A stretch of 47,986 nucleotides of DNA from the NCBI GenBank assembly GCA_016786565.1, contig JAEUVY010000006.1, forward strand, positions 1-47,986, given 5' to 3'. A program made the position numbers and the translations under genes. The first letter of the stretch is position 1; each line of letters opens with the position of its first letter. Shown here piece after piece: positions 1-47,986 of this stretch. The notes beneath the pieces are model-generated. The model searched no databases, was not told where the DNA came from, and saw nothing but the letters and a program-made list of their open reading frames with translations. Origin of the DNA: Flavipsychrobacter sp. (lineage in GTDB: Bacteria; Bacteroidota; Bacteroidia; Chitinophagales; Chitinophagaceae).

Positions 1-82
1 GCGGCATCAACCGCGCATCTTACTTTTAATTTTTTAAGAACTTTTCTTTACTTTTCCGTTACTCTGTTTCAGTAAGGGAGTG

Positions 83-113
83 CAAAGGTAGAGAAGCATT
101 TTCAAACCACCAA
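83..113 (-). promoter_or_regulatory. Strong Bacteroidota promoter, likely rrn P1
   Basis: On the minus strand the -33 TTG (111-113) lies 20 bp from the -7 box TACCTTTG (83-90). This matches the Bacteroidota primary-sigma consensus TTG-N19-21-TAnnTTTG exactly. The bases after the -7 box, GCACTCCCTTA, are identical to those after the second promoter at 227-256. Duplicated strong promoters with a shared initiation region are typical of rRNA operons. No rRNA sequence lies inside the window, so the target is inferred. Confidence 0.75.
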
Positions 114-226
114 ATTGTTTTTGAAAATTTATTTTCACTATCCGTTACCGCTACTCCTTTCAAAACCAACCGCTACACTCAACTAAAGATCTTCGTTTAT
201 TCTGTCCCCTCATCGCTAAGGGAGTG

Positions 227-256
227 CAAAGATAGAATGCTCTTTCGACTTGGCAA
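227..256 (-). promoter_or_regulatory. Strong Bacteroidota promoter, likely rrn P2
   Basis: On the minus strand TTG (254-256), a 19-bp spacer and TATCTTTG (227-234) form a consensus promoter about 144 bp upstream of the other one. The following bases, GCACTCCCTTA, repeat exactly those of the other copy. It fires leftward, away from the small gene at 488-805. Confidence 0.75.
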
Positions 257-487
257 AATCATTTTCAGATTTATTTCAGAAATAGAGACTCAACACACTT
301 CGCTATACATCTACACAACCGCTTGAAACCCGCTACAGCAAAGGATCACAGACCTCATTCATCAGCTTGATACAACTCTAAAATAATTTCAAAACCCGCG
401 GCGTTTAGGCTGTGAATCACTCGTTTTAAGACTGAAACGGCCGTTTATAGGGCTGTTTTAGCGCCCACACAACCCTATTACACATCG

Positions 488-805
488 CTACTCGGGGAAA
501 TTATAGTGCACACCTTTATCTGCTATATAGGCTGCTATGCGCAAATAAGACAGCGCAGTCGCATCATCAGCTTCACTCACTACTATTATAACATCAAAAT
601 CGGAGCCCTCGTAATCCGCTATCAGCGCGGCTGCATCAGCACCGGCCATACACGCAGAGAAGAACTGCTCGCATTGCGCAGCATCGTGTGGCGCCACCAG
701 CACACGTTCGGCCATCAACAACCTGCCTTCAAAATGAAACTCAGTATCTATAAGGTCTTCAAAGTCTTCGCAGATCTCCTCTGCAACACTATAACTATAT
801 GCCAT
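488..805 (-). CDS. Small acidic hypothetical protein
   Basis: A 105-residue, strongly acidic protein beginning MAYSYSVAEE, with no signal peptide or membrane segment. It is rich in Asp, Glu and Ala and contains a short hydrophobic strand (DVIIVV). I do not recognise the family. It lies 81 bp downstream of the Fe-S carrier gene on the same strand and could be co-transcribed with it. An overlapping plus-strand reading frame covers nearly the same span. The minus frame is preferred for its ATG start, its acidic and ordinary bacterial composition, and its orientation. Confidence 0.55.
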   Translation of the reverse strand: MAYSYSVAEEICEDFEDLIDTEFHFEGRLLMAERVLVAPHDAAQCEQFFSACMAGADAAALIADYEGSDFDVIIVVSEADDATALSYLRIAAYIADKGVHYNFPE

Positions 806-886
806 CTTCCAAAATGAATTATTACGCTAAATAGAAATGGCCCGCATCAAACGGGCCACTATATACTATATCAAAGCCGTATCATA

Positions 887-1234
887 CTATACAGCAAACG
901 AACTACCGCAACCACACGAACTGCTCGCGTTCGGGTTCTTGAACACAAAACCACGAGCGTTGAGGCCGTCGGAATAGTCGACCTCCATACCCATCAGGTA
1001 GATACCGTGTGCATCTTTCATTACTACCGGTATGCCATCTATCTCGTAAGCAGTATCGTCATCTTCCATCTTATCGAAGCCCAACACATAGCTCAATCCT
1101 GAGCATCCTCCCCCCTTAACTCCTATACGCAGGTACTGACCCGCCTCAAAACCAGGCTCTCCCATCAATCGTTTCACTTCAGCGATCGCATGTTCACTTA
1201 ATTTCACAGGGGCGCTTACAATAGTATCCATCAT
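887..1234 (-). CDS. A-type iron-sulfur carrier (HesB/IscA/ErpA family)
   Basis: A 115-residue cytosolic protein of the A-type Fe-S carrier family, which receives nascent clusters and delivers them to apo-proteins. The three family cysteines are present: C44 in GGGCSGLSY, and C107 and C109 in the C-terminal SSCGCGSSF. Length and the closing motif are typical, so the gene looks complete. IscA, ErpA and SufA cannot be separated by sequence alone, and no suf or isc genes are nearby, so no symbol is given. A clear promoter precedes it at 1248-1278. Two ATG codons lie in tandem at the start; the upstream one is used here. Confidence 0.93.
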   Translation of the reverse strand: MMDTIVSAPVKLSEHAIAEVKRLMGEPGFEAGQYLRIGVKGGGCSGLSYVLGFDKMEDDDTAYEIDGIPVVMKDAHGIYLMGMEVDYSDGLNARGFVFKNPNASSSCGCGSSFAV

Positions 1235-1247
1235 TAATGATTTTTTG

Positions 1248-1278
1248 CAAAATTACGACTACCATGCAGCCCCACCAA
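1248..1278 (-). promoter_or_regulatory. Promoter of the A-type Fe-S carrier gene
   Basis: On the minus strand TTG (1276-1278), a 20-bp spacer and TAATTTTG (1248-1255) match the Bacteroidota consensus fully. The -7 box ends 13 bp before the start codon, giving a leader of roughly 10 nt. Confidence 0.75.
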
Positions 1279-1408
1279 ATCAACAAAGGCCCATAATCAG
1301 CAAAATCAATGCACCAATCAATAGCTACAATCATTGCCCACAGAACAATCAATATATAAAATTCAAAATGTGTGTCTATTTACTGTTTCCACATTAGTAG
1401 TTTAATCT

Positions 1409-1416
1409 TACATTTG
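1409..1416 (+). promoter_or_regulatory. -7 promoter element of frr
   Basis: TACATTTG matches TAnnTTTG, followed by GCACCC, the initiation region shared by several promoters in this window. No exact TTG lies 19-21 bp upstream; TTT or TTC occupies that place. The box lies 24 nt before the GTG start of frr. Confidence 0.6.
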
Positions 1417-1440
1417 CACCCTGCTAAAAAATAAATATCC

Positions 1441-1998
1441 GTGACTGTAGACAGTATTATAAGCGACCTAACAGCCTCTATGCAAAGGGCTATTGCACAC
1501 CTCGAGACAGAGATCAGCAAGATCCGCGCAGGAAAAGCCACACCTCAGATCCTCGATGGCATATTCGTTGACTATTATGGCAACGCAACTCCGATCAATC
1601 AGGTAGCCAACATTACCACCCCTGACGCACGCACCATTTCGCTGCAACCCTGGGAAAGGAATATGCTGGGCGCTATTGAGAAAGCGATCATAGCATCAAA
1701 CATTGGCTTGAACCCGCAGAACGACGGTAACTATATCCGCCTTTTTCTGCCACCGCTTACCGAAGAACGTCGTAAAGAACTGGTGAAGCGTGTATATGGC
1801 GAAGGTGAACAAGCCAAAATAGCTGTGCGCAATCTGCGCCGCGACAGCATAGAGCAGGTAAAGAAACTGCAGAAAGATGGCCTGAGCGAAGACATAGCCA
1901 AAGATGCAGAGACAAGGATACAGGGCATCACCGACAAGAATATAGTGGTGGTGGACCAACACTGCAAAGAGAAAGAAAAAGATATCATGACCGTATAA
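1441..1998 (+). CDS. frr: Ribosome recycling factor
   Basis: A 185-residue protein with the length and organisation of ribosome recycling factor, which acts with EF-G to split post-termination ribosomes. Family signatures include the N-terminal helix ending in EISKIRAGKATP, the VDYYGNATPINQVA segment that leads into the compact domain, and the C-terminal helix with LTEERRKELVKRVYGEGEQAKIAVRNLRRD. The start is GTG, giving MTVDSI, and matches the family N terminus. A good hairpin terminator follows at 2030-2065. Confidence 0.98.
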   Translation: MTVDSIISDLTASMQRAIAHLETEISKIRAGKATPQILDGIFVDYYGNATPINQVANITTPDARTISLQPWERNMLGAIEKAIIASNIGLNPQNDGNYIRLFLPPLTEERRKELVKRVYGEGEQAKIAVRNLRRDSIEQVKKLQKDGLSEDIAKDAETRIQGITDKNIVVVDQHCKEKEKDIMTV

Positions 1999-2029
1999 TG
2001 CTCCCCGCCTTATACTTCACTCTATTCCT

Positions 2030-2065
2030 GCAAACTCATGCCCATGCGCATGAGTTTGCGGTTTT
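2030..2065 (+). terminator. Rho-independent terminator after frr
   Basis: A perfect 12-bp stem, GCAAACTCATGC (2030-2041) with GCATGAGTTTGC (2048-2059), has a 6-nt loop and is followed by a short T-rich tail (GGTTTT). Confidence 0.8.
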
Positions 2066-2077
2066 AACACACGCCGC

Positions 2078-2965
2078 ATGAACGAACTGCAACAAAGGAT
2101 ATTTACGCTATTCTCTATACCCGTATACGCGGTTTTCATTCCGCTTGAGATCATCCTATCCAATTTCCGGCATCTGGGGTTCTATTCGGTAAAAGAATCG
2201 CTCGTCAATATCTACCTCAACCTGGTGAATGCCGGCATTGATCTGCTGCTGCGTTTCCTGATAGGCCTTTCAGTACTGTATTTCTTCTACCAATACAGGA
2301 TAGACCTGCACTTGCATCCGGCGGCATACTGGGTCCTTCTGTTACTCGGCGAGGACTTCATGTTCTGGCTGGAACACTTTGTTGATCATAACTGCAGGCT
2401 CTTCTGGGCAGTGCATGTAACCCACCATTCCAGCCCGGAATACAATCTTTCCACGGGCTTCAGGTCATCCGTACTCATGCCTGTTTACAAATACTTCTAT
2501 TTCATTCCGCTGGTGCTGCTGGGCTTTCATCCATCCGATGTCATCTTCATGTATTCCATCACGCAGGTCTATGGTATTCTGGTGCACACCCAATTCATTA
2601 AGAAAGCACCCGCATGGGTTGAGTACGTATTTGTGACACCGGGACTGCACCGGGTGCACCACGCCAGCAACATCCCTTACCTGGACAAGAATATGGGAAT
2701 GGTATTCATCATTTGGGACCGCCTGTTCGGCACCTATTCACCCGAGCTACCTGACGAAAAACCACATTACGGCATCACCAAGCCCATTGACCAGCCTCAC
2801 CACCCCATTCGCATTGTTACACACGAGTGGGAAGCACTGGCAAAGGACCTGAGCAAACCCGTGCCGCTGACCACCAAACTCAAATACATCTTCAATCCGC
2901 CGGGCTGGAGCCACGACGGCAGCACCAAAACATCGAAACAATTGCAGCAGGAAATGAAATATTGA
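2078..2965 (+). CDS. Fatty acid hydroxylase / sterol desaturase superfamily protein
   Basis: A 295-residue integral membrane di-iron oxygenase. The His clusters are intact: H100 and H104 (EHFVDH), H113/H116/H117 (HVTHH), H170, and H191/H194/H195 (HRVHH). They lie between hydrophobic segments at about residues 10-30, 55-70, 80-95 and 135-165. This superfamily hydroxylates or desaturates lipids, carotenoids and sterol-like substrates at the cytoplasmic membrane. The substrate cannot be told from sequence. Bacteroidota homologues are often annotated only as sterol desaturase family. The ATG start follows the frr terminator closely, so it is probably a separate transcription unit. Confidence 0.9.
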   Translation: MNELQQRIFTLFSIPVYAVFIPLEIILSNFRHLGFYSVKESLVNIYLNLVNAGIDLLLRFLIGLSVLYFFYQYRIDLHLHPAAYWVLLLLGEDFMFWLEHFVDHNCRLFWAVHVTHHSSPEYNLSTGFRSSVLMPVYKYFYFIPLVLLGFHPSDVIFMYSITQVYGILVHTQFIKKAPAWVEYVFVTPGLHRVHHASNIPYLDKNMGMVFIIWDRLFGTYSPELPDEKPHYGITKPIDQPHHPIRIVTHEWEALAKDLSKPVPLTTKLKYIFNPPGWSHDGSTKTSKQLQQEMKY

Positions 2966-3029
2966 CAATTATCAATTCCCGGCAACCTTAGTGTATCTAA
3001 TCTTGCATTGTAAAAACAAACACAAGTTT

Positions 3030-3416
3030 ATGACCACTAAAAGATCTGTTTTCTTCTGGGCGCCACGCATGCTGGGGCTTGCTGCCATTGCCTTTATCAG
3101 CCTATTTGCGCTCGATTCATTTGAAGCCGACCAATCATTAACAACACAACTGCTGCATTTTGCGCAGCACCTCATCCCCTCTTTCATTCTTCTGGCGCTA
3201 CTGGCAATAGCCTGGAAATGGGAGAAGGTTGGCGGTATGGCATTCATTGCCATAGGCCTGATATTCAGCCCGCTGGTGTATATGCTGAACCATGGACGCA
3301 ACCACTTTTCCATTGCCCAAAGCCTGCTGGTTGTCCTCTTCATCACGGTACCGTTTATCATTACCGGCGCGCTGTTCCTTCTTAGCCACAGCAAAACCAA
3401 CAGCGCAGCGGCCTGA
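3030..3416 (+). CDS. Small four-helix integral membrane protein
   Basis: A 128-residue hydrophobic protein with about four membrane segments and few charged residues. It begins MTTKRSVFFWAPRMLG. I recall similar uncharacterised proteins in Bacteroidota (APR-LGL, FISLFALD and AWKWE-VGG motifs, perhaps DUF7670) but cannot verify the family, and no function is known to me. The ATG at 3030 is preferred over the upstream GTG at 2991. The upstream residues are not hydrophobic, and an A-rich leader (taaaaacaaacacaag) typical of this phylum directly precedes the ATG. Confidence 0.75.
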   Translation: MTTKRSVFFWAPRMLGLAAIAFISLFALDSFEADQSLTTQLLHFAQHLIPSFILLALLAIAWKWEKVGGMAFIAIGLIFSPLVYMLNHGRNHFSIAQSLLVVLFITVPFIITGALFLLSHSKTNSAAA

Positions 3417-3484
3417 CATCCTGCACTTATCCACACATACCCAACATGCCCCATTTTCAAGTAGCTATTGCGCCCTGCAAAGGG

Positions 3485-3492
3485 TAAATTTG
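3485..3492 (+). promoter_or_regulatory. -7 promoter element of mutS, nearly abutting the start codon
   Basis: TAAATTTG matches TAnnTTTG and ends only 4 nt before the GTG start of mutS, so the mRNA would be leaderless or nearly so. No canonical TTG is found at the -33 position. Confidence 0.5.
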
Positions 3493-3496
3493 CGAT

Positions 3497-6124
3497 GTGG
3501 CAAAAAAAGAAGTAGCGGAAACGCCCTTAATGAAGCAGCATAAGGAGATCAAGTCCCGATACCCCGATGCTGTATTACTTTTTCGCGTAGGCGATTTTTA
3601 CGAGACTTTCAGTGAAGACGCGCACATTGCATCGCGCGTATTGGGCATCACCCTTACCAAGCGTTCTAATGGAGCCGCATCATCGGTAGATCTTGCAGGT
3701 TTTCCGCACCATTCGCTGGAAACCTACCTGCACAAACTGGTGAAAGCAGGATACCGCGTGGCCATATGCGACCAGCTGGAAGACCCGAAACTCACTAAGG
3801 GCATTGTGAAACGGGGAGTTACAGAACTGGTAACACCGGGCGTAGCCACCAGCGACAAACTTCTTGAAAACCGCACCAACAACTTCCTTGCAGTGCTGCA
3901 CCTTGCAGACCCACTGTGCGGTATTGCGTTCCTCGACATCACCACCGGCGAGTTCTATACCGCAGAGGGGAATATCGAGTATATGGACAAGCTCATGCAG
4001 AGTTTCCAGCCATCGGAGGTGATCCTGTCCAAATCTCAGGGCAAACGTTTCCGCGAGCAGTTTGACACACGGGTGTATACGTTTCAGCTCGACGAATGGA
4101 TATTCCGCGAACAGTATGCCTACGAACTGCTTTTGCAGCACTTTCAGACCCAATCGCTGAAGGGATATGGCATTGAGGATATGAAGGCCGCTATAACGGC
4201 ATGCGGCGTAGCTATCCACTACCTTAAAGACACCGAACATGCCAACCTGCAACACCTGAATACGCTGCAGCGGATAACCGCTACAGACTTTCTGTGGATG
4301 GACCGCTTCACCATCAGGAATCTGGAACTGGTGAACAGTTCTTACGAGCAGGGCAGCAACCTGCTGCAGGCAATAGACCATACGCACACCCCTATGGGGG
4401 CACGCCTAATGAAGCGCTGGATGATATTCCCGCTTTACGACATGCATCGCATCAATCAGCGTTTGGATCTCGTAAGTCAGTTTTTACTGGATCAAGACCT
4501 GAACATATCGCTGACCACGCTGGTAAAACAGACCGGCGACGTGGAGCGCCTTGTGGGTAAGATACCCCTGAAAAAGGCCAATCCACGAGAGGTACTGCAA
4601 CTGGCACGCAGCCTGCATTTCATGCAACAGTCGCGCGAGATATGCATGGCTTCGGACAATGACGCGTTGCGGGCTATGGCTGAGCCTATGCAACCGCTGG
4701 AGGAGATCAGGAAAAAGATCATTGAGACCATCAGCGAAGATGCGCCTGCCATAGCCGCAAAAGGAGGAATGATACGGGAAGGCGTATCTGAGGAACTAGA
4801 CCACCTGCGCACGATATCGCGCAGCGGCAAAGACTACCTGCTGCAGATACAGCAACAGGAATCGCAGCGCACAGGAATATCTTCGCTCAAGATCTCTTAC
4901 AACAACGTATTTGGTTACTACCTGGAGGTAACCAACTCGCACAAAGACAAAGTACCGCAAGACTGGATACGCAAACAGACATTGGCAAATGCCGAACGGT
5001 ACATAACGCCCGAGCTGAAGGAATATGAAGAAAAGATACTGGGGGCCGAAGACCGCATTCTGGCCATAGAAATGGACCTGTACCAAAAACTATTGGCCGC
5101 CATTGAGCCCTACATTGCCCCTATTCAGCACAACGCAAACATTACGGCGCAGCTGGATTGCCTGCTGTGTTTCGCGTACAATGCCAAGCAATATGGCTAT
5201 CATCGGCCACAATTGGTGAGCGACCCTATTCTCGACATACGTGAAGGTCGCCATCCGGTAATAGAACAAAGACTGCCACCAGGCGAAAGTTATATCACCA
5301 ACGATATCCGCCTGGACAAGACGGAACAACAGGCCATCATACTCACAGGCCCCAACATGAGCGGTAAGAGCGCGTTGCTGCGCCAAACGGCCATCATCAC
5401 CCTTATGGCGCACATGGGTAGCTTTGTACCCGCTGCGGCAGCTACGATCGGCCTTACAGACAAGATATTCACCCGTGTAGGCGCATCAGACAACTTGAGC
5501 GGCGGCGAAAGTACCTTCATGGTAGAGATGAACGAGACGGCCAGCATCATCAACAACCTGAGCGAGCGCAGCCTGGTTTTGCTCGATGAGATAGGTCGTG
5601 GTACAAGCACTTACGACGGTATTTCGCTGGCGTGGAGCATTGTTGAGTACCTGCATAACAGCCCGGCGCGGCCAAAAACACTTTTCGCGACACACTACCA
5701 CGAAATAAATGAACTGGAAAAACAGCTACCCCGTGTGCGCAACTACCACATCACGCACAAAGAGACCGGCAACAAGGTCATCTTCCTTCGCAAAATGGCA
5801 CCCGGCGGCAGTCGCCACAGCTTTGGCATACAGGTAGCGCGTATGGCCGGCATGCCGCCAAAACTGCTGGACCGCGCCAATGAGATACTGGCACAACTGG
5901 AAGAAAAACACACCGGCACCGGCAATGCAGAGACCATTCAGCAGAAAGTAAAGAACATTAAACCGGCCCCTAACTTTCAACTGAATATTTTTGACGGTGT
6001 TACCGACGATATTCGCCGCATACAGCAGCTACTGGAAGAGACAGACATCAACACCCTTACCCCAGTGCAGGCGTTGATGAAACTCAACGAGATGAAGGAA
6101 ATTGTGAAGCAATACGCGAAGTAG
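3497..6124 (+). CDS. mutS: DNA mismatch repair protein MutS
   Basis: An 875-residue MutS1-type mismatch sensor. The mismatch-binding F-x-E motif is at F34-E36 in GDFYETF, followed by connector, lever and clamp domains. The C-terminal ABC ATPase carries Walker A GPNMSGKS near residue 618, the signature region LSGGESTFMVEM, and Walker B LVLLDEIGRGTSTYDG with the H-loop FATHYHE. Length is normal for MutS1, so it is complete. The GTG start gives MAKKEVAETPLMKQH, which fits Bacteroidota MutS N termini better than the internal ATG at codon 12. It converges with the PAP2 gene, leaving 19 bp between stop codons. Confidence 0.98.
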   Translation: MAKKEVAETPLMKQHKEIKSRYPDAVLLFRVGDFYETFSEDAHIASRVLGITLTKRSNGAASSVDLAGFPHHSLETYLHKLVKAGYRVAICDQLEDPKLTKGIVKRGVTELVTPGVATSDKLLENRTNNFLAVLHLADPLCGIAFLDITTGEFYTAEGNIEYMDKLMQSFQPSEVILSKSQGKRFREQFDTRVYTFQLDEWIFREQYAYELLLQHFQTQSLKGYGIEDMKAAITACGVAIHYLKDTEHANLQHLNTLQRITATDFLWMDRFTIRNLELVNSSYEQGSNLLQAIDHTHTPMGARLMKRWMIFPLYDMHRINQRLDLVSQFLLDQDLNISLTTLVKQTGDVERLVGKIPLKKANPREVLQLARSLHFMQQSREICMASDNDALRAMAEPMQPLEEIRKKIIETISEDAPAIAAKGGMIREGVSEELDHLRTISRSGKDYLLQIQQQESQRTGISSLKISYNNVFGYYLEVTNSHKDKVPQDWIRKQTLANAERYITPELKEYEEKILGAEDRILAIEMDLYQKLLAAIEPYIAPIQHNANITAQLDCLLCFAYNAKQYGYHRPQLVSDPILDIREGRHPVIEQRLPPGESYITNDIRLDKTEQQAIILTGPNMSGKSALLRQTAIITLMAHMGSFVPAAAATIGLTDKIFTRVGASDNLSGGESTFMVEMNETASIINNLSERSLVLLDEIGRGTSTYDGISLAWSIVEYLHNSPARPKTLFATHYHEINELEKQLPRVRNYHITHKETGNKVIFLRKMAPGGSRHSFGIQVARMAGMPPKLLDRANEILAQLEEKHTGTGNAETIQQKVKNIKPAPNFQLNIFDGVTDDIRRIQQLLEETDINTLTPVQALMKLNEMKEIVKQYAK

Positions 6125-6143
6125 CGGTGAAGGAACTGATGGA

Positions 6144-6785
6144 TCAGCGTGGCTGGCGTGTGCTGTTGTACCTATCCATAACAGCATAAGCCACAAGGGT
6201 GCCCAACACCCCCACAACACTGCCTGCGTACACATCTTCCACAAAGTGAGCTGTAAGGTACACTCGGGAATACCCTACGGCCATTGCCAACAGGAAGAAT
6301 ATCGTACCCAGCCAGCGAAATCGGTAGGGCAATATCATAGACAGAAAACAAAACACAGCGAATGCTCCCTCGCTATGGCCGGACGGAAAACTCTGCTCAA
6401 AAAGGCGCTCCCAATGAGGTAAAATATGCACCCACTTGGTATGCTCAAAAAAATGCATCGGGCGCGGCATATCGAAATAGTGCTTCAGGGCATGCAGCAG
6501 CAGGAAGGGAACCATAGTGCACGCAAGTGCCAGTAGAAAATACTGTTTCGTCCTTTTTTCCCTACCCAGCATAGGTGCCAGTAGCGCCGGCACAATAAAA
6601 CCAGCCGACCCCAGATACGTCACATAATACATCACTTCATTGAGCAGGGGGGAATAATTCCCGTTGATGTACGTAAACATCGCCACCTTCCCGTAGGTAA
6701 AGTGCAACACCGGCCCTACCACCAGCCACATGGCAAAGGGGACAAGAAAAAACGGATTGTATGGATGCGCTTTCAGCTCTTTCAC
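6144..6785 (-). CDS. PAP2-family membrane phosphatase
   Basis: A 213-residue polytopic membrane protein with all three PAP2 signature motifs: K101-x6-R108-P109, PSGH at 134-137, and S173-R174 through H180 and D184. The family removes phosphate from lipid substrates such as undecaprenyl pyrophosphate, phosphatidate or lipid A, with the active site facing the periplasm. The GTG start lies 2 bp after the stop of the LptF/LptG-type permease gene, so the pair is translationally coupled. This context suggests a role in envelope lipid or LPS metabolism, for example lipid carrier recycling. That link is inference. Confidence 0.93.
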   Translation of the reverse strand: MKELKAHPYNPFFLVPFAMWLVVGPVLHFTYGKVAMFTYINGNYSPLLNEVMYYVTYLGSAGFIVPALLAPMLGREKRTKQYFLLALACTMVPFLLLHALKHYFDMPRPMHFFEHTKWVHILPHWERLFEQSFPSGHSEGAFAVFCFLSMILPYRFRWLGTIFFLLAMAVGYSRVYLTAHFVEDVYAGSVVGVLGTLVAYAVMDRYNSTRQPR

Positions 6786-6787
6786 GC

Positions 6788-8248
6788 TTACCGGTTTTGT
6801 GCGGGCTTAATCTTCAGGAAGCTATTAAACGTCCTGAGCATCATCAGATACCACTCTTTCGCAAATAACCTTGAATCACGGCGAACAGAGAACACCAGCC
6901 AAATAGCCAATGGCATCAGAATGAAAGACGCCATCCACATACCAAGCCAGGGCGCTACAGCCTCAGACTTGGCCAGCTTCTCGCCTGAAATATTCAGGAT
7001 GTGAAATATCACGAAGAATACAACCGCCACTACCATAGGCATGCCCAGGCCTCCCTTGCGGATGATAGCCCCCAGCGGTGCCCCTATAAGGAACAACAGC
7101 AGGCATGCAAACGACAACGTGAACTTCCTATGCAGCTCTATTTCGTACTTCATGTAATTCTCTGTCTGTATCTTATTATCCAGAGCCATCACATCTATCA
7201 GCGACTTCAGATTACGAACATTATTTGCCAACGACTGAGCCAATGCGGTTCGCTCAGCAGCCGGCACCAGCTCCACAAAAGAACTATCATATTTCCTTGG
7301 CACGTACCTGCCTGCTCTCAACCCGTCCACAACGACCTCCCGCTCTTTGTTTCCCGACTGCAGTGTGACATAGGGAGCAAAATATGATCCGATAGTGGTC
7401 GCCGACCTAACCTTCTGCCGCTTCAGACTATCTATACTTTCTGCCAGCTGCGCCACGTTCATCATCTGGTTCGCATTCCGGAACATATCTTCGTTCGAGC
7501 GGGTGAACTTCATACCAGACAGGTCGAACACCTTATCCCATTCATCAAAGTGCATACGCACCTGTGTGTAGTTATGGTTTCCGTTCTCATAGCCCTCGTG
7601 ATACTGCCAGCCGTCTTTCAACCTGAAAATGAGCGATTGTTTGTCGTCAGAGGCAAGCATCTGCCCCTCTTTGGCCATAACCACTTTGTTGTTGCCAACC
7701 ATATCGGTATGGTCATAGATCACAACATCATGTATGGTCTTACCGTCCTCGCTTTTACTGCCCACTCTTATCGAATAGCCCTGAATGTCATTATTGAACT
7801 GCTCGGGTCTTATACTCAACGTTGGCTTCTTGTTACGCACGTCATATAGAAGAGACAGCGCTTTTAGATTGGCTACAGGTATCACATTGTTGGCAAAAAC
7901 AAACGCCAGACAGGAGATGAAGAATACAAATATCACCAGCGGCTGCATGAACCGCAACAACGATATTCCGGATGATTTGATGGCGACCAACTCAAAATTC
8001 TCACCCAAATTACCAAAAGTCATAATGGATGACAGCAGCACCGACAGGGGCAATGCCAAAGGGATGAGTGCGGCTGACATGTATACCAGCAATTCTACGA
8101 GAAGCAAGACCCCCACCCCCTTGCCGATCATCTCATCCATATACAGCCAGAAAAACTGCATCACCAGCACAAAAAGCGACACGAAGAACGTTACAATGAA
8201 CGGCCCGATGAAGCTTCTGATGAGCAATAAATCCAGTTTTTTGATCAA
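6788..8248 (-). CDS. LptF/LptG-family LPS export permease
   Basis: A 486-residue YjgP/YjgQ-family protein, a membrane component of the ABC transporter that extracts lipopolysaccharide towards the periplasmic Lpt bridge. The N terminus (LDLLLIRSFIGPFIVTFFVSLFV) and the three N-terminal helices are typical. They are followed by a long periplasmic beta-jellyroll domain (about residues 110-360) and three C-terminal helices containing LRKFTLSFACLLLFLIGAPLGA-like sequence (here HRKFTLSF...IGAPLGAIIRKGG). LptF and LptG cannot be distinguished here. It is longer than the proteobacterial proteins (about 360 residues), as is common in Bacteroidota. The start appears to be TTG, downstream of a -7 box at 8269-8276. 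It heads a two-gene unit with the PAP2 phosphatase. Confidence 0.92.
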   Translation of the reverse strand: MIKKLDLLLIRSFIGPFIVTFFVSLFVLVMQFFWLYMDEMIGKGVGVLLLVELLVYMSAALIPLALPLSVLLSSIMTFGNLGENFELVAIKSSGISLLRFMQPLVIFVFFISCLAFVFANNVIPVANLKALSLLYDVRNKKPTLSIRPEQFNNDIQGYSIRVGSKSEDGKTIHDVVIYDHTDMVGNNKVVMAKEGQMLASDDKQSLIFRLKDGWQYHEGYENGNHNYTQVRMHFDEWDKVFDLSGMKFTRSNEDMFRNANQMMNVAQLAESIDSLKRQKVRSATTIGSYFAPYVTLQSGNKEREVVVDGLRAGRYVPRKYDSSFVELVPAAERTALAQSLANNVRNLKSLIDVMALDNKIQTENYMKYEIELHRKFTLSFACLLLFLIGAPLGAIIRKGGLGMPMVVAVVFFVIFHILNISGEKLAKSEAVAPWLGMWMASFILMPLAIWLVFSVRRDSRLFAKEWYLMMLRTFNSFLKIKPAQNR

Positions 8249-8268
8249 TCTGTATTTGGTTGAGGGTG

Positions 8269-8276
8269 CAAACCTA
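8269..8276 (-). promoter_or_regulatory. -7 promoter element of the LptF/LptG-type gene
   Basis: Minus-strand TAGGTTTG is followed by GCACCC, the same initiation context as frr and tgt. It lies 20 nt upstream of the TTG start. No convincing -33 TTG is present. Confidence 0.5.
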
Positions 8277-8397
8277 CAGAAAACATCGGCTGATGCCGAG
8301 GATTTGCAGGTACGATTAACGTTTTATTTCAAAAGAAAAGCCTGCATCTCTCACCGAGAAGCAAGCTTTCAATTGTTGTAAATAGTGCAAGCACGCG

Positions 8398-8784
8398 CTA
8401 TGCGGCACCAATACGATGCTTAAGGTCGTGCACCTGCGAATTCCATAAACGCTCCTGATCCTTTATATCAGCCTTGTCTGCAAAATCTGTGATCCGCAAA
8501 ATTGTTTCGTTGGTCACCGGACTCTGCTCAATACTGAATTCAAAGAATTCGTCCTTTGCCATGTGGTCCCATTTATACCGTATGAACTCGTTATCAACGT
8601 GCTCTACCATGTGTGCGGTGTCAGTACTGCCGTTCCACGTAAAGTAAAATTGAGTGTCGCGCTGATCTACCTTATCAGCAAACCACTCTTGCAAACCTAC
8701 CGGTGTTGACAAAAACTCATACAAAATAGCAGGAGAGCATCGTATCGGGAACTCCACAGAGTACATTATCTTCTTTTTACTCAT
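8398..8784 (-). CDS. START-like / SRPBCC domain protein
   Basis: A 128-residue single-domain protein of the SRPBCC (AHSA1/START-like) fold, starting MSKKKIMYSVEFPIRCSPAI. The segment SPAILYEFLSTPVGLQEWFADKV is the helix-grip signature of Bacteroidota START-like proteins. The family binds hydrophobic ligands, and its role in this lineage is unknown. The frame extends upstream to a TTG at 8820. The ATG at 8784 is chosen because family members start just before the first beta strand. It diverges from rpoD. Confidence 0.85.
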   Translation of the reverse strand: MSKKKIMYSVEFPIRCSPAILYEFLSTPVGLQEWFADKVDQRDTQFYFTWNGSTDTAHMVEHVDNEFIRYKWDHMAKDEFFEFSIEQSPVTNETILRITDFADKADIKDQERLWNSQVHDLKHRIGAA

Positions 8785-8931
8785 TGTCGTACTATCGCTT
8801 ATTGATCTGTTAGGATGCAATAATAAAAAAATGCCGTTACAAACAAAATATTATTGAGCATAGTTTCAGCTTTTTTCTTCAAACACCCGCCCAAACGCAC
8901 ATTTTTGATGTTAATACAATCATAATTTTTT

Positions 8932-8962
8932 TTGGGTTGCATTGTCCAGAACCTTAGTTTTG
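8932..8962 (+). promoter_or_regulatory. Promoter of rpoD
   Basis: TTG (8932-8934), a 20-bp spacer and TAGTTTTG (8955-8962) match the consensus fully. A second identical -7 octamer, TAGTTTTG, occurs at 8993-9000 without a matching -33 box and may be a second start site. The leader from the first promoter would be about 75 nt. Confidence 0.7.
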
Positions 8963-9040
8963 TGATATAATGTCAACTTTTATTGATGCCATTAGTTTTG
9001 AGTTAATTTTTTCACACCCCCCAATTCATTGCTTATGTCG

Positions 9041-9910
9041 ATGCGTCAGCTAAAGATCACCAAGTCGATCACCAACCGCGAAAGTCAATCTCTGGAGAAA
9101 TACCTGCAAGAGATCGGGAAAGTTGATCTGATCACCCCGGAAGAAGAAGTGCAACTGGCTATCCGGATCAAACAAGGCGACCAATACGCACTTGAAAAAC
9201 TCACAAAAGCCAACCTACGCTTTGTGGTTTCTGTTGCCAAACAATATCAGAACCAAGGATTGTCCTTGAGCGATCTTATCAACGAAGGAAATCTTGGACT
9301 TATCAAAGCCGCTCAGCGCTTTGACGAAACCCGTGGATTCAAATTCATCTCTTACGCTGTTTGGTGGATCCGTCAGTCGATTCTTCAGGCTTTGGCCGAA
9401 CAATCGCGTATTGTGCGTCTCCCACTGAATAAAGTTGGCCTGTCAAACAAGATCAGTAAAGCATACTCGCAACTGGAACAGGAGTACGAGCGTGAACCAT
9501 CTACGGAGGAACTGGCTGAACTTCTTGATATCGGCACCGAAGAGGTAGAAACCACCCTGGGTGTGGCAGCTCGTCACGTGTCGGTGGATGCACCATTTGT
9601 CGACAGCGAAGACAACACTCTTCTTGATGTTCTCGAGAACCCGAATTCCGACTCGGCGGATGCCGAGTTGTACCACAGCGAATCGCTGCGTTGCGAGATC
9701 GAGCGGTCACTTAGCACCCTTACCGATCGCCAGCGCGATGTGATCAAGCTGTACTTCGGAATAGGAGTTGCTAACCCGATGAGCCTGGAAGACATTGGCG
9801 AAAAGTTCTCCCTCACACGCGAGCGCGTTCGCCAGATCAAAGACAAAGCCATAACAAAACTGCGCACAGCAAGCCGTTGCCAACTATTAAAGACATATCT
9901 GGGCAACTAA
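9041..9910 (+). CDS. rpoD: RNA polymerase primary sigma factor (RpoD/SigA)
   Basis: A 289-residue group 1 sigma factor of the short Bacteroidota type, lacking region 1.1. It starts [18 protein letters not shown], carries region 2 with the core-binding and -7-recognising segment ([33 protein letters not shown]), region 3 ([11 protein letters not shown]) and region 4 with a helix-turn-helix ([19 protein letters not shown]). This protein recognises the TTG/TAnnTTTG promoters seen across the window. ATG at 9041 is chosen because the conserved N terminus begins there; an in-frame ATG at 9035 is also possible. A strong terminator follows. Confidence 0.98.
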
Positions 9911-9934
9911 ACACTGTTAAACTCATTTTTTTTC

Positions 9935-9966
9935 AGGCAGCCACCCATCAGGTGGCTGCCTTTTTT
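9935..9966 (+). terminator. Rho-independent terminator after rpoD
   Basis: An 11-bp perfect stem, AGGCAGCCACC (9935-9945) with GGTGGCTGCCT (9951-9961), has a 5-nt loop and is followed by TTTTTT. Confidence 0.93.
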
Positions 9967-10043
9967 CTTATAATATCTGCCCAATCCCAACTCTTCCCTT
10001 TACCTGCACGTCTTTATATTAACTATCCGTAAAAATATACCCA

Positions 10044-11270
10044 ATGAAAAAGCTACACATTATCTGGCTGCTGGTCAGCTTATTGTTCAGTGGAGGTCTG
10101 ACACACGCACAATCAACTACGGTCCCCTGCCCTCCCGGCATAGACTTTGAGACCGGGCTCAGCGCCTGGTCCTACTATGTGGGGACCTGCTGCCCGTTGG
10201 TTGCCGAGACCCTCACTTCTGCCATCTCCTGCCGTCACACCCTTACATCTGCCTCGGGCCTGGTCGGTTGTTCCGCGGGTGCTTCTGCCACGGACCAGTA
10301 TGGCGGCTTCCCGATAGCTTGCCCTGCAGGTGGCACACAGTCATTGCGCATTGGCGATCTTGTGAACGGAGCGCAGGCCGAAAAGGCGCGATATTATGTT
10401 ACAGTGCCGGCCGGCACATCCAGCTACGCGCTACTGTACCATTATGCCATTGTTTTCCAGAACCCTAGCCACGCACCCTCTATGCAGCCACGTTTCGAAA
10501 CGAATGCGTTCGACACAACAGCCGGCTGGACACCGCTTGCCGGCGCGCATCACACCTATATTGCCGGTGGTGTTTTGCCGGGTTTCATTATCAATTCGGC
10601 ATGCCCTACCTGCGTACCCGTGGCTAATGCGTCGCAACCGGTACAGTATAGGGACTGGGCTACTGCCACTATCGATCTTTCTGGACTGGGTGGGCACGTA
10701 GTTGCTGTAGATTTCATGAACGGAGACTGTTCTCCCGGTGGTCACTTCTCTTACGGATACGTAGACGTTGCATGCGGCCTGTTCGAGATATCAGCAACAA
10801 TCTCCTGCGACACTACATGGACCCTGCTGTCGGCGCCTCCCGGCTACGAGAACTACACATGGTACGACAGTGCTTCGTTCACAACCACTTACTCAAACGG
10901 ATGGGTCCCTGTCAGCCCCACACCGGCATCCTATGCCGTTATCCTCCAACCCTATCCGGGATTTGGCCCTACCGACACGCTATACACAACCATTTCATGC
11001 CCCACCACCACTAATATTGCAACACACGAAGATCGCTCAGGCACGGTTCGGCTTTTTCCTAATCCTGCCGGCAATGAGCTGATGGTAGGCAATCGTACTC
11101 CATGTGAAACCGAATTGACCATTTCAAATACCGTTGGGCTGGTCATTTCGCGCCACCATTTATCGGCAGGACAAGACAGGATCAACATAGACCACCTTCC
11201 TTCAGGCATATACACCGCCACCATACGGACTCCTGCCGGCACGGAACTGAAACGGTTCTTGAAACAATAA
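10044..11270 (+). CDS. Secreted protein with T9SS type A sorting domain
   Basis: A 408-residue exported protein. Residues 1-23 form a signal peptide (positively charged start, hydrophobic core, cleavage after THA). The last 75 or so residues are a type A C-terminal sorting domain of the type IX secretion system (VRLFPNPAGNELMV ... LPSGIYTATIRTPAG ... KRFLKQ). The protein should therefore cross the outer membrane and be anchored or released at the surface. The Cys- and Pro-rich middle contains many aromatic and Thr residues and resembles adhesin-type beta domains, but I recognise no catalytic domain. It lies alone between two terminators. Confidence 0.85.
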   Translation: MKKLHIIWLLVSLLFSGGLTHAQSTTVPCPPGIDFETGLSAWSYYVGTCCPLVAETLTSAISCRHTLTSASGLVGCSAGASATDQYGGFPIACPAGGTQSLRIGDLVNGAQAEKARYYVTVPAGTSSYALLYHYAIVFQNPSHAPSMQPRFETNAFDTTAGWTPLAGAHHTYIAGGVLPGFIINSACPTCVPVANASQPVQYRDWATATIDLSGLGGHVVAVDFMNGDCSPGGHFSYGYVDVACGLFEISATISCDTTWTLLSAPPGYENYTWYDSASFTTTYSNGWVPVSPTPASYAVILQPYPGFGPTDTLYTTISCPTTTNIATHEDRSGTVRLFPNPAGNELMVGNRTPCETELTISNTVGLVISRHHLSAGQDRINIDHLPSGIYTATIRTPAGTELKRFLKQ

Positions 11271-11289
11271 AAACTGCGACCAACAAAAA

Positions 11290-11317
11290 AAGGGCGTTCC
11301 CGTATGGGAACGCCCTT
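11290..11317. terminator. Bidirectional terminator
   Basis: An 11-bp perfect stem, AGGGCGTTCCC (11291-11301) with GGGAACGCCCT (11306-11316), has a GTAT loop. A-rich sequence on the left and a pyrimidine tail on the right allow use from both strands between convergent genes. Confidence 0.85.
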
Positions 11318-11337
11318 CTCCGTTTACACCTTCCTGT

Positions 11338-11526
11338 TTACTGCTCGCAGCACCCCGGGCCATCGTCACAAGTACACTCACTGCTGCTTCCGCCGCAATC
11401 ACAGGAACCACAACCGGCAGCAGAAGCTACCGTAGCGGCCTTTTTGTTATGTTCAATAGCATATGCCGCTCCCATAGAGCCGGCTATAACAACCGCAGCT
11501 ACTGCTGCAAAAATTATCTTTTTCAT
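11338..11526 (-). CDS. Small exported Cys-rich protein
   Basis: A 62-residue protein with an N-terminal signal or anchor segment (MKKIIFAAVAAVVIAGSMGAAYA). The tail carries eight Cys in about 25 residues, in spacings such as CGSCDCGG and CTCDDGPGCC. Such density suggests metal binding (for example copper or zinc) or disulfides in the periplasm; this is inference. The A-rich leader just before ATG suggests efficient translation. It lies 71 bp downstream of another Cys-rich exported protein on the same strand, and the two may form a unit. The family is not recognised. Confidence 0.7.
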   Translation of the reverse strand: MKKIIFAAVAAVVIAGSMGAAYAIEHNKKAATVASAAGCGSCDCGGSSSECTCDDGPGCCEQ

Positions 11527-11597
11527 TTTGTTTGTTTTTGGTTTGTAATGAAATAATTAAGTCACTCTGCGGCCTGCAATCAGAGGCCTGAAACAAC

Positions 11598-11948
11598 TCA
11601 ACAAACCTCCGGAGGATGTAAAATTTCGGAAAGATAATGACTCACTAAAGTGATCTCTGCGGAACCTGAATATTGAACCATATCCACTACAACACTATTG
11701 CGATCAAATATCATCCTATTAACCGGCAAGGCATCAACGGCACATACCGAACAATGGCCAGACATAGGATTGCATCCGCCAATGCCGCAACAACCCTTAC
11801 CTTCCGATTCACATCCACCGTGACTTTCATCGTCGTTCTGACTACAACAATCTGAAGATTGCTGTGCAACGGGCATACATGTTACGGCGATGGGCTGCAC
11901 GTGCAACCAAACAAACCCGATGAATAATATGAAAGCCAGCAATCTCAT
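11598..11948 (-). CDS. Exported Cys-rich protein, possible metal-related
   Basis: A 116-residue protein with a signal peptide or anchor (MRLLAFILFIGFVWLHVQPIAV). A Cys-dense stretch follows (CMPVAQQ, DCCSQND, GCESEGKGCCGIGGC, GHCSVCAV) with a final Cys near the C terminus, about twelve in all. It vaguely resembles the Bacteroidota HYC_CC_PP-type proteins found near copper and heavy-metal genes, but the match is not secure. The frame could begin further upstream at 11981. The ATG at 11948 is chosen because a -7 promoter box (11957-11964) occupies the upstream part. It probably acts with the Cys-rich neighbour at 11338-11526. Confidence 0.65.
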   Translation of the reverse strand: MRLLAFILFIGFVWLHVQPIAVTCMPVAQQSSDCCSQNDDESHGGCESEGKGCCGIGGCNPMSGHCSVCAVDALPVNRMIFDRNSVVVDMVQYSGSAEITLVSHYLSEILHPPEVC

Positions 11949-11956
11949 TTGTCCTG

Positions 11957-11964
11957 CAAATGTA
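11957..11964 (-). promoter_or_regulatory. -7 element before the Cys-rich pair
   Basis: Minus-strand TACATTTG fits TAnnTTTG, 8 nt before the chosen ATG. A TTTG lies only 16 bp upstream, shorter than the usual 19-21 bp spacer, so the promoter is weak or differently regulated. Confidence 0.4.
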
Positions 11965-12162
11965 GATGACCTGATGGGCACAAATTATGAGCGAATGCAC
12001 ATTTTGCAAGAAATTACAATACTGTATAGATATCCTTAACAGAGCAGAAAACCACATCCCGACCCATCATTCACCCGCCCAGAACCGGCTATTATCTTTA
12101 CCTGCCGGAACGAAACATCACATTAAACATTTAACCCATTAATCAAAGACGCCGTTTTCCTC

Positions 12163-12170
12163 TAATTTCG
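12163..12170 (+). promoter_or_regulatory. Probable -7 element of tgt
   Basis: TAATTTCG differs from TAnnTTTG at one position and is followed by GCACCC as in other promoters here (the CG is part of the box, then CACCC). It ends 10 nt before the ATG, giving a leader of about 7 nt. Confidence 0.4.
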
Positions 12171-12180
12171 CACCCATCCA

Positions 12181-13311
12181 ATGGAATTCAAACTTCACAC
12201 TACCGACACAGCGTCATCTGCCAGAGCCGGCACATTATCTACAGCGCACGGCGACATCCAAACGCCCATTTTTATGCCAGTAGGCACTGTGGGGAGCGTC
12301 AAGGCTGTAACGCAACAGCAGTTGAAAGATGATGTAAATGCTCAGATCATACTCGGCAATACCTATCACCTATACCTGCGCCCGGGCACCCGCATTATTG
12401 AACAGGCCGGAGGACTTCATAAGTTCAATGGGTGGGATCGCCCGATACTCACCGACAGCGGTGGATATCAGGTATTTTCTTTGGCGGCCAACCGCAAGAT
12501 CAAGGAAGAGGGCGTGATGTTCCAATCGCACATAGATGGATCAAAACACCTGTTCACACCGGAGAATGTCATTGACACCCAGCGCACCATAGGGGCCGAT
12601 ATCATTATGGCATTCGATGAATGTCCTCCTTATCCGTCTGAGTACAGTTACGCCAAAACATCAATGGAACTCACGCATAGGTGGCTGGCTCGCTGCGTTC
12701 AGCAAATGAACAGCACCGAACCGAAATACGGATACGAACAATCGCTCTTTCCCATCGTTCAGGGAAGCACTTATAAAGACCTCCGAATAGCATCTTCCGA
12801 TTTCGTTGCAGGCATGGAGTGCGATGGCAACGCCATTGGCGGACTTTCGGTGGGCGAACCTGAAGATATGATGTATGAAATGTGTGGTCTGTGTTGCGAA
12901 AGGCTGCCGGCAGACAAGCCACGCTATCTCATGGGCGTAGGCACTCCCTGGAATATCCTCGAGAACATCGCACTCGGCGTAGATATGTTCGATTGCGTTA
13001 TGCCTACGCGAAACGGACGTAACGGCATGCTTTTCACGACACAAGGCGTGATAAACATACGCAACAAGAAGTGGGAGAATGATTTCACACCTCTGGACGA
13101 AGGGCTGGACTGCAGCACAAGCAAATTTTACACAAAAGCATACCTGCGGCACCTTTTCATCTCGTCAGAGATACTCGGCCTCACTATTGCGAGCATACAC
13201 AACCTGTCGTTTTACCTGCATCTCGTAAAGCAAGCCCGCGAACACATAATTGCCGGCGACTATACAGCATGGAAAAACAAGATGATACCGATACTGAAAC
13301 AGCGGTTGTAA
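12181..13311 (+). CDS. tgt: Queuine tRNA-ribosyltransferase
   Basis: A 376-residue tRNA-guanine transglycosylase, which exchanges G34 of GUN-anticodon tRNAs for preQ1 on the way to queuosine. Active-site motifs are intact: LTDSGGYQVFSL, AFDECPPYPSEYSYAK, GGLSVGEP, and the nucleophile D271 in FDCVMPTRNGRNG. The C-terminal zinc site is mostly missing. Where bacterial TGT has C-x-C-x2-C, this protein has Leu, C311 and Ser314; the downstream His (H340, IHNLSFY) remains. That may be a lineage trait. The start agrees with family N termini. A hairpin follows at 13320-13341. Confidence 0.97.
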   Translation: MEFKLHTTDTASSARAGTLSTAHGDIQTPIFMPVGTVGSVKAVTQQQLKDDVNAQIILGNTYHLYLRPGTRIIEQAGGLHKFNGWDRPILTDSGGYQVFSLAANRKIKEEGVMFQSHIDGSKHLFTPENVIDTQRTIGADIIMAFDECPPYPSEYSYAKTSMELTHRWLARCVQQMNSTEPKYGYEQSLFPIVQGSTYKDLRIASSDFVAGMECDGNAIGGLSVGEPEDMMYEMCGLCCERLPADKPRYLMGVGTPWNILENIALGVDMFDCVMPTRNGRNGMLFTTQGVINIRNKKWENDFTPLDEGLDCSTSKFYTKAYLRHLFISSEILGLTIASIHNLSFYLHLVKQAREHIIAGDYTAWKNKMIPILKQRL

Positions 13312-13319
13312 AACAAATT

Positions 13320-13341
13320 GGGCCACCTTTTCAGGTGGCCC
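13320..13341. terminator. Hairpin between tgt and the candidate minus-strand transcript
   Basis: A perfect 9-bp stem, GGGCCACCT (13320-13328) with AGGTGGCCC (13333-13341), has a TTTC loop on the plus strand and a stable GAAA tetraloop on the minus strand. The T-rich tail is better on the minus strand (AATTTGTTTTA). It probably ends tgt and could also end a leftward small transcript. Confidence 0.65.
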
Positions 13342-13476
13342 TTGGGTATATTCCAAAAGGAGGTATTCATTAAACACAACAGGGGGCTGGTGATTGCCGT
13401 ACCCGGCTGCATGGTCTTTAGGGGCTGTGTACCAACCGCTTTTCGAGCGATGATGAATACGTCGCATTTGCAACTT
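13320..13476 (-). ncRNA. Candidate small RNA or short-ORF transcript downstream of a LytTR-like operator
   Basis: This is a hypothesis from layout only. On the minus strand a perfect LytTR-type repeat pair (13517-13552) is followed after 28 bp by a degenerate -7 box, TATCTTGC (13481-13488), with the initiation context CACTC seen at other promoters here. About 155 nt further on comes a hairpin with a GAAA loop and T-rich tail (13320-13341). No neighbouring gene lies in this direction except tgt in antisense. An ATG frame from 13467 (MRRIHHRSKSGWYTAP...) runs on into the antisense of tgt; I cannot tell whether it is translated. The transcript could be an sRNA, a small-protein mRNA or absent. 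Confidence 0.3.
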
Positions 13477-13612
13477 GAGTGCAAGATAAATCACCCGATT
13501 CGGGTCGATCAGCACATTCCGACGAATGGTAGCTTTTTTCCGACGAATGGTAACATCCGGACATCAAACCGCACCGTAAACTGAAAAAATCAGCAAAAAC
13601 TATAACAACAGG
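13342..13612. other. Intergenic segment between convergent tgt and lytTR
   Basis: No plus-strand gene is seen. The segment holds the direct repeats at 13517-13552, a 13-bp palindrome ACCCGATTCGGGT at 13493-13505, and a -7-like box at 13481-13488, all consistent with a regulated leftward promoter. Confidence 0.5.
13517..13552 (-). promoter_or_regulatory. Putative LytTR operator: two perfect 15-bp direct repeats, 21-bp phasing
   Basis: On the minus strand TACCATTCGTCGGAA occurs twice, at 13538-13552 and 13517-13531, with a 6-bp gap, so the repeat starts are 21 bp apart. LytTR-domain regulators (AlgR, AgrA and relatives) bind paired direct repeats on one DNA face with about this phasing. The core ACCATTCGTC closely resembles known LytTR half-sites such as the AlgR-type ACCGTTCGTC. 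The LytTR gene itself ends 60 bp away. Its binding here is inferred. Confidence 0.6.
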
Positions 13613-14353
13613 CTACTTAGAGTCATCCGGACTAAACAGCTTCAGGAAATCATGTCTGATATTTCTTGCCACAGGAATCTCCTTCTTGTCTTGCATGATG
13701 ACCACCCCACCCGACTCATAACGGATAATACAATTGAGGTTAATGATGAACGACCGGTGAACCTGAAAGAACGTGCCACCATCTGTGAGGTACTTATATG
13801 TGCCAAGATTTGTAGAACACAGGTATTTCCCATTGCCGGTTGCTATTTGGGTACACTTGTTTACACTTTCCAGATAGAGAATATCATTCACATTCACATA
13901 GTCAATTCCTTGCTTTCCGGGAATTCTGATCTTTTCGTTAATCAAAGATGCACTCTTTTGATTCTGTGCGGCCATGGTCTTGTGCATGATCCGCTCAATT
14001 GCCGTGTCCACAGCAGTACTTAGCTCCTCATCTTCGATCGGCTTTAATACGTATCCGGTCGCAGCAAAAGAAAATGCTTTTAAAGCGTAATTATCGTGAG
14101 CGGTAACAAAAATGATCTCACAATCTAGCCCGGGCAATAGTTTCAGCAGGTCCAACCCGTTTTTCCCCGGCATAGAAATATCTATGAACAGCAAGTCATA
14201 CTTATTTGTTCGAAGTGCGGCAAGTGCAGCCTGCCAATGCTGAAACGTGTCTGACACATTAATATTATCATACAACTGACCGATCCTGTAGCTCAAAAGA
14301 TCAATTGCATCTTGCTCGTCGTCAACTATTACGCAATTTATTTTACGGCTCAT
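13613..14353 (-). CDS. LytTR-family response regulator
   Basis: A 246-residue two-component response regulator. Residues 4-120 form a receiver domain (acidic pair DD11-12, phospho-acceptor D58 in LLFIDISMPGKNG, conserved T in FVTAHD and K in VLKPI). Residues about 140-240 form a LytTR DNA-binding domain (ILYLESVNKCTQI ... FFQVHRSFIINLN). The frame is open further upstream to 14422, but the ATG at 14353 gives a standard N terminus, MSRKINCVIVDDE. It overlaps the kinase stop by 11 nt and is clearly its partner. Repeats resembling LytTR sites lie just beyond its 3' end at 13517-13552. Confidence 0.95.
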   Translation of the reverse strand: MSRKINCVIVDDEQDAIDLLSYRIGQLYDNINVSDTFQHWQAALAALRTNKYDLLFIDISMPGKNGLDLLKLLPGLDCEIIFVTAHDNYALKAFSFAATGYVLKPIEDEELSTAVDTAIERIMHKTMAAQNQKSASLINEKIRIPGKQGIDYVNVNDILYLESVNKCTQIATGNGKYLCSTNLGTYKYLTDGGTFFQVHRSFIINLNCIIRYESGGVVIMQDKKEIPVARNIRHDFLKLFSPDDSK

Positions 14354-17300
14354 GGTAAGGATTTTTGATAGTAATAGTGACCGTGGTTCCTGTTTGTGGA
14401 ACCTTCTTGTCAAAATACTCAATAAAAATATTCATCTTCTCGTACTTATTGAAGATGTTGACCAGATCCCTGATCATAATGTCTCCGTATGAATCTTTCA
14501 CCTGTTCGGCCCCTGCATTGTTTAGCCTGCTCTGTTCACGCCCTATACCGTTGTCATCGATCACACAAACTATACTACTCTCTTTATGCGATTTAAGGAA
14601 CCGCACAGTGATTAGTCCCGCGCCGTCCATAGGCAATATGCCGTGATTGATAGCATTTTCAACAAATGGCTGGATCAGCAGCGATGGAATTTTCGTCCCG
14701 GCAGCATCAATTTGTTGATCTACCTCAATGTCACAACTAAACCTGCTTTTAAACCGTGCCTGCTGCAACTCCATGTAATTTCTCAAATTTGCGACTTCTT
14801 CTTCTATCGAAACATACTTATTTCTGGACGACCGCAGGTAGCTACGCAAAAGTTTGGAAAACTTAGAAATGTGCACATATGCCTCGTCCATTCTGTTTTT
14901 GCTCACAAGCAAAAGCGCGGAATTGAGGGAATTAAAAATGAAATGCGGATTGATCTGTGCGTAGATCGATTTTAACTCCATTTCCATCTGCAATTGTTTT
15001 CTCGTGGTAGCTCTCAGTACAATTTTACGAGTCACATACACAACTCCGGCGATGATAAGCAACACAAGAACGACGATCCCGACCTTTGAAATAGTTTTCG
15101 CAACCCTGGTTTGCCACCACTTGGGAACAGGGTATATTTGGATCCTGTACAATTTACTCTTCCACGAATCATCGCTGGCGAAAACATAAAACGTATAATA
15201 CTCATCCCTATTAAAATACCTTGGCAGATCAATAAACTTCCCGCCATCGATTTCAACCCAGTTAATACTATCAAAAGAATAATGGAATGTCAATTGCCCT
15301 ACACCGATCGGATTAACGAGATCCAGGCCGATCCTTCCGTCGTCACCTATACGAATCGTATCCATATCATTGAGCGAACTCATACGACCATCATTCAAAT
15401 ACACAAGCCTATACATACCGTCCGCACGACTACGTAAGACCTCCACTTCATCAGAGCTCGGAATTTGCACGTTGTACAGACCTCTATCTGTATTTATATA
15501 CAGCTTGTCACCCATCACAACACAACTGTTAAGGTACTTGTACTTCAGCGATCTCACATTCAAATAAACCAGAGGATCCGAAACCTCCATTTTACCTTTT
15601 ATTGCACTGAATAAGATGCCATATTTCCATGCCACAATCAAAATATCCCCCTTAACATATACAAACGCACCGTCCTTGAACCTAATATTCCTGAAGAGCA
15701 ATTTAGCGTTTCCATTCCGCTTGTCGTAAACAAGCATATTATCATATCCGGCGATGAAAACATTACCGTTTAGTGAATCAAGTGTTACACTCAATAATTT
15801 CTTAACTCCGAGCGCATTAAGAGCATGCCTTTTGATAGTTTTCGTCCTGCTTGAATCCAACGGATCATAAACCAATATCGATGAGTTATTGTATGCCCAA
15901 TACTGTCTTTCACGACCATCCCACTTCAAGGCCTTATAAATTGTATAATCATGCACACGCCTTTTATATTCTCCACCCACTTCCCTGATCGTCATACAAC
16001 CAAAACCGGACACCTCCTCTATGTCACCGTTCATGTTACGAAACATTGCGTTGACAGAAGTCCCGAACCTGATAATTTCGGTGCGCACCAATTTGCCGGA
16101 CTGCAAAAACAAGAAGTAAGGATACGGCCCGGACACAAAAAATGTATCCCCGGCATACTGCTTGATATCGTTTACCCCTGAGAGCTCACTGGCGTCGATC
16201 CGTTTAACAACTTCCGACCGATCCAAAATGGCTATCTTCCTTTCGTCATCACTCCACCAGAAGCTCAATGAATCATTATGACTCCCTACGCAGTTATATC
16301 CTTTCAGGTCAATACCGCACTCATTAATTGCAGGCGCTTTTGCGCTCTCAAGAAACGCCCCTGACTCACTTGTACCAATACACACCCCCCAGCCACTGGC
16401 TGAATGAAATGTACTCAGATCGGACCCGGTAACAGATGGTTCCGACAGGTATTCGGGTAAATAATAACTCGCAACAACTTCAATCGAGTCTGAAACTAAA
16501 CATTTGTAGACGTATTTTTCTGTAAAAACGAAAAACGCCTCCCTGCTGTCTTGCTTCTTTTCTATATACACATACTGAACAAGATTTCCTGGTGCCTTAC
16601 CGAATTCACGCCGAATGGTTGCTCCTGTTCTGATGTTTGTTGCCAAAACGTAGTTTGACTTCTTCTGATAAGGGTAAGTGAGCACAGCCCCATCAACAAC
16701 TGTGAGCGAGTTATCATAAAAATGTCGCTCAGGAAGCGCTTGGCCGTCTTGAAACCTCGCCTTACGTCCATTTTGCAATTGATTGGAGCCAACATCGTAG
16801 CTAAATATGTCATTCCCGACAATAATAAACATTTCGCCATGTTCGTCAATGATCGGAACACACCCATGACGCAAATGGCTATGAGTCCATTTTGACGCGT
16901 ATATATTCACTGTTTTTATAGAATCATTGCGATCAAAACAGTACCTGATAGGTGCATCCAGACTCTTGAAACCCAATAGAAAACAAATGCCACTATCCCG
17001 GGGCCTTATGTGCATCGGATACACTAATTCATTCAAACCAGAGTAAGCCCCACTATACTGCCCTTCCAATAAGTAACCGGTTTCAGTGGCAATGCACCCA
17101 AGCCATATTCTTCCCTTTTTATCCTCAACAAGCTCCCAAACGTCGTCCGTAGGCAAGCCATCCTTCATATCAAACAGCTTTGACTCATATCCGTTATACC
17201 TGACAACCCCCTTATCTGTAGCGAGCCACAAATAACCAAACCTGTCTGTTATCATCCCGTACACGTGATTGGACGGCAACCCATTTTCCGCATTCAAATT

Positions 17301-17387
17301 AAAGAAACGACTGGTCTGTCCCTCCACAAGTAAAGGAAGGACCATACATGCACTAAGGAATAAGATTAAGGTGAGGGTACGATTCAA
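14343..17387 (-). CDS. LytS-type sensor kinase with extracytoplasmic beta-propeller
   Basis: A 1014-residue membrane sensor. A signal peptide (about residues 1-24) leads into periplasmic two-component-regulator propeller repeats, clearest at NGLPSNHVYGMITDRFGYLW and DGLPTDDVWELVEDKKGRIW. A Y_Y_Y-like beta-sandwich (about 680-760) and one transmembrane helix (about 770-790) follow. The cytoplasmic part is a His_kinase/HATPase of the LytS type, with the phospho-acceptor His near residue 814 in INPHFIFNSLN, the N box LIQPFVENAINHG and a G1 box DDNGIG. The start is probably TTG, since only that gives the complete signal peptide. Later blades are degenerate. The input signal is unknown; relatives in polysaccharide-utilisation loci sense glycans, but no susCD pair is nearby. 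Confidence 0.93.
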   Translation of the reverse strand: MNRTLTLILFLSACMVLPLLVEGQTSRFFNLNAENGLPSNHVYGMITDRFGYLWLATDKGVVRYNGYESKLFDMKDGLPTDDVWELVEDKKGRIWLGCIATETGYLLEGQYSGAYSGLNELVYPMHIRPRDSGICFLLGFKSLDAPIRYCFDRNDSIKTVNIYASKWTHSHLRHGCVPIIDEHGEMFIIVGNDIFSYDVGSNQLQNGRKARFQDGQALPERHFYDNSLTVVDGAVLTYPYQKKSNYVLATNIRTGATIRREFGKAPGNLVQYVYIEKKQDSREAFFVFTEKYVYKCLVSDSIEVVASYYLPEYLSEPSVTGSDLSTFHSASGWGVCIGTSESGAFLESAKAPAINECGIDLKGYNCVGSHNDSLSFWWSDDERKIAILDRSEVVKRIDASELSGVNDIKQYAGDTFFVSGPYPYFLFLQSGKLVRTEIIRFGTSVNAMFRNMNGDIEEVSGFGCMTIREVGGEYKRRVHDYTIYKALKWDGRERQYWAYNNSSILVYDPLDSSRTKTIKRHALNALGVKKLLSVTLDSLNGNVFIAGYDNMLVYDKRNGNAKLLFRNIRFKDGAFVYVKGDILIVAWKYGILFSAIKGKMEVSDPLVYLNVRSLKYKYLNSCVVMGDKLYINTDRGLYNVQIPSSDEVEVLRSRADGMYRLVYLNDGRMSSLNDMDTIRIGDDGRIGLDLVNPIGVGQLTFHYSFDSINWVEIDGGKFIDLPRYFNRDEYYTFYVFASDDSWKSKLYRIQIYPVPKWWQTRVAKTISKVGIVVLVLLIIAGVVYVTRKIVLRATTRKQLQMEMELKSIYAQINPHFIFNSLNSALLLVSKNRMDEAYVHISKFSKLLRSYLRSSRNKYVSIEEEVANLRNYMELQQARFKSRFSCDIEVDQQIDAAGTKIPSLLIQPFVENAINHGILPMDGAGLITVRFLKSHKESSIVCVIDDNGIGREQSRLNNAGAEQVKDSYGDIMIRDLVNIFNKYEKMNIFIEYFDKKVPQTGTTVTITIKNPYHEP

Positions 17388-17531
17388 TTTACGTTACTTC
17401 AAAAGGTGCCCGATAAAGTTAAACAGATGCACACAACTTTTCACAAATTCTACACTGATTTTTATGCCCTGCACGCATCCACCGCACGTAGGCAATGACT
17501 CATATTTATCGTCAATGACACAGATAAACAT

Positions 17532-17539
17532 TACATTTG
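17532..17539 (+). promoter_or_regulatory. -7 element before the polysaccharide operon
   Basis: TACATTTG matches TAnnTTTG and lies 25 nt before the ATG at 17565. A matching -33 TTG was not found. It is the only promoter-like site seen before the five-gene operon. Confidence 0.45.
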
Positions 17540-17564
17540 TAACTAAATAACAAGCCGGCAACCA

Positions 17565-19706
17565 ATGCGGCTTGAAGGAAAAACAGACGAACACTTGAAA
17601 CAAATCATTCAATCATTCAAAACCGGCGAAACTATACTGGAAGATGTACCTGCGCCAAAAGTCAGGGCCGGTTATGTACTGATAAAAACTACCAGAAGTC
17701 TGGTTTCACTGGGAACGGAACGAATGCTTGTTGAATTCGGGAAAGCCAACCTACTGCAAAAAGCCCGTCAGCAACCGGACAAGGTAAAAATGGTGCTGGG
17801 CAAGATAAAGTCTGAGGGTTTAAAGCCAACCATGCAGGCGGTCTTCAATAAACTTGGGCAACCACTGCCACTCGGCTACTGCAATGCCGGTACCGTGATC
17901 GCGGTTGGCGAGGGGGTACACGAATTTTCCATAAACGACCGCGTTGCATCCAACGGCCCGCATGCTGAATATGTATGCGTGCCCAAAAATCTTGTGGCCC
18001 ATATACCCGACAATGTCACCGACGAACAAGCAACATTTACCGTACTCGGCTCCATTGGACTTCAGGGCATAAGGCTTTGCAACCCCACACTTGGCGAGAC
18101 CATTGTGGTGGTGGGGCTTGGCCTTATAGGTCTGATGACCGCCGAACTGCTGATTGCCAACGGGTGCAGGGTTATCGGTATCGATCTGGACCCCAGGAAG
18201 ATCACAATAGCCCGCGCGAAAGGTATTATCGGAATAAACCCCGGCGAGGGCACTGACCCCGTAAAGGCGGTAATGGACCTTACCGACAATATTGGAACTG
18301 ATGGCGTGATCATAACTGCATCGGCAAAAACTGACGAGATAATTGCTCAGGCTGCGCAAATGAGTCGCAAGCGCGGCCGCATCATCCTTGTAGGCGTCAT
18401 AGGGCTCAACATAAGCCGCACCGATTTCTATGAAAAGGAACTCACCTTTCAGGTATCCTGTTCTTATGGTCCGGGGCGTTATGACGACACCTATGAAAAA
18501 CGCGGCATCGATTACCCGCTGCCATTCGTCAGGTGGACTGAACAAAGAAACTTCAAAGCAGTTCTGGACATGATAAGTATGGGACGCCTCGACGTAACAT
18601 CACTTATCACCGAACGAGTGCCCCTTGCCGACTATGGCAAGATATACAACAACATGGGCAACAAAGACGCCATTGCGTCTATACTTGAATATCCTGAAAT
18701 AGGCAACCCGGCGGACACTATCAAAGTAACCGACGGATTCTTTGCTCAGGGCAAAGGCGGCATCGGTATCATTGGCGCAGGAAACTTCACCGGCATGACC
18801 ATGTTGCCTGCCCTCAGCAGCATAGGAGCGCCACTATACAGCATAGCAAGCGCATCGGGTGTCACCGGCACTGCTTTGGCAAAGAAATATAAGATAGGCA
18901 AAAGCACTACCGACTATAAAAGCATACTTGCCGACCCTACAATAGATCTGGTAATGATAACCACCCGCAGCAACGAGCATGCAGGCATGGTGGTAGAGGG
19001 CTTGAAAGCAGGGAAACATGTTTTTGTTGAAAAACCTCTGTCGATCGACCGTGCAGGAGTAGAGAAAGTACTGGAAGCTTACGACGGCACCAAGACCCTG
19101 ACTGTAGGGTTCAACCGTCGCTTCTCGCCCCACATGGTTGCCATAAAGAAAGTAGTTGGCGACGCCCCCATGAACGTTATTGCCACAATGAACGCGGGGG
19201 CAATTCCTGCAAACGTGTGGGTACACGACATGAAAGTGGGTGGAGGCCGGATCATTGGCGAGGCTTGCCATTATATGGACCTGATCACCTACCTGACGGG
19301 TAGCCGTATAACAGCAGTTTGTATGAACGCGCTGGGCGTGAACCCGGAGGCGAATACAGACAACGCCAGCATTCTGCTCCAGTATGAAAATGGCAGCACC
19401 GGTGTGATCAACTATTTCGCAAACGGATCGAAAGACTACTCAAAAGAACGCGTAGAAGTTTATTCACTGGAACGCACACTGATAATGGACAATTTCCAGA
19501 CCACTGTAGGTTATGGCACCAAGAACTTCTCTAAGCTAAAAACGAACATGGACAAAGGCCACACCGCCCAGTTCAAACTACTATCCGAGCGGGTGAAGAA
19601 CGGAGGTGGTGCTTTGATCCCGTTCGATGAGATCATCAACACGACCCTCGCCAGTCTGGCGGCAATAGAAAGCCTTACCCGCCGCGAGTGGGTCCCAGTT
19701 CGCTGA
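17565..19706 (+). CDS. Bi-domain oxidoreductase (zinc-type dehydrogenase fused to Gfo/Idh/MocA)
   Basis: A 713-residue fusion. Residues about 10-360 are a medium-chain dehydrogenase-like domain with GroES-type fold (LVSLGTERMLVEFGKANL) and a Rossmann motif VVVGLGLIGLMTAELL near residue 180. Residues about 395-713 are a Gfo/Idh/MocA oxidoreductase with a second nucleotide-binding motif GIGIIGAGNFTG near 397 and the EKPLS signature near 489. Such fusions recur in bacterial polysaccharide clusters beside heparinase II/III-like proteins and probably modify a nucleotide-sugar or polysaccharide residue; the exact reaction is unknown. The start could also be the TTG ten codons in, where homologues begin (KQIIQSF). 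First gene of an operon running to 26641. Confidence 0.9.
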   Translation: MRLEGKTDEHLKQIIQSFKTGETILEDVPAPKVRAGYVLIKTTRSLVSLGTERMLVEFGKANLLQKARQQPDKVKMVLGKIKSEGLKPTMQAVFNKLGQPLPLGYCNAGTVIAVGEGVHEFSINDRVASNGPHAEYVCVPKNLVAHIPDNVTDEQATFTVLGSIGLQGIRLCNPTLGETIVVVGLGLIGLMTAELLIANGCRVIGIDLDPRKITIARAKGIIGINPGEGTDPVKAVMDLTDNIGTDGVIITASAKTDEIIAQAAQMSRKRGRIILVGVIGLNISRTDFYEKELTFQVSCSYGPGRYDDTYEKRGIDYPLPFVRWTEQRNFKAVLDMISMGRLDVTSLITERVPLADYGKIYNNMGNKDAIASILEYPEIGNPADTIKVTDGFFAQGKGGIGIIGAGNFTGMTMLPALSSIGAPLYSIASASGVTGTALAKKYKIGKSTTDYKSILADPTIDLVMITTRSNEHAGMVVEGLKAGKHVFVEKPLSIDRAGVEKVLEAYDGTKTLTVGFNRRFSPHMVAIKKVVGDAPMNVIATMNAGAIPANVWVHDMKVGGGRIIGEACHYMDLITYLTGSRITAVCMNALGVNPEANTDNASILLQYENGSTGVINYFANGSKDYSKERVEVYSLERTLIMDNFQTTVGYGTKNFSKLKTNMDKGHTAQFKLLSERVKNGGGALIPFDEIINTTLASLAAIESLTRREWVPVR

Positions 19707-19743
19707 CACAAAAATCAACACACACAAAACTGAAGATCAAGAA

Positions 19744-20844
19744 ATGCTGATAGATATTATAGCCGGAGCACGGCCCAACTTCATAAAGATAGCGCCCATC
19801 ACACATGCCATAATGGCGAAGCAGAACGAAGGCGTTCCTATAGAGTTCAGATTGGTACATACGGGTCAGCACTATGACAAAAAAATGAGCCACGACTTTT
19901 TTGAGCAGCTCAACATACCTACACCACACTACAACCTTGAGGCGGGATCAGGCACACAAGCTGAACAGACCGGCAAGATCATGGTGGGCTATGAGAAACT
20001 GCTCATGGAACGTCCCTGCGACCTATGTATAGTTGTTGGCGATGTCACATCCACCATGTCATGCTCCATTGCAGCCAAAAAAGTGAACAACATTAAAGTT
20101 GCTCACGTTGAAGGCGGCATTCGCAGCGGAGACTGGACAATGCCCGAAGAGATCAACCGCATTGTTACTGACGCAATAACAGACTATTTCTTCACAACTT
20201 CAGAAACGGCTAACGCAAACCTCAAAAAATCAGGTATTGCCGACGATCGCATCTTCTTTGTGGGGAACACTATGATCGATACGCTTTTCAAACAACTTCC
20301 GCGGCTCACCAAACCACCCATCTGGGATGCGGCAGGACTACGTGACAAGGAATACCTTGTACTCACACTCCACAGGCCTGCAAACGTTGATAATAAAGAC
20401 AAATTAGAGGCACTGCTCGGTCAGATCATAGAATCTGCCAAAGGAATGGCAATCGTATTTCCCGTTCACCCGCGCACGGCAAAAATGCTGTCGTCACTCA
20501 ACCTCGACCTATCAACCATCCATCGGGCAGAGCCAATGCCGTATCTCGAATTCAACTATCTGGTACAACACGCCAAGGCAGTTGTAACAGACTCGGGAGG
20601 AATAACGGAAGAAACAACCGTAATGCGGGTGCCCTGCATGACACTGCGCGACAATACGGAGCGCCCTGAGACCTGCACTGTAGGCACTAATGAACTGCTG
20701 GGCACCAACCCGGACGCCATTGCCCCGGCATTCAAAAAACTCTTTGCAGGCGAGTGGAAAAAGGGAGCGATACCGGAACTGTGGGACGGACATACTGCAG
20801 AGCGCATTGTCGACCATATCATACACATTTTCAAGATCAAATGA
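19744..20844 (+). CDS. wecB: UDP-N-acetylglucosamine 2-epimerase (non-hydrolysing)
   Basis: A 366-residue cytosolic epimerase interconverting UDP-GlcNAc and UDP-ManNAc, which supplies ManNAc-type sugars to surface polysaccharides. Motifs include GARPNFIKIAPI, VHTGQHYD, GDVTSTMS, HVEGGIRSGD with the following PEEINR, LTLHRPANVDN, and DSGGITEETTVM. Length is typical. The stop codon overlaps the start of the downstream kinase in ATGA. The neighbours (bi-domain oxidoreductase, heparinase-like protein, GT4) support a role in an exopolysaccharide or capsule. Confidence 0.95.
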   Translation: MLIDIIAGARPNFIKIAPITHAIMAKQNEGVPIEFRLVHTGQHYDKKMSHDFFEQLNIPTPHYNLEAGSGTQAEQTGKIMVGYEKLLMERPCDLCIVVGDVTSTMSCSIAAKKVNNIKVAHVEGGIRSGDWTMPEEINRIVTDAITDYFFTTSETANANLKKSGIADDRIFFVGNTMIDTLFKQLPRLTKPPIWDAAGLRDKEYLVLTLHRPANVDNKDKLEALLGQIIESAKGMAIVFPVHPRTAKMLSSLNLDLSTIHRAEPMPYLEFNYLVQHAKAVVTDSGGITEETTVMRVPCMTLRDNTERPETCTVGTNELLGTNPDAIAPAFKKLFAGEWKKGAIPELWDGHTAERIVDHIIHIFKIK

Positions 20845-23474
20845 TCTCCCGCGAGATGACTGACTGCCAGACGAATAATATCGAAACGATCGTAGATACA
20901 CTGCTCCTTATCGGGGGGCGCGTGCTCGTCGTGTCTGCAGATGGCGTCATTCATCAGGCATGGAAGTCATTGGGTGATGGTAGTGACATTGATCTGAACA
21001 TCGATGCGATCATCGCGTCACATAGAAGCATTGTGGCGAAATGTATAGCATTACGCAAAAATGATAGGACCCAACACACAATTATTTCGGGAGATTCAAT
21101 TATCCAGCTCGAGATCCGTTTCCTAACTAATCACCCCGATGCCGAAAGGATATTCGTAGTAATAGACCATGTTTCTACAAGACACAAAACGCAGGTGTCC
21201 GAAGATTTCTGGCGGCAGGCACTTGATTCGTCGGGCGATGGGATGTGGGATGTAGATGTGCCGGCCAGAAGGATCTCATTTTCCGACAGATGGCACAGCG
21301 TTTTCGGATATACCCACGAACAAATTACCGATCTCAACCAGTGGATAAACCTTATACATCCAGATGATATATCTGATGTACAACGTATCCGGAATGACTA
21401 TTTTGCCGGAGAGACACGATACTATCACTCAGAATTCAGACTAAAATGTTCCGATGGAACCTACCGCTGGGTATTAAGCCGGGGGGTAGTAATTGCCTAT
21501 GATGATGCAGGCAACCCACTACGGTTTATCGGCACACACACTGATATTGATGCAAGAAAGAAAGCGGAAGAAAAATATGCTTCTCTCGCTCAAATGCTGG
21601 CAAAGCTGATCAACAATCTCAACGAAGGCATTTTGGTCACTGATGAAAACGACATGATCATTTTCGCCAATCAGATGTTCTGCGACATATATGACATTCC
21701 GGGCCATCCCACAGAACAAAGCGGGGTGGAATCGTCCATCAGCCTTCGAAAGCGAATGCTCAAATACACCAAACCTGACGAATTCCGGAACAGAACTTTA
21801 GAGATAATGCACCTTAAAGAGATCGTTCTCAATGAAGAGTGGGAAATGACCGACGGAAAAATAATAAGCCGCGACTTCCTGCCCCTAAATTTTAACGATC
21901 AAAAAAAAGGTGGCATCTGGAAATTCAGGGATGTAACCGCACAGAAAAACACACAAAAGCACATTGCCGAACTTCGCAACTTCTATGAAAAGATCCTCAA
22001 CTCAATAGGTGCCGACATCGTTGTTTATGATTCGAATTTCAGATATCTATACATCAACCCCACGGCAATAAAAAACGAGGATCTCAGGCATTGGCTTATC
22101 GGCAAGACTGATGAAGACTATTGCCGATACCGAAACAAACCACTCACAATGGCGGCTCACCGGCGCGAGATCCTTCAGAAAGCCAGAGATGAACGCAGAG
22201 AGATCGAATGGGAAGACGTTCTTGTAAACAAGAATGGCGAAACAGAACACCACCTCAGATACATGTATCCCGTGTTTGATGAGCATGGCAAACACTTATA
22301 CGGAATAGGTTATGGTCTTAACATCACCGATCGGGTAAAGGCTCAGGAACAACTGAAGACCAGTATGGATACTTTTGCCAGTGCCTTCAACGAATCGGGT
22401 ATCGGCATGGCACTCATTGGCAACGATGGAAAATGGCTTGATGTCAATAACGTCCTCTGTTCCATGACAGGATATTCCAGGGAAGAGCTACAGAAGATCT
22501 CACCACAGGACATAACGCACCCTGAGGATATCGATATTGACGCACACCTTTTAAGAAAAATGCTGAAAGGAGAGATCAACTCCTACAGCGTCGAAAAACG
22601 TTACATCTCCCGATTGGGTAAAATAGTTCAGATCCTTCTTACCGTGTCCGTAGTAAGAGGAAACAATGGCGAACCTAAATTCTTCATCGCACAGGTGGTA
22701 GATCTCACCGACAAAAAAGAAATGGTTTGGGCATTGAATAAACGTAATGCCGAACTCGAGGTAACAAAAGAAAACCTGCTCAATAAGATAAATCAACTCG
22801 AAGAGCTCAGCTATATTATTGCCCACAACCTCAGAGGACCTGCGGGAAATATTCGGGTACTGTCAGAGAGTCTGTTGGAAGTCATTAAGAACAAAGAAAA
22901 CGAAAACGTTGCCACCCAACCTTTCACGATCGAAGAGGCTGCAACCATGATCCACGAGGGAAGTGCCGCTCTTATGGAGAGCCTTAGCACCTTGATGCAG
23001 ATCACCGAGATCAAACTCAACAAACAGATACCAATAGACAATTGCGACATGGACAGCATCATCCGCGATGTATGCAATCAGCTCCAGGCTGTTATCTATG
23101 AGAAAAAAGCGATCATTCGGAAACACCTGAACCTTACTGTCATCCAGTACCCGAAAGTCTACCTGGAGCATATATTGTACAACCTGCTCAGTAACGCCCT
23201 GAAATACACCCACGAAGATGTAACACCCGAAATTGACATATTAACGAACACAGTCGGCGACCGCGTTCAGCTCACCATCAAGGACAACGGCCTGGGTATT
23301 GACCTCGAAAAGCACGGACACAAAATGTTCAGACTCAACGAAACCTTTCACCGCGGTTTCGACAGTAAAGGAATTGGTCTGTACATTACAAAAACTCAGG
23401 TTGAGTCTTTTGGCGGCAGCATATCGGTGACCAGCACTCCCGGAAAAGGCAGCGAATTCACTGTAACTCTCTAA
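20841..23474 (+). CDS. Multi-PAS sensor histidine kinase embedded in a polysaccharide operon
   Basis: An 877-residue kinase without obvious transmembrane helices. After a divergent N-terminal segment come four PAS-like domains, at about residues 115-250 (DGMWDVDVPARRISFSDRW, PAS_3 type), 255-375, 380-500 and 515-630 (GIGMALIGNDGKWLDVNN). A dimerisation helix follows with H662 in SYIIAHNLRGPAGN, then a HATPase with N box LLSNALKYTHED and GKGSEFTVTL at the end. ATG at 20841 overlaps the wecB stop (ATGA), so it is co-translated with the biosynthesis genes. No response regulator is adjacent. The AHNLRGP H-box is the variant common in soluble Bacteroidota hybrid-like kinases. The signal is unknown; redox or light sensing is possible for PAS but not shown. 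Confidence 0.92.
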   Translation: MISREMTDCQTNNIETIVDTLLLIGGRVLVVSADGVIHQAWKSLGDGSDIDLNIDAIIASHRSIVAKCIALRKNDRTQHTIISGDSIIQLEIRFLTNHPDAERIFVVIDHVSTRHKTQVSEDFWRQALDSSGDGMWDVDVPARRISFSDRWHSVFGYTHEQITDLNQWINLIHPDDISDVQRIRNDYFAGETRYYHSEFRLKCSDGTYRWVLSRGVVIAYDDAGNPLRFIGTHTDIDARKKAEEKYASLAQMLAKLINNLNEGILVTDENDMIIFANQMFCDIYDIPGHPTEQSGVESSISLRKRMLKYTKPDEFRNRTLEIMHLKEIVLNEEWEMTDGKIISRDFLPLNFNDQKKGGIWKFRDVTAQKNTQKHIAELRNFYEKILNSIGADIVVYDSNFRYLYINPTAIKNEDLRHWLIGKTDEDYCRYRNKPLTMAAHRREILQKARDERREIEWEDVLVNKNGETEHHLRYMYPVFDEHGKHLYGIGYGLNITDRVKAQEQLKTSMDTFASAFNESGIGMALIGNDGKWLDVNNVLCSMTGYSREELQKISPQDITHPEDIDIDAHLLRKMLKGEINSYSVEKRYISRLGKIVQILLTVSVVRGNNGEPKFFIAQVVDLTDKKEMVWALNKRNAELEVTKENLLNKINQLEELSYIIAHNLRGPAGNIRVLSESLLEVIKNKENENVATQPFTIEEAATMIHEGSAALMESLSTLMQITEIKLNKQIPIDNCDMDSIIRDVCNQLQAVIYEKKAIIRKHLNLTVIQYPKVYLEHILYNLLSNALKYTHEDVTPEIDILTNTVGDRVQLTIKDNGLGIDLEKHGHKMFRLNETFHRGFDSKGIGLYITKTQVESFGGSISVTSTPGKGSEFTVTL

Positions 23475-23478
23475 AACA

Positions 23479-25368
23479 ATGATACAGAAAGCGAAACGCA
23501 TTTTAGACCTCGTCCGCAACATGGGGCCGCGCTACGTGGCTTTCAGGGCGCAACACGAGGTCATGCGCCGGTCGGGACTGCTGAAACGCAACTTCCCCCA
23601 AGCCCCGCCCTTTCAGCAATTCATCACACTTGACCAATGGAAGGGGAAAAGTACAAAGTTCTTCTTCAGTTCAAGAGACGAATTAAAACTTAAAAAAGCC
23701 CCGTCTGAACAGCTCTCAAACCGCCTTTCTGACCTTATGGCGGGGCGTATGCTTATGTTCAGCAGTTTCGTATCGGAACCCAATGCCAATCCTGACTGGG
23801 TCACCAATCCCGACTCAGGCTATAGGTACGATGCCCGCAAACATTGGACAGAGATACCCGACTATTCTGCCGAAGCGGGTGACATAAAATACGTATGGGA
23901 ACGTTCCCGCTTCTCATGGATCTACGATGTGATCCGATACGATCATCACTTTGGCGATGACCACGGGAATTATGTTTTCAGCGAGATAGGATCGTGGATC
24001 GACAGTAACCCTATTAACTGCGGCCCCAATTACCGCTGCAGTCAGGAAATGTCCATCCGCCTGCTTAACTGGCTGTTTGCCCTGCATTTCTATAGCAACT
24101 CCCCTGCCCTCACTGAAGGAATATTCAACAAAATGCAGCACGTCATTTACTGGCATCTGCACCATATATATGACAACATAGACTTCTCGCGTATTGCTGT
24201 ACGCAACAATCACGCCATTACCGAGACGCTTATGTTGTATCTGGGCGGACTATTCTTCCCTGCAATGCCCGGCGCTGCAAACTGGAAACAAAAAGGAAAG
24301 CAATGGTTTGAAGAGGAAGTAGCCTACCAGATATACGAAGACGGCACCTTCCTGCAGTACTCTATGAACTACCACAGGATTGTGGTACAACTGCTCACCT
24401 GGGCCATTACTCTGTCGAAAAACAATGGCGAACGGTTCTGCGAAACTGTTTATGACAGAGCCCGTAAATCATTGACATTCCTGGGCACGTGCACAAACGA
24501 CAGTAATGGCTGGCTACCCAACTATGGCGCTAATGACGGTGCGTTGTTTTTCCCGCTCAGCAGCACTCACTACCGCGACTACCGCCCGCAGCTCAATGCG
24601 CTTGCTGCCGCGCTGGGAATAAGCGCTTTTGAAAACCCGGCCAATGAAGATGCCGCCTGGTACAACATCAATAAAGACACCAAACAGTCATGGACACCCG
24701 CGACCGGGCCACATAGTTTCCCGTTGGGTGGCTACTACATCATCCGCGAGACCGAAACCCTGACGTTTATCAAATGTGGCGCCTATAAAGATCGCCCTTC
24801 GCAGGCCGATGCGCTCCACGTAGACATCTGGCACCGTGGCGAGAATATCCTACCCGATGCCGGCAGCTATAAGTACAATACCGACACAGAAACGATACGT
24901 TACTTCAGCGGCACACGTTCCCACAACACAGTAATGCTGGGCGATAATGACCAGATGCTGAAAGGTGGCCGCTTCATCTGGTATCACTGGATACAACAAG
25001 CTGACGCAAAACTTACCGAGACCGCTGATGGTTACGAGTTCACCGGATCCATTCAGGCTTTTGGCCATCTGGCACCCGGCATCACACATACCCGCAAGAT
25101 CGTTAAGCAAAAAGGCCGCGCAGTGTGGACCATAATTGACACTATCAAAAATCAACCCGCCGGCATACCGCTTATCCAACTATGGCATTTAGCACCAGAG
25201 CACGCAGGCAAGGTGCAGTTGACCGCCAAAGACGCGGCCGAAACCACCCTCCTCCCCTCGTCGGCAACAGGCTACACATCATCGCTATATGGCCAAAAGG
25301 AAGAATCTACAGAGCTATCCTTCCACACAAACAGCGCTACCGTGCACACCGTTATCAGCTTAGGATAA
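23479..25368 (+). CDS. Heparinase II/III-family protein
   Basis: A 629-residue protein with an N-terminal alpha/alpha-toroid (about residues 80-390; key stretches ISIRLLNWLFAL-like MSIRLLNWLFALHF, RNNHAITETLMLYLGG, YSMNYHR) and a C-terminal beta-sandwich of the heparinase II/III-like family (about 410-629; DALHVDIWHRGENILPDAG, GTRSHNTVMLGD). No signal peptide is seen, so it may act in the cytoplasm or at the inner membrane, unlike secreted lyases. Cluster-borne members accompany bi-domain oxidoreductases and glycosyltransferases in polysaccharide synthesis, and uronate lyase or epimerase-like chemistry is suspected. It starts 4 bp after the kinase stop. Confidence 0.9.
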   Translation: MIQKAKRILDLVRNMGPRYVAFRAQHEVMRRSGLLKRNFPQAPPFQQFITLDQWKGKSTKFFFSSRDELKLKKAPSEQLSNRLSDLMAGRMLMFSSFVSEPNANPDWVTNPDSGYRYDARKHWTEIPDYSAEAGDIKYVWERSRFSWIYDVIRYDHHFGDDHGNYVFSEIGSWIDSNPINCGPNYRCSQEMSIRLLNWLFALHFYSNSPALTEGIFNKMQHVIYWHLHHIYDNIDFSRIAVRNNHAITETLMLYLGGLFFPAMPGAANWKQKGKQWFEEEVAYQIYEDGTFLQYSMNYHRIVVQLLTWAITLSKNNGERFCETVYDRARKSLTFLGTCTNDSNGWLPNYGANDGALFFPLSSTHYRDYRPQLNALAAALGISAFENPANEDAAWYNINKDTKQSWTPATGPHSFPLGGYYIIRETETLTFIKCGAYKDRPSQADALHVDIWHRGENILPDAGSYKYNTDTETIRYFSGTRSHNTVMLGDNDQMLKGGRFIWYHWIQQADAKLTETADGYEFTGSIQAFGHLAPGITHTRKIVKQKGRAVWTIIDTIKNQPAGIPLIQLWHLAPEHAGKVQLTAKDAAETTLLPSSATGYTSSLYGQKEESTELSFHTNSATVHTVISLG

Positions 25369-25405
25369 CTAACACCCGAAAATATCTGCTACTTTTACGG
25401 TTCCG

Positions 25406-26641
25406 ATGAACATACTACTTATCCACCAGTACTTTTTGGAGGAAGACGATCCGGGCGGATCAAGATGGAACGAATTTACCAGGATCTGGACCGATCAGGG
25501 CCACACCGTAACCGTGCTGGGCGGCATGATGCACTACAACGGTCACGAAAAACGTCCGGAATACAAAGGAAAATACTTCGTACCCAAAAAACAGGGAGCG
25601 GTTAATGTAATGCGCTGCCACGTATCTGAGGCGTACAACAAAAGTTTCATCGGTCGTCTTTGGGGTTATTTCTCCTTCATGTTCTCTGCTCTTTATGCCG
25701 GCCTTTTCAAGGTAAAGGGAAAATTCGATGTGGTCATCGTCACATCACCACCACTATTTGTTGGCATAACAGGCTACCTGATATCCCGACTGAGAAGAAT
25801 GCCCTTCGTGTTTGAGGTACGCGACCTGTGGCCCGAATCGGCCATCGACACCGGCGTGCTCACCAACAAAATGGTCATTCGCCTTGCCTATTGGGTTGAA
25901 GCATTCATATATAGGAACGCCAGGTTGATCAACGTACTTACACCCGCTTTCTACAACACACTGCGCGACAAAAAGGGCATCCCCGAAAGCAAGCTGATAC
26001 AAATATCCAATGCCGCTGATTTCAGCCTGTCTGAAAGATTGCTGAATGATTTCGACCGCGATGCTTTCCGCAAACAGCACGATCTGGAAGGGCGCTTTGT
26101 CATTACCTACGTGGGTGCCCATGGCGTTGCCAATCATCTGGAGCAATTGTTGGATGCAGGCGAGGCCCTTGCTGACACCAACGTCCTGTTCCTCCTTATA
26201 GGCCAGGGGATGGAGAAAGAAAGGGTAATGAAGATGGCGAAAGAGCGCAACATATCAAACGTACGCTTCCTCGACTCTGTACCCAAGGCCGAGGTTTTCC
26301 GCTACATTCTGGCATCAGAAATGGGCGCATCCGTCCTCAAACGGGTAGACACCTTCAAAACTGTGTACTCCAATAAAACGTTCGACTACATGTCCTGCAA
26401 GAAACCCATCCTCATGGCCATCGATGGTGTATCGCGCGAACTGGTAGAAGCAGCAGGTGCGGGTGTCTATGTAGAACCCGAAAACGCGACCGAATACAAC
26501 CGCATCATCCGCCAATACCTCAACGACCCCGAAAGGCTGAAACGCGAGGGAGAAAGCGGGTACAGATATGCGCAGCAGAACTTCGACCGCGAAGTACTGG
26601 CCAACCGCTATCTGGGCTATATCATGAACGTGAAAAAGTAG
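25406..26641 (+). CDS. Glycosyltransferase family 4 (WbuB-like)
   Basis: A 411-residue GT-B glycosyltransferase. The N terminus (HQYFLEEDDPGGSRWNEF) matches WbuB-type enzymes that transfer amino sugars in O-antigen or exopolysaccharide assembly. The C-terminal donor domain shows ITYVGAHGVANHLEQLLDA and the SNKTFDYMSCKKPILMAIDG stretch. It is cytosolic or peripheral at the inner membrane. It is the last gene of the five-gene operon and converges with the ROK kinase gene, leaving 7 bp. No flippase, polymerase or export gene lies in the window, so export must be encoded elsewhere. Confidence 0.94.
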   Translation: MNILLIHQYFLEEDDPGGSRWNEFTRIWTDQGHTVTVLGGMMHYNGHEKRPEYKGKYFVPKKQGAVNVMRCHVSEAYNKSFIGRLWGYFSFMFSALYAGLFKVKGKFDVVIVTSPPLFVGITGYLISRLRRMPFVFEVRDLWPESAIDTGVLTNKMVIRLAYWVEAFIYRNARLINVLTPAFYNTLRDKKGIPESKLIQISNAADFSLSERLLNDFDRDAFRKQHDLEGRFVITYVGAHGVANHLEQLLDAGEALADTNVLFLLIGQGMEKERVMKMAKERNISNVRFLDSVPKAEVFRYILASEMGASVLKRVDTFKTVYSNKTFDYMSCKKPILMAIDGVSRELVEAAGAGVYVEPENATEYNRIIRQYLNDPERLKREGESGYRYAQQNFDREVLANRYLGYIMNVKK

Positions 26642-26648
26642 ACTAAGG

Positions 26649-27593
26649 CTACCATACAAGGGCGCTTGCACCCAGTATCGCAGCGTCTGCGTCCGGCAAT
26701 GCCGACTGCAGAAATGCCACCTTATCTTTAAAGATATTCAGCATACTTTCTTCCATGTAATACCGCACATGGCGGAATAGTATATCGCCGGCATGAGCCA
26801 GCCCGCCGAAAAATATGATCGCCTGCGGAGAGGTGATCACGACCATATCGGCAAGGGTCTGCCCCAGTATCTTTCCGGTGTACTCAAATATCTGCAAGGC
26901 CATTGCATCTCCCCGCTGTGCTGCTTCGTGCAGGTCGCGGGCTGTCAGTTTCTCATCTTTACCACGCAACTGCGATGGCGAGTTGTGCTCCTTCAGCCAT
27001 TCTTCGGCCGTGGCCACAATTCCTGTTGCCGAGCAATAAGCCTCCAGACACCCCTTGCGTCCGCAACCGCACATACGGCCGTCGCGCACCGATATCATGT
27101 GGCCCAATTCCCCGGCAAATCCGTCATGCCCGTATATCAGTTGACCGTTGGCCACAAAGCCGCTACCTACCCCCGTACCAAGCGTCACCACCACAAAATC
27201 CTTCATTCCTCTTGCAGCACCATACATCATTTCTCCGAGGGCGGCTGCATTTGCATCATTGGTCAGCTTACAAGGCAGGCCAAGTGCCTCATTCAGCATT
27301 TTCGCCAGCGGAATCGCAACGCCTTTCCATGGCAGATTCGGGGCAAAAAGTATCTCGCCGGTAAAGAAGTTACCATTGGGTGCGCCTACGCCCACGCCCT
27401 CCATCTGACCTCGCCCTACCTTGTATATCAGGGGAAGCAATTCGCCTTTTAGTGCCGCAACATAGTCCTGCACCGTAGCATGCCCCGTTGTTGGCATCGA
27501 TCCCTTATGTAAGATGTCGCCCCTCCGGTTCACTATCCCGAAAGCGGTGTTTGTGCCGCCTATATCAATGCCCAGCGCCAATGGTTGCGTCAT
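26649..27593 (-). CDS. ROK-family sugar kinase, probable glucokinase
   Basis: A 314-residue ROK kinase. The ATP-binding loop is at [13 protein letters not shown] (8-20), the catalytic base is D113 in [11 protein letters not shown], and the zinc-binding segment runs from GELGHM (161-166) to [13 protein letters not shown] (175-187). These support ATP-dependent phosphorylation of a hexose; glucose is most likely given the upstream sugar transporter, though N-acetylhexosamine or fructose cannot be excluded. It overlaps the transporter gene by 29 nt, so the two are translationally coupled. Confidence 0.93.
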
Positions 27594-29229
27594 AGTCTAT
27601 TCCTTGCTTTTGTAATATTCTCCTTACTGTGTAGGCAAACCATGCAAGATAGGCGAACCCTATAGCGGGCACCCAATAAGATTGATGTATGCCTATTGTC
27701 TTGATGTCCGACAGTTTACCTTGAATAGGTGGTATGATCGCTCCTCCCAGTATCATCATAATGAGGAACGCGGAACCCTGCGAAGTGTATTTACCCAAAC
27801 CTGCTATAGCCAATACAAATATGCAAGGCCACATGATAGAACAGAACAGTCCACCACTCAGGAACGCATAGGTAGCGATCGTGCCCGTAGTGAATATACC
27901 TGCCAGCATAAACACCACTCCCAACAACGAGAACACCATCAATGTCTTTGCTGGTTTGTCTTGCGTGGCATAGAACGCGATAGCCTGTATCACCACACAT
28001 ACATTATACCAGTAAAAAGGAGACACATCGTTCTGCGCCAGCGAGTTAACACCCAACACCACTCCAAACGCCACAATAGGCACCAGGAACATCAGCATCG
28101 TCCTCATGGAAGCCGATGGCTCAAACACCTTGATTGAACCGGTCCAGCGACCCACCATCAGGCTACCCCAGTAAATGGAGATGAATGGTGCCACCTGCGA
28201 TGATGTATAGGCACCAAAATCGGGCTGCTTCAGCAGTTCCCCCAGATTACTCTGTATCGTTACTTCCACACCCACATAAGTAAATATGGCAAGCATGCCC
28301 AGTATCAGTTGCGGGTACTGCATAGCCCCCCACCCTTCCGGCTTCTTGCCTGCGCTCAGCAAGGCCATCAGCAAAGTCAGCACTATCAGCGCCAAACCGG
28401 CCAGCAACCACGCGAAACGCTCTGTCTCTATCGCTTCAAGTTGAGCAGCGTCGGTTGTGGTCACCATATAACTTCTGAAGACCGGCACAAATACCATCAC
28501 AAGAAAAAGCGTCATTACACCAAGGGTCATCAAAGCCTTTGGCGACTTCTCTGTATCTGTTTCAAACTGCCCCGCAGGCAACTTCTTTGAAAAGAAAAAC
28601 AAAGCCGCGGCCACTACAAACAAAGCCCCTACACACGCATACAGAATCGTCACCTTATCCAGTCCGAGAGAATTGATCTGTTCGTCCTTTGCAATGGTAG
28701 TACCAAATAAGGCCAGCGCCACTATGATAGGTCCAATGGCCGTGCCGAACGAATTGATTCCTCCACCCAGTGTTATGCGGTGCGCCCCTGTCTCGGGTGT
28801 GCCCAGCAGTGCTGCAAACGGATTGGCAGCCGTTTGTTGCAGTGAGAAACCCAAGGCCACAGCAAACAAACCTGCCAGCATACCGGGAAAAGTATTGGCA
28901 TTCACTGCCAGTATCATGATGACCGCACCCACTGCCGAGAACAAAAGGCCGTATACTATACTATTCTTATAACCCCATTTTGCAATTACGTCTTTACCAA
29001 AAACCGACGCGATAGCATAGAGAACCAGGGCACCCAGGTAATAGGCCAGATAAAATGCGAAGTCTATCAACTGAGACTGGAACTGATCGAGCTGGAAGTA
29101 GTGCTTACAAAACGGTATAAAAACCCCGTTACCCGCGGCAATAAAACCCCAGAAAAAGAAAACAGTGACAAGGATAGAAAGTGCACCTGAGCCTCCTTTC
29201 CCCGGCATAGCATTTTGAGTATCACTCAT
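27565..29229 (-). CDS. Sugar MFS transporter (FucP/GluP-like)
   Basis: A 554-residue transporter of the glucose/galactose/fucose:H+ symporter branch of the major facilitator superfamily. Signature stretches are [23 protein letters not shown] near the N terminus, [17 protein letters not shown] in the first half, and [21 protein letters not shown] with [16 protein letters not shown] near the end. It is about 100 residues longer than E. coli FucP (438), because of a charged insertion and extra helices in the centre (about residues 215-290). With the overlapping ROK kinase it should import and phosphorylate a hexose. A TATCTTTC box at 29246-29253 may be its -7 element. Confidence 0.92.
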
Positions 29230-29295
29230 ACGTATCTATTTCAGGGAAAGATAGTATAAATGCCCGAATTACCTCAGTGCGGGTTTCCCCACCTG

Positions 29296-29700
29296 TCAGT
29301 AACCGCTTTCCTCACCCAAAGGGAGTGTAAAATTGAAAGATTGTTGTGCCCTTACCGTGAAAGGCAACCCGCCCCTTATCTTTCCGGCTATTGCATAGTC
29401 ATACCCTCTGGCATAGATGTAGTAATCACCGTTCCAAAGAGAGGTGAATGAACACATTGGCAGGGAGTTAACGTAGGTGCAGGCGGCCGAGTCATCATAC
29501 TTCCCGTCCGCAGGCGCATTCAGCGTATTGTACTTTATATATACCGTTACGCTATCGAGTGACGAGGTCACGCCGTGATGCGCAGGATACACAACAATAG
29601 TAGCCGCACCGCCCTTTCCGGCCACCGGTTTGAATTGTTCGTGTTCACAACTGCTCAACAGGGTCATTGATACAGCCGCAATAAAGAAGAATTTACGCAT
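29296..29700 (-). CDS. Small lipoprotein in the MbnP/MbnH operon
   Basis: A 134-residue lipoprotein with lipobox LLSSC at residues 14-18, followed by a beta-rich domain (ATIVVYPAHHGVTSSLDSVTVYIKY ... SFNFTLPLG). No known family is recognised; the form suggests a small Ig-like or transthyretin-like beta-sandwich in the periplasm. It is the last gene of a leftward unit, 18 bp after the diheme peroxidase-like gene. The HH pair in the conserved-looking strand could bind metal, but that is speculation. Confidence 0.7.
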   Translation of the reverse strand: MRKFFFIAAVSMTLLSSCEHEQFKPVAGKGGAATIVVYPAHHGVTSSLDSVTVYIKYNTLNAPADGKYDDSAACTYVNSLPMCSFTSLWNGDYYIYARGYDYAIAGKIRGGLPFTVRAQQSFNFTLPLGEESGY

Positions 29701-29718
29701 AGTCTTATAGGTTGATCA

Positions 29719-30768
29719 TTATTTAGCAGGCTCTGCAAACAATGGGTTTGTGATAAAGGTACTATCTGTAAGGGTCTCTAAAAAACTTATAATATCACTC
29801 TTGTCTTTTTCTGTCATTACGATCCCTCCCGCCACCAGAGCATCGGTCGTTGACATGGCAGCCACTCCGCTACGGTAATGTTCCACCGCATCGGCAAGGG
29901 TTGCAATCCTGCCATCGTGCATATATGGTCTCGTCACAGCGATGTTACGCAGGGAAGGGACCTTGAATTTATATCTATCCTCGGCCAACCCTGTTATATG
30001 AGCTCTGCCACTATCATTAACGCCCGGTTTGGGAAGAAGCCCATTGTTCCTGAAAGAGAAATCGGAGAACAACGGCTCCTTGTGGCAGTTTGCACAATGC
30101 TGACGGAACAGGCTCAATCCGCGCACCTCCTGCTCGCTGAAATAACCGGCACCCGGGTTGGCTACATACTTATCATACTTCGAATTGGACGAGACCATCG
30201 CTCCCATAAACTGAGCCATTGCTCTGAAAACGCGTTGAGAATTGATGGTGTCGCTTCCAAATACTCGTTTGAACCGGCTGCGGTAATCCGCATCTGCATT
30301 CAACCGATCTATTACTTCGGGCACGGTCATATCCATTTCTAAAGGATTCACGATCGGAGCAATTGGCTGACTCTCCAGGTGATTAACACCGCCATCCCAA
30401 AAGAAGCTTGTGTGCCATGCCATATTTGCCAGCATCGGCGAATTCCTCGTCCCCAGTCTGTTCTCAATGCCGTGACTGATATCATGATCAATATGCGCGA
30501 ACGAGGCTACCTGCTGATGGCAACTGCCGCAGGAAACCGTATTATCTCTCGAAAGACGGGCATCGTAAAACAGCTTCCGCCCCAGCTCAAAACCATCAAA
30601 CGTCAGCGGATTGCTGGCAAATGTATATGCCGGTTGCGGCCATCCCTTTGGCACTTCAAAACTTACCGGGCGCCACGTGCGCGGATCTATTTCATCCTTT
30701 TTGCACCCCGCCAGCCACAACATGCCGCTCATTCCCGCCGCGACAATAGCTATCATCACCTTCTTCAT
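29719..30768 (-). CDS. Diheme cytochrome c peroxidase family protein, MbnH-like
   Basis: A 349-residue periplasmic lipoprotein (lipobox LAGC, C22) with two c-type heme motifs, CGSCH at 80-84 and CANCH at 225-229, in the BCCP/MauG-type diheme fold. Next to an MbnP gene, such proteins are termed MbnH. MbnH from a methanotroph oxidises a Trp of its partner MbnP to kynurenine, enabling copper binding. The pairing strongly suggests this rather than hydrogen-peroxide detoxification, but sequence alone cannot separate the two. It lies 33 bp after mbnP. Confidence 0.88.
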   Translation of the reverse strand: MKKVMIAIVAAGMSGMLWLAGCKKDEIDPRTWRPVSFEVPKGWPQPAYTFASNPLTFDGFELGRKLFYDARLSRDNTVSCGSCHQQVASFAHIDHDISHGIENRLGTRNSPMLANMAWHTSFFWDGGVNHLESQPIAPIVNPLEMDMTVPEVIDRLNADADYRSRFKRVFGSDTINSQRVFRAMAQFMGAMVSSNSKYDKYVANPGAGYFSEQEVRGLSLFRQHCANCHKEPLFSDFSFRNNGLLPKPGVNDSGRAHITGLAEDRYKFKVPSLRNIAVTRPYMHDGRIATLADAVEHYRSGVAAMSTTDALVAGGIVMTEKDKSDIISFLETLTDSTFITNPLFAEPAK

Positions 30769-30801
30769 ACCCGAATTTAATGATTTTTACCATCCTCCCG
30801 T

Positions 30802-31566
30802 TTACAGACCAGCATAAGTTACAGACAGCATATTGGCGTAATTGTCTGCAAATCCCTTCGCTGCGGCTCCTGCTGTACTAATGTTGTATGTATTAGCAAA
30901 GTCATAAAGATTGGGCGACTTGAACAACTTCAGTACATCAGCCTCAACATGCACGTGGTTCACACCATCTTTCGCAACAGTGATTTCCGTCGGAAAGCTG
31001 ATGGAAACGGTCCTTTGTGTTGCATTGGCCCCGGCATATCCGCCGGCATGAAACGATATGGAACCCGACGGCGACTTTGGCGATGTACCTTCCAACTTCA
31101 GCATTATGTAGCCGGTACTCCATGTCCAGAACATACCATTTGCAGGATCCAGTGCCCCTGTCTGCGCTCCGGACACATTGCGCACGCTGTCCACACCTAT
31201 CGTCATTGTTATGCCGGAATACTTACCATAAGGCACATCAGACAGGTCAAACACCAGAGATGATGCTTTATCCTGCTGTATGAGGTGATAACTTTCATTC
31301 TCTGCATAAGTCCCGGTTGCCTTCGTCAGCTTCACATTACTTATATAGTAATTGAACTTGCTCACTTTGAACGAGTCTCCGTGGTCATTCACATACCAGG
31401 TGTCATTCAGCGACAACTTTCCGATCCCCACCTTGTTGGCAAACTCGATCTTTACCACCCCGTTACCTGCCGGCTCTGTTGTTTCTGGTGGGTCTTTTTT
31501 TGTGCAACCTGTAAACACCAAACCGCACATCAGTGCAGCGCACCCTGCTATAAGATATTGTCTCAT
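30802..31566 (-). CDS. MbnP-family periplasmic protein
   Basis: A 254-residue lipoprotein (lipobox VFTGC) of the MbnP family. Typical stretches are SKFNYYISNVKL, ITMTIGVDS, NVSGAQTGALDPANGMFWTWSTGYIMLKLEG and the His-bearing VNHVHVEADVLKLF. Two Trp in FWTW lie in the conserved segment and are candidates for oxidation by the adjacent MbnH-like enzyme; the family is linked to copper binding. Its ATG overlaps the upstream stop by one base (TAATG), so translation is coupled. No methanobactin precursor or biosynthesis genes are in the window. Confidence 0.88.
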   Translation of the reverse strand: MRQYLIAGCAALMCGLVFTGCTKKDPPETTEPAGNGVVKIEFANKVGIGKLSLNDTWYVNDHGDSFKVSKFNYYISNVKLTKATGTYAENESYHLIQQDKASSLVFDLSDVPYGKYSGITMTIGVDSVRNVSGAQTGALDPANGMFWTWSTGYIMLKLEGTSPKSPSGSISFHAGGYAGANATQRTVSISFPTEITVAKDGVNHVHVEADVLKLFKSPNLYDFANTYNISTAGAAAKGFADNYANMLSVTYAGL

Positions 31567-31973
31567 TATTGCTCTTTTTTCTCCTCTCCTTCTTTTTTAC
31601 ACAAGCCTACCACTTCGTGAAACGAGTTATGCAACACCTTCAGATGCTTCATGATGGTAGAATTCTGCTCCTGCAATACTACAAGCGCATTCACCTTATC
31701 GGCCTCACGTTCCATTCTCTTCAGTATGCTACGCATTTTGGGGTTGTCATATTCACCCGGGATCGGTGCCGCGTTCAGTTGCTTGGCATTACCCAGCAGC
31801 TCCAGCGACCTCGACCTGATAGGCTTAAGATCACCCTCCTCAGCCGGGTGAAAAGTCTGCGACAGGGTGCTATGAAACGTTTGCATCTCAGGCCAGTTGG
31901 CAAACCTGCCCTGCCCCCACGATGTCGCTACGGTTCCTATAATGGCAACAACTAAAATCAGTAACCTTTTCAT
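31566..31973 (-). CDS. Exported helical hypothetical protein, first gene of the MbnP/MbnH unit
   Basis: A 135-residue protein with a cleavable signal peptide (ends ATSWGQ) and a largely alpha-helical mature part. The end is charged (CKKEGEEKKEQ), and there is one Cys near the C terminus. I do not know a named family; its form recalls small periplasmic four-helix proteins. It is coupled to mbnP through TAATG, so it is likely part of the same periplasmic metal process. No full consensus promoter is visible upstream. Confidence 0.75.
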   Translation of the reverse strand: MKRLLILVVAIIGTVATSWGQGRFANWPEMQTFHSTLSQTFHPAEEGDLKPIRSRSLELLGNAKQLNAAPIPGEYDNPKMRSILKRMEREADKVNALVVLQEQNSTIMKHLKVLHNSFHEVVGLCKKEGEEKKEQ

Positions 31974-32092
31974 ACTATGCGAAATTTTATAATTTAATAT
32001 CTTTTACTTCCGACATAAAACATTAAAATTAGCAACATTAGCCGTACTTACCGCTACGATTTTGTTAAAATGCTTATGCAGGGTTTGTTTTG

Positions 32093-32100
32093 TATTTTTG
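32093..32100 (+). promoter_or_regulatory. -7 element of leuS
   Basis: TATTTTTG matches TAnnTTTG, 49 nt before the chosen leuS ATG. The -33 region is poor. It rules out the upstream in-frame start at 32090, which would fall within the box. Confidence 0.5.
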
Positions 32101-32149
32101 CCACTTTTCAGACTTTTTAGGCCGTTCCCACGGCACACCCACATATTAT

Positions 32150-34930
32150 ATGGAATATAATTTCGGCGAAATAGAGCGGAAATGGAAAGCACACTGGAAC
32201 CAGACAAACGTCTACAAGGTATCCAATGACACCTCCAAACCCAAATGTTATGTACTTGACATGTTCCCCTACCCCAGTGGCGCAGGGCTACACGTCGGCC
32301 ATCCCCTTGGCTACATAGCGTCCGATATCTACGCCCGCTTCAAGCGCCTCAAGGGTTTCAACGTGCTGCACCCCATGGGCTTCGATGCCTTTGGACTGCC
32401 CGCCGAGCAATACGCCCTCGAGACCGGACAGCATCCCGCTGACACAACCGAGAAGAACATTGCCCGCTACCGCGAGCAACTGGATAATATAGGATTCTGC
32501 TACGACTGGAGCCGCGAGGTGCGCACCAGCGATCCTAAGTACTATAAATGGACACAGTGGATATTCCTGCAACTCTTCCACAGCTGGTACGACAGGACTT
32601 CGCAAAAAGCCCGTCCTATCTCAGAACTGACTGACATATTTGCCGCCTCAGGCAATGCGGGTCATCAATGCCCCGGCGACGACAAACTGCACTTTGATGC
32701 CGCAACATGGAGCAGCTATTCCGCTGAACAACAACGCGCTGTGCTGATGCACTACCGCCTTGCCTACCAGGGACACGCACAGGTTTGGTGGTGCGAGGCA
32801 CTCGGCACTGTACTTGCCAACGACGAGGTGGTCAACGGCGTTTCAGAACGTGGCGGTCACCCTGTGGAACGCAAGCTGATGCGTCAGTGGTTCCTGCGTA
32901 TCACAGAATATGCAGACCGTCTCCTTTCCAGCCTCGACAACCTCGACTGGAGCGATGCCATGAAGGAAATGCAGCGCAATTGGATCGGAAAAAGCAGCGG
33001 TGCCATAGTCACGTTCAACCTCTCCTTCGGAGAGGGCCGGGGAGAGGTCTCCGTCTTCACAACCCGCCCCGATACGATATTCGGTGTTGACTTTTTAGTA
33101 CTTGCCCCTGAGCATGCACTGGTCGATGCTATCACTACCAACGAGCAGCGTCAGGCTATTGACGAATACAGGCAGTACGTGAAAAGCCGTTCTGAACGCG
33201 AGCGCATGAGCGAGGTGAAGCAGGTTACAGGCTGCTTCACAGGCGCATACGCCATTCATCCGCTTACCCACAACCGCGTTCCGGTTTGGATAGCTGAGTA
33301 TGTTCTGGCAGGCTACGGCACAGGCGCCATCATGGCGGTTCCCAGCGGCGACGACCGCGACCACGCCTTCGCCAAACACTTCAATATACCGATCACAAAC
33401 ATCTTCGGCGACCAATACACCGGCGAAGCAGCATATTCCGATAAGTCGGGGAGCATACACAACAGTGGCTTCCTTACCGGCATGACCGTAAAGGACGCCA
33501 CGGAAGCAGCTATCAGCGCGCTTGAGAAAATAGGTTCAGGCACCCGCCGAACCAACTACCGCCTGCGCGATGCAGGTTTCAGCCGTCAGCGCTACTGGGG
33601 CGAACCGTTCCCTGTTGTGTACATCAATGACATACCGTATGCTACTGACGAAGCGCCGATCTCCGGCTCACTGCCTGTAGAACTTCCGCACGTACAATCA
33701 TACAAGCCGGGACCGGAAGGACAGGGACCACTCGCAAACGTTACCGAATGGGTGAACACAACCGCCGGCCAACGCGAGACCAACACAATGCCGGGCTATG
33801 CCGGCAGCAGCTGGTACTTCCTGCGCTACATGGACCCGCACAACGACACTGAGTTTGCCGGCCGCACCGCTACCGACTACTGGAACCAGGTAGACATATA
33901 TGTGGGTGGTACAGAGCACGCAGTGGGGCACCTGCTCTACAGCCGTATGTGGACCAAAGCACTCTACGACCTCGGCCACATTGGCTTCGACGAACCATTC
34001 AAGAAGCTCCTGAACCAGGGTATGATACAAGGAAGCTCACGGTTTGTTTATCGTATCAATGGCACTAACACGTTTGTGTCCTACGGTCTGCGCAAACAAC
34101 ACCAGACTACCGAGGTACGCGTGGACGTGAGTATGGTGAACGGAACCGAACTCGACACGGACGCCTTCAAAAACTGGCGACCTGAATACGCCGCAGCTGA
34201 GTTCATACTCGAGGACGGCAAATATATCTGTGGTGCCGAAGTCGAGAAAATGTCCAAGTCCAAGTACAATGTGGTCAACCCCGACGACATTGTGAAACAA
34301 TATGGTGCCGATACGTTCCGCATGTACGAGATGTTCCTGGGGCCTATTGAGGTGAGCAAACCATGGGACACCAAGGGCATAGAAGGCGTTCATCGCTTCC
34401 TCAAGAAGTTCTGGCGCCTGTACAACGACGAACAAACGGGCTTCATTGTTACCGACGAAGCACCTACAGAAGCCGAGCTGCGCACACTGCACAAAACGCT
34501 GAAGAAGGTAAGCGAAGACATAGAACGTTTCTCCTTCAATACCTGTGTCAGCCAGTTCATGATATGTGTCAACGAGCTCGCGTCAGCAGGGTGCCACAAG
34601 CGCGCCATACTTGAGCCGCTGGCTGTGTCGCTCGCTTCCTTCGCGCCGCACATCACCGAGGAACTGTGGCATCAGCTGGGCCACACCACCACTATACTCG
34701 ACGCTGCCTTCCCGGCACACAACGACAGTTTCATTACCGAGAACAGCGTCAACTATGCGGTATCTATAAACGGCAAGAAACGCACCGAGATCGAGTTCGC
34801 GCTCGAGGCGCCACAGGCCGACATTGAAGCTGCAGTACTTGCCGATGCGACCGTTCAAAAGTGGATGGAAGGCAAACCCATGAAGAAGTTCATCTTCGTA
34901 AAGGGCAAAATGATCAACGTAGTAGTTTAA
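32150..34930 (+). CDS. leuS: Leucyl-tRNA synthetase
   Basis: A 926-residue class I synthetase charging tRNA-Leu. The HIGH-type motif is in YPSGAGLHVGHPLGY, the editing (CP1) domain has the TTRPDTIFG motif and the GTGAIMAVPSGDDRDHAFA region, and the KMSKS motif is in EKMSKSKYNVVNPDDIV. The anticodon-binding and C-terminal domains are complete. ATG at 32150 gives MEYNFGEIERKW, the usual Bacteroidota start. Near residue 290 a REP-like DNA repeat (33019-33047) is read in frame as LSFGEGRGE within the editing-domain boundary. It is followed by trmB after 30 bp. Confidence 0.97.
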   Translation: MEYNFGEIERKWKAHWNQTNVYKVSNDTSKPKCYVLDMFPYPSGAGLHVGHPLGYIASDIYARFKRLKGFNVLHPMGFDAFGLPAEQYALETGQHPADTTEKNIARYREQLDNIGFCYDWSREVRTSDPKYYKWTQWIFLQLFHSWYDRTSQKARPISELTDIFAASGNAGHQCPGDDKLHFDAATWSSYSAEQQRAVLMHYRLAYQGHAQVWWCEALGTVLANDEVVNGVSERGGHPVERKLMRQWFLRITEYADRLLSSLDNLDWSDAMKEMQRNWIGKSSGAIVTFNLSFGEGRGEVSVFTTRPDTIFGVDFLVLAPEHALVDAITTNEQRQAIDEYRQYVKSRSERERMSEVKQVTGCFTGAYAIHPLTHNRVPVWIAEYVLAGYGTGAIMAVPSGDDRDHAFAKHFNIPITNIFGDQYTGEAAYSDKSGSIHNSGFLTGMTVKDATEAAISALEKIGSGTRRTNYRLRDAGFSRQRYWGEPFPVVYINDIPYATDEAPISGSLPVELPHVQSYKPGPEGQGPLANVTEWVNTTAGQRETNTMPGYAGSSWYFLRYMDPHNDTEFAGRTATDYWNQVDIYVGGTEHAVGHLLYSRMWTKALYDLGHIGFDEPFKKLLNQGMIQGSSRFVYRINGTNTFVSYGLRKQHQTTEVRVDVSMVNGTELDTDAFKNWRPEYAAAEFILEDGKYICGAEVEKMSKSKYNVVNPDDIVKQYGADTFRMYEMFLGPIEVSKPWDTKGIEGVHRFLKKFWRLYNDEQTGFIVTDEAPTEAELRTLHKTLKKVSEDIERFSFNTCVSQFMICVNELASAGCHKRAILEPLAVSLASFAPHITEELWHQLGHTTTILDAAFPAHNDSFITENSVNYAVSINGKKRTEIEFALEAPQADIEAAVLADATVQKWMEGKPMKKFIFVKGKMINVVV
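33019..33047. repeat. REP-like palindromic element inside leuS
   Basis: CCTCTCCTTCGGAGAGG (33019-33035) forms a 6-bp hairpin and is followed by GCCGGGGAGAGG. This matches the well-known Bacteroidota repeat type that encodes LSFGEG[RP]GE peptides when it lies in a gene. It is read in frame in leuS between FN and VSVFTTRPDT. Confidence 0.65.
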
Positions 34931-34960
34931 TCGGGTGCCTGCACCCACTCAACACCAACA

Positions 34961-35674
34961 ATGGGACACAAGAAACTGGTCAAATTTCAGGCCATCGAGA
35001 CATACAAGAACGTTCTGCAGTACCCCGAAGGAATGAAGGGTAACTGGAACAAACACTTCAATAACGACAACCCTATCACGCTGGAGCTTGCCTGCGGCAA
35101 GGGCGAATACAGCGTAGGCCTCGGTCGCGAAAACCGCAACCGCAACTTCATCGGGGTGGACATCAAGGGCAACCGCATATACAGGGGCGCTACCACCGCG
35201 CTGCAGGAGGGTCTGGACAACATCGCGTTCCTGCGTATTCACATAGGGCAGATCACCAACTACTTTGCGGCGCAGGAAGTGGAAGAGATCTGGATCATCT
35301 TCCCCGACCCGTTCCTGAAGAAAGAATCAAATCGCCTCACTCATCCCCGCTACCTGTTCCTGTACCAGCAGTTGCTGAAACCGGGCGCACGCATCAACCT
35401 CAAGACCGACTCTAAAGAGCTCTATGACTTCACGGTGGAAGTGATAGAAGCACAAGGATGCCCGGTGCACGAGAACATTGCCGATGTATATGGCAAGGGC
35501 CTCAACAAAGGTCCGCTGGCGATACAGACGTTCTATGAAAAAATGCACCTTGCCGATGGGCGCACCATCTACTTCCTGTCATTCTCGCTGCCACCAGATG
35601 GCGTGAAGCTGGAAGGCCGCTTTGCCAAACTGAATGCTGCCGACGACACTACAGACGAAGTGACAGAAGAATAA
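34961..35674 (+). CDS. trmB: tRNA (guanine-46-N7)-methyltransferase
   Basis: A 237-residue SAM-dependent methyltransferase that makes m7G46 in the tRNA variable loop. Motifs are LACGKGEYSVGLGRENRNRNFIG (SAM site), IWIIFPDPFLKKESNRLTHP (catalytic Asp region) and the C-terminal TFYEKMHLADGRTIYFL. Length is normal. It is the second gene of a unit with leuS upstream and two small genes downstream, the next starting 9 bp after its stop. Confidence 0.95.
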   Translation: MGHKKLVKFQAIETYKNVLQYPEGMKGNWNKHFNNDNPITLELACGKGEYSVGLGRENRNRNFIGVDIKGNRIYRGATTALQEGLDNIAFLRIHIGQITNYFAAQEVEEIWIIFPDPFLKKESNRLTHPRYLFLYQQLLKPGARINLKTDSKELYDFTVEVIEAQGCPVHENIADVYGKGLNKGPLAIQTFYEKMHLADGRTIYFLSFSLPPDGVKLEGRFAKLNAADDTTDEVTEE

Positions 35675-35683
35675 CCACCCGAT

Positions 35684-35875
35684 ATGCAGGAAGGCAAAGA
35701 CTACTATATCACCCCGGCGGGTCTACTCGTTTTCACCGCGCACTACCTGCGCGAACGGGGCTACTGCTGCGGCAACGGCTGCCTCAACTGCCCCTACGAT
35801 TACGAACAGGTGCCTGAACCTCGCCGCTCCCAACTACTGACCAAACGAGAAGCCGATGGCTACACGCCCCGCTAG
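35684..35875 (+). CDS. DUF5522-type small Cys protein
   Basis: A 63-residue protein matching the DUF5522 pattern: VFTAHYLRERGYCCGNGCLNCPYDY, with four Cys at 28, 29, 33 and 36. This is a probable zinc or Fe-S site. The function is unknown. Its 3' end overlaps the next gene by 20 bp, which supports translational coupling within the trmB unit. Confidence 0.85.
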   Translation: MQEGKDYYITPAGLLVFTAHYLRERGYCCGNGCLNCPYDYEQVPEPRRSQLLTKREADGYTPR

Positions 35876-36206
35876 TTCTTCCGACCTATACAATGCCATT
35901 TACGACATTGTGCGTGCCATACCGCATGGCCGTGTCACCAGCTATGGTGCCATTGCCGCCGCTCTGGGCGCTAAGTCGGGGGCACGTGTGGTTGGTTATG
36001 CCATGAACAACTGCCACAATCTGGAACCGGCTGTGCCGGCGCACCGTGTTGTGAACCGCAATGGCATGCTCACCGGCAAACATCATTTCCACCCGCCCGA
36101 AAGCATGCAACAACAACTGGAGCAGGAAGGCATCCGTGTAGAAAATGACGTGATCGTCAACTTCGACAAACACTTCTGGGATCCCGCTACGGAACTATCG
36201 TTCTGA
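35856..36206 (+). CDS. Alkyltransferase-like protein (ATL/MGMT family)
   Basis: A 116-residue protein of the MGMT DNA-binding domain family. The helix-turn-helix with the Tyr and Arg of the nucleotide-flipping site is present (HGRVTSYGAIAAALG; ARVVGYAM). The normal active site PCHR is PAHR here, with A62 in place of Cys, so it cannot accept an alkyl group. ATL proteins bind O6-alkylguanine and recruit nucleotide excision repair. It overlaps the DUF5522 gene by 20 bp; a terminator follows. Confidence 0.93.
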   Translation: MATRPASSSDLYNAIYDIVRAIPHGRVTSYGAIAAALGAKSGARVVGYAMNNCHNLEPAVPAHRVVNRNGMLTGKHHFHPPESMQQQLEQEGIRVENDVIVNFDKHFWDPATELSF

Positions 36207-36213
36207 TAAAATA

Positions 36214-36256
36214 GGAGCGGTGCGCAGTTATCCCGAACACCGCTCCGTATTCTTTT
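36214..36256. terminator. Terminator between convergent genes
   Basis: A 9-bp stem, GGAGCGGTG (36214-36222) with CACCGCTCC (36238-36246), has a 15-nt loop and is followed by TCTTTTT on the plus strand. It lies between the ATL and TonB-receptor genes. Confidence 0.7.
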
Positions 36257-36262
36257 TACCTA

Positions 36263-38488
36263 TCAGTAGTTGAAACGCACTACACCAAATATATTGCGAC
36301 CCGCGGCATTGATGCCACTTGCAAACACACGATACTGCGTGTCCATAATATTATCAACACCTGCCTGCAGGGTGATGTTCTTATGTACTTTATAGGATAC
36401 ACGCACATTACCCGTCATCCATGCGGGCATACCATCGGGCGTAGCATACTGTTCGTTGTCTTCGCCGTTCAGGTAGTAGTCTGCCAGCTTCTTGGCACCC
36501 TGGTAGTTGACAAAGAAGTCTACGCCCAGCTTGCCGGCTGTGTATATTGCCTGCGCACGCAGTTGCACGGGTGGTATATGGTCCAGCGGCTGCGCGGTGC
36601 TGTCGGTGGCGATGCGACCATAGGTGTAGGTCAGTCCGCCCACGAGTTGCAGGTGTTCGCTGACCCTGGCCCTGATGTGGCTCCACAATCCGTAGATGTA
36701 GGCGCTTCCCATATTCTGATTTGCCAGCACGCGGCTCATCTTGCCTTCATACATCACAGAGTCGGCACCGTTGTAAGTGAACGGCGCAGTGACGATGGCG
36801 TCAAAGTAGCGGGTATAGTACACCGAGTTCTCCCACACAGCCTTGCTGCCCAGCACCTTGGTGACACCCAGTTCCGTGTTCAGTGTCTTTTCTGCGTTCA
36901 GCTTATTGTTGGGTACAATCAACGAACCGGGAGCCGACTCAAACACTTTGGCAAGATCATCCACATTAGGCACCCTAAAACCGGTAGATACCATCAGCGA
37001 TAGCTTCCACTTGTCGGTAGGTGTGTGGATGATGCCCGCACTGCCCGAATAAACAAAGTTGCCTTGCTTCACCTCGGTGAAAGGGAAAGCAAAGAACGAC
37101 GTGTCAGAGAACGTGGACCGCAGATTGGTATAACCTACGCGCACACCGTCATTCAGTGTCCAGTTCTCCTTTATGCGCCATGTGTGCGAACCATAAGCTC
37201 CCCACACATCCATAGCATTGCTACCACCCGGATAGCGGGTATCCAAGGGCACCCTTGCACCCGTGCTTATGTTCTCCTGCTCGGCCGTTGAGGTCAGCAT
37301 ATTGCTTTGCTGCTCCAATCCCAACCTGATAGCATGACGACCCGTGATACGCTGCACATCCATATTGAGGCCAAACACGGCCACCTGCTCTACCCTGTGC
37401 GACAACTTGCTGCTACCAAAGCTGCGGTTATGACGGCTCTCCTCTATCTGCTGGTAATTCACCCCCACATGCTGATGCTGGAAGAAAGCCTTTTCATTGT
37501 CGGTATTTACATTATAGGCGAGCATGGCACGCTCCTGCGGGCCATAGTACCACTGAGCAAAACGCAGTCCCTTGCCACCCGCACCCGAATCGGTAAGCCT
37601 GTCGTAGCGGGGTATGTTGGTGCTGGTGCTGTACTGCAGATTCAGGGTGTGCAACACATGTTCGTTCTGCCTGAAGGCGAACTTCTGCATGATGTCGTAC
37701 TGGTCGTAACCGCTTTGCACCTGCTTGTAGGGATCGCTGTTGGCGAGCAGGGTATCTTTTCCGCCTATCTGCCCCACATAGTAGGGACGCAAACCATAGG
37801 CAGTATCATAGAACGGGTTAGCCGACTTACCACCCATCAGGTCGCCAAACGACGAATAAGTAACAGAGGTAAGCGAGGCAAACTTCCTGCCACCTATGCT
37901 AAAGTCGGCATGACCGGTCTTCTCGGCATTCACACTGCCATAGCGCACATAGGCATTGGCGGAGGTCTTCAGCTTGCCGCTGTCTTTAGAAAACACCGGG
38001 TTCTTCGTGTAGAAGTGCATGACCCCGCCAAGCGCATCACTGCCGTACATGGTAGATGAAGGTCCGTACAGGACCTCTACCCTATCCAGCATGGCATTGT
38101 CCAGCGTTATCACATTCTGCAGATGGCCGCCTCGGTATATGAGGTTGTTCATACGCACCCCATCTACCACCAGCAACACCTTGTTGGCCTCAAAGCCACG
38201 CAGCGCCGGGCTACCTCCGCCCATCTGGCTTTTCTGCACAAAAATGCCCATGGTATTTGCCAGCAGATCGGCGCTGTTCTGCGCCTGTGCATTGGCTATC
38301 TGTTTACTGTCCAGGGTTTGCACCTGTTGTGCCACCAGTTTGCGGCTTTCCTGCACCCGGTTCACTGATATGGTCACTTCATCCAGCCCTATCTGTTTGC
38401 CGGCTGTGTCTGCATCTTTTGATTGGGATCTAACGGGGCCGGCTTGCAGCAATTGCATAACTGCTGCTGCATATAAAATACGCTTCAT
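36263..38488 (-). CDS. TonB-dependent outer-membrane receptor (heme/hemoglobin-receptor-like plug)
   Basis: A 741-residue outer-membrane receptor with a signal peptide (residues about 1-22), a TonB-box/plug domain (about 35-160) and a 22-strand barrel ending in VVRFNY. The plug motifs ALRGFEANKVLLVVDGVRMNN and VEVLYGPSSTMYGSDALGG resemble those of heme/hemoglobin-type receptors, so heme or an iron source is a plausible substrate, though cobalamin or copper cannot be excluded. Energy comes from TonB-ExbBD, not in the window. It lacks the N-terminal CarboxypepD_reg domain of SusC proteins. A small exported protein gene lies directly upstream. Confidence 0.93.
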   Translation of the reverse strand: MKRILYAAAVMQLLQAGPVRSQSKDADTAGKQIGLDEVTISVNRVQESRKLVAQQVQTLDSKQIANAQAQNSADLLANTMGIFVQKSQMGGGSPALRGFEANKVLLVVDGVRMNNLIYRGGHLQNVITLDNAMLDRVEVLYGPSSTMYGSDALGGVMHFYTKNPVFSKDSGKLKTSANAYVRYGSVNAEKTGHADFSIGGRKFASLTSVTYSSFGDLMGGKSANPFYDTAYGLRPYYVGQIGGKDTLLANSDPYKQVQSGYDQYDIMQKFAFRQNEHVLHTLNLQYSTSTNIPRYDRLTDSGAGGKGLRFAQWYYGPQERAMLAYNVNTDNEKAFFQHQHVGVNYQQIEESRHNRSFGSSKLSHRVEQVAVFGLNMDVQRITGRHAIRLGLEQQSNMLTSTAEQENISTGARVPLDTRYPGGSNAMDVWGAYGSHTWRIKENWTLNDGVRVGYTNLRSTFSDTSFFAFPFTEVKQGNFVYSGSAGIIHTPTDKWKLSLMVSTGFRVPNVDDLAKVFESAPGSLIVPNNKLNAEKTLNTELGVTKVLGSKAVWENSVYYTRYFDAIVTAPFTYNGADSVMYEGKMSRVLANQNMGSAYIYGLWSHIRARVSEHLQLVGGLTYTYGRIATDSTAQPLDHIPPVQLRAQAIYTAGKLGVDFFVNYQGAKKLADYYLNGEDNEQYATPDGMPAWMTGNVRVSYKVHKNITLQAGVDNIMDTQYRVFASGINAAGRNIFGVVRFNY

Positions 38489-38522
38489 TCAATGTTGTTT
38501 TTCGTGAAATAAATAGGAATAA

Positions 38523-38540
38523 CACACCCGGCCGGGTGTG
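38523..38540. promoter_or_regulatory. Perfect 18-bp palindrome between the small exported protein and the TonB receptor gene
   Basis: CACACCCGGCCGGGTGTG is fully self-complementary. It lies 10 bp after the upstream stop and 35 bp before the receptor start. In the minus direction it is followed by a loose T-rich stretch (TTATTCCTATTTATTTC). It may be an intercistronic attenuator, a terminator or an operator; the sequence does not decide. Confidence 0.5.
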
Positions 38541-38549
38541 CATCAGCAA

Positions 38550-39074
38550 TTATACCATTACCAACATTGACGGCGGCCGCAGCCCCACATCAACTCCACG
38601 ACCGTTCAAAATGCGAACGTGCTCGTGAAACTCCTTACTCTTTTCGCCGAAAGAAGGCGACAGTTCTATGCTTGCGGGCAGTACATATACTACCGACAGT
38701 AACCGCAGCAGCCCATCGGGCACAGCACCGGCGCCCTGCTGTGTATGGCCGGCAATTGCCGCAATACGCTTTATTATCCGCTCCTCCTTATGATCTCGCA
38801 CGGCAGTCACATACACACGACCATCCTGCCGCACCATACTTATTATATCATACATCTGCTCCCCTATCCTTAAATCACGTTTACCCACACGGGACCGGGT
38901 ATACTCCTCGTCGGTAAGCACCAGCAAATGCCGCCTGCCAGCCAACTTTGCCGCACGGCATTCGTTGTGATAGCGCACCATGCCCTGCTCCACCTCGTAA
39001 CATACCAGCAGCCCTCCTGCCTGCAAGAGCAGCAGGAAAGTGAGCAATAGATATCCGATACGTTTCAAAGGCAT
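38550..39074 (-). CDS. Small exported or membrane-anchored hypothetical protein
   Basis: A 174-residue protein with an N-terminal membrane or signal segment (MPLKRIGYLLLTFLLLLQAGGLLVC). The charged middle part contains LVLTDEEYTRSR and GEQMYDIISMVRQDGRVYVTAVRDHKEERI. Similar proteins often precede TonB-receptor genes in Bacteroidota, but I know no function. The frame extends upstream to 39161; ATG at 39074 is chosen because it starts the hydrophobic segment. It is probably co-transcribed with the receptor. Confidence 0.7.
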   Translation of the reverse strand: MPLKRIGYLLLTFLLLLQAGGLLVCYEVEQGMVRYHNECRAAKLAGRRHLLVLTDEEYTRSRVGKRDLRIGEQMYDIISMVRQDGRVYVTAVRDHKEERIIKRIAAIAGHTQQGAGAVPDGLLRLLSVVYVLPASIELSPSFGEKSKEFHEHVRILNGRGVDVGLRPPSMLVMV

Positions 39075-39165
39075 AATACAACACAATATACTACCATTTT
39101 CAGTTACCCATTCATACATCCCGTCCCTACGCACCTGCAACCACCCGGCACTTACACACATTGCC

Positions 39166-39173
39166 TACCTTTG
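39166..39173 (+). promoter_or_regulatory. -7 element of the pseudouridine synthase gene
   Basis: TACCTTTG, the same octamer as rrn P1, ends only 6 nt before the GTG start at 39180. The transcript would have a leader of about 3 nt. The longer reading frame from 39171 would begin inside the box and is unlikely. Confidence 0.55.
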
Positions 39174-39179
39174 CGCCCT

Positions 39180-39794
39180 GTGCTGCCTGCCGAACAACAC
39201 CGCTACTTTATACTGAACAAACCATTCAATATGGCCTCGCAATTTGTGAGTGTAGAGGACGTGCCACTACTCAGCCACCTCAGCTTTCAGTTCCCCGCTG
39301 CCACCCACGTAATAGGTAGGCTTGATGCCCTATCGGAAGGACTGCTGCTGCTGACCACCAACAAAAAAGTGATGGACCTGCTGTTCAAAAGTCGTCACCC
39401 GCATCGGCGCACCTACCTTGTGCGGGTACTGAAGGTGATGACACAGGAGACCGTGCAACAATTGCAGCAAGGTGTCACCATCAGGGTGAGGGGTAAGGGT
39501 GACCACCTGACGGCCCCGTGCGAGGTACAACTACTGGACGCCCCTCCCGCGCTGCCGGAGTACCAGCTTGAGCTAAACCCAAACATAGCCCATTCGTGGT
39601 TGCGCATTACGTTGTATGAAGGCAAGTATCACCAGATACGCAACATGATGCGTGCCGTGAACCACCCGTGCCGCCGCCTGATCAGGACCTCGGTAGAGGA
39701 CCTGGAGCTGGACGATCTGCCTACCGGCCACGTACGTGAGCTGGACGAGGCCGACTTCTTCAGGCTGCTGAAGATAGGTGAATGGGACAGGTAG
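39180..39794 (+). CDS. RluE-like pseudouridine synthase
   Basis: A 204-residue enzyme of the RsuA/RluB/E/F group, which converts uridine to pseudouridine in 23S or 16S rRNA. Motifs include RYFILNKPFNMASQF, the catalytic Asp in GRLDALSEGLLLLT, and the C-terminal ITLYEGKYHQIRNMMRAV. There is no S4 domain, as in RluE. The start is placed at GTG 39180 because a -7 box lies just before it. It diverges from the small exported protein and stands alone. Confidence 0.92.
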   Translation: MLPAEQHRYFILNKPFNMASQFVSVEDVPLLSHLSFQFPAATHVIGRLDALSEGLLLLTTNKKVMDLLFKSRHPHRRTYLVRVLKVMTQETVQQLQQGVTIRVRGKGDHLTAPCEVQLLDAPPALPEYQLELNPNIAHSWLRITLYEGKYHQIRNMMRAVNHPCRRLIRTSVEDLELDDLPTGHVRELDEADFFRLLKIGEWDR

Positions 39795-39804
39795 TGTTTT
39801 GTGA

Positions 39805-39833
39805 ATCGTCCTGAAATAAGTTTACACGTTTGC
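39805..39833 (+). repeat. Copy A of a GTCCTGAAATA-GTTTACAC repeat
   Basis: ATCGTCCTGAAATAAGTTTA followed by CACGTTTGC matches copy B at 40401-40429 at all but two or three positions. Both copies have the same orientation. It resembles insertion-sequence ends seen in Bacteroidota, but no transposase is near. Confidence 0.55.
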
Positions 39834-39906
39834 AAAACATCTCACCTTCCTACCTTCTCCCATCTTGTTCTTTTCTTTTCTACAGCGAAAAGAAAAAGAA
39901 CCAAAA

Positions 39907-39926
39907 CCTGCCTGCCGGCAGGCAGG
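39907..39926. repeat. 20-bp perfect palindrome, REP-like
   Basis: CCTGCCTGCCGGCAGGCAGG is fully self-complementary and is of the interspersed GC-rich palindrome type common between genes in Bacteroidota. Confidence 0.65.
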
Positions 39927-39944
39927 GAAAGCGCCGCCTTTCGC

Positions 39945-39963
39945 TCCCGAATGCTTTCGGGAC
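39945..39963. repeat. Hairpin repeat TCCCGAA...TTCGGGA, copy 1
   Basis: TCCCGAATGCTTTCGGGAC has a 7-bp stem with a 4-nt loop. The same 19 bases recur at 40377-40395. Confidence 0.65.
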
Positions 39964-40376
39964 TTCCGCGGGGCAAAAGGTCTGCTCTACGCTGTTTCGC
40001 ACTTCGCTGTGCAGCTTCATGGCGCTGGCATCTTTCCTATCGTCTACCAGATGATGGGGCTACGTGCCGGTTCCGCTTTCTCTTTACTATCGGGGCACGG
40101 CAACCACATCTACGGAAATATGAAGGCGCCATCAAGGGCTGGGCGGCAGTTCAACTATTTGGCATTCTTTTGACTTTGTCGGTTCGAGTTGACACGTAGG
40201 AAAGATTCTGCTGCTTCCCGGTGCGCAGTTTTCTTTTTGTTTTTGGATTGGGTGGATGGTTTGCGTTGATCGTCAATTGTTTATGCTTTTTCGGGACGTT
40301 TTTCAACTTCTCACTCCTTCCAAAAACTGCGCAAAAACTTCTCACTTCTTCTCACCTGCTTCTCATTTGCTTCCCA

Positions 40377-40395
40377 TCCCGAATGCTTTCGGGAC
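40377..40395. repeat. Hairpin repeat TCCCGAA...TTCGGGA, copy 2
   Basis: A 19-bp identical copy of 39945-39963, in the same orientation, directly before the tandem repeat array at 40401. Confidence 0.65.
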
Positions 40396-40400
40396 AGCGT

Positions 40401-40500
40401 ATCGTCCTGAAATAGGTTTACACCTTTGTCAGATAATCCTGTTTTTTGTTTACTGGCATTTTGTTAGTCCTGTAATTTGTTTACGGTTGGCAGAGAACTG
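40401..40500 (+). repeat. Degenerate tandem array with 31-32-bp period, including copy B
   Basis: TCCTG begins units at 40405, 40437 and 40468. Each continues with an A/T-rich stretch and GTTTAC: TCCTGAAATAGGTTTACA, TCCTGTTTTTTGTTTACT, TCCTGTAATTTGTTTACG. The period is 32 then 31 bp. Such arrays resemble the multiple transposase-binding sites at ends of some insertion sequences, but no element is intact. Confidence 0.5.
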
Positions 40501-40718
40501 ATAACGGACAGATGTTAGAAATACTTAAAGTTTCAGACGATTTTTCGGTTTCCATAATAAAGATATATCTATTGGATTGGTGGCGGGGGCAGAAAAATCT
40601 GTGATAGTACGTTTTCTGCAGTATCATAGAAAAAAGTTGCAGCGTAGAGGATGGTGCCGGGGCGCACTTTTCCCGCTCAATAATATTTAGTAGTTTTATC
40701 GTTGATTAGATACATTAT

Positions 40719-41348
40719 ATGAGATACCTCCTACTGGCATTGTCACTCGTTACATTGGTGACATCATGTAACAAAGACCCTGAAGTGCCGCCAAGCAAGG
40801 CTAACCAGCTGCGTGCTAAAAAGTGGACGATCACGGGTGGCACCCTTACCGTTAAACTACCAAACGGCAAGGACACTTCGCTTTCATACCTCAATTTCGT
40901 AGATACCTGCTACCTGGACGATTACATCAAATTCGATTCCAACTATGCAGGCAGTGTCTTCACGGGGGACAGAAAATGCAATGTTGCCGATCCGGCGTCG
41001 CGCAGCTTCACCTGGCGTTTGCTGCCTAACGAGACGTTCATAGATCTCTTCAGCGGCTTCAACATGATCTTCTGTGTAAATACTTCTATTGAGCCATACA
41101 AATTAGTTACCGGGGAGCAAGGGACGGATACTGTGCGCGAACTGCGCTACACTCCGTACCGCATACCATCGTTTGACCTGTATGGTGCAGAGATCATCGA
41201 TTTCACACCCTCTTCGTTCAAGCTGAAGTTCTCGTTCAAGTCTACCCGTCTCGACTCGACAGGATTTCGTGCCGGCGCGCCTAACAACAATCCACCGGCG
41301 GTGGTTGCAGATACGGCTGACTACCTGCTGACACTTTCCGGAAACTGA
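40719..41348 (+). CDS. Hypothetical lipoprotein
   Basis: A 209-residue protein with lipobox LVTSC at residues 13-17, then a mostly beta-strand mature part (KKWTITGGTLTVKLPNG ... ITGG and FKLKFSFKSTR). It contains five other Cys and resembles the lipocalin-like or DUF-type lipoproteins common in Bacteroidota, without a firm match. It is probably periplasmic or outer-membrane anchored. It stands alone after the repeat island; a terminator follows. Confidence 0.75.
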   Translation: MRYLLLALSLVTLVTSCNKDPEVPPSKANQLRAKKWTITGGTLTVKLPNGKDTSLSYLNFVDTCYLDDYIKFDSNYAGSVFTGDRKCNVADPASRSFTWRLLPNETFIDLFSGFNMIFCVNTSIEPYKLVTGEQGTDTVRELRYTPYRIPSFDLYGAEIIDFTPSSFKLKFSFKSTRLDSTGFRAGAPNNNPPAVVADTADYLLTLSGN

Positions 41349-41370
41349 TGACCAACTAATTATACATAAA

Positions 41371-41401
41371 GAAGCGGCTCCTTTCGGGGCCGCTTCGCTT
41401 T
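41371..41401. terminator. Terminator between convergent genes
   Basis: An 11-bp stem, GAAGCGGCTCC (41371-41381) with GGGGCCGCTTC (41386-41396, one T-G pair), has a TTTC loop and GCTTTT tail. On the minus strand the loop is GAAA. Confidence 0.85.
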
Positions 41402-41423
41402 TATGGGTAGGTAACAGAATTGG

Positions 41424-41837
41424 TTATTTTGGTTTGCGGAAGATGTAACGGGTGATGAAGATACCGCCTGAGCTGCCACCGCCGCTTGATGTCTGCTGGT
41501 TGGTAGCAGTTACTACCTGCACCAGTTCCCAGCCCTGGGCGCTGTATTCGTTGATGCGATCGACAATGACACGGTCGTTGTTGGCAATGTTGTCGAAGTT
41601 GATGCCTACCATGCTGTAGAAGTTTTTCAGTTCTTTTTCCAGCATCTGACCATTGTCGTCGGTAGTGAGGATGCGGCTGCGACCGAGGCCACCGGGCACC
41701 ACGCTCTCTACGGCAGTGATCTGCTTGAACTGATACACAACCGGGGTGCCGCCCTCAGGCGCGCGGAAAGAAAAGAGGCCCAATGCCAGCACGGCCAGTG
41801 ATGCGGTAAAGGCGGCGGTGATAATGTACTTTCTCAT
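41424..41837 (-). CDS. Exported DUF4177-like protein
   Basis: A 137-residue protein with an N-terminal signal or anchor (MRKYIITAAFTASLAVLALGLFSF). The small C-terminal domain contains RINEYSAQGWELVQVVTA and ends FITRYIFRKPK, the pattern of DUF4177-type proteins (INxxGxxGWELV ... FKR). A Gly/Ser loop (SSGGGSSGG) interrupts it. The function of the family is unknown. The A-rich leader is typical of well-expressed genes here. Confidence 0.75.
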   Translation of the reverse strand: MRKYIITAAFTASLAVLALGLFSFRAPEGGTPVVYQFKQITAVESVVPGGLGRSRILTTDDNGQMLEKELKNFYSMVGINFDNIANNDRVIVDRINEYSAQGWELVQVVTATNQQTSSGGGSSGGIFITRYIFRKPK

Positions 41838-41931
41838 GTTTTTGTTCTTTTTTGATGGTTTTATGAATGTAAGACGTTGAAACTATCGATAACCCCTACT
41901 CGTAGGAAGATATTTTTTTCGAGACCGATCA

Positions 41932-43194
41932 TCACCCTTTTATTTCGGTGAGGGCGCGCACCAGTTCGTCGAGCTCGGCAGTGGTGGTGTAGACATTGGG
42001 GGTGACGCGCACGCCATGCACTCCGGCGGCTTCGTTGTCTATAGCGACCGTGTAAATGCGGTACTTATCGAGCAGCACTTTGGCCAACGCAGCGGGCTTC
42101 ATGCCCCGCACACCCACATTGGCAATGGCGCAGGTGCGCTGCGGCTGCGACGGGCTGTACATAACAATATGCGGCAGCCTGCGCACGCGCGAGGTCCAGT
42201 AGTGCTGCAGGTAGCGCAGGCGTTCCTCCTTGCGGGCGGGGCCTATCTCTTCGTAATTGGCGATGGCATCGGCAATGGTGAGATCGGTGGCGGGCGGGTG
42301 GGTGCCGGTATGGTTCAGCCTCAGGATGTCGTCCTGCGCGCGGCCTTCCTCGGCAAAGACGGGCCATACCTTGCTGATGTGTTCTTTGCGCACATATAAC
42401 ATGCCCGCGCCAATGGGCACACTGAGCCACTTGTGAAGGCTGCAGCCGTAATAATCGCAACGAAGGTCGGGCAGGGAGAACTGTATGTGTGCCAGGGCAT
42501 GGGCGCCGTCTACCATTACCTGTACCCCCTTGCTGTGTGCCATGTCGCAGATCTTGCGCACGGGCAGGATGTGGCCAGTGATGTTGATCATGTGGCAGAC
42601 CATGAGCAGGCGGGTGCGCGGTGTGATAGCGGCCTCGTATGCGGCAACCACTTCTTCATCGGTCTGCGGATCGGGCGGGACGGAGATGAACCGGTTCACC
42701 ACCCCATATCTGCGTGATACCTGTTTGAACATATCGAGCATGGCACCATAGTCCTGATGGGCCATAACGGCCTCGTCGCCGGGTTTCCAGTCGAGCCCGC
42801 CGATGATCATATCCAGCGACTCGGTGGTGTTGCGTGTAATGATGACCTCATCGGAAGTGCAGCCCATCATGGCGGCAAGGCGATCGGCGGCTTTCTTCTT
42901 ATTATCGAACTGAACGGTGCGCATGTAGTAGGCCCCGTGCAGGTTGACCTCGTCTATGTGGCGCTTGTAGGCATCGAGTATATGGCGCGGCTGTATGCAG
43001 TAGTAGCCGTTTTCGAGGTTGATATAGTCGGGCTTGAGGTTGTATGTCCTGCGCACATTCAGCCAGTAGTCGTCGGTGGCGGCAGGCGGGTCGGGCTGCG
43101 GATCGGTACCGGCAATGTGTGCCAGCGCAGGCAGCGCCGTGATGCTGCCCAAACCCAGCAGCGAAGCGTTCTTGAGGAAAGTGCGTTTGTCCAT
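41932..43194 (-). CDS. Exported class-V aminotransferase-fold PLP enzyme
   Basis: A 420-residue pyridoxal-phosphate enzyme of the class-V aminotransferase fold, related to isopenicillin-N epimerase/cysteine desulfurase-type proteins. The N terminus (MDKRTFLKNASLLGLGS) resembles a Tat signal with K-R in place of R-R. The PLP lysine is K255 in CSLHKWLSVPIGAG; VMVDGAHALAHI carries the Asp and His of the cofactor site. The substrate is unknown. Its start codon overlaps the preceding stop by 1 nt (TAATG). Copies of two of its segments (residues 1-11 and about 116-126) lie upstream as relics. A second gene copy or repeated insertions into its 5' end explain them best. Confidence 0.9.
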   Translation of the reverse strand: MDKRTFLKNASLLGLGSITALPALAHIAGTDPQPDPPAATDDYWLNVRRTYNLKPDYINLENGYYCIQPRHILDAYKRHIDEVNLHGAYYMRTVQFDNKKKAADRLAAMMGCTSDEVIITRNTTESLDMIIGGLDWKPGDEAVMAHQDYGAMLDMFKQVSRRYGVVNRFISVPPDPQTDEEVVAAYEAAITPRTRLLMVCHMINITGHILPVRKICDMAHSKGVQVMVDGAHALAHIQFSLPDLRCDYYGCSLHKWLSVPIGAGMLYVRKEHISKVWPVFAEEGRAQDDILRLNHTGTHPPATDLTIADAIANYEEIGPARKEERLRYLQHYWTSRVRRLPHIVMYSPSQPQRTCAIANVGVRGMKPAALAKVLLDKYRIYTVAIDNEAAGVHGVRVTPNVYTTTAELDELVRALTEIKG

Positions 43195-43748
43195 TAGTAA
43201 GCTTTTTTAAAGGTTTTTCTCTTCAAAACAATCACGTCGAAACTTCTATATAATGCTATTTTATCGTCGTTAATAATACAAACTTTAAGAGTTTCATTGC
43301 CATAACCAACTTTATAGTCAGTATCAAAGACCACCATTATTTTCTTATGACAATTCTCATCTAACCTTCTCACAAAATCATCCGCAACCTTGTTACTATC
43401 TAACCACAAATCAAAACTAGAACTATACCCAGCTGAGTAATCATTCTTAACTACTCTCAAAAGATCTGATTGCTTATGAATCAGGTTAAATTTGCAGGTG
43501 TCAAACTCCAAAAACTTATTGGAAGTAGTGATATAATTGGAATCAATTTCAAATTCACCGTTGCTTCGGTTTGAATACAATTGCCTTCTTTCTTTTCTTT
43601 CACTTTCATTCTCCATACTAGGAGTAATTATCTCCAGTTCTTTGTAGCCCGATATTTGCCACCTTCCGAATAATCGATGACTTTTGAATTCTTGCGCACA
43701 TGCTGAACAAGACAAAACGACTAGTAAGTAACAAAATAGAAATTTCAT
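43194..43748 (-). CDS. AT-rich hypothetical protein b of the accessory island
   Basis: A 184-residue exported protein with a signal peptide or lipobox (MKFLFCYLLVVLSCSACAQ). A beta-rich mature part follows (FGRWQISGYKELEI, lipocalin-like GRW motif). Base composition is clearly more A/T-rich than in the flanking genes. No named family is recognised. Its stop codon overlaps the ATG of the PLP enzyme by one base, so translation could be coupled. A role as an immunity or antitoxin-type lipoprotein is suggested only by the neighbour at 43868-44269. The frame extends upstream to 43787; ATG 43748 is chosen for the signal peptide. Confidence 0.65.
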   Translation of the reverse strand: MKFLFCYLLVVLSCSACAQEFKSHRLFGRWQISGYKELEIITPSMENESERKERRQLYSNRSNGEFEIDSNYITTSNKFLEFDTCKFNLIHKQSDLLRVVKNDYSAGYSSSFDLWLDSNKVADDFVRRLDENCHKKIMVVFDTDYKVGYGNETLKVCIINDDKIALYRSFDVIVLKRKTFKKAY

Positions 43749-43790
43749 TCCAAACGAATTAAAGCGCCAAATTGATTCTCCCCCCATAAT

Positions 43791-43860
43791 CCCGTAGTGT
43801 TGCGTGCAATGATAATCTCAGCGGCAACGAAGCGTTCTTGAGGAAAGTGCGTTTGTCCAT
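43791..43860 (-). pseudogene. Relic b: start plus internal segment of the PLP-enzyme gene
   Basis: On the minus strand, 43828-43860 is identical over 33 bp to the first codons of the PLP enzyme (43162-43194): MDKRTFLKNAS. Directly after it, 43791-43824 is similar over 34 bp (27 matches) to the codons at 42821-42854 that encode EVIITRNTTE. Here it reads EIIIARNTT but in another reading frame. About 100 codons between the two parts are missing. It is a non-coding remnant between genes c and b. Confidence 0.8.
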
Positions 43861-43867
43861 CAGCATC

Positions 43868-44269
43868 TCATCTTTTAAAAGCTTCAAATGCTTCGAAAAT
43901 AGATACGCGTATTTCATCTGTCGTATCCATTTTCTGAATATCCTCCAGTTTCTCTTCCACTAATGAAATTATCTCATTCCTATAATCACTATGATTATCC
44001 CAAAAATCCTTTTCGGATGTCAGGACGTTCTTTAATAAGTCTCCTTCATAATAATCTCCTTCTGCAAGAATGTTCGTTTTTAGTACCTTAATCGCAATAG
44101 GAATTAAAATTGGTAAAGCGATATTCTGCCCAATCATAATCCTAAGGTCTTCGATTTCAAAATCATCTAAATTTTTCTTCCTCAATTGATGGCAGGTTAC
44201 TACTAAATGTGAGTCGAACTCCGGTTTCCCCCAATAAACACTTTCGATTTGCTCAATAGTATTCTTCAT
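43868..44269 (-). CDS. CdiI-like contact-dependent-inhibition immunity protein
   Basis: A 133-residue cytosolic protein, rich in acidic residues and helices. The pattern of YWGKPEFDSHLVVTCHQLRKK, DLRIMIGQNIALPILIPIAIKVL, EGDYYEGDLLKNVL and a C-terminal FEAFEAFKR matches the CDI-system immunity family that I know as CdiI_2. Such proteins neutralise a cognate CdiA-type toxin in the cytoplasm. No toxin gene is adjacent, so it is an orphan. It is A/T-rich compared with its surroundings, which suggests transfer. Its stop lies 7 nt before relic b. Confidence 0.8.
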   Translation of the reverse strand: MKNTIEQIESVYWGKPEFDSHLVVTCHQLRKKNLDDFEIEDLRIMIGQNIALPILIPIAIKVLKTNILAEGDYYEGDLLKNVLTSEKDFWDNHSDYRNEIISLVEEKLEDIQKMDTTDEIRVSIFEAFEAFKR

Positions 44270-44311
44270 GATTCAACTATTCGCATTTAAAAAACAACTT
44301 GTATTCGTATC

Positions 44312-44345
44312 TCGGTAGTGTTGCTTGTAATGATCACCTCTGCGA
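44312..44345 (-). pseudogene. Relic c: internal segment of the PLP-enzyme gene
   Basis: It matches 28 of 34 bases of the segment at 42821-42854 (codons for EVIITRNTTE). On the minus strand it reads EVIITSNTTE. It lies between gene a and gene c and supplies the last codons and stop of gene a. Confidence 0.7.
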
Positions 44346-44873
44346 CTTCCATTTTCTGATTACCCCAATAGCAAATCCAATCGTCTCATTAGCTTCAGAG
44401 TTAGTTGTGTACATCCTGTAATTATCAACAGGATCACCAAAGTAAACTATTCCAAATTCCGGCATCCAGTAATAATGACAACTCACATCGTAGACACCCT
44501 CTTCATCATAAAAATACGAATATAATGAATATCTTTTTCCCGAAGTAATTATTGCTGTGTCGTCCACATACCTAAAAACCACTTTAGCGCCTTTACGTAC
44601 GGTGTCATCATTGTAAATCAGGTCTTTACTGCCGATGCCTCCACTGTAAAACACCTTTGATTTGTCCTTTAAATTGAATACAAAAAGTTTAGAAAAGCTA
44701 TTACCCGTATTACAGTCCAAAACAACGCTGTCATTCCTAACTGTCACCGTTTGAGAAAAATAACAGGTATCGTTTGGGAATCGTGAATGACTCCCGACCC
44801 AATAATGATCATACCCTTTTTCCTTACACCCTATCGCCAAAAGCGATATCAAACAACAGTATATTCCGCGCAT
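44334..44873 (-). CDS. AT-rich hypothetical lipoprotein a of the accessory island
   Basis: A 179-residue probable lipoprotein (LLAIGC lipobox near residue 16) with a beta-rich, aromatic-rich mature part (DHYWVGSHSRF, HYYWMPEFGIVYFGD). No family is recognised. It is A/T-rich. Its last residues (KWKSQR) and stop are encoded by relic c, so its original 3' end may be lost or altered. The gene follows relic a, the duplicated PLP-enzyme start at 45004. An immunity or surface-exclusion role is conceivable but unsupported. Confidence 0.6.
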   Translation of the reverse strand: MRGIYCCLISLLAIGCKEKGYDHYWVGSHSRFPNDTCYFSQTVTVRNDSVVLDCNTGNSFSKLFVFNLKDKSKVFYSGGIGSKDLIYNDDTVRKGAKVVFRYVDDTAIITSGKRYSLYSYFYDEEGVYDVSCHYYWMPEFGIVYFGDPVDNYRMYTTNSEANETIGFAIGVIRKWKSQR

Positions 44874-44975
44874 CCTATATTAGACTGCATTTTAGCTAAA
44901 TTCCACAAGCATGTAACGCTGGCTGTTTTTCGCATCATGATGTTGTTACCCGCATTGCCAGCCGTCACCGCCGCA

Positions 44976-45004
44976 AAGCGTTGGAGGAAAGTGCGTATGT
45001 CCAT
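44976..45004 (-). pseudogene. Relic a: start of the PLP-enzyme gene
   Basis: On the minus strand the 29 bases read MDIRTFLQR and match the enzyme's start at 43162-43194 except for one substitution and a 2-base loss that shifts the frame. The upstream sequence (45005-45060) probably is the enzyme's original promoter region. A weak continuation at 44921-44950 resembles the EVIITRNTTE segment, but with only about 16 of 27 matches. Confidence 0.6.
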
Positions 45005-45080
45005 AAAAGTAACGTTGTGGCAACCGGCCATTTACCGGTTAACCACAAAATACAAAACGCAGTGAAACAAAGTAGCGGAA

Positions 45081-45854
45081 CTACAGTTGCCAGTGTTCTT
45101 CGAGCCAGCTCTTCATGGGGTTGCTGGTGAAGTCGATGGTAACGGGAACGACTGAAGCATAGCCTTCTTTGAGGGCTTCCACATCGGTGCCGTGGCCTTT
45201 GTCCATATTAACGAACTTGCCAACCATCCAGTAATAGTCGCGTCCGCGCGGATCCTTGCGGTGATCGAACTGCTCTTGCCAGCGCGCATATGCCTGACGG
45301 CAGATCTTGAGCCCTTTGAAGTCGGCAGCTGACACCACCGGCACATTCACATTGAGCAACAGATGCTCGGGCACGGGCTGCGACAACATGCGTGCAGTAA
45401 GCGTTTCGGCTACCTGCGCGGCAATGTTGAAGTCGGCATCAAAGCTAAAATCGAGCAGGGAGAAACCTATGGACGGAATACCCTCTATAGCCGCCTCCAT
45501 GGCCGCACTCATAGTGCCGGAATAAATGACGTTGATAGAATGATTGGCACCGTGGTTGATGCCACTGAGGCACACATCGGGCTTGGTATGCAGTATCTTG
45601 TCGCGGGCAAGCTTCACACAATCGGCCGGTGTGCCGCTGCACTGCCATGCCTCCACATCATCAAACACATCGACCTTATCAAGCCGAAGGGGTTCGCCAA
45701 TGGTGATAGCGTGACCCATACCCGACTGCGGGCTATCGGGTGCCACCACTACTACCCTACCCAGGTGCTTTACCGCGTTTACGAGCGCCCTGATACCGGG
45801 AGCAGTAACACCATCATCGTTCGTTATGAGTATAACCGGCTTATCGTGCTTCAT
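45081..45854 (-). CDS. surE: 5'/3'-nucleotidase SurE
   Basis: A 257-residue metal-dependent phosphatase acting on nucleoside monophosphates. The Asp pair in ILITNDDGVTAPGI, SPQSGMGHAIT, SGINHGANHSINVIYSGTMSAAMEA and the complete C terminus identify SurE. It follows sppA by 16 bp on the same strand. Confidence 0.97.
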   Translation of the reverse strand: MKHDKPVILITNDDGVTAPGIRALVNAVKHLGRVVVVAPDSPQSGMGHAITIGEPLRLDKVDVFDDVEAWQCSGTPADCVKLARDKILHTKPDVCLSGINHGANHSINVIYSGTMSAAMEAAIEGIPSIGFSLLDFSFDADFNIAAQVAETLTARMLSQPVPEHLLLNVNVPVVSAADFKGLKICRQAYARWQEQFDHRKDPRGRDYYWMVGKFVNMDKGHGTDVEALKEGYASVVPVTIDFTSNPMKSWLEEHWQL

Positions 45855-45870
45855 GTTCTTCTTTTGTATG

Positions 45871-47649
45871 CTATTCTACTGTGTACACAAATGGCATGGC
45901 CATCATGGCGCGGCCGTTCATACGCTGCAGTCCTTTCAGCTTCTCGAGCCACTCAAAGCCAGTACCCATCTCTTCGTGCATAGCAGCCTTGATGGCCGCA
46001 GCAGCGCCTGTGTTGTTGTTGATGCGCTTCATAAGCGAGCTGAACTTATCGACAGGTTCGGGGTAAGTAACGATCTTATAAGTAGTAAGACCAGCCTTTG
46101 CTACAGCGCTCGCGATAGCCCGATCGAGGCCACCAAGACCATCTACAAGACCCAGTTCCAGCGCCTTGCCTCCTGTCCACACACGACCCTGCGCGATAGA
46201 ATCGACCACTTCGGGAGCCAGCTTTCTGCCGGTTGCTACACGGCCTTTAAACTTAGCATATATGGTATCGATGGAGCGCTGCATCATAGCACCTTCTTCA
46301 GGAGTAAGCGGACGCACAGCGGTAGGAAAATCGGCATAGGGGGTATTCTTCACACCATCGAACGTGACACCGAGTTTGTTCTTTGCCAGCTTGTCGAAAT
46401 TGAACATCATGCCGAACACGCCAATGCTGCCGGTGATGGTATTGGGCAAGGCGAAAATGCTATCCGCATTGCTGGAAATATAATAACCACCCGATGCCGC
46501 ATAGTTGCCCATAGACACAATAAGCGGCTTCTTCTGCTTGAGCAATGTAAGCTCGCGCAGGATAACCTCGGAAGCAAGCGCGCTACCACCCGGTGAGTTC
46601 ACACGAAGTACTACGGCCTTGATCTTGTCGTTCATGCGCAGCTTGCGGATCTGTTCGCACATGGTCACAGAGGCGATCTGGTAGTCGTCCTCCTGTTCTC
46701 CGTCAACGATGTCACCTTCGGCAAATAATACAGCGATCTTTGAAGAAGCAGATACGCGGTTTGCTTTGACCATGTCGGCATAATCGTTTATAGATACGGT
46801 CTTGATGTCTTCTGATTCAGTGCGGCCCGTCTTGCGCCTGAGCAGTTTTGCCACCTCATCGGCATAGAGAAGACCACCCACCAGGTGATGCTTTAAGGCG
46901 TCTGACGGGAACTGGATGGCACCGGTCTGCGCCAGGAGATGAACTGAGTCGGGACTCATTTGCGCATAGGCACCGGCCGCAGTGATAAACTCCGCCCACA
47001 TAGCATCCTGAAACGCCTTGACCTGCTGCCTGTTGGGCTCGCTCATCTTATCAACCCTGAAAGGCTCTGTGGCACTCTTGAAGCGGCCTGCATAGAATAT
47101 CTCGGGCTGCACCTCCAGCTTGTCGAGGGTTCCTTTGAAGAAACTGAGTATGGTTGCAAATCCTTTCAACTCAATATCTCCTGAGGGATTGAGGAAGATA
47201 CTATCGGCAGCAGACGCGGCGAAGTAGGTGCCCTGTGTGATGTTCTCACCGTATCCGTAAATGAACTTACCCGAAAGACGGAAAGCCTTGAGTGCGTGGT
47301 GCAATTCCTGCAACGTAGCCCAGCCATTGGGTGTTGGGCCCAGCTTGAGATAGATACCCTTTATGGAATTATCGGTGGTGGCGTAATCGATAGCGCGGGT
47401 GATGTCGTACAGACCTGCTTTATAAGACTCACCCTCGCCGAAGGCAGCGAAGGGATTGTTCTCACCGATCTCGTGTATACGTTTTGTGAGGTCTATCTCA
47501 ATGATATCTCCTGCAACCATTGTGTTATCCTTCTCGGTTACAGACTTAGCCACACCCACAACGAGCATGACAAAGAAAACTACCATCAAGATTCCGGAGA
47601 CGATTATGGCGAGCAGGGATGCAAAAAACGAACGAAAAAACTCTTTCAT
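45871..47649 (-). CDS. sppA: Signal peptide peptidase SppA, 67K type
   Basis: A 592-residue membrane-anchored serine protease that degrades cleaved signal peptides. It has an N-terminal transmembrane helix (about residues 8-34) and tandem ClpP-like domains. The catalytic Lys is K191 in AGRFKSATEPF and the Ser is S386 in NYAASGGYYIS, as in E. coli SppA (K209/S409). SPGGSALASEV and TGSIGVFG are also conserved. It heads a two-gene unit with surE. Confidence 0.96.
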   Translation of the reverse strand: MKEFFRSFFASLLAIIVSGILMVVFFVMLVVGVAKSVTEKDNTMVAGDIIEIDLTKRIHEIGENNPFAAFGEGESYKAGLYDITRAIDYATTDNSIKGIYLKLGPTPNGWATLQELHHALKAFRLSGKFIYGYGENITQGTYFAASAADSIFLNPSGDIELKGFATILSFFKGTLDKLEVQPEIFYAGRFKSATEPFRVDKMSEPNRQQVKAFQDAMWAEFITAAGAYAQMSPDSVHLLAQTGAIQFPSDALKHHLVGGLLYADEVAKLLRRKTGRTESEDIKTVSINDYADMVKANRVSASSKIAVLFAEGDIVDGEQEDDYQIASVTMCEQIRKLRMNDKIKAVVLRVNSPGGSALASEVILRELTLLKQKKPLIVSMGNYAASGGYYISSNADSIFALPNTITGSIGVFGMMFNFDKLAKNKLGVTFDGVKNTPYADFPTAVRPLTPEEGAMMQRSIDTIYAKFKGRVATGRKLAPEVVDSIAQGRVWTGGKALELGLVDGLGGLDRAIASAVAKAGLTTYKIVTYPEPVDKFSSLMKRINNNTGAAAAIKAAMHEEMGTGFEWLEKLKGLQRMNGRAMMAMPFVYTVE

Positions 47650-47667
47650 ATATAAGGATTAACGGAA

Positions 47668-47675
47668 CAAAGATA
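47668..47675 (-). promoter_or_regulatory. -7 element of sppA
   Basis: Minus-strand TATCTTTG fits TAnnTTTG and ends 18 nt before the sppA ATG. The nearest TTG is 15 bp upstream, shorter than usual. Confidence 0.5.
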
Positions 47676-47777
47676 CATGCCTGCATCTATCAATAATCAC
47701 AAAGTTTAATAGACGTGGATAATGTGTCTATTAGTTGATGTGAGGATAGCAAGGAGCGGGCAAAAGCGCAAAATATA

Positions 47778-47807
47778 AGAGGGTGGGCATTTTCATGCCC
47801 ACCCTCT
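47778..47807. terminator. Terminator after the T9SS substrate gene
   Basis: A 13-bp perfect stem, AGAGGGTGGGCAT (47778-47790) with ATGCCCACCCTCT (47795-47807), has a GAAA loop on the minus strand and a T-rich tail (TATATTTT). Confidence 0.9.
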
Positions 47808-47832
47808 TTGTCACTATTGTTTATACGGGTTA

Positions 47833-47986
47833 TTACTGCTCCATTACGAAGTGGAACACCTTCTGTTCGGTGCCGCTGCGCAATGTGAGGATGTACATGC
47901 CGTTGGCCAGACTGCCATCTAGGTTGATCTGTGTTTCCAGACGTCCCTGTTTGGTGGTCACTGCGCCACGGTACACTACCTGACCC
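47833..47986 (-). CDS. C-terminal part of a T9SS type A substrate (partial)
   Basis: The last 51 codons of a gene that begins outside the window. The sequence reads GQVVYRGAVTTKQGRLETQ..LANGMYILTLRSGTEQKVFHFVMEQ. The GMYILTLRSG pattern and basic end are those of a type IX secretion C-terminal sorting domain. The rest of the protein cannot be judged. Confidence 0.8.
   Translation of the reverse strand, partial: GQVVYRGAVTTKQGRLETQINLDGSLANGMYILTLRSGTEQKVFHFVMEQ

Follow-up and report, generated by a model that had tools for sequence, protein, structure and literature searches.

The locus described here raised the question of why pieces of one enzyme gene should lie interspersed with the small genes upstream of it. 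The window, by which we mean the whole stretch of DNA analyzed, comprises 47,986 nt from Flavipsychrobacter sp. (GCA_016786565.1, contig JAEUVY010000006.1, positions 1 to 47,986, forward strand). It contains an intact gene for a PLP-dependent enzyme (41932..43194, minus strand) encoding a 420-aa Aminotran_5 protein that is predicted to be exported. The protein matched PF00266 with an E-value of 8e-42 (144 bits against a Pfam gathering score of 21.5), indicating a class-V aminotransferase fold, and its nearest NCBIfam equivalog was PvdN, far under the cut-off (146 vs 650 bits). Upstream of it lie three short, co-oriented genes, a (44334..44873), b (43868..44269) and c (43194..43748), all on the minus strand. 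We refer to these as cargo and to the enzyme gene, at the downstream end of the putative stack, as the docking gene. The first-pass annotation had described the small genes as A/T-rich, and a GC check bore this out, with values of 0.31-0.40 over 43200-44800 against 0.55-0.63 within the PLP gene.

The same annotation had reported copies of the enzyme start (START) and of an internal part (END) between the small genes. When the 1886 nt separating SurE from the PLP gene were locally aligned to the PLP gene itself, four matches appeared, with scores of 69, 45, 43 and 35, all above the best of 200 dinucleotide shuffles (30), while the reverse strand reached at most 20. These controls, together with a 6-kb downstream control, ruled out chance or low complexity as the source of the relics. 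A 21-nt start pattern (up to 3 mismatches) had three occurrences only in the 3.82-Mb genome, those of the PLP locus. Relic 1 is a START part (44970..45004, minus strand; PLP nt 1-37, score 43), the more decayed of the window START relics, and it directly adjoins the SurE-PLP spacer (45005..45080, minus strand), presumably the original PLP promoter region. The sequence GCGTTTTGTATTTTGTGGTTAACCG is common to this spacer and to the spacer preceding the relic in locus L059. Relic 2 is an END part (44311..44340, minus strand; PLP nt 346-375, 27 of 30 identical) with which neither START nor the interior of the PLP 5' part was detected; it overlaps the last codons of gene a, whose stop codon falls inside it. 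Relic 3 has an END part (about 43791..43823, minus strand; PLP nt ~342-371, codons ~114-124), whose alignment over 43794-43823 scored 35 against the shuffle maximum of 30, and a START part (43824..43860, minus strand; PLP nt 1-37, 36 of 37 identical). The two parts are directly joined as previously noted, END running to 43823 and START beginning at 43824. Genes b and c also end at copies of the enzyme start, as had been claimed: b stops 7 nt before relic 3, and the stop of c shares 1 base with the intact PLP start codon.

Remnants of the same kinds were present in relatives. We kept 80 PLP-gene loci (61-94% identical), and 12 of 29 same-genus loci had relics upstream of their intact gene as against 1 of 55 other loci; the calls in L072 and L044 consist of weak END matches plus the junction described below. 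Under a strict relic rule, which missed the relics of L065 and L094, the PLP gene was positive in 7 of 27 loci compared to 1 of 124 other genes at the same loci, the exception being a full tandem paralogue. The START pattern gave 29 matches in 20 of 35 same-genus genomes, every one of them at the PLP locus (20 intact genes and 9 relics), and the reversed pattern, used as a control in these genomes, gave 0. All relics derived from nt 1 to ~386 of the 1263-nt PLP gene. START fragments, which begin at the start codon, numbered 12, and END fragments numbered 9 (in 8 loci), the latter finishing at about nt 370-386, i.e. about codon 125-129, and relic ends were detected more often than the relic middle. 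Both enzyme parts named in the first-pass annotation are thus indeed copied, but they represent opposite ends of a single displaced fragment (nt 1 to ~386) rather than separate parts. START was the most conserved 24-mer in the 5' part of the gene. END conservation was unexceptional there, and we rejected the idea that END fragments are merely the best-conserved patch. Single weak upstream matches outside nt 1-386 (L041, L086, L099, L102, L123) were counted as chance, as were a minus-strand upstream match in L132 (E 3e-6, 70% over 92 nt) and the matches in the 6-kb downstream control (L067, L074, L080, L085, L096, L098, L116).

The arrangement of the relics suggested an order. START preservation rises toward the intact gene, from 23 to 30 of 30 positions in the window and through 23, 25 and 26 of 30 in L078; it thus declines with distance from the intact gene in both loci that could be compared. 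The SurE-PLP site was occupied in some species and empty in others, the order S49-SurE-PLP being found without insert in three same-genus species (L040, L042 and L058). Where relics were present, the cargo genes between them were A/T-rich, mostly without known family, and differed between species while lying between the same kinds of remnant. Cargo-like genes also preceded the PLP gene without a detected relic at five same-genus loci (L073, L079, L088, L090 and L151). The earlier proposal of repeated capture at the 5' end of the enzyme gene, each event leaving a remnant, is supported, since relatives hold other genes between the same remnants and some sites are empty. With moderate confidence, we propose that the island is a time-ordered stack in which small genes were inserted successively into the first third of the PLP gene, each likely with a fresh copy of the first ~125 codons. 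A likely reason for the copies of the enzyme start between cargo genes is that every newcomer entered the gene itself and supplied a new start.

Near-complete relics upstream of intact genes in L059 (nt 1-374) and L065 (nt 1-381) allowed the origin of the displaced copies to be addressed. At both loci the arrangement is that of a target gene split and restored with the displaced fragment left behind. The L065 relic differed from its own intact copy by 24 synonymous and 2 nonsynonymous changes (dS 0.36, dN 0.007), and the L059 relic by 29 and 7 (dS 0.45, dN 0.025). If half of the changes are assumed to have occurred on a decaying copy, the P values are 3e-6 (L065) and 6e-4 (L059); with a quarter so assumed the test is weaker, giving 0.02 and 0.65. 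The mostly synonymous changes suggest that each copy was still a working allele during the divergence, and, judging by these substitution counts, the two relics appear to have been so until recently. Such divergence points to import and not to duplication in place. The low dN could alternatively reflect a relic that is in itself translated and useful. We regard it as very improbable that the enzyme gene was duplicated in tandem in place and decayed, with small genes falling later between the copies. The relics do keep the strand and order of the gene, which speaks for that scenario, but it sits poorly with the mostly synonymous divergence of the long relics, with a junction common to relics of different species, and with the absence of any relic of nt 387-1263 in same-genus loci beyond one weak L041 match (E 0.002) of a kind that the downstream control also yields. 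In one species group, synonymous divergence showed a step at the 5' third (A 0.37-0.47, B 0.51-0.79); at four-fold sites alone, 0 of 190 pairs passed correction (smallest p 0.003 vs 0.00026), and for 4 of 6 pairs the best split was located at codon 87-92 instead of 125.

Seven of the 9 END fragments lead into a common 19-nt junction, and the core is lacking in the other 2. In the window this core, J (GAGATACGAATACAAGTTG), lies at 44295..44313 on the minus strand, next to END relic 2; it agrees with the core at 16 of 19 positions and is common to END relics of other species. The core was derived from these same END relics, and it was scanned in loci only, mostly PLP loci. Across 2.29 million positions on both strands of PLP and other loci, 9 matches of at least 15/19 were found, of which 7 were at END relics, including all 5 that scored above 15; the other 2 scored 15/19. 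Among 35 same-genus genomes, a long form of the junction turned up solely at the G048 PLP locus; among 294 family genomes, it turned up solely at the G153 PLP locus and within a G336 coding sequence that is unrelated. These patterns are too strict for the known diverged junctions. One exact 20-mer of the junction gave 0 matches in viral contigs. A common border across all lineages is unexpected under plain homologous recombination unless all cassettes share one founder junction. The recurring border at about nt 370-386, which leads into the conserved 19-nt junction for 7 of the 9 END relics, would suit site-specific insertion, in which a recombinase encoded elsewhere joins circular cassettes of junction, cargo and PLP 5' end at a short site near codon 125, much as target-regenerating islands do. 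We consider this unlikely, given that no integrase, transposase or recombinase family was recognized in 39 of the 40 window ORFs of at least 100 aa (all but ORF 39801-40199) and that the long junction was confined to PLP loci apart from the G336 coding sequence, within the strictness of the patterns.

The single relic locus from another genus, L120, also argues against a fixed insertion point. Its relic was 99% identical to its own gene over nt 1-101 and 72% over nt 322-379, a hybrid that indicates a cross-over elsewhere in the 5' part and fits, as expected, one inside the 5' copy. The enzyme gene was present in 3 of 4 genomes of the L120 genus, and the two other upstream regions read held no relic. 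About 50 nt of junction are common to L065 and L120, even though the L120 5' part reaches no more than 70% identity with that of any other species, which suggests transfer. This likeness also bears on a scenario of a single founder insertion in the genus ancestor, with the junction inherited and only cargo swapping and gene conversion between 5' repeats thereafter. The confinement of relics and junction to one genus plus L120 and the closeness of both long relics to their own gene agree with such a history. We nevertheless find it decidedly improbable in view of the apparent transfer, the empty site in three same-genus species, and the several START relics of graded preservation in both the window and L078. 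If the swapping included stacking, it would merge with the stack that we propose. For 9 of 17 short relic fragments, the own gene ranked as the best match among 87 genes; all three STARTs of L078 matched genes of other species equally well or better.

In the proposed stack, a newcomer carrying a small gene and a new 5' end would enter the PLP gene near codon 125; the former start would be pushed upstream and persist as a relic, and the enzyme gene would be rebuilt. The agent is most likely homologous recombination with DNA of relatives. A donor of the form old 5' end, junction, cargo, own 5' end and rest of gene would recombine by one cross-over in the 5' copy and a second one downstream, and such a double cross-over would place the newcomer beside the intact gene and the older cargo farther upstream. 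A ComEC-type competence gene was present, and the same family also matched in 10 of 14 control genomes. The entire stack may be read from the original enzyme promoter, in which case cargo and enzyme would be co-expressed. The cargo lies close to the starts that follow: from cargo stop to intact start the median was 27 nt (range -4 to 142, 17 genes), and to relic starts the distance was -4 to 26 nt (8 relics). L077 and L078 each show a relic start fused in frame with the cargo protein that follows it, and in L094 the relic reading frame ends after eight codons, overlapping the next start codon. These cases, and the commoner detection of relic ends than of the middle, could mean that the PLP start and first codons were copied because they provide the cargo gene that follows with a translation start or leader. 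As an explanation of the relics this is hardly probable, since it leaves END relics and junction unexplained and one START relic, in L070, has lost its start codon; it may apply in addition to another explanation.

The cargo had been suspected to be orphan immunity genes, and family evidence for this was obtained for gene b only. Gene b matched CdiI_3 (PF18616) with an E-value of 4e-32 (110 bits against a gathering score of 28) and PDB 5j5v chain C, Immunity protein CdiI, with 2.5e-5. By family membership it is an immunity protein, as its first-pass likeness to CdiI had implied. A PADLOC match to typeIV_DinG (E 9e-4) was weak and judged chance. For genes a and c, three libraries gave no family at the cut-offs applied; the one exception, a weak match of c to NKAP (Pfam E 0.03, below cut-off), was set aside. 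Neither gene had a PDB match below E 0.001, the models being of low confidence (pLDDT 65 and 59). Their N-termini, lipoprotein-like in a and signal-peptide-like in c by eye, agree with the earlier view that both look exported. No toxin family was found among the three cargo genes with the profile libraries. The three genes were not conserved together at this place: c was found only in the window's own genome (G000) of 35 same-genus genomes, a in 3 and b in 10, near the PLP gene in only 2. A homologue of b (67-68%) lies 1.8 kb upstream of the PLP gene in G009, and one of a (57-58%) at the PLP locus of G047 (L077). Protein searches gave three homologues of a beyond the window's own and two of c besides itself. 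In G046, gene a lies elsewhere, between 40-nt repeats, in a stretch where no PLP gene was recognized.

Related cargo occurred at PLP loci of different species, forming five groups among 33 candidate proteins. Pfam, run on 20 of 30 cargo candidates of relatives, gave nothing above cut-off, the weak matches including Abi_2 (E 0.0099) and DUF1493 (E 0.13). The last cargo of L078 matched the phage-defence family PD-T4-5 (E 1e-12; PADLOC, 7 proteins), and one L120 cargo matched STM3941 (NCBIfam, 9 proteins). From these family assignments, some cargo genes are predicted to guard against rival bacteria or phages, and the CdiI_3 protein of the window and the PD-T4-5 homologue of L078 suggest that cargo may be retained for protection. 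It is quite possible, and we advance this tentatively, that the locus is an acquired-defence array built without a recombinase, in which the 5' third of one conserved enzyme gene docks immunity and anti-phage cassettes from a pool common to the genus, with every capture rebuilding the enzyme gene and bringing the new arrival under its promoter. Each START relic would be an old start of the same gene, making the order of events readable from the DNA, and the docking-site reading would make the locus a sequential record of earlier conflicts with bacteria and phages. Arrays could then arise without a dedicated recombinase, the homology being supplied by a conserved enzyme gene that would itself not be lost. 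Any genome can be searched for the signature, in which 5' fragments of a gene lie upstream of that gene and each follows an orphan small gene.

Several known systems resemble this locus in part. Genomic islands can split and restore a tRNA gene and leave the displaced fragment (PMC4383910); here the target is a protein gene rebuilt over ~375 nt, no integrase was found in the window ORFs searched, and the inserts hold about one small gene each and stack. Orphan cdiA-CT/cdiI and rhs-CT modules are displaced behind the main toxin gene, and are proposed to enter the gene, displace its end and leave parent fragments in a tandem array, the fragments supplying homology for further exchange (PMC3150448, PMC4927057). 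Parent-gene fragments are repeated with modules here too, but there a toxin gene has its 3' end shifted downstream, whereas here an enzyme gene has its 5' end shifted upstream, and the parent is an Aminotran_5 gene with no recognized toxin piece. Orphan T6SS immunity genes in Vibrio are attributed to homology-facilitated illegitimate recombination (PMC9711863), and recombination between tandem T7SS immunity genes has been proposed (PMC9484751). In those cases too, immunity genes are proposed to be added, lost or kept by homologous recombination without a dedicated recombinase, although the secretion cluster, or the immunity genes and their spacers, supply the homology there, and not an unrelated enzyme gene. 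The recombinase-associated acquired interbacterial defence (rAID) arrays of Bacteroidales, the formation of which is called an active research area (PMC12247911), belong to the same phylum and likewise have co-oriented short genes, at least one known immunity family, no recognized toxin and conserved intergenic motifs. They differ in their adjacent tyrosine recombinase, none of which was found in 39 of 40 ORFs of the window, to which the scan was confined. The anchor here is instead a conserved PLP enzyme gene, and the motifs (START, END and junction) are pieces of that anchor or borders to it.

The window carries, when read along the minus strand, an S49 peptidase gene, surE, a START relic, gene a (44334..44873), an END relic, gene b (43868..44269, CdiI_3 immunity family), joined START and END relics, gene c (43194..43748) and the intact gene for the PLP-dependent enzyme (41932..43194; PLP gene). 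START was defined as nt 1 to about 37 of the PLP gene and END as nt ~342-375. The first-pass annotation had described copies of the PLP gene among A/T-rich small genes. The copies proved better than chance, with alignment scores of 69, 45, 43 and 35 against a shuffle maximum of 30 (200 shuffles), and the A/T-richness was borne out by the GC profile of the window. The start pattern occurred three times in total in the window's genome. A scan of 43100-45100 showed no terminator-like site, so a single transcript through the island would be possible. Elsewhere in the window, short overlapping ORFs between a pseudouridine synthase and a lipocalin-like gene (39801-40199) are possibly non-coding.

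In the closest relative (G022), whose enzyme is 94% identical, an unbroken upstream relic of nt 1-374 is followed by one small gene and then by the intact gene. Because these nucleotides form a single relic there, the disconnected window pieces are most readily interpreted as opposite ends of displaced 5' fragments that would have lost their middle. We analyzed 87 loci: the window's own and those of 86 relatives, made up of 78 from the set of 80 named loci and 8 from further genomes; one relic scan took in 84 of the 87, L089 being left out as short of upstream DNA. This identified 17 relics, three each in the window and L078 and one each in L044, L052, L059, L065, L070, L072, L075, L077, L094, L098 and L120, where the calls at L072 (nhmmer E 1.9) and at L044 (E 0.02) combine a weak END match with the junction sequence. 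The fragments comprised 12 START and 9 END pieces. When the count was limited to loci having 500 nt or more of upstream DNA, relics were borne by 12 of 29 matched to a genome of the window's genus versus 1 of 55 without such a match. A 25-nt start pattern had 29 matches in 20 of 35 same-genus genomes, 20 of them at intact starts and 9 at relics, every one at the PLP locus, and the reversed pattern had none in the same 35. The S49-SurE-PLP order with a short gap and without a relic was seen at L040, L042 and L058. In G017 the PLP gene is divided at about codon 162-167 over L151 (end of contig C21) and L152 (start of C169), and the assembly break therefore lies inside the docking gene.

Past about codon 125, most END relics enter a common junction sequence instead of continuing as the enzyme gene. 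Its core, GAATTACGAATGCAAGTTG, was derived by eye from the same END relics on which it is scored; a scan of both strands of about 1.15 Mb of locus DNA (2.29 million positions) gave nine matches of at least 15/19, seven of them at END relics, including all five above 15, and random 50-mers scored 14 at most (3000 draws). The core was absent at two END relics, relic 3 of the window and that of L052. Genome-wide, a longer form, too strict for detecting diverged junctions, was found only at the PLP loci of two genomes (G048 and G153) and within a single unrelated coding sequence. Between L065 and L120 the likeness of the junctions extends for about 50 nt.

Cargo genes end a median of 27 nt before the intact PLP start (range -4 to 142; 17 genes). 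For the 8 genes that precede a relic start, the distance is -4 to 26 nt. Judged by this spacing, relic starts resemble earlier intact starts, each preceded by an older cargo gene. Multiple START relics were present in two loci, and there preservation rises toward the gene, from 23 to 30 of 30 in the window and, as a small gradient, through 23, 25 and 26 of 30 in L078. Since the nearer relics are better preserved, the newest cargo would enter beside the intact gene.

The 33 candidate cargo proteins included five related groups recurring at PLP loci across species: gene a with L077; gene b with L082; L079 with L094; L073 with L079 and L075; and L120 with L151. At L082 (G009), where no relic was found, 1.8 kb separates the CdiI_3 gene from the PLP gene; this interval contains, at -1309 to -296 from the PLP start, a short repeated sequence with antisense ORFs that resemble one another and are about 70 aa long, without a detected PLP relic. 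Gene b homologues occurred in 10 of 35 genomes, near the PLP gene in 2 of them; in the other 8 the contig differs from that of the PLP gene. A search of 5.8 billion proteins returned, besides self, three homologues of gene a and two of gene c. One gene-a homologue (L173, G046:C15) lies away from the PLP locus between 40-nt direct repeats (87.5%; reverse-complement positions 3816-3855 and 5088-5127), and may represent another cassette-like setting. None of 20 scanned cargo proteins of relatives passed the Pfam cut-off; one was PD-T4-5-like (E 1e-12) and one STM3941-like. In L078 a terminator-like hairpin (CCCCGCAGAGCGGGG) stands about -857 to -800 from the PLP start, after the START relic nearest the gene and before the PD-T4-5-like gene. 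L148 (-770..-91) and L065 (-2574..-1838) each have two small minus-strand genes before the PLP gene; by eye, one encodes a nucleotidyltransferase-like protein and the other is its short partner, and the two are possibly a toxin-antitoxin pair. In the 450 nt preceding the PLP gene, GC was 0.30-0.36 in 18 cargo-bearing loci versus 0.39-0.51 in 5 empty loci, where this stretch is mostly SurE.

The near-complete relics of L065 and L059 differed from their own intact genes by 24 synonymous and 2 nonsynonymous, and 29 synonymous and 7 nonsynonymous changes, respectively. Had half of the divergence fallen on a dead copy, many more amino-acid changes would be expected (P 3e-6 and 6e-4); with a quarter of the changes on it, the test was weak (P 0.02 and 0.65). 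Since the differences are mostly synonymous, the simplest reading is that relic and intact copy would both have been working alleles during divergence, in different cells, one being imported. Each long relic was most similar to the gene of its own species (L065: 93% vs 70% for the next best), which suggests that donors would be close kin; for short fragments the own gene was the best match in 9 of 17. The L120 relic was 99% identical over nt 1-101 and 72% over nt 322-379, a pattern that would fit a cross-over within the 5' part that fused the start of the recipient to the old END and junction of a donor.

We favour homologous recombination with relatives' DNA as the agent; homology would be supplied on one side by the repeated 5' ends and on the other by the remainder of the gene. 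A gene of the ComEC type, common elsewhere too, is also present. What weakens homologous recombination as an explanation is that the border stays near codon 125, and this would point to either one founder or a site-specific enzyme; a family scan of 39 of the 40 window ORFs detected no recombinase families. Among L078, L079, L094 and L089 the 5' third showed less synonymous divergence than the remaining part of the gene, but this was dropped as a sign of recombination after failing a stricter test.

Among the matches listed in searches of the open-licence literature, no description of a comparable locus was found, most subscription literature being outside that scope. The locus looks like a recombinase-associated acquired interbacterial defence array (PMC12247911), although the defining recombinase was not found in 39 of the 40 window ORFs. 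Whereas the toxin parent gene that defines the displaced orphan toxin-immunity modules of CDI/Rhs systems (PMC3150448, PMC4927057) is missing at the PLP locus, it is these modules that the locus works like.
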